A stretch of DNA of 44,490 nucleotides. Origin: Thiomicrorhabdus sp. (GTDB lineage Bacteria; Pseudomonadota; Gammaproteobacteria; Thiomicrospirales; Thiomicrospiraceae). This document shows, piece by piece, positions 1 through 44,490 of the stretch. Position 1 is the stretch's first letter. Each line of letters opens with the position of its first letter. The stretch spans positions 1 through 44,490 of the forward strand of contig JALSJT010000182.1 of the NCBI GenBank assembly GCA_026989175.1, in the 5' to 3' direction. Made by a program: the position numbers and the translations under genes. The notes below the pieces were generated by a model that saw only the letters and a program-made list of their open reading frames with translations, ran no database searches and had not been told where the DNA came from.

Positions 1-5
1 CTTTA

Positions 6-2735
6 ATGGCCTTTAAAATCTTTCAAAAAATCTTCGGTAGTCGTAACGAGCGTATGCTTAAAGAGTACCGCAAGAAAGTACAAAAAATTAATGATCTCGA
101 AGCTTCAATTGCGGAATTAACCGATGAACAGTTGCAGCAAAAAACACCTGAATTTAAAGCGGCGCTCGAAGCAGGTAAAAGTTTAGATGAGCTTTTACCT
201 GAAGCCTTTGCTGTTGTTCGAGAAGCGGGTAAGCGTGTTTTTGGTATGCGCCATTATGATGTACAGATGATTGGTGGCATGGCATTGCATGAAGGTCGGA
301 TTGCTGAAATGCGGACAGGAGAGGGAAAAACGCTTGTTGCAACCTTACCGGCCTATTTAAATGCGTTAGCAGGGGAAGGGGTTCACGTTATTACCGTGAA
401 TGATTACCTTGCTAAACGTGACTCTGAATGGATGGGAAAGCTGTTTGAGTTTTTAGGATTATCGACAGGCGTTATTTTGAGTGGTCAGTCGCAACAAGAG
501 AAGCAGTTAGCCTACTCGATGGACATTACTTACGGAACCAATAACGAATTTGGTTTTGATTATTTACGCGATAATATGGCAATTTTTACCGCTGAAAAAG
601 TGATGCGTGGTCAGCCCTTTGCGGTCATTGATGAGGTGGATTCGATCCTAATTGATGAAGCGCGTACCCCATTAATTATTTCAGGGCCTGCGGAAGATAA
701 GGCGGAGTTATATCAAAAAATTAATCCGTTAATTCAGTATTTAGAGCAGGGCGAAGAGGATAAAGAGGCCAAAACGACTTCGGGTGACTTTACGATTGAT
801 GCGAAGTCAAAGCAGGTTTATTTAACGGATGAAGGGCATGCCAAGGTCGAAACGTTATTGGCTGAAGTGGGGCTGCTTGAAGAGGGTGAGAGCCTGTATG
901 ATGCAAAAAATATTGGATTGATGATTCATATTAATGCAGCCCTGCGTGCCAATTTGCTGTTTGAAAAAGATCGTGATTACATTGTGGAAGACAATGAAGT
1001 GGTGATCATTGATGAATTCACGGGTCGTAAAATGTCGGGTCGTCGCTGGAGTGAAGGGTTGCACCAAGCAATTGAAGCCAAAGAGGGGGTTAAGATTCAG
1101 CAAGAGAGTCAAACCTTTGCTTCGATTACGTTTCAAAACTACTTTAGACAGTACAAGCGTTTATCCGGTATGACAGGAACCGCGGATACCGAAGCGGGTG
1201 AGTTTTTATCAACGTACCAGTTAGAAGTTGTTGTGATTCCACCAAACAAAGTGCCACAACGTCAAGATTTAGCCGACTTAGTCTTTTTGGATATTGAGGG
1301 TAAGTTTGCGGCGATTGTGAAAGAGATCAGCGAAGTAACCAAAACACAGCAGCCCATTTTGGTAGGAACGGCTTCGATTGAAATGTCAGAACTGCTCTCT
1401 CGTCTATTAAAAAAGGCGGGGGTTAAACACAATGTATTAAATGCCAAGCATCATGAGAATGAAGCGCATATTATTGCCAATGCGGGAATGCCCGGTGCGG
1501 TGACCATCGCAACCAATATGGCGGGTCGTGGTACTGATATCGTTTTAGGAGGAAATTTAGAGGCAGAGCTTGCCTTGCTTAAAAACCCAACCGAAGAGCA
1601 GATTGCTGAAGTTACAAAAGCATGGCAAGTACGCCATGATGACGTTTTGAAGTCGGGTGGGTTGATGGTTATTGGGTCAGAGCGCCATGAATCACGTCGT
1701 ATTGATAATCAGTTACGTGGTCGTTCGGGTCGTCAAGGGGATCCTGGTCTAACGCGTTTTTATCTGTCGTTAGACGATGATTTAATGCGTCGTTTTGCCT
1801 CGGACAAAGTGAAATCGATGATGAAACGTTTAGGCATGACCTCAGGTGAAGCGATTGAGCATAAAATGGTCAGTAAGTCGATTGAACGCGCACAAAAACA
1901 AGTAGAGCGTTTGCATCAAGATGAACGTGCTAATTTGTTGAAGTTTGATGACATTGCCAATGAACAGCGTAAAGTAGTTTATGAACAGCGTAATGAGTTG
2001 ATGGAATCCGACGATGTCTCCGAAGTACTTGAGGATTTACGGGCGCAAGTGGTTGAACAATTGGTGGCAACTTATATTCCAAAAGGCTCTCTGTCTGAGC
2101 AGTGGGATATTCCAGGGCTAACCTTGGCCGTTCATGAAGAGCTGGGCACGGAGTTTGATATTCAAGCTTGGCTAGATGAAGATAAAGATTTGTATGAAGA
2201 GACCTTGATTGAAAAGCTGGTATCAGAGTTAGAAGCGATCTATAACACAAAAATGTCGGTGGTGAATCCAGAGACACGTCACCATTTTGAAAAAGAGGTG
2301 TTGTTACGAACCATCGATAAAAAGTGGCGTGAACACTTGGGTGAGATGGACTACTTGCGTAAAGGGATTCATTTACGAGGTTATGCACAGAAAGATCCTT
2401 TCCAAGAGTATCGTCGAGAGTCGTCTGAAATGTTTCGGAATTTCTTACAAGAGGTGATGTTTGAAACGGTTAAAGTGTTGTCGTTAGTACAAATTGAAGG
2501 CTCAAAAGATGTTGAGGATTTTGATGAACAAAACACTGCAACACGAACACAAGACTTAGAAGCAACACATCCTGCTGCCGCAGGCATGACAGATGGTGGC
2601 AATACCTCTATCGAAGATGAGCCAAAAGCCAATGAGGGAACCTTTAAGCGAGAGGCGCCAAAAGTGGGTCGTAATGATCCTTGTCCTTGTGGCTCAGGAA
2701 AGAAATACAAACAGTGTTGTGGTAAATTGAGTTAA
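6..2735 (+). CDS. secA: Preprotein translocase ATPase subunit SecA
   Basis: 909 aa; [65 protein letters not shown]-terminal zinc motif [14 protein letters not shown]. Confidence 0.99.
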
Positions 2736-2784
2736 ATTTTTATAATTGTTTAGCTTTGCATTGATGTAAATATCGCAATACAAG

Positions 2785-2806
2785 CCCACCTTTTGGTGGG
2801 TTTTTT
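2785..2806 (+). terminator. Rho-independent terminator downstream of secA
   Basis: CCCACC-TTTT-GGTGGG stem followed by T6. Confidence 0.85.
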
Positions 2807-2863
2807 AATGGAACACGCCTTTCGTTTCCTCTAAGAAGATGGACGAAGGGGGGGGAGGAAAAA

Positions 2864-4075
2864 ATGAGTGAAATGATAATAATGCATCCTATTTCAGGGG
2901 TCTATCTCGGTACTTGTGCCGCAAAGATTAAAAAAAATGGCAATCCTGATTTAGTCATTATGGAGCTGGCAGAAGGCAGTGTAACGGCTGCAACTTTTAC
3001 GCAAAATGCCTTTTGTGCCGCGCCTGTCACGGTGGCAAAACAACATTTATTGGCATCATCATCCCCCCGCGCTTTGGTGATTAACAGTGGCAATGCCAAT
3101 GCAGGAACAGGTGAGCAGGGGTTGCAGGATGCACAACAGACCTGTGCTTGGGTGGCGGCTGAACTAGGCTGTCAACCCAATGAAGTGCTACCGTTTTCAA
3201 CCGGGGTGATTGGTGAAAATTTACCCATGGATAAGCTACAACAAGGCATTCCTGAAGCACTTGCTAACGCATCGGTTATGGGATGGTCGCAAGCGTGTAC
3301 AGGCATTATGACCACCGATTTAGTACCGAAAGCGGTCAGTCGTGAAGTGATGATTGATGGGTGCGCCGTGATGATTACCGGTATTTCGAAAGGTTCCGGT
3401 ATGATTCACCCTAATATGGCGACCATGTTAGGCTTTGTGGCAACGGATGCTAAGATCACCCAAACGTGTTTACAGCAGTGTTTGACAGACGCGGTGAATG
3501 TGTCGTTTAACCGTATTACCGTGGACGGCGATACCTCCACAAATGATGCGTGTACCTTAACCGCAACACAGCAAGCCGATATGCCAGTGATTGAGTCGCA
3601 AGAATCGCAAGCCTATCAAGATTTTTCAAACGCCATAAACGAAGTGATGACCGAGTTGGCACACATGATTATTCGAGATGGTGAAGGTGCAACAAAATTT
3701 GTAACGGTTGCGGTCGAGGGGGGAGAAAATTCTGAAGCGTGTTTAAAAGTCGCTCATGCTGTGGCACTCTCTCCCTTAGTCAAAACGGCACTGTTTGCGT
3801 CCGATCCAAACTGGGGGCGTATTTTAGCCGCCGTTGGGCGTGCGGGTCTTAACGAATTAGATATTAATGCCATTAAACTGTATTTAGGGGATGTCTGTAT
3901 TGTCGAAAATGGCGGGCGCGCTGCAAGCTATACTGAGGAAGCTGGGCAAGCGGTGATGGATCAAACCGATATTACCATTACCATTCAGTTAAACCGTGGT
4001 GCGGTCAATGAAGTGATTTGGACAACCGATTTCTCTTATGATTATGTCAAAATTAACGCTGAATACCGAAGCTAA
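2864..4075 (+). CDS. argJ: Bifunctional glutamate N-acetyltransferase/amino-acid acetyltransferase ArgJ
   Basis: 403 aa; ArgJ autocleavage region KGSGMIHPNMATMLGF; DPNWGRILAAVGRAG. Confidence 0.96.
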   Translation: MSEMIIMHPISGVYLGTCAAKIKKNGNPDLVIMELAEGSVTAATFTQNAFCAAPVTVAKQHLLASSSPRALVINSGNANAGTGEQGLQDAQQTCAWVAAELGCQPNEVLPFSTGVIGENLPMDKLQQGIPEALANASVMGWSQACTGIMTTDLVPKAVSREVMIDGCAVMITGISKGSGMIHPNMATMLGFVATDAKITQTCLQQCLTDAVNVSFNRITVDGDTSTNDACTLTATQQADMPVIESQESQAYQDFSNAINEVMTELAHMIIRDGEGATKFVTVAVEGGENSEACLKVAHAVALSPLVKTALFASDPNWGRILAAVGRAGLNELDINAIKLYLGDVCIVENGGRAASYTEEAGQAVMDQTDITITIQLNRGAVNEVIWTTDFSYDYVKINAEYRS

Positions 4076-4077
4076 AA

Positions 4078-4120
4078 TTTTTCTCCCCCCCCTCCTATTT
4101 TTAGATAAGGGAGGGAATTT
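4078..4120. terminator. Probable bidirectional terminator between convergent argJ and hisC
   Basis: Imperfect inverted repeat aaatttttctcccc...gggagggaattt in the convergent intergenic space; contains a C8 tract. Confidence 0.4.
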
Positions 4121-4129
4121 AAAAGGTCT

Positions 4130-5200
4130 CTATTTAAGAATATTTGTTAACGCTTGACACAGCTGAGTATTTTCAGCTTCCGTTCCTATGGTAATACGCA
4201 GATATTGATCGATTCTAGGTTTGTTAAAATAGCGGACAATAATCGCTTGTTCTCGGAGTTGTTGTACGAGTTTTTCTGCGGGATAGTCAGGATGAGAGGC
4301 AAAGATAAAGTTGGCCGCAGAGGGGACAATATCAAACCCTAGGGTTTGTAAAGTGTTGGCAAGCTGTTCACGGGTTTGGATGATTTTTTGACACGTTTTT
4401 TGAAAATATGCTTCATCTTCAAAGGCCGTTTTCGCACCATAAATTGCAAGCCGATCCAGTGGGTAGGAGTTAAAGCTGTCTTTAACGCGCTCTAAGGCTT
4501 CAATTAAATCAGGATGTCCCAGTGCAAAACCGACGCGAATACCGGCTAAGGAGCGAGATTTAGATAAGGTTTGTACCACCAGTAAATTGGGGTACTGGTT
4601 TACTAAGGTGACTGCACTTTGATGGTTAAAGTCGCCCCCAAAATCAATATAAGCTTCATCGACCAACACCACTTTATTGGGGTGCTGTTGCAACAGCGTT
4701 TCAATCGCTTCCAGTGCCAGTAAACGCCCTGTTGGCGCGTTGGGGTTGGGAAAAATAATCCCCCCGCTGTTTTGGTGATAATCTTGCACGTCAATTTCAA
4801 ACGAGTCTGTAAGCGGAATGGTTTCATACTCCATTTGATATAAACCACAGTAAACTGGGTAAAAACTGTAAGTGATGTCTGGAAACAACAGCGGTTTTTC
4901 TTGTTTTAACAGTGCTTGAAACGCGTGCGCCAACACCTCATCCGATCCATTTCCGACAAAAACTTGCGCTTGCTCTAGTTGGTAGTATGCAGCAACGGTT
5001 TGTTTCAGTATATCCGAGTTGGGGTCAGGGTAAAGCCTGAGTGCATCACCGGTTTGAGCGTTAATTTCGGCTAAGACTTTGGGGGATGGTGGGTATGGGT
5101 TTTCATTAGTATTCAGCTTTGTTAAGTTGCTTACTTTCGGCTGTTCACCAGGAACATAAGGGGTGAGGCTGTGAACAAGTGGGCTCCAAAATTGGCTCAT
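4130..5200 (-). CDS. hisC: Histidinol-phosphate aminotransferase
   Basis: 356 aa; [52 protein letters not shown] (PLP lysine). Confidence 0.95.
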
Positions 5201-5265
5201 AACGGTTTATCCATACTTTAACGATTGTAAAGCGCTATTTTACCGCAAAATGAAGGAGGATTTTT

Positions 5266-6216
5266 ATGGACTATACAGAGATTGCGATTGGTGTGTTAAA
5301 GCGTGATGGAAAAGTCTGTTTAACCTTACGTCAATCACATCAGACGTTTGCAGGCAACTGGGAGTTTCCAGGGGGTAAAATTGAGCAAGGAGAGACGGCG
5401 GTTGAAGCATTACAACGCGAGTTTAAAGAGGAGTTGGGGCTAGAGACGTTTCGTTGGAAGCCTTTAATCACCATTCCTTGGCAGTATAAAGAGGTTGCGG
5501 TGCGATTGCAGGTATTTTGCAGTGAGCACTTTACGGGAGAGCTTATAGAGTCGATAGGGCGTGAAGGGCAAACGGTACGCTGGGTGTCGGAGAACATGCT
5601 TTCTCAAATACAATTTCCAGCCGCCAATCGAGGGGTTATGACCGCATTGCAGTTGACGGATCGGTATATGATCTCAGGCAAGTTTAACTCTGAAAAGGAT
5701 GCATTGGCACGTTTAGAGCGTGCCTTTTTACAGGGAATTTCCTTCTGTCAATTGCGTGCAAAAAATAGGACACAAGCCGAGTTTATCGCACTGGCAAAAC
5801 AGGCGATTCCATTAGCACACCAGTATTCAGCTAAAATATTGTTGAATGGTTCGCCTGATCTGTTGGAAGTGCTACCACAAGCCGATGGCATTCAATTAGC
5901 TTCTCATGCCATTTTTGACTACGATGCTCGACCGATCGCAACAGATAAGTTATTGGGTGTTTCAACCCATAATCAAGCCGAGATTGAACAAGCGCTTGCC
6001 ATTGGTGCAGACTTTATTTTATTGTCGCCCGTGAAAGAGACAAGCTCCCATCCTGAAATGGTTGGGATGGGTTGGCAAGTATTTTCTGAGCGGGTGGCAA
6101 ACGTACCCGTTCCTGTTTTTGCTTTAGGTGGCATGAAGTCTGAAGATATGATCTTGGCAAAACAGGCGGGCGCACAGGGTATCGCGGCAATTTCAGGTTT
6201 TTGGCCGAGTGAGTAG
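5266..6216 (+). CDS. Nudix (MutT-type) hydrolase fused to thiamine-phosphate-synthase-like domain
   Basis: Nudix box GGKIEQGETAVEALQREFKEELG; C-terminal TMP synthase-like barrel (QLRAKNRT, GADFILLSPVKET, FALGGM). Confidence 0.92.
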   Translation: MDYTEIAIGVLKRDGKVCLTLRQSHQTFAGNWEFPGGKIEQGETAVEALQREFKEELGLETFRWKPLITIPWQYKEVAVRLQVFCSEHFTGELIESIGREGQTVRWVSENMLSQIQFPAANRGVMTALQLTDRYMISGKFNSEKDALARLERAFLQGISFCQLRAKNRTQAEFIALAKQAIPLAHQYSAKILLNGSPDLLEVLPQADGIQLASHAIFDYDARPIATDKLLGVSTHNQAEIEQALAIGADFILLSPVKETSSHPEMVGMGWQVFSERVANVPVPVFALGGMKSEDMILAKQAGAQGIAAISGFWPSE

Positions 6217-6843
6217 CGGGGTAATAATAGCCTGTAACTGTTTTTTGAGCGATTCGATGTTGCCACTATTGCGAATCACCACATCTGCAATGGCCAATCG
6301 TTCGGCTCGACTGGCTTGTTGGTCGATGATTTTTTGAATTTGTTCGGGGGTGCTTTGATCGCGTTGGCAGGCTTGTTTTAACTGTTGTTCAACCGAAGTA
6401 TCAACCACCCAGATTTGATCGAGATAGTCGGGTTTTTGACCCATTTTTTTGATGCTTTCCGCCAGTAACGGGATGGCAATGAGAATGAGAGAGGGGGGGG
6501 GGGATTTTTTTTGAAGTTGAGTAATTTGTGTTTGCACCTCCGCTTGAATCATCGGATGTAAAATGGCTTCGAGTTGCTGTTTAGCATGGGGGTCATTAAA
6601 GATTATCTCTCGTAATGCCCGACGGTTTAAGCTAGTATCAGGGTTCAAAATGTGACAGCCAAACTGTTGCACAATCGCATTGAGTCCATTGGAGTTTGGC
6701 GTGACCAGCTCTCGGGCGATTTGGTCGGTATCAATGGTGGGGATATGATACGCTTCTTTCAGTAGGTGGCTCACGGTCGATTTTCCTGAGCCGATGCCAC
6801 CTGTGAGTCCGACCACGAAGGGGGGGGAACTATTTGGTTTCAT
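6193..6843 (-). CDS. coaE: Dephospho-CoA kinase
   Basis: P-loop GLTGGIGSGKST, DTDQIARELV, HPMIQAEV. Likely start MKPNSSPPFVVGLTGG at 6843, inside the longer ORF to 6939; overlaps the end of the upstream gene by 14 bp. Confidence 0.92.
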   Translation of the reverse strand: MKPNSSPPFVVGLTGGIGSGKSTVSHLLKEAYHIPTIDTDQIARELVTPNSNGLNAIVQQFGCHILNPDTSLNRRALREIIFNDPHAKQQLEAILHPMIQAEVQTQITQLQKKSPPPSLILIAIPLLAESIKKMGQKPDYLDQIWVVDTSVEQQLKQACQRDQSTPEQIQKIIDQQASRAERLAIADVVIRNSGNIESLKKQLQAIITPLLTRPKT

Positions 6844-9073
6844 GAAAACTTGGAATGCTTTTAGGTTTACCAAAGAGATAGCCTTGAACATGGGTTGCGC
6901 CGGCCTGTTTGGCTTTTTTAAACATCGCTTCGGTCTCAACGCCTTCTAAGACCAAATCGTAGCCCGAGTTACGCACCATTTTAGCGGTGGCAATAATAAT
7001 GTTTTTGGTTTTTTCATCGGCGTCCAGCGCTAAGGTCATGCTCATATCAAATTTAATAATGTCAACAGGCATGTGGGCGAGGTAACGAATAGAGGAGTAA
7101 CCGCTACCAAAGTCATCGAGGGCAATTAAAAAACCTTGCGCTCTTAGGGTGTTTAAAACGGTTTTTGCATACTCCATGTGGTCAATGAGGGTGTTTTCAA
7201 TAATTTCGATGACAATTTTATAGTCTTTTAAATAGGGAAGAAAGGGTTGAAACAGGTCAACAAACTGGGGTTGCAGTAGGGTTTTACCTGAAATATTGAT
7301 TGAAACTCCCGTGTGTTGAGGAATTAACTCCTCTTTAAAGGCGTTTAACATTTGTTGAATAATTTGGGTATCCATTTCAACCTCAAGCCGTCTTCGCTCT
7401 ACGACAGAAAAAATATCACTTGGATAGATGTAGAGACCCTCTTTCTGAACTCGGATTAGGGACTCATAGTAGAGCGTACCATCGGTGACGGAGTGAATGC
7501 CTTGTAAGTGCATGCTGATATATTTGCCAGTATGAATCGCATCTACAATGGTGTTAATGACTTGGTTGGAGACCAGTGAGAGGCTCTCTTGTTCAAGCTC
7601 AGTTTTATAGCATTGAATCTTATGTTGATGAGCCTGTTTGGCTTTATACATCGCAATATCTGCTTGGCGCGGTAAATTTAACAGATCATTTCGTAAGTTT
7701 TTTGAGCTCTGGTAGTCTAGGTGACTAATCCCGACACTAAAGGCAAGTTTTTCCTTAATGCCGATGCCGCTGAAATTATAGCTTTTTAACGCTTTTAAGC
7801 ATTTTTTGGCTATATCAAAGGCTTCGTGCCGAGCAACACCGGCTAGAATGATGGCAAACTCATCTCCGCCGATGCGGTAGACGGGAAACTCGGAAGGCAG
7901 AGAGTCTTGAATTGTTTTGGCGGTAATTCGAATGACATCATCGCCTATCTCATGGCCATAGGTATCATTTAGTGCTTTAAAAAAATCGCAATCAAATAAA
8001 ATAAAGGTAATGTTACTTGGATTGTATTCAAAAGTGGCTACGAGCTCATTCCAAGCCTCATCAAAGGCGCGTCGGTTATAGATATTGGTTAGTGCATCTC
8101 GTCTTGCTTGCTCCCACACAATTTTATACTGGGTTTTGAGGGCATTTTGAGTGGTTTGCAAGTCACGATGGTAGTCATGAATCGAGTGCTTGAGTTCTTC
8201 AAACTCTCGAATAAGAAAGCGTTCTTGAGTAATTTTAGCGGCTTCTTTCGGTTGCTTTTTAAGTTGCTGAACATAGTTAGATAGGGTTTCCATCGGGCCA
8301 CTAAATAAAATTTGAAAAATGATGATAATAAGAATGGTTGAGATGATTAATAGAATAATGACATAGGTTGTAAAGTTATTAATTAACTGCCAGAGATCGT
8401 TTGAAACGCTATTTGTAATGGGCTCAAATTGAAGGTGAGATTCAAGCTCGGAGAGTGGAACGGGGTTTGTTCCTGTAAACCGAATGCTATCAGGGTTTAC
8501 AAAGCTAAACTCATGTTCTGTTAAGAGATTCTGGTGTAATGCTACGGAGAGCCCTATATAGCCAAGTATGGTTTTTGAGTCGGGCTCAAATACTGGTTCA
8601 AATAGGTGTAAAAAAGCCTCGTTTTTGGGAGAAAAAATCACAGTCGGTTCTTCAGAAGTTATTTGTAAAGGTAGGTTTGTTTCAGAGTTATTATCAGTTA
8701 TATAGGGCATTAATAACCACTTGTTCGCATCATAAATTTCTAATTGGCTATAGTGTTTCTTGAAGTAAGGGCTGCCTTTTAGGCGATCTTCATGCCAATA
8801 ATAGTAGTAACTTGGATCCTCAATCTGTTGACGAATTTCATCCCACTCAGCAAGTTCTAATAAATTGCTGGTTAAGTTGATGATATTCTCTTCTAAAGCA
8901 AAGCTGATCTCCTCTTGAGCCTGTATTTGATTTTTTTGTTGCAAAGAGGTTTGTATGGCTTGCGTTTGATAGTAAAGATTACCAATGAGTAGGGCGAGCA
9001 TTAAAAGTCCTGCAATTAATAACGCAGTAAAATAGATTTTTACAGGCTGTGTTAAATGCGACTTTATATTCAT
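6830..9073 (-). CDS. Membrane GGDEF/EAL protein with N-terminal extracytoplasmic CHASE4-like sensor
   Basis: 747 aa; two TM segments flanking a sensor region; RIGGDEFAIILAG; EAL-domain motifs YESLIR, LDDFGSGYSS, VLEGVET. Confidence 0.9.
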   Translation of the reverse strand: MNIKSHLTQPVKIYFTALLIAGLLMLALLIGNLYYQTQAIQTSLQQKNQIQAQEEISFALEENIINLTSNLLELAEWDEIRQQIEDPSYYYYWHEDRLKGSPYFKKHYSQLEIYDANKWLLMPYITDNNSETNLPLQITSEEPTVIFSPKNEAFLHLFEPVFEPDSKTILGYIGLSVALHQNLLTEHEFSFVNPDSIRFTGTNPVPLSELESHLQFEPITNSVSNDLWQLINNFTTYVIILLIISTILIIIIFQILFSGPMETLSNYVQQLKKQPKEAAKITQERFLIREFEELKHSIHDYHRDLQTTQNALKTQYKIVWEQARRDALTNIYNRRAFDEAWNELVATFEYNPSNITFILFDCDFFKALNDTYGHEIGDDVIRITAKTIQDSLPSEFPVYRIGGDEFAIILAGVARHEAFDIAKKCLKALKSYNFSGIGIKEKLAFSVGISHLDYQSSKNLRNDLLNLPRQADIAMYKAKQAHQHKIQCYKTELEQESLSLVSNQVINTIVDAIHTGKYISMHLQGIHSVTDGTLYYESLIRVQKEGLYIYPSDIFSVVERRRLEVEMDTQIIQQMLNAFKEELIPQHTGVSINISGKTLLQPQFVDLFQPFLPYLKDYKIVIEIIENTLIDHMEYAKTVLNTLRAQGFLIALDDFGSGYSSIRYLAHMPVDIIKFDMSMTLALDADEKTKNIIIATAKMVRNSGYDLVLEGVETEAMFKKAKQAGATHVQGYLFGKPKSIPSFHETK

Positions 9074-9074
9074 A

Positions 9075-9962
9075 TTAAGGCTCAGTTAAGGGGGGGGTGA
9101 GAATGTGTAAGATCGTATCTTGGATATCAAATTCATATTCATTTGAAAAAAAGTGATTGGCGCCTTCAATGATAATCAGGTTGGTAGGGGTAGACTCTAG
9201 TTCATTCAGCCACTCTCTCCCCACTTTGTGAAGCCGTTTGTCTGCTCCACCTATAATCGTATAACTGGGCGTTTTTATTGTGTTTAGGGCTTGGGTTGTA
9301 TAGGCTCTATCCAGCTTTAGATAGGATAAAAAACTTTGTGGCGTTGCATAGTATTGATCATTACAAAATAAAAAATGGTAAGAACCCGGTTTGTTAATTC
9401 GATTTTTTAATAGCATTCGTGCAGATTCAACTTCATCGGGAATGATTCCAAGCTCCTCTCCATTTAAGTAGAATAGGCTAGTAAAAATTGTACTGGAGAT
9501 AACGTTTTCTGGCTTTTTGGTTGCAAGGTATTCCAGTAGATTTAAACTACCACTAGAGTGTCCAATTAATACGATTTTTTCATGCCCTTGTGCCTGTAAC
9601 CATTGAATCCAGTAGTCAATTTCCATGGTATCTCGCTCTAAGGTATGGGTATGTAGGGAGTTACATCGTAGTAAGTTTCGTCGTTGAGATATATTAAGTG
9701 TTAAGGTTGGCGCGAGTGTACTAAAGCCTTCAGAGTGTAAAAAGTTGGCAATAGAGGTGATGGTGTGAAACTGGTTGGTGGTTAAAAAACCATGTAAAAT
9801 GAGTACCGCAGGTTTATCCTCTTCTCCTAGCATATAGTTTGCTTCTGCGGTGAGGCTAAGCGAAGGGATTTTTTGTGCAACCGTGACCGCTTGTGCAGGA
9901 ATGCTCGCACAAAGTAGGCTGATACTAAGGCATTTTAGGATGAAGGAAATGCTGGGTTGCAT
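9075..9962 (-). CDS. Alpha/beta hydrolase, probably exported
   Basis: N-terminal signal peptide; LILHGFLTT, nucleophile elbow LIGHSSGSLN, GADKRL and GANHFF (His). Confidence 0.82.
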   Translation of the reverse strand: MQPSISFILKCLSISLLCASIPAQAVTVAQKIPSLSLTAEANYMLGEEDKPAVLILHGFLTTNQFHTITSIANFLHSEGFSTLAPTLTLNISQRRNLLRCNSLHTHTLERDTMEIDYWIQWLQAQGHEKIVLIGHSSGSLNLLEYLATKKPENVISSTIFTSLFYLNGEELGIIPDEVESARMLLKNRINKPGSYHFLFCNDQYYATPQSFLSYLKLDRAYTTQALNTIKTPSYTIIGGADKRLHKVGREWLNELESTPTNLIIIEGANHFFSNEYEFDIQDTILHILTPPLTEP

Positions 9963-10071
9963 CGATTAAATATCCTTAAATAATCAGAGTTTAATAGCTA
10001 AAATTCTAACAGTAAATGGTGTTTTAATCCTGTTTTTTTTAAGTTGTAATTGAGAGTGAGTAAAAGGCAGT

Positions 10072-11895
10072 ATGTGTGGGATTTGTGGTGAGATTTATTG
10101 GGATGGTCAGACATCAAATGAAAATCGTTTAAAAGCGATGTTGCAAGCGATGGAACATCGTGGCCCAGATGACAGTGGCGTGTGGCAGAAAGAGCATGTT
10201 GGATTAGGTCATCGGCGTTTATCCATTATTGATCTCTCAGAAGCGGGTCATCAACCCATGCTAGATAAAGAGTTAACACTGGTGTTTAATGGTTGTATCT
10301 ATAACTACCAAACGCTGAAAACAGAGCTAGAAGTATTAGGTCATCAATTCCAGTCACACTCGGATACCGAAGTGATTTTGAAAGCCTATCGCCAATGGGG
10401 CATGGAATGTGTGCAATACTTTGAAGGCATGTTTGCATTTGCCATTTGGGACGATGACCTGCAACAGCTGTTATTGGCAAGAGATCGTCTTGGTATTAAG
10501 CCTCTTTATTATGCGCCCGTGTCTGGTGGGGCACGCTTTGCCTCGAATACACAAGCATTGTTGACCAGTGGCGATATTGATACCGAAATTGATCCTGTCG
10601 GACTGCATCACCAACTCACGTTACATGCCGTAATTCCTGCTCCCTATACTATTTTAAAAGGCATTCGTAAGCTTGAGCCAGGGCATTGGATGATTGTTAA
10701 CCCAGATGGCCAAATATTTAAAAAACGTTTCTGGCATTTGGAGACGAACCCCCCTGAAACTATTGACGGTAAGCCCGCACCTCAAACGGAACAAGCGTGG
10801 GTGAACGCCATTCATCAACGTTTAAAAGAGGCGGTGTTAAAACGTTTAACCGCTGCTGATGTTCCCGTAGGTGTATTGCTTTCTGGTGGTTTAGATTCCA
10901 GCTTATTAGTGGCGTTACTGGATGAGGCGGGGGTAAAAAATATCAAAACCTTTTCAATTGGATTTGAAGATGCGCCCGAAGAAAAAGGCAATGAGTTTGA
11001 GTTTTCCGATTTAGTGGTCGAACGTTACCAAACCGACCATCAGAAAATATTAATTTCCAACCAAGACGTGCTTCCGAGATTGCACGAATCAGTGGAAGCG
11101 ATGTCCGAACCTATGGTTGGACAAGATGCGGTGGCTTTTTATTTATTATCCGAACAGGTATCGAAAAGCGTTAAGGTCGTGATGTCTGGACAAGGCGCAG
11201 ATGAAGTATTTGCGGGGTATTCTTGGTACCCCAAAATGGATAGAGCCGGTAAGAGTATTGATTTAACCAATCCCGATGAAGCCGTGAGCGCATTTGCGCC
11301 GTACTATTTTGATCGCTCTCATCAAGAGTGGTTAGCGGTGGTGAATCCAAAATACCATATTGAAGATGTGACCTCGAGATTGGTCGGTGACAGTTTAACA
11401 GAGGGGGGGGCAAACTCTTTTTTAGATCAAGTGTTGCGTTTTGATGTGACCACGCTGATTGTGGATGACCCTGTTAAACGGGTAGATAATATGACCATGG
11501 CATGGGGGCTGGAAGCCCGAGTGCCATTTTTAGACCACAAACTAGTTGAGTTGGCGATGATGGCGCCAGATGAACTGAAATTAAAGCAGGACGGTAAGTT
11601 TATTTTAAAATCGATCGCGCGTGGCATTGTGCCTGATGAGATTATTGACCGCCCTAAAGTCGCCTTTCCTATGCCAGCCCTTAAGTATGTACGGGGAGAT
11701 TTTTATGAGTTTATGAAATCATTGTTAACCTCACCTCAAGCAAAAGCGCGCGGTATATTTAATCAAGAGAAGTTACAACAACTCTTGAAAAACCCTGAAG
11801 CCAAAGAGAGCTTTACTGCCATTCAAGGCAGTAAATTATGGCATGCGGCGTTATTAGAGTTTTGGTTGCAAAAACATGTAGATAAAACGCTTTAA
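10072..11895 (+). CDS. Class II glutamine amidotransferase of the asparagine synthetase family; resembles N-acetylglutaminylglutamine amidotransferase
   Basis: 607 aa; MCGICGEI N-terminal Cys nucleophile, FNGCIYNYQTLKTEL, LHHQLTLHAVIPAPYTILKGIRKL, SGGLDSSLLVALL. Confidence 0.85.
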   Translation: MCGICGEIYWDGQTSNENRLKAMLQAMEHRGPDDSGVWQKEHVGLGHRRLSIIDLSEAGHQPMLDKELTLVFNGCIYNYQTLKTELEVLGHQFQSHSDTEVILKAYRQWGMECVQYFEGMFAFAIWDDDLQQLLLARDRLGIKPLYYAPVSGGARFASNTQALLTSGDIDTEIDPVGLHHQLTLHAVIPAPYTILKGIRKLEPGHWMIVNPDGQIFKKRFWHLETNPPETIDGKPAPQTEQAWVNAIHQRLKEAVLKRLTAADVPVGVLLSGGLDSSLLVALLDEAGVKNIKTFSIGFEDAPEEKGNEFEFSDLVVERYQTDHQKILISNQDVLPRLHESVEAMSEPMVGQDAVAFYLLSEQVSKSVKVVMSGQGADEVFAGYSWYPKMDRAGKSIDLTNPDEAVSAFAPYYFDRSHQEWLAVVNPKYHIEDVTSRLVGDSLTEGGANSFLDQVLRFDVTTLIVDDPVKRVDNMTMAWGLEARVPFLDHKLVELAMMAPDELKLKQDGKFILKSIARGIVPDEIIDRPKVAFPMPALKYVRGDFYEFMKSLLTSPQAKARGIFNQEKLQQLLKNPEAKESFTAIQGSKLWHAALLEFWLQKHVDKTL

Positions 11896-11980
11896 GCTGA
11901 AACACTTATGTATTTTTATTGTATAACCTAGTAAAATGCTAAGGAATATTAAGGGGGGGATGATTTTAACTCTTAACAGT

Positions 11981-12142
11981 GAGACCTTTGCACGAGAGGA
12001 TACACGGATAAAAAAGGCTTAAATATACCTGATTTTCGTTGAAAACTTTGCGAATACCTCTAGGTATTCCCTGCCGTTTCCGCTTCAATCAGTCACATTT
12101 TATCTCTTTTTTCTCTCGCGCCCCTCTCGGTACAAAGCTCTC
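11981..12142 (+). mobile_element. MITE-like element copy R1 (162 bp), upstream of grxD
   Basis: TIRs GAGACCTTTGCACGAGAGG / CCTCTCGGTACAAAGCTCTC; internal GAATACCTCTAGGTATTC palindrome; near-TSD ACAGT/AAAGT. Confidence 0.85.
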
Positions 12143-12168
12143 AAAGTAATTTATAAAAGGAAGTAGCA

Positions 12169-12522
12169 GTGGAAAATCAAGATCCAGTCGTACAAGAAAC
12201 ACTCGATAGAATTCATGGTCAAGTGACCAATAACCCAGTTGTATTGTATATGAAAGGTACGCCTCAAATGCCCTCTTGTGGTTTTTCAAGTCGCGCAGCA
12301 CAAGCGTTAGCGGAAACGGGAGAGAAATTTGCATTTGTTAATATTTTAGCAGATAGCGCCGTTTTTGAGCACCTACCAAAATATCAAGATTGGCCAACTT
12401 TTCCACAGTTATATATTGGTGGCGAGTTACAAGGTGGTTGCGATATTACGCTTGAGTTAGCCGAGTCGGGCGAGCTTAAAAAGATGATGGCAGAAGCGAT
12501 TGCGAAGCAAGCTGAAAAATAA
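12169..12522 (+). CDS. grxD: Monothiol glutaredoxin, Grx4 family
   Basis: 117 aa; VVLYMKGTPQMPSCGFSSRAAQAL, DWPTFPQLYIGGELQGGCDI; GTG start with upstream aaaaggaag. Confidence 0.96.
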   Translation: MENQDPVVQETLDRIHGQVTNNPVVLYMKGTPQMPSCGFSSRAAQALAETGEKFAFVNILADSAVFEHLPKYQDWPTFPQLYIGGELQGGCDITLELAESGELKKMMAEAIAKQAEK

Positions 12523-12540
12523 AATTTATTTTTTTGAAAC

Positions 12541-12610
12541 AAAAAAGCATTTAATAATATCCTAATTAGAGTGTTCTCTATTATTCGTTAGGTTTTATTA
12601 AGTGCTTTTT
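12541..12610. terminator. Long imperfect hairpin downstream of grxD
   Basis: AAAAAAGCATTTAATAATATCCTAA pairs imperfectly with TTAGGTTTTATTAAGTGCTTTTT. Confidence 0.5.
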
Positions 12611-12629
12611 GCGTTTTTAAAGGCTAATT

Positions 12630-12788
12630 GAGAGCTTTGCACGAAAGGATACACGAATAAAAAAGGCTGAAATACGCCTGATTTTCGTTGAAAACCTTGC
12701 GAATACCTAGGTATTCCCTGCGATTTCCGCCTCAATCAGTCACATTTCATCTCTTTTTTCTCTCGCGCCCCTCTCGTGCAAAGGTCTC
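12630..12788 (+). mobile_element. MITE-like element copy R2 (159 bp), upstream of P460-like gene
   Basis: TIRs GAGAGCTTTGCACGAAAGG / CCTCTCGTGCAAAGGTCTC; palindrome GAATACCTAGGTATTC; perfect 5-bp TSD TAATT (12625-12629, 12789-12793). Confidence 0.92.
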
Positions 12789-12833
12789 TAATTAGAGATG
12801 TTTTCAGATAAAAAAGATCAAAGGAAAGAGTTA

Positions 12834-13379
12834 ATGAAAAAGTTTTTGCTGTGTACGAGTTTGTTAAGTGTGATTGGAAGTCCACTGACATTTGCAATGA
12901 GTGAGTCTCCAACGATAGCGCATAGTTTGGTGCCAAAATCAGCTGCCAATGGCATTGCATTTCCGGTTAACTATCAGGCGTGGGATACCGTTTCTGTTTC
13001 GTATCGAGAAGATAATGATACATTGCGTGCGATTATTGGAAATCCGCAAGCGATTAAAGCGATTGAAACGGGTCAAACAAACCCATGGCCAAACGGTGCT
13101 GTGCTTGGAAAATTAGTTTGGAAGGCCGGTCAAGATGCGCACTGGAAAGCGGCTAAGGTTCCTGGTAAGTTTATTCATGCGGAGTTCATGTTTAAAGATA
13201 CCACTAAATGGACAGATACCAAAGGCTGGGGCTGGGCACGTTGGGTAGGTTTAGAGCAAGTGCCTTTTGGAAAGGATGCCGAATCGGCACACCGTTCATG
13301 TATTACATGTCATGCACCTGTTGCGGGACAGGACTGGGTCTTCACTAAGCCTGCGGTTATGCCTAAGCGTATTCAATAG
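12834..13379 (+). CDS. Cytochrome P460 family protein, exported
   Basis: Signal peptide MKKFLLCTSLLSVIGSPLTFA; C-terminal heme motif CITCHAPVAGQDWVFTKP. Start chosen at the internal ATG with a good RBS; ORF track starts at 12798. Confidence 0.75.
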   Translation: MKKFLLCTSLLSVIGSPLTFAMSESPTIAHSLVPKSAANGIAFPVNYQAWDTVSVSYREDNDTLRAIIGNPQAIKAIETGQTNPWPNGAVLGKLVWKAGQDAHWKAAKVPGKFIHAEFMFKDTTKWTDTKGWGWARWVGLEQVPFGKDAESAHRSCITCHAPVAGQDWVFTKPAVMPKRIQ

Positions 13380-13381
13380 TC

Positions 13382-14002
13382 TTAGTTAGGCTGTTTTTTA
13401 GGTAATCGCCAGCTATTGACGATATTGCAAAAAATATCAGCCGTTTTTTCCGTATCATAAACCGCGGAGTGGGCTTGTTTGTTATCCCACTCTAAACCCG
13501 CTTCCACAGCAGCCTTGGCAAGTACCGTTTCGCCATAGGCGAGGCCAGCGAGTGAGACGGTATCAAAGGTGCTGAACTCATGAAAGGGCGACTTTACCTT
13601 GCAGCGCTCAGCGGCTTTTTTAACAAAGCCTAAATCAAAAAACGCATTGTGTCCGACTAAGATGGCTCGGCTACAGCCTGTGATTTTAAGCTGATGATTA
13701 ATGGGCTTAAAAAGTGCCGTCAGTGCTTCCTTCTCACTCATGGCGTCTCGAAAAGGATGAAATGGGTCTTCCATGCCAATGAATTTAAGGGCGCTTTGTT
13801 CAATATTGGCGCCTTTAAAGGGTAGGATGTTTTTGTCAAAGGTCGTGCCTCTCACAAGGTTTCCAGCAGCATTCATGTGCAACATAACAACGGCCATCTC
13901 TAATAGGGCATCGGTTTCACAGTTAAAGCCGGCGGTTTCTACATCGACGACAACGGGCAAGAAACCACGAAAGCGGTCTTTAATATCAATTATTTTGGTC
14001 AT
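13382..14002 (-). CDS. rnt: Ribonuclease T
   Basis: 206 aa DEDD exonuclease; FLPVVVDVETAGFN, LVGHNAFFDLGFV, HSAVYDTEKTADIF. Confidence 0.92.
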   Translation of the reverse strand: MTKIIDIKDRFRGFLPVVVDVETAGFNCETDALLEMAVVMLHMNAAGNLVRGTTFDKNILPFKGANIEQSALKFIGMEDPFHPFRDAMSEKEALTALFKPINHQLKITGCSRAILVGHNAFFDLGFVKKAAERCKVKSPFHEFSTFDTVSLAGLAYGETVLAKAAVEAGLEWDNKQAHSAVYDTEKTADIFCNIVNSWRLPKKQPN

Positions 14003-14034
14003 ATAGGCTTTTTTATATTAGGTTTATATTAGGT

Positions 14035-15345
14035 TTATATTAGGGATTTGAGAAGAACTTTGGATTGTCGTTGTGAATTGTATAGTGACAGCCTTTGAGA
14101 GGGGAGCGCCTCCACGGTGGTGAGCATGAATCCATGTTCAATAAACCAGTGGTGGGTGTGAGTGGTCAGTAAAAAGAGTTGTTTCATTTGCGCTTGCTGC
14201 GCTTTTTGCTCAATTGCTTTGAGTAGCTCGTGTCCTAGATGCTGACCTTGATAGCTGGGGTGTACCGTTAAACAGGCGAGTTCTCCTATGCCTTTCGCAA
14301 TAGGGTAGAGTGCTGCGCAACCAATAATGTGTTGATCGCGTTCAATGACAATAAAGTTATGGATCTCGAGTTCAAGTCGTTCACGCGAACGTTTTGCCAG
14401 CACCCCTTGGCTTTCTAAAGGAGTAATCATATCTAAAATCCCGCCGACATCTTCAATGGTGGCTGGGCGTAGCTGGTGATAGCGATCGCTAAAAATTAGC
14501 GTACCGTAGCCGTCGCGGGTGAAGAGCTCTTGCAACAGTGCATCGGGTTCATTTTGATCCATTAGATGAACGCGTTTGACATGAAAATTGGTTTTAGATA
14601 TTTGGGTTAAAAAACGAGCTTGTTCTTCATTTTCAGCGTGTTTGATAGTGCGATTGAGTTCTGTAATGCTCATTTGTTTGGGGAGGTTTTTCATCTGTTC
14701 CGAGTGGCCAAAAATCATCAATTTATCGGCTTGAATGCTTTTTGCTACTTCACAGGCCTGTTCGAGCGTATTGAGATTAAAGACTTCACCCGTTAAGGAG
14801 TAAGCCAGAGGTGTTAATAGAACAATTTGTCCCCCCTCTAAGCTAGTTGATATCGCTTGATGATTAATTTTTCTGAGCGTACCGGTGTGTTGAAAATCCA
14901 CTCCGTCAATGACTCCTTTAGGCTGGGCAATGACCCAGTTGCCTGAAATGAGCGTAAGAGGGGTGGATTGCTGATTGGTTGCTTGGCTGAACACCGCCTC
15001 TATTTGACTGCGCACCATACCGATGGCTTGTTGAAAAACGGTTACCATTTCGGTGGTGGTAATTCGAAACTGCTGATGGTGTTGCCATGGAATGTTTTGG
15101 TCGGTTAGTGCAGCATTAATTTGAGGTGCTGCACCCATCACTAAGACCATTTTTAGCCCTAGGTGGTGCAATAATCCTATGTCTTGTGTGAGCTGTTTAA
15201 ATGAGTCGCTGGCAAGCATTAAGTCGCCAGGTAAATAAATGACACAGGTTTTCCCACGGTGTTGTTCGATGTACCGAGAGGATTGTCTTAAAGTATTAAT
15301 AAAATCTAATTCAGATTGTTTCATGAATGTGCGAAAATAGCTCAA
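14035..15345 (-). CDS. argA: Amino-acid N-acetyltransferase (N-acetylglutamate synthase)
   Basis: 436 aa; N-terminal amino-acid-kinase-like domain plus C-terminal GNAT domain (ELACLTVHPSYQGQHLGHELL). Confidence 0.93.
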   Translation of the reverse strand: MSYFRTFMKQSELDFINTLRQSSRYIEQHRGKTCVIYLPGDLMLASDSFKQLTQDIGLLHHLGLKMVLVMGAAPQINAALTDQNIPWQHHQQFRITTTEMVTVFQQAIGMVRSQIEAVFSQATNQQSTPLTLISGNWVIAQPKGVIDGVDFQHTGTLRKINHQAISTSLEGGQIVLLTPLAYSLTGEVFNLNTLEQACEVAKSIQADKLMIFGHSEQMKNLPKQMSITELNRTIKHAENEEQARFLTQISKTNFHVKRVHLMDQNEPDALLQELFTRDGYGTLIFSDRYHQLRPATIEDVGGILDMITPLESQGVLAKRSRERLELEIHNFIVIERDQHIIGCAALYPIAKGIGELACLTVHPSYQGQHLGHELLKAIEQKAQQAQMKQLFLLTTHTHHWFIEHGFMLTTVEALPSQRLSLYNSQRQSKVLLKSLI

Positions 15346-15386
15346 TAACGTTTTAATTTTATAAGTATAAACTAGTCTTGTAGTAA

Positions 15387-17294
15387 ATGTCTAAAGGCAG
15401 CGATGTTTATCTATTGCATCAACATAAGGAGTTTTCAATGCCAGATTATCGTTCAAAAACCAGCACTCATGGTCGAAACATGGCGGGCGCTCGTGCGTTA
15501 TGGCGTGCTACAGGGATGCAAACAGAGGATTTTGGCAAGCCGATTATTGCCGTCGCAAACTCCTTTACTCAGTTTGTGCCAGGTCACGTACATTTAAAAG
15601 ATATGGGGCAGTTGGTTGCCAGAGTGATTGAAGAAGCGGGGGGGGTGGCAAAAGAGTTTAATACCATCGCCGTGGATGATGGGATTGCGATGGGGCATGA
15701 TGGCATGTTGTACTCGCTGCCTTCGCGTGACCTGATTGCCGATTCGGTTGAGTACATGGCGAATGCACATTGCGCCGATGCACTGGTTTGTATTTCAAAC
15801 TGCGATAAAATCACCCCAGGAATGATGATGGCGGCGATGCGCTTGAATATCCCGACCATTTTTGTCACCGGTGGTCCAATGGAGTCGGGTAAAACGGTAT
15901 TAGGCGGTGAAAGCATTAAATTAGATTTGGTCGATGCAATGGTGATGGCTGTGGACGACACGTGTTCGGATCAAGATATTGAAGATGTTGAAATCTCTGC
16001 TTGCCCAACGTGTGGTTCGTGTTCGGGCATGTTTACCGCAAACTCCATGAACTGCTTGGCCGAAGCTTTAGGTATGGCGCTGCCAGGAAATGGCACGATG
16101 TTAGCAACTCATGCCGATCGTAGACATCTGTTTGAAGAAGCGGGTCGTCGGATTGTTGAAATAACCAAACAGTATTATGAGCAAGATGACGCCTCGGTTT
16201 TACCACGTTCAATCGCCTCGTTTGAAGCCTTTGAGAACGCGATGGCGGTTGATGTCGCGATGGGTGGTTCGACCAATACGGTCTTGCATCTGTTAGCGAT
16301 TGCTAAAGAAGCCGAAGTGAGTTTTACTATGGCGGATATGGACCATATCTCTCGTAAAGTCCCTTGCTTGGTGAAAGTGGCACCGAACTCTAAAATTTTC
16401 CACATGGAAGATGTGCATCGTGCCGGTGGCATGATGCGGGTTTTGGGTGAGTTGGATCGTGGTGGTTTAATTCATCGTGATGTGACAACCATTCATGCAT
16501 CGACCATGGGCGCAGCATTGGATTTATGGGATCTTCGTCGTACCGATGACCAAGGGGTTGAAACTTTTTTTAAAGCCGCTCCTGGCAATGTTCGAACCAC
16601 GGAAGCCTTTAGTCAAAGCAAGCGTTGGAAGAGTGTTGATACCGATCCTGTAGCGGGTTGTATTCGAGATGTTGAGCACGCTTACACTAAAGAGGGTGGG
16701 CTTGCTGTTCTGTACGGAAATATCGCCTTAGATGGCTGTATTGTTAAAACCGCAGGAGTGGATGAGTCGATTTTTAAATTTACGGGGAAAGCGCGTATCT
16801 TTGAGAGTCAAGAGGCTTCTGTTGCCGCCATTTTAGCTGATGAAATTAACGAAGGCGATGTATTGGTAATTCGTTATGAAGGACCAAAAGGGGGGCCGGG
16901 GATGCAAGAGATGTTGTACCCAACCAGTTACCTTAAATCGAAAGGGTTAGGGAAAGCGTGTGCCTTACTGACCGATGGTCGTTTTTCAGGCGGAACGTCT
17001 GGTTTATCTATTGGGCATGTTTCACCAGAAGCGGCGGAAGGTGGTAATATTGGCTTGGTTGAGGAGGGGGATGTGATTGAAATTGATATTCCTAATCGTA
17101 CCATTCATGTTGTACTGAGTGATGAGTTGATGGCCGAGCGCCGTCAAGCCATGGCGTTGAAAGGGCGTGATGCGTGGAAGCCCGTTGAAGAGCGTCCAAG
17201 AAAAGTAAGTGTGGCGTTACGTGCTTACGCAGCGATGACTACCAGTGCTGCATTTGGTGCGGTACGTGATGTGACTCAAATTGAGCATCGATAA
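15387..17294 (+). CDS. ilvD: Dihydroxy-acid dehydratase
   Basis: [75 protein letters not shown]; likely start at internal ATG 15438 (MPDYRSKT). Confidence 0.97.
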
Positions 17295-17296
17295 CA

Positions 17297-17329
17297 GGTA
17301 ACGATTCAGTCGTGAACTGAATCGTTACC
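17297..17329 (+). terminator. Perfect 14-bp stem hairpin downstream of ilvD
   Basis: GGTAACGATTCAGT-CGTGA-ACTGAATCGTTACC; only a weak T tract follows. Confidence 0.6.
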
Positions 17330-17352
17330 CTCTATTTTGATACCGTATTGAG

Positions 17353-17778
17353 ATGTATCAAGATTTTTTGGAGGTAGGTATGTTTTTAGATCGATTAAAT
17401 AAAGAGCAGCATCAAGCAATTTTTGATTTAGCGGTGAATTTAGCGGCTGCAGATAATGAAATTTCAGAAGAGGAGGTTCAGTACCTTAAGGAATTTAGTG
17501 AAGCACACGGAATTGAATATGATTTGAATAAGTCTGATATTGATGTTGCTGAAAGGATTTCTAAGTTTAATACTAAAGAAGTTCGAATTATTGCGTTACA
17601 GCAGTTAATTAAAATTTCTTATAAAGATGGCCACTTTGGTAAAGAAGAACAAGATAAGGTGTTTTTAATTGCGCAGAAAATGGGTTTGAATGATCCAGCA
17701 TTAATGATTCGTATTGAGAAGTGGGTACGTCAAGGTTTTGATTGGCGCTATGAAGGTGAGGAGATGTTAAAGCATTAA
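17353..17778 (+). CDS. TerB-like (TerB/DjlA fold) protein
   Basis: 141 aa all-helical; AVNLAAADNEISEEEVQYLKEF ... KISYKDGHFGKEEQDKVFLIAQKMGL. Confidence 0.65.
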   Translation: MYQDFLEVGMFLDRLNKEQHQAIFDLAVNLAAADNEISEEEVQYLKEFSEAHGIEYDLNKSDIDVAERISKFNTKEVRIIALQQLIKISYKDGHFGKEEQDKVFLIAQKMGLNDPALMIRIEKWVRQGFDWRYEGEEMLKH

Positions 17779-17835
17779 ACTGTTTATTCAAGCTGTAAAT
17801 TCGGCATGACTTAAATACAAAGCAAGTTTAATGAG

Positions 17836-17903
17836 CCAGCGTAATGCTGTTTTTTTGGGTCCTCTTGGGGGTATAAAAAAAACCAGCATTACGCTGGTTT
17901 TTT
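17836..17903. terminator. Bidirectional terminator, large cruciform-capable repeat between convergent terB-like and soxA
   Basis: CCAGCGTAATGCTG-T7 ... A8-CCAGCATTACGCTGG-TTTTTT; each arm also holds its own CCAGC/GCTGG hairpin. Confidence 0.8.
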
Positions 17904-17924
17904 ATAGATATATTTTAAGTGGTG

Positions 17925-18755
17925 TTATTCACGATATCCAGGGCCATTAATTTCTAAGCCATTTGAGGTATAGGCTTGATAGAATTCAAGGTTACGGTAG
18001 GTTTCGCTTTGCGCTTTATAAGGAACGGCACGCATATTTTTCTGACAGCCCTCATAGCGACGGTGCAATGTACCGAGATTTTGCCATTTGGCTCGAAAAA
18101 CTGGAAAGTGTGTTGTGTGACCGAGTGCCGCAGAGAGCGTATTTGCACGCGCTTTACGACCTGCGTTATCAACATGACATTTTGAGCAGGACAGATTAAA
18201 TTGCCCACGAGGTTTAATAAAGAAGTTTCGACCATCTTCATAAGCGGCACGTGCGGCTTCTGACTCTATTTTGACATCAATTTTTTGACCGCGCGCATTG
18301 TCTGCTAAGTAAGCACTGATTTGAGCAATCGGCCCTTTTTTCCATCCATAAGGTTTTAAACCTGCATCAGTGCGACACTTGTTAATCGCACCTTCAAGTG
18401 TTACTACTTGCTTGGTTGCTTCATCAAAGTATGGATATTTTGCTCGGATCTTACTAACATCGGAGCCAAAGCACTTTTGATAAACTGCAAGGTCTTTATT
18501 GTAAAGCGCCTCTCCTTCATCAATGGCATCTAAGTAAGGGGGAAACTCTTCTGCTGCCTCCCACTGAGCCATCTTGTCGGCTGAAAAAATATAAGCACCA
18601 TTGATATACTCTTCTGGTGCTAGGTTAGGGTTTTTTGCTTTAAAAAAATCGACAAGTTGTTGGCGATCTTTTTCTGGGTCAATGGTGGCAGCCATGCTAG
18701 ATGTAGCCAGCACTGAAACCCCTAAAGATAAAGCGATTAGTAATGTTTTTTTCAT
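17925..18755 (-). CDS. soxA: SoxA, c-type cytochrome of the thiosulfate-oxidising SoxAX complex
   Basis: 276 aa; signal peptide; heme motif CSKCH; later Cys in RRYEGCQKNMRAVPYKAQSETYRNLEFYQAY; adjacent soxZ/Y/X. Confidence 0.93.
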   Translation of the reverse strand: MKKTLLIALSLGVSVLATSSMAATIDPEKDRQQLVDFFKAKNPNLAPEEYINGAYIFSADKMAQWEAAEEFPPYLDAIDEGEALYNKDLAVYQKCFGSDVSKIRAKYPYFDEATKQVVTLEGAINKCRTDAGLKPYGWKKGPIAQISAYLADNARGQKIDVKIESEAARAAYEDGRNFFIKPRGQFNLSCSKCHVDNAGRKARANTLSAALGHTTHFPVFRAKWQNLGTLHRRYEGCQKNMRAVPYKAQSETYRNLEFYQAYTSNGLEINGPGYRE

Positions 18756-18919
18756 TCTAACTCTCCGCTCGAAAGCTTTATTTTTCCATTAGTAAACTCA
18801 GAGAACTTCTGAAGTGATAATGGGTAATTTTTTTATAGAGTGCTGAGTTACTATGTTTTAGATAGTAATCAAATTAGAAAGTAACGGTATAGAGTGATCT
18901 AAACCGTTACGATTTGGCT

Positions 18920-19231
18920 TTACTTTAATTTAAGCGTTGAACTGCCTTTTGCGCCAGTGTTATCAACAACCGCAATCGATACTTCATCGCCAGAGTTAGC
19001 TTTGACCTTAACGGAGACATATGGGTTTGCTGAAACCGCTCCAGACCATTGTGCATTAACTGCTGTTTCGCCGTTAACAGCAATTTCGACGGTCTCAATA
19101 AATTTAGCTGGGTAGGGTTTTCCAGTTTTTTTATCCATACGTAACCCAGATTCCATTGGGTGTTTAATAAGGGCTTTTACTTCAGCAACACCTGCTTTAG
19201 ATTTTCCACGCATTCTGATTTTAATAGACAT
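18920..19231 (-). CDS. soxZ: Thiosulfate oxidation carrier complex protein SoxZ
   Basis: 103 aa; LIKHPMESGLRMDKKTGKPYPAKFIETVEI; beta-sandwich; sox context. Confidence 0.95.
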   Translation of the reverse strand: MSIKIRMRGKSKAGVAEVKALIKHPMESGLRMDKKTGKPYPAKFIETVEIAVNGETAVNAQWSGAVSANPYVSVKVKANSGDEVSIAVVDNTGAKGSSTLKLK

Positions 19232-19285
19232 AGTTATTCCTTTCCATAATATGTTAAGTCATTGTGTTTGTAAGCGTCTTAAGGT

Positions 19286-19753
19286 TTATCCGCCACAACC
19301 ACCGATGGTTACTTTGACTTCTTGTTCTGCTTTAAGTAGTTTCCCGTCCGCTTTTACAATAGCGACGACATTCATGGTTTGTCCAAGTTTAATTCGAGTA
19401 GAAACAAATCCAAGTGCCGCAGGTGCGAAGGTGTACTCACAGACTAAAGGCATTGGGTTTTTGCTACCAAGAATGGCAATCGATTCAACGCCACTGATGG
19501 CGGTTGCATCAACTGTAATCGGTGTAACCGCACCATTTTCAGCAATCGCAGGAGCTTTGAGCTTGATATCGCTTGATTCGGTTGTGCTGCTTGAACCAAA
19601 AATACCAGAGAGTGCATCTTCAGTAGTTTTTGAGGTAAAAGCTTTTGAGTTCCATTCGGCAAGAACAGTTGTTGGGGTTAATAAGCCAGCGTTAACTGCG
19701 ACGACGGTTGCACCCGTTGCAAGGGTGCCTTTAAGAAAAGATCTACGTTTCAT
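19286..19753 (-). CDS. soxY: Thiosulfate oxidation carrier protein SoxY
   Basis: 155 aa; Tat-like MKRRSFLKGTLATGA; C-terminal swinging-arm GGCGG. Confidence 0.95.
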   Translation of the reverse strand: MKRRSFLKGTLATGATVVAVNAGLLTPTTVLAEWNSKAFTSKTTEDALSGIFGSSSTTESSDIKLKAPAIAENGAVTPITVDATAISGVESIAILGSKNPMPLVCEYTFAPAALGFVSTRIKLGQTMNVVAIVKADGKLLKAEQEVKVTIGGCGG

Positions 19754-19789
19754 AAGTGTTTAACTCCCTGTGAAGGTTTTATATTGTGT

Positions 19790-20164
19790 TTATAGTGTAT
19801 AAATATAATCAGTGATGGTGTTGATCTCACTGTCGGTTAAGATGCCATGTCTTCCAAAAGGAGGCATGATGCTATTAGGTATGGTAAGTTCAGGAACGCC
19901 CCATATTTTTTTAACCAGTTTTTGTTTATCTGGATAGCGCAATTTCATCGCAACCAATGCAGGTCCTATATTGCCAGGCATAGATCCGCCTTTGATCGCA
20001 TGACAGGCCAAACAGTTGCCCTTGGAGCGAGAAAAAGCGAGTTTTTTACCCTCTTCAATGGTTGCGGCAGAAGGCTCTGAGGCGACTGCCGTGATTGGTG
20101 TTGAAATGACGAACCCTGATATTGCAAGGGCTGTCAGTAGGTGTTTCATTTTAGAAATCATTAT
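19790..20164 (-). CDS. soxX: SoxX, c-type cytochrome
   Basis: Heme motif CLACH; distal Met context NSIMPPFGRHGILTDSEI; likely start at internal MISKMKHLLTALAISG; sox context. Confidence 0.93.
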   Translation of the reverse strand: MMISKMKHLLTALAISGFVISTPITAVASEPSAATIEEGKKLAFSRSKGNCLACHAIKGGSMPGNIGPALVAMKLRYPDKQKLVKKIWGVPELTIPNSIMPPFGRHGILTDSEINTITDYIYTL

Positions 20165-20356
20165 TTCCTTCCTCCTAAAAGTGTCTTTCAACCTTCCCGT
20201 TTGATTGCACTTTAGATTGCATTGGGGTTTTTATTTGAGTAACTTTTTTACCCTTTGTTTTGTAGCTTACTCAGTTGGATAATAAACGCAAGTATTTTAG
20301 CTTTCAGTAGCGATAGTATTTTTAATCACCCAACAGTATTTTCTTATATGTTTGTG

Positions 20357-21823
20357 TTAGTGATTGTTTATCTTCTTGGTTTTCAATGACTTGCTGTTTT
20401 CTTGTTCAAATCGCACTATTTGTTGTTTCAGGAATCGGTCTGCGGTTATTTTGGCTTGTTTTAATAAGTATTGGGTTCTTTTAATATTGCCAATGTTGAA
20501 TTGCGCAAGGGCTAAAAAAAAGTGCGCCTCAGCTGTTTGTTGTTGATTGGCATAGATTTCAGAGAGTTTTTTATAGGCTAGATAGCGGTAGCGTTGGCTT
20601 TTAGTATGTGTTTTTAATAGAGCAATGGCTTTTGGGGTGTTGTTTGAATGGCGTAATAAATTGACATAGCTTAGTAATACGGCGGTATTATTTGGGTAGA
20701 TATCTAGTAGATAGTCCGCTTGATGCCGTGCCGTACTTATTATTTTAGGGTCATTAATTTGGTGTTTTACGAGGGTTCGTAATAATAAGGTTGTATAAAG
20801 CCAGTGGTTGGGGTTCTGTTCGACCAGCGTTTGTAAGCAGGTGAGGTCAGAAAGAGGAAGTGGGTTATGGGTGTTTAATGCCTGTAGATTTTTTTGATAG
20901 CAAGCGATGGCAGGGGTGTTTTTTTGAGTAAGCAGGGGGGGGGATTGTTGTGCGCCTTGAGTCTTTAGTTTTAGTTGAATCAGTGCGAACTGGTTATTGG
21001 CTTGTTTGGGGTGTCGTGCGGGGAGTGTTTGTGCTCGATTTTCAGACTCAGCAATCCGACGCTCTGTGACAGGGTGTGACCGTAAGATTTCAGGAGTTTT
21101 AAAGGTGTTGTTTTGCTCCTTTTTGGCGAGTCGCGCAAAAAAGTCGCCCATTGCATGTGGATCATAGCCCGATTGGCTTAGAAACTGAATGCCAATATGA
21201 TCGGCCTCCGACTCGTGCAGTCGAGAGTTTTTGAGCTGTTTTTCAATATCAAGACTCAAACCAGCTAGTAGTGTTGGGTAGACCGCGGAGCTGTCATACA
21301 TGCCAATTAAAGCAGCGGCGAGTAGGGTGGCGATGGTGTTTAAATTACTCTGCTTACTATTAACTTCATGTCCGCGGGAGAGGTGGTTTTGGGTCACATG
21401 CGCAATTTCATGAGCAATAACCGCGGCTAACTCATCTTCATTTTTAGCTGCTAAAATCAGACCGGTATGAATTCCGATAATACCATTCGGGCCTGCAAAG
21501 GCATTGATACTGAGATCGTCAATCACGTAAAACTTAAATTGACGTGATTCACCGGTCTGGCTTGCCATTTCATGACCAATTTTACGAATATAGGTCACCA
21601 CATCAGGATCATAGTTTAGATTATATTGTGTATGTAGCGCGGTATTGAACGCACGGCCGAGGTCTTGCTCAACTTCGACATTGTACGCAATTAAGTCCGA
21701 TGAACCTAAGTCTGGTAGCTTGGCAGCATAGGCAGTCAGCGCAGGGGTTAATAGCACCAATATCAATAGGAGATGGTAAAATGGTGCGCTTAGTTTTTTT
21801 ACAATACCGTGTCGATGATTCAT
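20357..21823 (-). CDS. M48 family metallopeptidase with TPR-like C-terminus (BepA/YfgC-like)
   Basis: 488 aa; signal peptide; AVIAHEIAHVTQNHLSRG (HExxH), HESEADHIGIQFLSQSGYDP. Confidence 0.9.
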   Translation of the reverse strand: MNHRHGIVKKLSAPFYHLLLILVLLTPALTAYAAKLPDLGSSDLIAYNVEVEQDLGRAFNTALHTQYNLNYDPDVVTYIRKIGHEMASQTGESRQFKFYVIDDLSINAFAGPNGIIGIHTGLILAAKNEDELAAVIAHEIAHVTQNHLSRGHEVNSKQSNLNTIATLLAAALIGMYDSSAVYPTLLAGLSLDIEKQLKNSRLHESEADHIGIQFLSQSGYDPHAMGDFFARLAKKEQNNTFKTPEILRSHPVTERRIAESENRAQTLPARHPKQANNQFALIQLKLKTQGAQQSPPLLTQKNTPAIACYQKNLQALNTHNPLPLSDLTCLQTLVEQNPNHWLYTTLLLRTLVKHQINDPKIISTARHQADYLLDIYPNNTAVLLSYVNLLRHSNNTPKAIALLKTHTKSQRYRYLAYKKLSEIYANQQQTAEAHFFLALAQFNIGNIKRTQYLLKQAKITADRFLKQQIVRFEQENSKSLKTKKINNH

Positions 21824-21860
21824 TTGAGTGTTGATGCCGTGCTTTTCAAGAGTAGATGTT

Positions 21861-22085
21861 GTGGATATTAGAGTAGATAGTAAAGGATTGGCATGTCCGA
21901 TGCCAGTGATTAAACTTAAGAAAGCATTAACCCAGAACCCAGAACAAAAGAGCGTGTTTTTACTGGCGTTAACCGATGAGGGGGGATTGAAAGATATTCC
22001 CGCGTTTTGTCAGCAGCAAAAATTAGACTGGGTCTTGTTACAAGAGACCCCTTTTATTGAGTTTAAAGTGTGGCGCATGTCATGA
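21861..22085 (+). CDS. TusA-like sulfurtransferase
   Basis: VDSKGLACPMPVIKLKKAL (conserved Cys-Pro-x-Pro); GTG start preferred over ORF-track 21828. Confidence 0.85.
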   Translation: MDIRVDSKGLACPMPVIKLKKALTQNPEQKSVFLLALTDEGGLKDIPAFCQQQKLDWVLLQETPFIEFKVWRMS

Positions 22086-22102
22086 ATGAGGGGGGAGAAA
22101 AA

Positions 22103-22636
22103 ATGAGTGAATCGTTAAATGATGCGTCTTTATCAGAGCAATTAAGTATCATCCACACCAAAGGCACACTGGATTGGGCGTACCCAGTTTTTATACTCGC
22201 CAGTACTGCCGCCGCTATGGATAAGAAAGTCGAACTGTTTTTTACCTTTTACGGCTTAAACTGCCTGCTTAAAGACACCAGCGGATTAAAAGTTTCTCCG
22301 TTAGGAAACCCAGGAATGGTGATGAAAAGCCCTGTTGGCCCTGATTGGCTTAAGCGTGTGGATTGGAACAAGGCGCTTCCTGGGTTAGTTTGGACACTGC
22401 CTGGTGCGGCAAAACTGGCGACCTGGGGCTTTAAGAAACAGATGTTGCTTGAAGGGCAGGTGCCCGTAGAAGAGTTAAGAGCACTTTGTATTGAGTTGGG
22501 TGTGAGTATGACTGCTTGCCAAATGACCATTGATTTGATGGGCTATCAACAAAGCGATTTTATCGAGCCGATCTCATTTTCTGGTGCGGCGACCTATTTT
22601 GCCAATACGCCTAAAACGCAGAGTTTATTTATCTGA
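22103..22636 (+). CDS. DsrE/DsrF-like (DsrE2-type) protein
   Basis: DWAYPVFILASTAAAMDKKVELFFTFYGLNCL; conserved Cys in ELGVSMTACQMTIDLMG; next to TusA-like gene. Confidence 0.8.
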   Translation: MSESLNDASLSEQLSIIHTKGTLDWAYPVFILASTAAAMDKKVELFFTFYGLNCLLKDTSGLKVSPLGNPGMVMKSPVGPDWLKRVDWNKALPGLVWTLPGAAKLATWGFKKQMLLEGQVPVEELRALCIELGVSMTACQMTIDLMGYQQSDFIEPISFSGAATYFANTPKTQSLFI

Positions 22637-22659
22637 CGTTTTGATAGAATAAACAAAAT

Positions 22660-22818
22660 GAGACCTTTGCACGAGAGGGGCGCGAGAGAGAAAAGAGATG
22701 AAATTTGACTGATTGAGGCGGAAAGCGCAGGGAATACCTAGGTATTCGCAAGGTTTTCAACAAAAATCAGGTATATTTCAGCCTTTTTTATCCGTGGATC
22801 CTTTCGTGCAAAGGTCTC
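22660..22818 (-). mobile_element. MITE-like element copy R3 (159 bp), upstream of pssA, inverted relative to R1
   Basis: GAGACCTTTGCACGAGAGG ... CCTTTCGTGCAAAGGTCTC; GAATACCTAGGTATTC; perfect TSD AAAAT (22655-22659, 22819-22823). Confidence 0.93.
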
Positions 22819-22850
22819 AAAATAATTATTTTTAATAAAAAAGTGACCCT

Positions 22851-23684
22851 ATGAAACCATTTGAAAAAGGGATTTACCTCCTGCCCAACTTAATGACCAC
22901 TGCCGCGTTGTTTGCAGGGTTTTATGCCGTGATTGCTGGTATTCAAGGCAATTTTGAACTGGGCGCCATTGCTATTTTAGTTGCGATGGTCTTGGATGGT
23001 CTGGATGGACGAATTGCTCGAATGACCAACTCGTGCAGTGCGTTTGGTGCGGAATACGACAGCCTGTCAGATATGATCTCGTTTGGTTTAGCGCCTGCGT
23101 TGCTAATGTTTCAGTGGATATTGGAAGATTTTGGTAAGTTAGGGTGGTTAATCGCCTTTATTTATACCGTTGCAGCAGCGTTGCGTTTGGCGCGTTTTAA
23201 TACCCAAGTGGGCGTGGCAGATAAACGATATTTTCAAGGATTACCCAGTCCCGCCGCTGCGGGGGTTTTGGCGGCACTTATTTGGATGGTTGAAGCAAAC
23301 GAGCTAGAAAACGCAATGTTACCGATGGTCGGATTGGTGTTAACCCTTGTGGTTGGGTTAATGATGGTCAGCAATATCCGTTTTAGTTCGTTTAAAGAGC
23401 TTAATTTAAAAGGGAAAGTGCCCTTTGTCACGCTGTTAATCATTGTTTTAGTGTTTGTGGTTATCACCTTAGAGCCTCCAACGCTACTGTTTTTGATCTT
23501 CTTAACCTACACCTTATCAGGTCCTGTGGTAACGCTTGTGACCCTTAAAAAGACACGTGCACTGCGCCGACAGCAACGTGATGATGAGAAAGCGGTTGCA
23601 AATGCGATGGTGGTCGAAAAGACCAAAAAGCATCAAGAAAAAAGCAGTGAGCATAAGAACGATACCAATGGAGATAACTCATGA
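22851..23684 (+). CDS. pssA: CDP-diacylglycerol-serine O-phosphatidyltransferase
   Basis: [41 protein letters not shown] (CDP-alcohol phosphotransferase motif); next to leuA. Confidence 0.94.
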
Positions 23685-25225
23685 AAGATCATCTAGTCAT
23701 ATTTGACACCACGCTAAGAGATGGTGAACAAAGTCCTGGTGCCTCTATGACCAAAGAGGAAAAAGTTCGGATTGCCAAGCAGCTTGAAAAATTACGGGTC
23801 GATGTTATTGAAGCGGGCTTTCCTGCCGCTAGTCAAGGCGATTTTGAATCCGTTCAGGCGGTGGCATCTGCTGTAAAAGATTCCACGGTTTGTGGGCTGG
23901 CTCGTGCGGTTGAAAAGGATATTATGCGAGCGGGCGAGGCGATTAAGCTTGCCAATGCAGGGCGCATACATACCTTTATTGCGACCTCGCCGATTCATAT
24001 GGAGAAAAAACTCCGCATGACACCCAATCAAGTGGTCGAACGTGCCGTTTGGGCGATTAAAAGAGCGCGAGACTTTACCGATGATGTCGAATTCTCTCCC
24101 GAAGATGCCGGGCGTTCTGATCTGGATTTTTTATGTCGCGTCATCGAAGCGGCGATTGATGCCGGTGCCACCACCATTAACATTCCAGACACCGTGGGCT
24201 ACAACGTGCCCAATCAATTTGGTAACTTGTTTAAAGCCTTAATTGAGCGAATTCCAAACTCAGACAAAGCCATTTTTTCCGCACATTGCCATAACGATCT
24301 AGGGTTGGCGGCCGCCAACTCTTTAGCTGCTGTGAGAAATGGTGCGCGTCAAGTGGAGTGCACCTTAAATGGCTTGGGCGAGCGCGCAGGGAATACCGCC
24401 TTAGAAGAGGTGGTGATGGCGATAAAAACCCGCCAAGATATTTTTAGCGTAGACACTCGCATTAACACCCAGGAAATTTTAGCCACTTCTCGTTTAGTCT
24501 CCAATATTACAGGTTTTGCTGTGCAACCCAATAAAGCGATTGTGGGTGCTAACGCCTTTGCGCATGAGTCTGGTATTCATCAAGATGGCGTACTCAAACA
24601 CCGTGAAACCTATGAGATTATGCGTGCCGAAGATGTTGGCTGGAGTACCAATAAAATGGTCATGGGTAAGCACTCAGGGCGCAATGCGTTTAAAACGCGC
24701 TTAGAAGAGCTCGGAATTGATTTTGAAACAGAACAAGAGCTAAACGATGCCTTTATTCGTTTTAAAGAGCTCGCCGATCGTAAACATGAAATTTATGATG
24801 AAGACCTTCAATCGCTGGTCACCGATAATAATATTCAGCGCGTTGAGAATGAGATTTACCGTTTAATCTCGTTAAAATCCTCAATGGGAACGGGCGAACC
24901 CTCGAATGCGGAAGTGGTTTTATGGATGCAAGGCGAAGAGTTAAGTGCATCCGCGAATGGTAGCGGTGTGGTAGATGCCACCTTTAAAGCGATTGAATCA
25001 CTGGTTCAATCGGGCACGACATTGGAACTTTACTCCGTAAGCAACGTTACCAACGGCACGGATTCACTTGGTGAAACAACGGTGCGCCTTGAAAAAGGCG
25101 GACGTATCGTTAATGGAATGGGGTCGGATACCGATATCGTACTTGCCTCAGCCAAAGCGTATGTAAATGCTCTAAATAAGATCGCTGGTGAACAGGTCAA
25201 AGACCACCCGCAAGCCTCTGTTTGA
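23681..25225 (+). CDS. leuA: 2-isopropylmalate synthase
   Basis: 514 aa; [66 protein letters not shown]. Confidence 0.98.
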
Positions 25226-25271
25226 ATTTAGGAAATAGAGGGGGGGAGAAAAAATTAAATGAAGAATTTTT

Positions 25272-25829
25272 ATGTCTAAATTAACGTTTTCTAATGCTCT
25301 GTTTGAACAAATAGGGGGGACAAATTGGCAGCAACGGTCTGAATTTATATTTGCTTCAGTCATCTCCGAATCTCATGATGCTGTAAACGCTGAATCATCT
25401 CCTGCGTTAGAGCCTGCTCAAGCACCGATTGAAGATTCATTTGAAGAGCAGAGTGAACCCTGTATATCGAAGGGTTATTCGATTGTAGTCTTAGGCGCAG
25501 GACTCAATGAAATTTGGCAAAATGATGCACAACCCGCATGGCTACTTTGGCAAAATATCATGCAAGTATTTGAGTGGGATGAGCATCAAATTGTATTTTT
25601 TGATACCGCACACATGGTCTCAGAAGAGGTGGTCTTCTCCACCATCGAAGAGATTATTGATTTGGGGGTGGACTGGGCACTGACCATGGATGAAGCACAC
25701 GAGCTGTCCGAACAGTTGCAAGAAGGCATTCAAGTCATTTCCGTACCCGATATGGAATCTATGCTGTCTGATCCCTATGCTAAACAAACGTTCTATCACA
25801 CCGTAATATCGATCCAAAACGCTCATTAA
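25272..25829 (+). CDS. Hypothetical protein, candidate divergent DNA polymerase III psi subunit (HolD-like)
   Basis: 185 aa; immediately 5' of rimI as holD is in enterobacteria; IVVLGAGLNEIWQNDAQPAWLLWQNIMQVF. Confidence 0.5.
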   Translation: MSKLTFSNALFEQIGGTNWQQRSEFIFASVISESHDAVNAESSPALEPAQAPIEDSFEEQSEPCISKGYSIVVLGAGLNEIWQNDAQPAWLLWQNIMQVFEWDEHQIVFFDTAHMVSEEVVFSTIEEIIDLGVDWALTMDEAHELSEQLQEGIQVISVPDMESMLSDPYAKQTFYHTVISIQNAH

Positions 25830-25832
25830 AGC

Positions 25833-26324
25833 ATGACTTGTTTTAGCGATCTATATTTAGACCTCATGCGAGACGAAGACCTACCTTGGGTCTTAGCACT
25901 CGAGCAACAGTCCTATGATTTTCCGTGGAGTCAAAAGGGTTTTGAAAACAGCCTAGAACAAGGGTTGAACTACCTGTTTTACAGCGCCGAAGGAAAAAAG
26001 CTCGGCTACTGCTGTATCTTACCGGTACTGGATGAAGCACATATCTTGAATTTCTGTGTAGCGCGCGAATATCGTGGAAAAGGTGTTGCGACAGAAGCGC
26101 TTAAAAAAGTTCTGGCAAAACTCAATGCAGGAAATTATCAATGCGCACTGCTTGAAGTAAGAGGTTCAAACGAACCCGCAATTAAGCTGTATCAAACGCT
26201 CGGTTTTCAACAAGATGGTACACGGAAAGAATATTATCGTGTTAAACAGTGGTGTGATAAACAAAAAGCCCTTATAGAGGAGCGAGAGGATGCGGTTTTG
26301 ATGTCGTTTTTGTTTTCTGAATAA
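25833..26324 (+). CDS. rimI: Ribosomal-protein-alanine N-acetyltransferase
   Basis: GNAT fold; FCVAREYRGKGVATEALKKVL, LLEVRGSNEPAIKLYQTLGFQQDGTRKEYY. Confidence 0.93.
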   Translation: MTCFSDLYLDLMRDEDLPWVLALEQQSYDFPWSQKGFENSLEQGLNYLFYSAEGKKLGYCCILPVLDEAHILNFCVAREYRGKGVATEALKKVLAKLNAGNYQCALLEVRGSNEPAIKLYQTLGFQQDGTRKEYYRVKQWCDKQKALIEEREDAVLMSFLFSE

Positions 26325-26366
26325 GGGGGGAGGAAAAAATTAAACGGTTTAATCTTTCCCCCACTC
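26325..26366. terminator. Probable bidirectional terminator between convergent rimI and suhB
   Basis: Imperfect hairpin GGGGGGAGGAAAAAATTAAAC-G-GTTTAATCTTTCCCCC. Confidence 0.5.
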
Positions 26367-26388
26367 TCTCTTTTGTGAACAAAGAAAT

Positions 26389-27207
26389 TTAAGTGCGTAA
26401 CTCCGTTGGAATAGTTTTTGTCAGGATTTGTGCCATCTCTTTGTAGAGTTTTGGGTTGGCGGTTAAGATGTTGCCACTGGTGAGGTAATCTTCTCCCCCT
26501 CTAAAGTCGGTGGCAAGTCCTCCCGCTTCTTGTACCAACAGTGCGCCCGCCGCAATATCCCAAGGTTTTAGGTTAAATTCCCAATAGCCGTCTACCCGGC
26601 CACAAGCGACATAGGCTAAATCAAGCGCGGCAGAGCCTGCTCGGCGAACCCCTGCGGTTGAAGTCATGAAGGATTTTAAGCTCGCCATATAGCTGTCTAG
26701 GTAGCTGAAATCATGGTAAGGGAATCCGGTTGCCAGTAGGGCGTTGTCGAGTGTTTTTTGTTGGCTGGTGCGGATACGTTGGTTGTTTAAAAACGCTCCA
26801 CGCCCTCGGCTGGCAGTAAACATTTCGTCGCGTACAGGGTCAAAAATCACGGCATGGGTGAGTTTGCCTTTCTCTTTGATGGCGATGGAGACGCAGAATT
26901 GTGGAAATTGGTGTAAGAAATTGGTGGTTCCATCCAGTGGGTCAATGATCCATTCCACATCCGATAGACCGTATTTGGTTTTTTTAGCCTTTTTAATACC
27001 GCTCTCTTCCGCTAAAATAGCGTGTTCGGGGTAGTACTTTTGAATGGTTTTAATAATGGTATTTTCGGCTTCTTTGTCGACTTCGCTGACGTAATCGTTT
27101 TTGCCTTTGTGTTCGATATTTAGTTGGTCGATTCGTGTGTAGTGATGCATAATGTTACCACCTGCCGCACGGGCGGCCATGGTGGCGATATTGAGAAGTG
27201 GGTGCAT
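26389..27207 (-). CDS. suhB: Inositol monophosphatase family protein SuhB
   Basis: 272 aa; EESG, WIIDPLDGTTNFLHQFPQFCVSIA, GSAALDLAYVACGRVDGYWE. Confidence 0.95.
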   Translation of the reverse strand: MHPLLNIATMAARAAGGNIMHHYTRIDQLNIEHKGKNDYVSEVDKEAENTIIKTIQKYYPEHAILAEESGIKKAKKTKYGLSDVEWIIDPLDGTTNFLHQFPQFCVSIAIKEKGKLTHAVIFDPVRDEMFTASRGRGAFLNNQRIRTSQQKTLDNALLATGFPYHDFSYLDSYMASLKSFMTSTAGVRRAGSAALDLAYVACGRVDGYWEFNLKPWDIAAGALLVQEAGGLATDFRGGEDYLTSGNILTANPKLYKEMAQILTKTIPTELRT

Positions 27208-27236
27208 TTAAGCGTTCCTTAAAAATAAAATTTAGA

Positions 27237-27396
27237 GAGACCTTTGTACGAAAGAGTGCACGGATAAAAAAGGCTGAAATATGTTCGATTTTTGGTGAAA
27301 ATTTTGCGAATACCGAGGTATTCCCTGCGATTTCCGCCTTAAATCACTCAAATTTTCTCTCTTTTCTCTCGCGCGCCCCTTTCGTGCAAAGCTCTC
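27237..27396 (+). mobile_element. MITE-like element copy R4 (160 bp), between divergent suhB and trmJ
   Basis: GAGACCTTTGTACGAAAG ... CTTTCGTGCAAAGCTCTC; GAATACCGAGGTATTC; perfect TSD TTAGA (27232-27236, 27397-27401). Confidence 0.93.
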
Positions 27397-27433
27397 TTAG
27401 AGTGTTTTTGTAAGATTATAACGGAAAGAGCAG

Positions 27434-28201
27434 ATGATTGAAGATTACAGTTTGAATTCTGGTTTGGCAAAGATTCGAGTGGTGTTGGTTGAAACCTCTC
27501 ATCCCGGTAATATCGGTGCGATTGCGCGTGCGATGAAAAACATGGGATTGAGCCAGTTGGTATTGGTTAATCCAAAGGAGTTTCCGAGTCAAGTCGCATC
27601 TGCAAGAGCGTCCAGTGCGTGTGATATTTTAGATCAAGCTCGGGTGGTAAGCACCTTGGATGAGGCGCTGGTGGGTACAAAACTGGCATTTGGTGCTAGT
27701 GCGCGTTTAAGAAAAGTCGCTTGGCCACAATTGGATGTGCGAGAAACTGCGCAACTGGCGTTGGAGACGGTAGAAGAGGGAGAGGTCGCGCTGGTGTTTG
27801 GCCGTGAAGATTCGGGTTTGAGTAATTTGGAGATGGATAAGTGCCACTATTTAAGTCATATCCCTTCCAATCCAACATACTGCTCTTTAAATATTAGTGC
27901 GGCGGTTCAAGTGTTTGCGTATGAGTGTTTGATGGCATCCAATGTTCGTTCGGTGCATACTAAAAATGATCGAGCAAAATTGGCGAATACCGAACAGTTA
28001 GAGGGATTTTACGATCATCTATTTCAGACTTTGCAAGATATTGAGTTTTTAGACCCCGATAAAAATGCCCGCTTTATGCGTCGCATGCGTCGTTTGTATA
28101 ATCGCGCGCAGTTGGATGTAAAAGAAATTGATATCTTAAGAGGTATCTTGTCTGCGTCGCAACGAAAAGCGTTAGAGACAGGAAAAGAGAAGGATGTTTA
28201 A
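27434..28201 (+). CDS. trmJ: tRNA (cytidine/uridine-2'-O-)-methyltransferase TrmJ
   Basis: SpoU family; [58 protein letters not shown]. Confidence 0.95.
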
Positions 28202-28976
28202 ACGATTAAAATCTGATATTCGCTGTGTATTTGAGCGAGACCCCGCGGCGCGTAATACATTTGAGGTAATTACCACCTACCCTGGGTTGCATGCTATTTT
28301 GTGGTATCGCTTGGCACACGGGTTGTGGAATATCGGGTTAAAGTGGTTGGCACGTTTTATTTCGACCCTTGCACGTTGGTTAACGGGAATTGAAATTCAC
28401 CCTGCAGCAAAAATTGGCGAACGTTTTTTTATTGACCACGGAATGGGAGTGGTGATTGGTGAAACGGCAGAAATTGGCGACGATTGTACGCTGTATCATG
28501 GAGTGACGTTGGGTGGAACCTCTTGGCAAAAAGGTAAGCGGCACCCTACGCTTGGCAATGGTGTGGTGGTGGGTGCGGGTGCCAAAGTGCTTGGCCCAAT
28601 AGAGATTGGAGACAACGCTCGTATTGGTTCAAATGCGGTGGTGGTTAAGCCCGTTTCAGAAGGAAAAACCGTGGTCGGTATCCCCGGACGTGAGGTGGAT
28701 CAAAAAGACAAAGACTTGGAAAAACGTCGCGCTAAAATGGCCGAAAAAATAGGCTTTGATGCTTACGGTGTTGGGCAGGAGATGGCTGATCCTGTCGAGA
28801 AAGCCATTTACAGTTTGCTGGATCATATTCAGGTACAAGATGAAAGGATGGAGGCGATGGCGAAGGAGTTGGCTAAGTTGGGTGGTGAGTTAATTGAAGC
28901 TAAATTACCAGAGTTGGATGATGCGGTATTGGAACCTAATGATCCTGTTCAGGCGGCACACTTGAAAAAAGAGTGA
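28194..28976 (+). CDS. cysE: Serine O-acetyltransferase
   Basis: Hexapeptide repeats; [47 protein letters not shown]. Confidence 0.95.
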
Positions 28977-29125
28977 CTTAATAACGAGCGGACAATTAAT
29001 TGTTTTTGGTGGAAACCGTTGAATAACACTTGAGTTGTTGTGGAAAGCGACAATAATTCTTGAGTTAAATGGTTGGTTATTATAGAATTCGAACCAATAA
29101 ATTAAAATAGTTGGTCTGTATTACC

Positions 29126-29557
29126 ATGAAATTAACCTCAAAAGGGCGTTATGCCGTAACAGCGATGATCGATATTGCCTTGAATCAAGGGGAGGGTGCG
29201 ATCACACTCTCTTTAATCTCAGATCGCCAAGGTATCTCTCTCTCTTACTTAGAACAGTTGTTCTCAAAATTAAAAAAAGCAGGATTAGTCTCGAGTGCTC
29301 GTGGGCCAGGTGGCGGTTATCGCTTAAGTCGTCCAGCGGAAGAGATTTCTGTGGGAGAGGTTATTCGTGCCGTGGATGAGTCGGTTGATGCGAGAAAATG
29401 TACTGGGCGCGGTGACTGTAATGGTGGGAGTGAGTGCTTGTCCCATGAGCTTTGGTCAGACTTAAGTGGTATGATAAGGTCGTTTTTACAAGGCATCTCT
29501 TTGCAAAGTATTGTGGATAAAAGAGTTGATGTAAAAAAAGAGATCTCGTTTGATTAG
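29126..29557 (+). CDS. iscR: Rrf2 family Fe-S regulator IscR
   Basis: [20 protein letters not shown]; Cys triad [13 protein letters not shown]; start at ATG 29126. Confidence 0.94.
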
Positions 29558-29607
29558 AGACGCTTTTTGATTTGAATTTATTTGGTTTAAATAATTTAGG
29601 AAAAAAT

Positions 29608-29934
29608 ATGGCGGTAACGTTAACGCAAGCAGCATCCGAACGAGTGAAAAAAATGTTGGAAAAACGGGGGCACGGTATTGGGCTACGCGTTTCCACAAAA
29701 GTTAGTGGGTGTGCAGGATTTTCGTATGTTGTCGATTACGCCGATGAGATTCAAGAAGACGACGCGGTATTTGAAAGCTTTGATGTTCAGGTGATTGTGG
29801 ATTCCAGTAGCTTAGAAAAAATTGATGGAATGGAGATCGACTATGTTCAAGAGAGTTTGTTGAATGAAGGTTTTTCATTTAATAATCCACAAGTAAAAGA
29901 TAGCTGTGGATGTGGTGAGTCGTTTACGGTGTAA
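29608..29934 (+). CDS. A-type iron-sulfur carrier protein (IscA-like)
   Basis: Conserved Cys in VSGCAGFSYV and CGCG near C-terminus; directly after iscR. Confidence 0.9.
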   Translation: MAVTLTQAASERVKKMLEKRGHGIGLRVSTKVSGCAGFSYVVDYADEIQEDDAVFESFDVQVIVDSSSLEKIDGMEIDYVQESLLNEGFSFNNPQVKDSCGCGESFTV

Positions 29935-29960
29935 TGTCTTTCAATTAAGCCGAGCTTTTA

Positions 29961-29988
29961 AAAAGCCCGACCGTGTGTCGGGTTTTTT
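29961..29988 (+). terminator. Rho-independent terminator after iscA-like gene
   Basis: AAAAGCCCGAC-CGTGT-GTCGGGTTTTTT. Confidence 0.9.
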
Positions 29989-30053
29989 GTTTTTGTGCAG
30001 GCGAGAGGAATAATTGTTAAAATGGCTCGATTAAAATTTAAAGGGGCAAAAAG

Positions 30054-30476
30054 ATGCAAAGAACCTTCTCAATCATCAAGCCAGACGCGGTTACCAGAAA
30101 CTTAATTGGAAAAATTTATCAACGTTTTGAAGAGAATGGTTTGCGCATTGTCGCCGCTAAAATGGTGCAGTTAACCCGCGAAAAAGCAGAAGGGTTTTAT
30201 GCCGAACACAAAGGGCGAGAGTTTTATGAGCCATTAGTGAACTATATGATCTCAGCACCGATCATGGTGCAAGTATTAGAAGGCGACAATGCCATTGCTA
30301 AAAACCGTGAGATTATGGGCGTAACAGATCCAGAAAAAGCTGCTCCGAATACGATTCGAGCGGACTTTGCGATTTCAGTACGAGAAAATTCCGTACATGG
30401 TTCTGACTCTGAAGCGAGTGCCGCACGTGAAATTTCCTATTTTTTTGCGCCGTCTGAATTGTGTGATCGACCTTAA
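30054..30476 (+). CDS. ndk: Nucleoside diphosphate kinase
   Basis: [41 protein letters not shown]. Confidence 0.98.
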
Positions 30477-31622
30477 ATGACGTTGAACGAGAATAAAAAA
30501 CAGGATGTTTTAGAGCTGTCTTCTGGTGGGTCTGACGTTAAAACGGATCTGCTTGGAATGGATCGTGAGATGATGGCTGCGTATTTTGTTGAGATTGGTG
30601 AAAAACCATTTCGTGCCACTCAGGTCATGAAGTGGATTCATCAAATGGGGGTCACTGAATTTGATGAGATGACCAATTTAAGTAAGGCGCTGCGAGAAAA
30701 ATTAACGCGTCTTGCATGGGTTCGTACCCCTAAAATCGTTGCAGAGCAGTTCTCAGACGACGGTACGATTAAGTGGTTGCTGGAGATGGACAACCACAAT
30801 GCGGTTGAGGCGGTTTTTATTCCTGAGAAAAACCGAGGTACATTGTGCATCTCCTCTCAAGTAGGGTGTGCGCTGGAGTGTAGTTTTTGCTCAACCGGAC
30901 AGCAGGGGTTTAATCGTAATTTAGAAAACTGGGAAATTATCGCCCAAATGTGGGTGGCAAACAAGGCGCTGGGATGTAAGCCAAAAGAGGAACGACGTAT
31001 TTCCAATGTGGTCTTTATGGGAATGGGTGAGCCGCTCTTAAATGTGACTCATACCTTTCCCGTGGCACGTATTTTAATGGATGACTTTGCGTATGGCTTG
31101 TCAAAGCGTCGAGTCACCATCAGTACGGCGGGTGTGGTACCAGCCATTGATAAAATTAAAACCGAACTGGATGTGAGTTTGGCGATTTCGCTTCATGCAC
31201 CGAATAATGCTTTACGGGATGAGTTGGTTCCGCTGAATAAAAAATACCCACTCGAAGTATTGATTCCAAGTTTGTACCGTTATGTTGAAGGTGGTCATAG
31301 TAAAAAACATGTGACGATTGAGTATGTCATGCTGGATCAAGTAAATGATCGAGTAGAGCACGCACATGAACTGGTTGACTTGTTAGGTGATCTGGCATGT
31401 AAAGTGAATTTAATTCCATTTAATCCGTTCCCCAATACCGACTATAAACGCTCTTCGAATAATGCGATTCACCGTTTTCGAGCCATTTTGGAAGAGGGAG
31501 GGCTGAATGTAACGATTCGTAAAACACGTGGTGAAGATATTGATGCGGCGTGTGGTCAATTGGCCGGAAAAGTATCTGATCGAACCAAGCGCACTGTGCA
31601 TCGTGTGACGTTTGATCTATAG
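30477..31622 (+). CDS. rlmN: Dual-specificity rRNA/tRNA adenine C2 methyltransferase RlmN
   Basis: Radical SAM CSFCSTG; VVFMGMGEPLLN; TIRKTRGEDIDAACGQLAGK. Confidence 0.97.
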   Translation: MTLNENKKQDVLELSSGGSDVKTDLLGMDREMMAAYFVEIGEKPFRATQVMKWIHQMGVTEFDEMTNLSKALREKLTRLAWVRTPKIVAEQFSDDGTIKWLLEMDNHNAVEAVFIPEKNRGTLCISSQVGCALECSFCSTGQQGFNRNLENWEIIAQMWVANKALGCKPKEERRISNVVFMGMGEPLLNVTHTFPVARILMDDFAYGLSKRRVTISTAGVVPAIDKIKTELDVSLAISLHAPNNALRDELVPLNKKYPLEVLIPSLYRYVEGGHSKKHVTIEYVMLDQVNDRVEHAHELVDLLGDLACKVNLIPFNPFPNTDYKRSSNNAIHRFRAILEEGGLNVTIRKTRGEDIDAACGQLAGKVSDRTKRTVHRVTFDL

Positions 31623-31640
31623 CGGAGGAGGACTAGAAGA

Positions 31641-32048
31641 ATGGCCGAGGATGTTTCAGAAAATACCATTCCATTGAATACATTGCTCTTAGCCGCTCGC
31701 GAAGCACAAGGGTTGCAATTAGAGCAGGTAGCCAGCCAGTTAAATTTAGCGCTTGTTCAGTTAGAAAAGCTTGAAAGCGATGCGCTAGATCCAGAGAAAT
31801 TAAGCACCTTTGAACGCGGTTACGTTCGAAATTACGCGAATTTTTTGCAGATAGATCCGTCGGTTATTGAACGTTATTTTTTAGACTGCGACTATGGTTA
31901 CAGTGATTTACACTCAGTTAAAGCGTATGGCGGTACAACGAATAAGCCGTTATTGGGGGGTGGGATTATAAAATGGTTTTTAGTTTTGGTTTTATTGGCG
32001 CTACTGGTGTTGTTGGTTTTGCCAAACTTTCCAAATCTATTAACTTAG
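31641..32048 (+). CDS. Short RodZ-like protein: Xre-type HTH plus single TM, no periplasmic domain
   Basis: 135 aa; LLAAREAQGLQLEQVASQLNLALVQLEKLESDAL...FERGYVRNYANFLQID; C-terminal TM helix; rlmN-rodZ-hisS neighbourhood. Confidence 0.75.
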   Translation: MAEDVSENTIPLNTLLLAAREAQGLQLEQVASQLNLALVQLEKLESDALDPEKLSTFERGYVRNYANFLQIDPSVIERYFLDCDYGYSDLHSVKAYGGTTNKPLLGGGIIKWFLVLVLLALLVLLVLPNFPNLLT

Positions 32049-32049
32049 A

Positions 32050-32169
32050 GAGGTTTTTGCACGAAAGGATGCACGGATAGAAAAGGCTGAAATATGGCTG
32101 ATTGAGGTGGAAATCAGCCATATTTCCTCTCTTTTTTCTCTCTCGCACTCCCTATCGTGCAAAGGTCTC
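32050..32169 (+). mobile_element. MITE-like element copy R5, internally shortened (120 bp), upstream of hisS
   Basis: GAGGTTTTTGCACGAAAGGATGCACGGAT ... ATCGTGCAAAGGTCTC; perfect internal hairpin GAAATATGGCTGATT-GAGGTGGA-AATCAGCCATATTTC; perfect TSD TTAGA (32045-32049, 32170-32174). Confidence 0.92.
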
Positions 32170-32229
32170 TTAGAGAGCGATTGAACCAAATATTAAATTG
32201 AATACACAGAGCAAAGAGTAAAAGAGATT

Positions 32230-33504
32230 ATGGTACAAAAAATTTCAGCGGTTAGAGGGATGAATGACATTCATGGAGAGGGAGCGGATGCCTTTGATTA
32301 CTTAGTTCATACTGCTGAAACTACGTTTAAACAGTATGGTTATCGCTCTATTCGTTTGCCAATCGTAGAGAAAACAGAGCTCTTTTGTCGTTCGATTGGT
32401 GAAGTGACGGATATTGTTGAGAAGGAGATGTATACCTTTTCAGATCGCAATGATGAAAGTTTGACTTTGCGTCCAGAAGGTACAGCAGGATGTGTTCGTG
32501 CTGTAGTGCAAAATGGCTTGGCATACAATCAAATTCAAAAACTGTTTTATACAGGGCCGATGTTCCGTTATGAACGTCCTCAAAAAGGGCGTTATCGTCA
32601 GTTTCATCAAGTGGGGGTTGAAGTTTTTGGTTTGGCAACGCCTGACGTAGATGCCGAGTTAATCGTCTTAACGGCACGTTTATGGGAAAAATTTGGGTTA
32701 GATAATCTTGAGCTACAAATTAATTCATTAGGCAGTCAGGCGGCTCGAGTTGCTTATCGGGAAAAATTAGTGGCGTATTTAAGTGATTATAAAGATCAGT
32801 TAGATGAGGACAGCTTGCGACGATTGGCGTCAAACCCACTTAGAATTTTAGACACAAAAAACCCCGCCATGAAAGAGCTGGTTGAGGGCGCACCTAAGCT
32901 AATGGATCATTTAGATGCGGAGTCGGCCGAGCACTTTGAACAGTTAAAAGCACATTTAGATGATTTAGGCATTGAATATGTAATTAATCCGAATCTAGTA
33001 CGAGGATTGGATTATTATAACCGTACCGTTTTTGAGTGGATTACTACTGAGTTAGGGGCACAAGGAACGGTTTGTGCCGGTGGGCGTTACGATGGTTTGG
33101 TGGAACAGATCGGTGGTAAGGCAACGCCTGCGGTTGGATTTGCCATGGGGATTGAACGTTTAACGGCGCTGTTAATGGATCATAATAAGGTACCTGTTCT
33201 TGCACAGCCTGATGTGTATGTGGTGTTGGTGGGGGATAACGTACAACGTCCTGGTTTTGTTATTGCAGAGATGGTTCGAGAAGCTCTGCCACACATTAAT
33301 GTTCAGATGAACTGTGGTGGCGGGAGCTTTAAAAGCCAGTTTAAAAAGGCCGACCGTTCTGGTGCGCGTTATGCATTGGTATTGGGAGACCAAGAGGTGA
33401 GTGATAAGGTTGTGGCGATTAAGCCATTACGTGAAACATCGGAACAAGTTTTGGTCAGTTGGGATGACCTAACTGAGCATTTAGCGCAGTTAATGCCCGT
33501 TTAA
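32230..33504 (+). CDS. hisS: Histidyl-tRNA synthetase
   Basis: Class II aa[61 protein letters not shown]. Confidence 0.98.
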
Positions 33505-33524
33505 GATAATTTTTTTAAATAAAA

Positions 33525-33685
33525 GAGACATTTTCACGAGAGGGGCGCGAGAGAAAAAAGAGATGAAATTTAGCTGATTGAGTCGGAAATCGCAGGGAAT
33601 ACCTAGGTATTCGCAAGATTTTCAACAAAAATCAGGTGTATTTTAGTCTTTTTTTTATCTGTGTATCCTATCGTGCAAAGCTCTC
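33525..33685 (-). mobile_element. MITE-like element copy R6 (161 bp), upstream of yfgM, inverted relative to R1
   Basis: GAGACATTTTCACGAGAGG ... CCTATCGTGCAAAGCTCTC; GAATACCTAGGTATTC; flanks TAAAA/AATAG do not form a clear TSD. Confidence 0.88.
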
Positions 33686-33708
33686 AATAGATAAAGGTTT
33701 TTAGAGCT

Positions 33709-34350
33709 ATGAGTCGTTACGAAACAGAAGATGAACAAGTTGAAGCCATTAAGAGTTGGTGGAAAAAAAATGGTACGCAACTATTAACGGCAATCTTAGT
33801 GGTTGTGATTGCTATCTCAGGGTGGCGTTATTGGACAAATTCTCAGTATATTGATTCGGCCAACGCTTCGAGCTTATTTGAAGCGCTACAAGTGAATATG
33901 CAGCGCGGTACTTTTGGCGAAGTTTCTCGTGAAGCGTTGAAACTAATGCAAGAGCAACCTGATAGTCCTTATGCGGTTGGTGCGGCAATGATGTATGCAA
34001 AATACAGCCTAGATAAAGGTGAAACGCAAGAGGCGTTAACGCAGTACACTTGGATTACGGAACATGCAAAAGATATGCAGTTAAGAAATATCGCGTATAT
34101 CAGCTTGGCTAGAATTCAAATTGATCTACAGGATTTTGATGCGGCGCAAGCACACTTAGACTTTTTGACCAAAGCCAACTTAAAAGGGGCTGAAAAGTCA
34201 GTGTTCGATTATGTTTCAGGGCTAATGGCAATTGCAAAATCGGATACGGAAGGTGCGCAACTCGCCTTTAAACGGGTCGTTGACAACGAGCAGACAGAAA
34301 CCAACTTACTTGGTTTGGCACAAATTCAATTAGATGATTTAGCGCAGTAG
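33709..34350 (+). CDS. YfgM-type tetratricopeptide protein (ancillary SecYEG translocon subunit)
   Basis: 213 aa; N-terminal YETEDEQVEAIKSWWKKNGTQLLTAILVVVIAISGWRYW; between hisS and bamB. Confidence 0.9.
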   Translation: MSRYETEDEQVEAIKSWWKKNGTQLLTAILVVVIAISGWRYWTNSQYIDSANASSLFEALQVNMQRGTFGEVSREALKLMQEQPDSPYAVGAAMMYAKYSLDKGETQEALTQYTWITEHAKDMQLRNIAYISLARIQIDLQDFDAAQAHLDFLTKANLKGAEKSVFDYVSGLMAIAKSDTEGAQLAFKRVVDNEQTETNLLGLAQIQLDDLAQ

Positions 34351-34364
34351 GTTTGTTTAACATA

Positions 34365-35600
34365 ATGAAAATACGTGTTGCTTTAATTGGGCTATGTTCC
34401 GCACTCTTGCTGGCTGGGTGTTCGAGTTCGCCATCGGTGAAAGCGCCAACCGAACTGGCGCCACTTGAGCCGATTTATACGCTTAAGAAAAACTGGCAGG
34501 TTAAAACTGAAACCATGCCAAATCGAGATTCAGAAGGGTTGTTTTTTACCGAAGATGCTTCAAATCTATACATCGCAACCGCAACGGGGTATTTGGTCGC
34601 ATTAACCAAAGAGACGCAAACTCGCTGGAAAGATCAAGTGGTTTGGCAGGCTAAATTTGCGTCAGAAATTGTTTCAGGACCTGCGATGCTAGGAGACCAA
34701 TTAATTGTTGGTACGGCAAAAGGGTTACTGACCGCGTTATCAATCGAGCACGCTCAGATTACATGGCAAACGCAGTTGTCCAGTGAGGTGATGAGTTATC
34801 CAGTGATCGCCCAGCAAACCATTTTTACGCGTACTGTAGATGGAAAACTGTACGCCGTGAATGCGATAACCGGTGAGGTTATCTGGATTGTTGAACATGA
34901 GATGCCCACGTTATCTTTGCGAGGTTCGCCTGCTGTTTTGTACTCTGAGAATGTTTTGTATGTAGCTTGGGAGAGTGGCATGATTCAAGCACTTTCAGCC
35001 AGCTCGGGGACGTTATTGTGGGAGAGACGAATTGCGACCCCTAAAGGGCGTACCGATCTAGAGCGAATTGTCGATGTTCAAGCCAGTTTAGTGATGAAAG
35101 AGGGGCGTTTAATTGCGCTTGGTTATCATGGCAAGCTGGTTGCGATTAACCCTTTAAATGGTCAGTTTTTCTTTGAAAAAGCGTTGTCGGGTTATCGTGA
35201 TTTTGTAGTGGATAGTGATCGGATTTATGTGGTAGATGATACCGATGTACTGTATGCATTTGACCTGTTTAGTGGTGCAATTCAGTGGACTCAAACGGCT
35301 TTTAAAGGTCGTTTAGTGGGTGATTTAAACTTTTATCAGAAGGACTTATTGGTCACGGATGGTTGGGGCTATCTACACTGGGTTAATCGAGTACAAGGCA
35401 CAGAGTTTGCACGTGTTAAACACAGTAATGAGTACGGCGATGGTAATCGTATTTTGCGCATTAAGGTGAGTGGCAAACAACTTACGCTATTAGATGGCGA
35501 AGGTGTTATTACCCAGTACGATGTTGAACCCTCTAGTTTAGCTCTTTTTAAAAAAGAGTACCCTTCTTCGGAAGGTAGTTTTTTTAATTCCTTTTTTTGA
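34365..35600 (+). CDS. bamB: Outer membrane assembly lipoprotein BamB
   Basis: Lipobox LLLAGCSS; PQQ-like beta-propeller repeats; yfgM-bamB-der synteny. Confidence 0.94.
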   Translation: MKIRVALIGLCSALLLAGCSSSPSVKAPTELAPLEPIYTLKKNWQVKTETMPNRDSEGLFFTEDASNLYIATATGYLVALTKETQTRWKDQVVWQAKFASEIVSGPAMLGDQLIVGTAKGLLTALSIEHAQITWQTQLSSEVMSYPVIAQQTIFTRTVDGKLYAVNAITGEVIWIVEHEMPTLSLRGSPAVLYSENVLYVAWESGMIQALSASSGTLLWERRIATPKGRTDLERIVDVQASLVMKEGRLIALGYHGKLVAINPLNGQFFFEKALSGYRDFVVDSDRIYVVDDTDVLYAFDLFSGAIQWTQTAFKGRLVGDLNFYQKDLLVTDGWGYLHWVNRVQGTEFARVKHSNEYGDGNRILRIKVSGKQLTLLDGEGVITQYDVEPSSLALFKKEYPSSEGSFFNSFF

Positions 35601-35680
35601 GGTCTTTGGATAAAGATCTCTTTTAAATATATCCAAGTAGTTTGGATATAAACGCCGATAATTTATAGGTATCCCTGATT

Positions 35681-37102
35681 GTGAGTAAACCCGTTATTGC
35701 CTTAGTAGGGCGTCCAAATGTTGGAAAATCAACCTTGTTTAATCGTTTAACCCGTTCGCGTGATGCGATTGTGGCTGATTATCCTGGGTTAACCCGTGAC
35801 CGTCAATATGGTACGGGTCGTCTCGGTAAATCACCTTATATTGTGGTCGATACGGGTGGGCTTAGTGGTGAAGACCAAGGTGTCGACCCGCTGATGGCCG
35901 GGCAAGTAAAGTCCGCATTAGAAGAGGCTGATGCGATTGTATTTTTGGTGGATGGACGTCAAGGGCTTGTGCCTGCGGATGAACAGATTGCCAACTACCT
36001 TCGACTTTTTGATAAACCGATTCAAGTGGTAGTGAATAAAGCAGAAGGGTTTGACCATGATGTAGCAACCTCTGACTTTTTTCAGTTGGGGCTGGGAAAA
36101 CCCTTAGCCATCTCTTCAGCACATGGTGATAATGTAGCGGACTGTATTGATCTGGTATTAAGTAACTTGCCGCAAGCAGAAGAGAGCGAAGAGACCGATT
36201 TAGACGATCATCCAGGTATTCGTGTGGCGGTCATTGGTCGGCCTAACGTTGGAAAATCGACACTGATTAATCGCATGATTGGTGAAGAGCGCGTGGTGGC
36301 ATTTGATCTTCCTGGCACCACACGAGACAGTATTTTTGTTCCCTTTAAGCGGGATGGACAGGAGTACACGTTAATTGATACGGCAGGGGTTCGTCGTCGT
36401 AAAAATATTAAAGAAAAAATTGAAACATTCAGTATTATAAAAGCCATTGAAGCGATGGGGGACTCTCATGTCGTAATTTTGGTGATTGATGGTTCTGAAG
36501 GGCTGACCGATCAAGACTTAACGTTGTTGGGGTTGGCCATTGACTCGGGCAGAGGGTTGGTACTTGCGGTTAATAAGTGGGATAACTTAGATGCCGATCA
36601 ACGTCAAAAAGTAAAACATGAGTTAAGTTTTAGACTCTCTTTTGCCGACTATGCCAAACAACACTTAATTTCGGCTCTACATGGTACGGGGGTTGGCGAT
36701 CTATTTAAAACGGTCAATGCCGTACATTTAGCGGCCTTTAAGCGGGTCTCGACGTCAGATTTAAACCGTGTATTAGAGCAAGCGGTATTAGACCATCAAC
36801 CACCGCTTATTTCAGGTCGTCGTATTAAATTACGCTATGCCCACTTAGGGGGACTCAACCCACCGAGAGTCATTGTGCATGGTAATCAAGTTGATAAACT
36901 CCCTCAGGCGTATGTACGCTATTTAATGAATGTGTTTCGTAAAGCATTTAAATGGGTTGGAACTCCTGTTTCAGTGGAGTTTAGAGCCACGGAAAACCCT
37001 TTTGAGGGTCGAAAAAACAAACAGTTACACCGCAAGAAAAGAGGCGGTGAAGACGATCAATTTCAAGCGAAGAAAAAGAAAAAACAAGCCAAGCGCCGTT
37101 AA
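35681..37102 (+). CDS. der: Ribosome biogenesis GTPase Der
   Basis: Two G domains, each with GRPNVGKSTL; basic C-terminus; GTG start. Confidence 0.98.
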   Translation: MSKPVIALVGRPNVGKSTLFNRLTRSRDAIVADYPGLTRDRQYGTGRLGKSPYIVVDTGGLSGEDQGVDPLMAGQVKSALEEADAIVFLVDGRQGLVPADEQIANYLRLFDKPIQVVVNKAEGFDHDVATSDFFQLGLGKPLAISSAHGDNVADCIDLVLSNLPQAEESEETDLDDHPGIRVAVIGRPNVGKSTLINRMIGEERVVAFDLPGTTRDSIFVPFKRDGQEYTLIDTAGVRRRKNIKEKIETFSIIKAIEAMGDSHVVILVIDGSEGLTDQDLTLLGLAIDSGRGLVLAVNKWDNLDADQRQKVKHELSFRLSFADYAKQHLISALHGTGVGDLFKTVNAVHLAAFKRVSTSDLNRVLEQAVLDHQPPLISGRRIKLRYAHLGGLNPPRVIVHGNQVDKLPQAYVRYLMNVFRKAFKWVGTPVSVEFRATENPFEGRKNKQLHRKKRGGEDDQFQAKKKKKQAKRR

Positions 37103-37113
37103 TAAATTTATCG

Positions 37114-37165
37114 TTAAGATTTTTCCCCCTCTCTCTTTGAGCAACATGTTTATAAGAGAGGGGGG
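37114..37165 (+). terminator. Possible terminator hairpin downstream of der
   Basis: CCCCCTCTCTCTT ... AAGAGAGGGGGG. Confidence 0.45.
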
Positions 37166-37209
37166 CTATATTTTCTTTCCCCCTTCTGTGATAAAAAATT
37201 AGGTCAATC

Positions 37210-40200
37210 ATGAGTCAGAATCCAATGAAACGTATTCGAGAAATTCCCTATAACTACACCTCTTTTTCAGATAAAGAGATTGTGTTACGTTTTTTAGGTG
37301 AGTCGTGTTGGCAGGCGATTCAATCACTACGAGAGTCTCGTAATACAGGTCGTTCTGCTCGAATGATTTTTGAAGTATTAGGGGATATGTGGGTGATCTC
37401 CCGTAATCCCTACATTCAAAATGACTTAATCGAAAACCCTAAGCGACGTAAAGCGTTAATTGAGGCGTTAAACCACCGTTTAAAAGAGGTCGAAAAGCGC
37501 CTCAATGGTAATGAAGTTGCGGCACAATTGTTGCAGTCGGTACAAGAAGCGGTAGATGTTTTTTCGGAATGGTTTCCTGAGCAGGTGCATTTAAGAGCGA
37601 AAGTAAAAAAACGTTTTAAGAAAATCAGTCGTGAAGACAATATTGATTTTAGTGGTTTGGCGAGAGTCTCTCATGCCACGGATGCCACAGATTGGCGTGT
37701 TGAATTGCCGCTGGTGGTCTTAACCCCTGATACCGAGCAAGAAGTGATTGAGATGGTTCAAGCCTGTATTGATCTTGAGCTTACTATTATTCCACGAGGT
37801 GGAGGAACGGGCTATACCGGGGGTGCGATTCCATTGCATCAACTGACGGCCGTCATTAATACCGAAAAATTAGAGTATTTAGGGCTGGTTGAGCAGGTCG
37901 AGTTGCCACAAATCGGTAAAGTAGCGACGGTAAAAACAGGAGCTGGCGTGGTGACACGCCGTGTTTCTGAACAGGCTGAGCGTGCTGGGTATGTTTTTGC
38001 GGTGGATCCTACCTCGCAAGATGCTTCTACGATTGGTGGCAATATCTCGATGAATGCGGGGGGGAAAAAAGCGGTTCTTTGGGGAACGACGCTGGATAAT
38101 CTTGCCTCTTGGAGAATGGTTACGCCGGATGCTCAGTGGCTTGAAGTGGAACGTGTTAATCATAATTTAGGCAAGTTGCAAGACCAAAAAACGGTTATTT
38201 TTGATATTCGTCGTTTTGAAAAACAGGGTAAAAACCAAATTGGGGAAACCCAACGCCTGGAAATTCCAGGCTCTGCTTTTCGACAAGCGGGCTTAGGAAA
38301 GGATGTAACCGATAAATTTTTAAGCGGTTTACCAGGGATTCAAAAAGAGGGTTGTGATGGCTTAATCACCTCCAGTCGTTTTATTGTGCATCGTATGCCG
38401 AGTCATACTCGTACCGTTTGTCTTGAGTTCTTCGGAACCGATTTAAGTTTGGCGGTGCCTGCGATTGAAGAGATTATTGACTACGTTGAGTCTAAGAAAA
38501 AAGAGGGTATTTTACTTGCAGGCTTAGAGCATTTAGACGATCGCTATATTCGTGCGGTGAAATACAACACCAAAGCCAATCGCAAAGAGTTACCAAAAAT
38601 GATTCTATTGGCGGATATTTGTGGTGAAAATGGCTTTGAAGTGGCAAAAACCTGTACCGATATTGTTGAGCTAGCCAACCAACGCGATGCTGAAGGTTTT
38701 ATTGCGGTTTCGGATGACGCACGTAAACGGTTTTGGTTGGATCGCTCTCGAACGGCGGCGATCTCTTCACACACCAATGCCTTTAAAATTAATGAAGATG
38801 TGGTAATTCCACTTAAAAAACTCAATGAGTACAATCGTGAAATTGAAAAAATTAATATTGAGATGTCGATTAAAAATAAACTCGATATTTTAGCCGCCTA
38901 TGAACGCTACTTTTCAGGTGATATTGCGGAATTTAATCAAGAAGATGATTTTGAAGATGCACAGGGACCGACCGCCTTTTTTAAAGATAAAGTGACGTCA
39001 ACCTTAACCCATTTACAGACGGTTCGTACGCGCTGGACAACACTACTGGCAAATTTAGATAAGCCCGCAATGGATTATTTAACCCTGATTCCAGAAGCAA
39101 ACCTTGAAAAGACTCAATCTGACGATACGATTTTAAACCTCTTTTTAAGACGCGAAATTTTGGTTTCGGCTCGTCAAGAGGTGAAGCAGTTTATGCATGA
39201 CACCTTTATGGGGCATGATTTTGAACCCATGTTGGCGCGATTGGATGAGTTGCATGCTGAATTGCGTAGCGCACGTTTGTTTGTGGCGCTGCACATGCAT
39301 GCAGGTGATGGCAATATTCACACCAATATTCCCGTACATTCGGGTAATTACGAGATGGTGCATTTGGCCGAAACGTTGGTGGATCGCATTATGCAAATCG
39401 CCAAACGTTTGGGTGGAGTCATTTCGGGTGAGCATGGCATTGGTTTGACCAAGTATCAGTACTTGGATGCCGATAAAGTTGAGCGGTTTGTTGCGTATAA
39501 AAATCAAGTGGATCCAAACGGAGTGTTTAACAAAGGTAAGTTAATGCCCGGTTCCAGTTTGGATAATGCCTATACGCCGTCGTTAAGTTTGGTGAATCAA
39601 GAAGCGATTATTTTAGAAGCCAGTGAGTTGGATGAGCTGAATAATGACATAAAAGATTGTTTACGTTGTGGTAAATGTAAGCCGGTTTGTCAAACGCATA
39701 TCCCAAGAGCAAATTTACTGTACTCACCTCGCAATAAAATTTTAGCGACAGGACAGATGATTGAAGCCTTCTTGTACGAAGAGCAAACACGTCGGGGGAT
39801 CTCATTACAACATTTTGAAGCGATGAATGATGTGGCGGATCACTGTACGACCTGCCATAAGTGTGAAGCACCTTGCCCTGTGGATATCGATTTTGGGGAT
39901 GTGTCGATTCGAATGAAAAACATTTTGACCAATATGGGGCAGAAACGTTCGTCGATTATGATTAAGTTGGCACTATTTTTCTTAAATGCCAAAAACCCCG
40001 TATTAATTAAAGTCCTCAGAAAAACCATGATCGGTTGGAGTGCCACTGGGATCACCCTTGCACATAAGCTCGCCAAAACATTTGGATTACTGGGTAAGGC
40101 CTCTGCGATTCCACCAAAATCGTCTAAAATTGCGCCAGTACAGCAACAGGTCATTAACTTTGTACGTAAACCACTGAATACGGGGCCAAATCAACCCACC

Positions 40201-41082
40201 TTGCGTGCCGTGTTAGGGCTTGAAGATGCGAATATTGTTCCGATTATTAGTCATCCAAAGAAAGTAACAGACGATTCCGATGCGGTCTTTTATTTTCCTG
40301 GTTGTGGTTCTGAAAGACTATTCAGTGATATTGGGCTGGCGACGATTGCCATGTTATCGGAAGCGGGTGCAAGAACGGTATTACCGCCTGGCTACTTATG
40401 TTGTGGTTACCCTCAAACAGCCGCAGGACAAGCAGATAAAGGCGAACAAATTACCGCTGAAAACCGTGCTTTGTTTCACCGTGTTGCCAATACTCTTAAT
40501 TATTTGGACATTAAAACCGTGATTGTCTCGTGCGGTACCTGTATGGATCAGTTATTAAAATATGAGTTTGGGCGAATTTTTCCAGATTGCCGTTTATTGG
40601 ATATTCATGAGTACTTGCAAGAGAAAGGCTTATCGCTGGATTCAGCAACCGGAGTAAAGTATTTATACCATGCGCCTTGTCATGATCCAATGAAGCTTCA
40701 AGATGGGACTCAGGTCACTAAAGAGCTGCTTAAAACAGACGATGTCTTGCTCTCTGATCGTTGCTGCAGTGAAGCAGGGACGCTGGCAACCGCACGACCG
40801 GATATTGCCACCCAGTTACGCTTTAGAAAGCGCATTGAACTGAAAAAAGGGATTGAAGATCTAACAGGAGAGTCCAGTGGTGCAAAAATAAAGGATGGTA
40901 GTGTGAAGATACTCACCTCGTGTCCTGCGTGTCAGCAAGGGTTAAACCGTTATGAAGGCGAAACAGGCCTGAAAACCGATTACATTGTGGTCGAGATGGT
41001 TAAAAATGTATTAGGGGATCAATGGCAGAAGACGTTTGTTGAGACGATTAAGGAGGGGGGGGTAGAAAAAGTTTTACTGTAA
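37210..41082 (+). CDS. DUF3683-type FAD-linked oxidase / 4Fe-4S / CCG-domain fusion oxidoreductase (GlcD-GlcF-like)
   Basis: 1290 aa; N-terminal [24 protein letters not shown]-binding [25 protein letters not shown] and [17 protein letters not shown]-type Cys motifs near C-terminus. Confidence 0.9.
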
Positions 41083-41103
41083 GAACTCTTATTCTTTAGA
41101 AAC

Positions 41104-41133
41104 AAAAAAGGCGCTTTTAAAAGCGCCTTTTTT
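41104..41133. terminator. Perfectly palindromic bidirectional terminator
   Basis: AAAAAAGGCGCTTTTAAAAGCGCCTTTTTT between convergent genes. Confidence 0.92.
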
Positions 41134-41148
41134 ATTGAATCGTTTTTT

Positions 41149-41463
41149 TTATTTAGTCGGTTGTGCCGCATAAAAAGCAGCAAGCTCTTTAATGTCGGCA
41201 TCTGTTAGGCTTTTTGCGAATGGCGCCATGGTTGCATCCTTACGGTACCCTTCACGGAAGTCCTTAAGCTGCTTCTCAATGTAAGCGGCATGTTGACCTG
41301 CAAGGTTAGGGAAGTTTGGTACCACGCTATTACCGTCTGCACCATGACAGCCAGAACAAGAAGCCGCAGAAGCGGGTGCCGCATGTGTTGAACCTGCTGA
41401 ATAAGCGGATGCTGAAAATAGAAGTGTGGCAGTAATTGATGCAATAAATAGTTTTTTCATAAT
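41149..41463 (-). CDS. Small periplasmic c-type cytochrome (class I, c553/c5-like)
   Basis: Signal peptide MKKLFIASITATLLFSASAYSAG; CSGCHGADGNS; likely start at internal ATG (ORF track reaches 41505). Confidence 0.88.
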   Translation of the reverse strand: MMKKLFIASITATLLFSASAYSAGSTHAAPASAASCSGCHGADGNSVVPNFPNLAGQHAAYIEKQLKDFREGYRKDATMAPFAKSLTDADIKELAAFYAAQPTK

Positions 41464-41544
41464 GGTTACACTCATTGTTTTAAGAATATATTTTAACTTC
41501 ACCATTCTAAAGGGTTATCTGCGGTAAAAGCAAGAACAGTAGGC

Positions 41545-41576
41545 AAAAAAAAACCGTCAATCAATGACGGTTTTTT
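41545..41576. terminator. Rho-independent terminator
   Basis: A9-CCGTCA-ATCA-TGACGG-T6, reads on either strand. Confidence 0.85.
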
Positions 41577-41593
41577 CGAATCCTTCTAATAAA

Positions 41594-41899
41594 TTATAGA
41601 GAGGATGTATAGGCTGCAATGTTTGCAATATCTGAATCAGAAAGACCGGTGGCCATAGGCGCCATCATAGAGGTCATTGGTCCCATCTGTTTTCCAGCCT
41701 TATAGTCATTTAATTTTTGAACGATATCTGCAGCTGGCTGACCCGCTAATTTAGGACCGACCCCTCCTTCTCCATTAGCACCGTGACAACCAACACAGGT
41801 TGAATAAGCAGATTTACCTGCGGTGATATCACCCGCTTGAGAGGTGGTACCTAAAGTCATTAATCCTGCCACTGCGAGTGCAATCATTGTATTTTTCAT
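41594..41899 (-). CDS. Small periplasmic c-type cytochrome, paralog A
   Basis: 101 aa; signal peptide; CVGCHGANGEGGVGPKLAGQ; distal GPMTSMMAPMATGLS. Confidence 0.9.
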   Translation of the reverse strand: MKNTMIALAVAGLMTLGTTSQAGDITAGKSAYSTCVGCHGANGEGGVGPKLAGQPAADIVQKLNDYKAGKQMGPMTSMMAPMATGLSDSDIANIAAYTSSL

Positions 41900-41995
41900 A
41901 ATATTTGTAATCTCTTTTTTGATTAAGAATAAGTTTTACAATTGACATTTAAAGCTAGATTACTGATAAAGGCAAATAGAATAAATTTATTGGGT

Positions 41996-42027
41996 AAAAA
42001 AAAACCGCCGAAATGGCGGTTTTTTTT
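41996..42027. terminator. Rho-independent terminator
   Basis: A-tract-CCGCC-GAAAT-GGCGG-T tract. Confidence 0.8.
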
Positions 42028-42107
42028 AAAGAAACTTTTAATAAATTATGCTCCAAAAAATTTGGTACATAGTTTATCTTAAAGCTTTCTTTGCGCTTCT
42101 ATAACAA

Positions 42108-42407
42108 TTATAGAGAAGCGGTATACGCGGCAATGTTTTCAATGTCAGCATCAGAAAGACCTGCGGCCATTGGTGCCATCATTGAAGTCATTGGACCAAC
42201 TTGTTTGCCAGCCTTGTAGTCGCGTAGTTTTTGAGCTACATCTGTTTTACCTGCTAGCTTAGGACCCACACCACCTTCACCGTTTGCACCGTGGCAACCA
42301 ACACAAGTTGAGTAAGCCGCTTTACCTGCAGCTGCATCACCCGCTTGAGCAGCGGCACCAAAAGTAACTAATCCAGCCGCAGCTAGAGCAATAATTGTAT
42401 TTTTCAT
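42108..42407 (-). CDS. Small periplasmic c-type cytochrome, paralog B
   Basis: 99 aa; near-identical core to paralog A (CVGCHGANGEGGVGPKLAGK; GPMTSMMAPMAAGLS). Confidence 0.9.
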   Translation of the reverse strand: MKNTIIALAAAGLVTFGAAAQAGDAAAGKAAYSTCVGCHGANGEGGVGPKLAGKTDVAQKLRDYKAGKQVGPMTSMMAPMAAGLSDADIENIAAYTASL

Positions 42408-42765
42408 AATGTACTCTCCTAAAGCACTATTTAAATAGTATAGGGTTTAACCCTGGGTGCTATTACAGACGAAAAGCAATTTGGAGTCAAGATTGAATAT
42501 TGGAGTGATTTGGAATATTTTAACCAAGGTTATGGCAACTCTTAAGATACTGTGGAGAGTTTTGATGGATGGCGAATAAAACCTGCTGAAAGTCTCATTT
42601 TAGTTGTGTTTTAGAATGAAAAGTTTACTCTTTAAGCTAAAAAATAGCATTAAGTGGTTAAAAGTCATTAAAGATTATTAAATTTAGTTGAAGGGGGGAG
42701 AATTTCGTGATTTTCAGCAAAAAAGGGTTGCTCTCACTAAAAAAACTAATAAGGGTATTAGCAAT

Positions 42766-42942
42766 ATGATATTTGTTCGGTTATGGCTCGTTGTTTTGGT
42801 ATTAACGGCGTTGAGTTGGGTTGTGTTAAAGCTCGTTAGAAAGCCTTTGCACATCGGTTGGATTTTTCTGTTTTGGGTAGTGACTCTGTTTGGATTGGCG
42901 GTGTTACTTTATGGAGGGTCGGTTTGGTTGGCTGGTGTTTAA
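42766..42942 (+). CDS. Small hydrophobic membrane protein
   Basis: 58 aa MIFVRLWLVVLVLTALSWVVLKLVRKPLHIGWIFLFWVVTLFGLAVLLYGGSVWLAGV; two predicted TM helices; followed by a terminator. Confidence 0.55.
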   Translation: MIFVRLWLVVLVLTALSWVVLKLVRKPLHIGWIFLFWVVTLFGLAVLLYGGSVWLAGV

Positions 42943-42963
42943 TGATTTACTCTAATTTAGCGC

Positions 42964-43000
42964 CATAAAAAAAGAGGGCAAATGCCCTCTTTTTTATGGC
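42964..43000. terminator. Bidirectional terminator
   Basis: CCATAAAAAAAGAGGGC-AAAT-GCCCTCTTTTTTATGG. Confidence 0.92.
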
Positions 43001-43016
43001 TATGAGTTTTTTTATA

Positions 43017-43328
43017 TCATAGACCAGAAACATAAGCTGCTAGATTATGAACTTCTGTTTCGGTCAGTCCTTGTGCCATGGGTGCCATCATTGAGGTCAT
43101 CGGCCCTCTTTTTTTGCCTGCACGGTACTCTGTTAATTTACGAACAATCTCTTCTGCAGACTGTCCAGCTAACTTAGGGCCTACCATGCCTTCTGCATTG
43201 CTCCCATGGCAACCTACACAAGTGGCTTTAAATTTATATTTTCCTGCAATAGGGTCGCCTGCAGCAAGCGTTGTAGTTGCCATCGTCATTAGGCCGGCTG
43301 AAAATAGTGCAATTAGAGTTTTTTGCAT
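43017..43328 (-). CDS. Small periplasmic c-type cytochrome, paralog C
   Basis: 103 aa; CVGCHGSNAEGMVGPKLAGQ; GPMTSMMAPMAQGL. Confidence 0.9.
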   Translation of the reverse strand: MQKTLIALFSAGLMTMATTTLAAGDPIAGKYKFKATCVGCHGSNAEGMVGPKLAGQSAEEIVRKLTEYRAGKKRGPMTSMMAPMAQGLTETEVHNLAAYVSGL

Positions 43329-43416
43329 AATGTCCTCTCTAAGGGTAAGGGGTTTAGGGGGAAAAGACTATCTTAGACGAGGTTAAATATGAGTGCAATG
43401 GATTTCTATCAGAGGT

Positions 43417-44454
43417 TCAGTGTTCTGGCTCGTTTTTAAAATCCGTTAATAGTCGCTGAAAACTCTGATAGCGACTGACAGCAATATCGCCCTCTTCAAC
43501 GGCACTTTTTATGGCACAGTGTGGCTCAATGCTGTGGGTGCAGTTGTTGTATTTACATTGCCCTAAATAGGGTGAAAAGTCAGGATAGTAACTTTCCAGC
43601 TCGCTTAAAGAGCAGGGGGTTGGGCTAAATTGGCGAATACCTGGGGAGTCAATGAGATTACCACTGTATGGCTTGGAGGGGTCAAGTGATGGCAGGTGGT
43701 ATAGAATGCTGTTGGTGGTGGTGTGTTTTCCTAAGCCTGTGGCATCGGACAGGGTGCCGACTCGAATGTGGAGGTCTGGAATGAGCGCATTAATTAAAGA
43801 GGACTTCCCTGCGCCCGATGGTCCAACAAACACACTATTTTTACCGTCCATAAAGGCGCGTAGGTCTTCTAAGCCAGCATTGGAAACCGTCGATGCGGGC
43901 AGTAGTTCAATGTCCATGGCTGCATACGGCTCTAACAACGCGGCAATATCTTCCCAGTCCTCTTCACCAGAGAGCAGGTCTACTTTATTAATTACAATAA
44001 TGGCGGGTAGATCAAGCTGGTTAGCGGCGACCAAATAGCGGTCAATCATATCAGGGTGAATTCCGGGGAGTACGGGCATAACAATACCAATAAAATCAAT
44101 ATTGGCGGCAATCATTCGAGTTTGCCCCCGAAACCCTGGGCGACTGAGTTCGTGTTTTCTAGGCAAGACGCTAATCACCACGCCAGTATGTTCTTCAATA
44201 TCGGTTTGCCAGATAACTTGATCACCGGCAACGAGCTTCCCTAAGTGTTGTCGGATGGCACAACGATAGTGTTCACCTGTTTCAGACTCTACCAACACAC
44301 GTTTACCAAAGCTGGTGATGACTAACCCTGTTTGCTCTTCGCCAAGTTGTGTATTGTTTGATAAGGGGGGGGAAGAGATTTTTTCAACTGTTCTTTTTTG
44401 AATCTGCTCATCGACTCGACGCTTTTGTTGTTGGGTTAATTTACGTTTTGCCAT
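43417..44454 (-). CDS. rsgA: Ribosome small subunit-dependent GTPase A
   Basis: Circularly permuted GTPase; NKVDLL, GPSGAGKSSLINAL, DSPGIRQF; CKYNNCTHSIEPHC zinc motif. Confidence 0.95.
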   Translation of the reverse strand: MAKRKLTQQQKRRVDEQIQKRTVEKISSPPLSNNTQLGEEQTGLVITSFGKRVLVESETGEHYRCAIRQHLGKLVAGDQVIWQTDIEEHTGVVISVLPRKHELSRPGFRGQTRMIAANIDFIGIVMPVLPGIHPDMIDRYLVAANQLDLPAIIVINKVDLLSGEEDWEDIAALLEPYAAMDIELLPASTVSNAGLEDLRAFMDGKNSVFVGPSGAGKSSLINALIPDLHIRVGTLSDATGLGKHTTTNSILYHLPSLDPSKPYSGNLIDSPGIRQFSPTPCSLSELESYYPDFSPYLGQCKYNNCTHSIEPHCAIKSAVEEGDIAVSRYQSFQRLLTDFKNEPEH

Positions 44455-44490
44455 GGTATTTAATGGTTCCTAGCGTGGAGGGTGGAGTAG

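Follow-up and report, generated by a model that had tools for sequence, protein, structure and literature searches.

The window analysed here, a 44,490-nucleotide stretch of Thiomicrorhabdus sp. DNA (contig JALSJT010000182.1), carries a short MITE copy, R5, in the spacer between a rodZ-like ORF and hisS (Table 1). A further MITE lies on the other side of hisS, which is therefore flanked by a MITE on either side. The TAG stop codon of the rodZ-like ORF (32046-32048) falls within the left TTAGA copy, as a preliminary description of this DNA had pointed out; its additional remark that the insertion kept the end of the reading frame intact is true but minor, in that TTAGA was duplicated and the left copy retains the TAG. 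Since the rodZ-like ORF ends at a comparable place in element-free congeners (e.g., G036, G016, and G037), this stop was probably not created by the insertion. The same spacer has been hit repeatedly within the genus: G039 has a full-length copy there, G015 an element as well as additional TIR remnants, G018 the remnant of one end, and G001 a decayed left half of the MITE. In the last of these (contig C254, locus L087), the TGA stop of the rodZ-like ORF is formed with the help of GA, the opening bases of the element. This half element occupies another position with respect to the ORF than R5 does and is therefore probably of separate origin.

Table 1. Positions in the window of R5, its component parts, and the neighbouring features.
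Feature	Position	Strand	Sequence and remarks
rodZ-like ORF	31641-32048		HTH_25 domain; adjoins R5
Left TSD copy	32045-32049	none	TTAGA; includes the rodZ-like TAG stop; a 5-bp TSD is the family rule
R5, rearranged MITE copy	32050-32169	+	120 bp; sequence and family search
R5 left TIR	32050-32064	+	GAGGTTTTTGCACGA; 3 changes relative to GAGACCTTTGCACGA
Tract that corresponds to the standard element's right half in reverse complement	32088-32115	+	Column census, 55 copies
Left stem arm	32089-32103	+	GAAATATGGCTGATT; perfect 15-bp stem; sequence
Distinguishing right-half bases	32097, 32104, 32105, 32106, 32109, 32114	+	32108 is the exception
Loop	32104-32111	+	GAGGTGGA, 8 nt; inverted relative to the loops of the short-core copies C103 and G039
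Right stem arm	32112-32126	+	AATCAGCCATATTTC; standard orientation
R5 right TIR	32155-32169	+	TCGTGCAAAGGTCTC; sequence
Right TSD copy	32170-32174	none	TTAGA; sequence
hisS	32230-33504		Other neighbour of R5
Further MITE	33525-33685		161 bp; between hisS and the next gene (TPR_21 protein)

R5 belongs to an abundant family. Sequence search of its own genome returned 133 matches to R5, and 70 distinct copies were extracted from that genome: 44 of 159 bp, 11 of 160 bp, and a remainder of some longer or slightly shorter forms plus R5 at 120 bp (the census was built from the searches and the extracted stretches, and decayed copies may be missed). The copies carry the TIRs GAGACCTTTGCACGA and TCGTGCAAAGGTCTC at their two ends, and the exact terminal repeats TTTGCACGA...TCGTGCAAA occur in this genome as 56 pairs at the standard spacing and one, R5, at a short spacing. 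These 56 exact-TIR copies, mostly 159-160 bp long, are dispersed and lack a transposase gene. A TSD of exactly 5 bp accompanies 50 of the 70 distinct copies, compared with 19 of 2220 pairings when flanks were re-paired at random, which establishes the 5-bp TSD as real for the class. The centre of the standard copy is a palindrome, GAATACCTAGGTATTC, flanked by the imperfect arms GAAATAYGCCTGATT and AATCAGTCAAATTTC. R5 represents a rearranged member of this MITE family, which is characterised by TIR GAGACCTTTGCACGA and 5-bp TSDs. A variant with a different left block (GACAAGGTGAATTGAGCGTGCTCAAGAGAGGGTACCC and similar) occurs at L012, L040, L059, and L075 (contigs C195, C23, C103, and C180 of G000), and these copies seem to form a second structural class within the family; at L029 (G000:C97:4404-4724), one MITE copy has apparently inserted into the right half of another.

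Correia, ERIC, and similar intergenic palindromic MITEs are 100-200 bp palindromic units that lie between genes and can fold in RNA. The likeness of the present family to Correia and ERIC rests on the general description of those families; no Rfam family reaches its gathering threshold for the element, and no description of this MITE family was found in the literature searched. In their termini, IS5-family MITEs with GAGACCTTTGCA-type TIRs, exemplified by ISNme1 (an IS5-family element with TIR GAGACCTTTGCAAAA) and by BrickBuilt of Porphyromonas gingivalis (PMC4596501), share the TIR start GAGACCTTTGCA, and BrickBuilt, like the family of R5, is non-coding with copies dispersed between genes (PMC4596501). 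In R5's family, however, the TIR continues with CGA, and the likeness to BrickBuilt was judged on the termini; furthermore, its standard copies measure 159-160 bp with a regular 5-bp TSD, whereas the TSD length of BrickBuilt varies (PMC4596501).

Two congeners, G039 and G007, harbour an IS (1254 or 1244 bp) whose TIR begins like that of the MITE, and the G039 transposase scores 260 bits against NF033581 (IS5 family; cut-off 140). No matching IS or transposase was found in the MAG that contains R5 (93% complete). The IS5-family element of the congeners is likely to be parental to the MITE, and an IS5-family transposase probably mobilised the latter, although none was found in its own MAG; because no clean TSD is seen at the IS copies of G039 and G007, the link between IS and MITE rests on the termini.

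Beyond the genus, profile searches retrieved relatives of the MITE in other families (L157, L159, L175, and L122 in Thiotrichaceae MAGs, L174 in a Chromatiaceae MAG, and L222), and in L157 the relative, too, is short and has a hairpin core. Among the matches listed, Atopobiaceae and Olsenella contain many units of 107-108 bp with ends like GACTTTTGCACGAGC...GCTCGTGCAAAAGTC and strongly variable interiors (L120, L131, L133, L138, L142, L146, L150, L181, and others), which are probably unrelated.

The core of R5 is a hairpin whose 15-bp stem (32089-32103 paired with 32112-32126) is free of mismatches, as the preliminary description stated. The same account held that both termini are kept and that the stem replaces a core of about 40 bp. 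Both termini are indeed present, but the left one has drifted by three bases; similarly, a 39-bp core has been lost, but the stem consists of pre-existing imperfect arms that were made identical. Over the same 15 columns, the arms are mismatched in every one of the 55 standard copies: 31 have three mismatches, 17 have two, five have four, one has a single mismatch, and one has five. RNA folding is predicted to be strong for R5 (z-score -7.6), but a full-length copy reaches -6.6, so strong overall folding is a trait of the family and not specific to R5.

The composition of this structure emerges from a column census, in which R5 was set column by column against the 55 standard copies, once using their left half and once their right half in reverse complement. 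Up to about 32087 R5 agrees with the left half, and from 32112 onward it is the right arm in its normal orientation. Across 32097-32114 the two halves differ at seven distinguishing bases, and R5 carries the right-type base at six of them; these bases (in the order of Table 1) occur in 0, 1, 0, 0, 0, and 0 of the 55 left halves and in 35-96% of the reverse-complemented right halves. The seventh, T at 32108, is of the left type, unless a C at this position later became T. The best source for 32088-32111 is the reverse-complemented right half of the copy at C52:10980-11126, with 23 of 24 bases matching. R5 thus consists of its left end, followed by the inner right half in inverted copy and finally by the right half proper. 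Arm letters have been converted to the type of the partner arm (G at 32097), and the spacer is inverted, with right-half letters in inverted orientation at 32104-32106, 32109, and 32114. This inversion is the decisive feature, and it was absent from the earlier reading of the locus.

One alternative, free of inverted copying, is a simple internal deletion plus ordinary point mutations that altered the left arm and the loop; a linear one-deletion alignment is possible (score 81). This explanation is very improbable and was rejected, since the six clustered substitutions would all have to land on the letters of the reverse-complemented right half, for which the probability under independent substitution to exactly those bases is near 4e-10 (a rough value at ~8% divergence), and a perfect stem would have to arise by chance. 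Alignment scoring in which a free-length deletion costs one gap and a template switch two gave 90 for the best switch model of R5 as compared with 81 for the best linear model. Full-length pairs gain at most 5 under switch scoring, but the short copy on contig C19 of G039 gains up to 9; C103 is uninterpretable as a control, having an extra left block. The score therefore favours a switch only mildly and is not decisive; the distinguishing bases, not the score, carry the argument.

Two further copies with a short hairpin core were found, one in the same genome (C103:7201-7220, CTGATTTTCGCCTCAATCAG) and one in a congener (G039:C19:11820-11839). Their loops are in the standard orientation, opposite to that of R5, as expected from simple deletion between short direct repeats, and the R5 core, when turned round, is one base apart from theirs. 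Core loss has consequently happened more than once, and the inversion in R5 is additional to it. The number of short cores in R5's own genome, two among the matches listed, fits R5 together with C103. No second copy with the R5 arrangement was present among the matches listed from 32 genomes of the genus. This bears on the possibility, raised in the preliminary description against its own reading, that R5 represents an independent family of short elements with its own consensus. Elements of 107-120 bp that share the TIR but are unrelated or shortened in another way do occur in the congeners G035, G036, and G039; nevertheless, the R5 core occurs once among the matches listed across those genomes, and the outer parts of R5 are those of the standard family. 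A separate family is thus extremely improbable and was rejected.

We consider it reasonably probable that R5 inserted as a normal MITE copy and that a single two-hop replication template switch rewrote its middle. Directly established are the mosaic build of R5, its inverted tract and exact TSD, and the uniqueness of this form among the copies searched; from these we infer a replication mechanism, a single event, and timing in situ after insertion. A strand synthesised from left to right would have reached the left arm (TGAAATA) and hopped onto the opposite strand of the right arm, where the same letters occur inverted, to be copied inward as ...TGAAATATGGCTGATTGAGGTGGAAATC; it would then have returned at AATC to the normal right-arm template and completed the element. 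TGAAATA and AATC are indeed the letters shared at the first and second hops. The outcome of such a path would be a deletion of 39 bp, two identical arms, and an inverted loop, so that one event would explain core loss, arm homogenisation, and loop inversion together. The suggestion made earlier, an internal deletion with arm conversion through template switching at a palindrome, is in this respect supported, and the inverted copy of the right half adds strength to it. Arm homogenisation with spacer inversion through template switching has been described in yeast (PMC8604942), and loop inversions by template switching are known from, among others, bacterial rRNA genes (PMC8794818).

Against a single switch stand the left-type T at 32108 (unless it arose by later C to T change), the indecisive alignment score, the fragmented state of the MAG assembly, and the fact that a two-step origin would leave the same end product. 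In the latter scheme, the core would first have been lost by slippage between the direct repeats that flank the central palindrome (GATTT or GATTTTCG), and a later template switch would have inverted the loop and equalised the arms. The non-inverted cores of C103 and G039 C19 and their near identity to the reversed R5 core speak for such a course, as does the occurrence of these repeats in standard copies, the longest repeat around the core being GATTTTCG in 3 of 55 and GATTT in 10 of 55. It requires two events, however; no non-inverted short copy is known at the R5 site, and the inverted tract continues from the converted arm into the loop, as one event explains. We regard a two-step origin as possible but rather unlikely. 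No genome with an element at the same TSD, which would represent the ancestral state, was found, the congener sites being empty or separately hit. An artefact of assembling a repeat-rich MAG is conceivable given 212 contigs and many similar repeats, but it is a very slight possibility: the TSD copies match, the correct genes adjoin on both sides, and the R5 core, which occurs in no other copy found, cannot be a join of two assembled copies.

The R5 stem and the T runs that follow it are scored as terminator-like on both strands (two predictions, against a shuffle mean of 0.2), unlike those standard copies of the window that were scanned. Between R5 and hisS, no sigma-70-like promoter was found. 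That template switching in the MITE gave rise to a new signal for transcription or RNA processing in the rodZ-like/hisS spacer is improbable. A real terminator would cut transcription into hisS unless another promoter exists, and a function for R5 is for this reason unlikely short of experiment.

The proposed mechanism, quasipalindrome mutagenesis, is a textbook error of DNA copying, and R5 does not constitute a novel type of element. As in quasipalindrome template-switch mutation (PMC8604942, PMC7202029, and PMC8794818), an imperfect inverted repeat has become perfect, the spacer is inverted, and short runs of letters are shared at the hops. R5 differs in having also lost its 39-bp core, in residing within a mobile element with many sister copies as reference, and in being known as an end product rather than as an observed mutation. 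R5 is thus a neat instance of known processes, and for the window the question of a separate element family is settled in the negative. With more than 50 sister copies as reference, it offers a clear natural example of a switch in a palindromic mobile element. Such switching can remove a core, produce a perfect hairpin, and invert its loop, and palindromic MITE families of high copy number could be used as natural counters of template-switch events.
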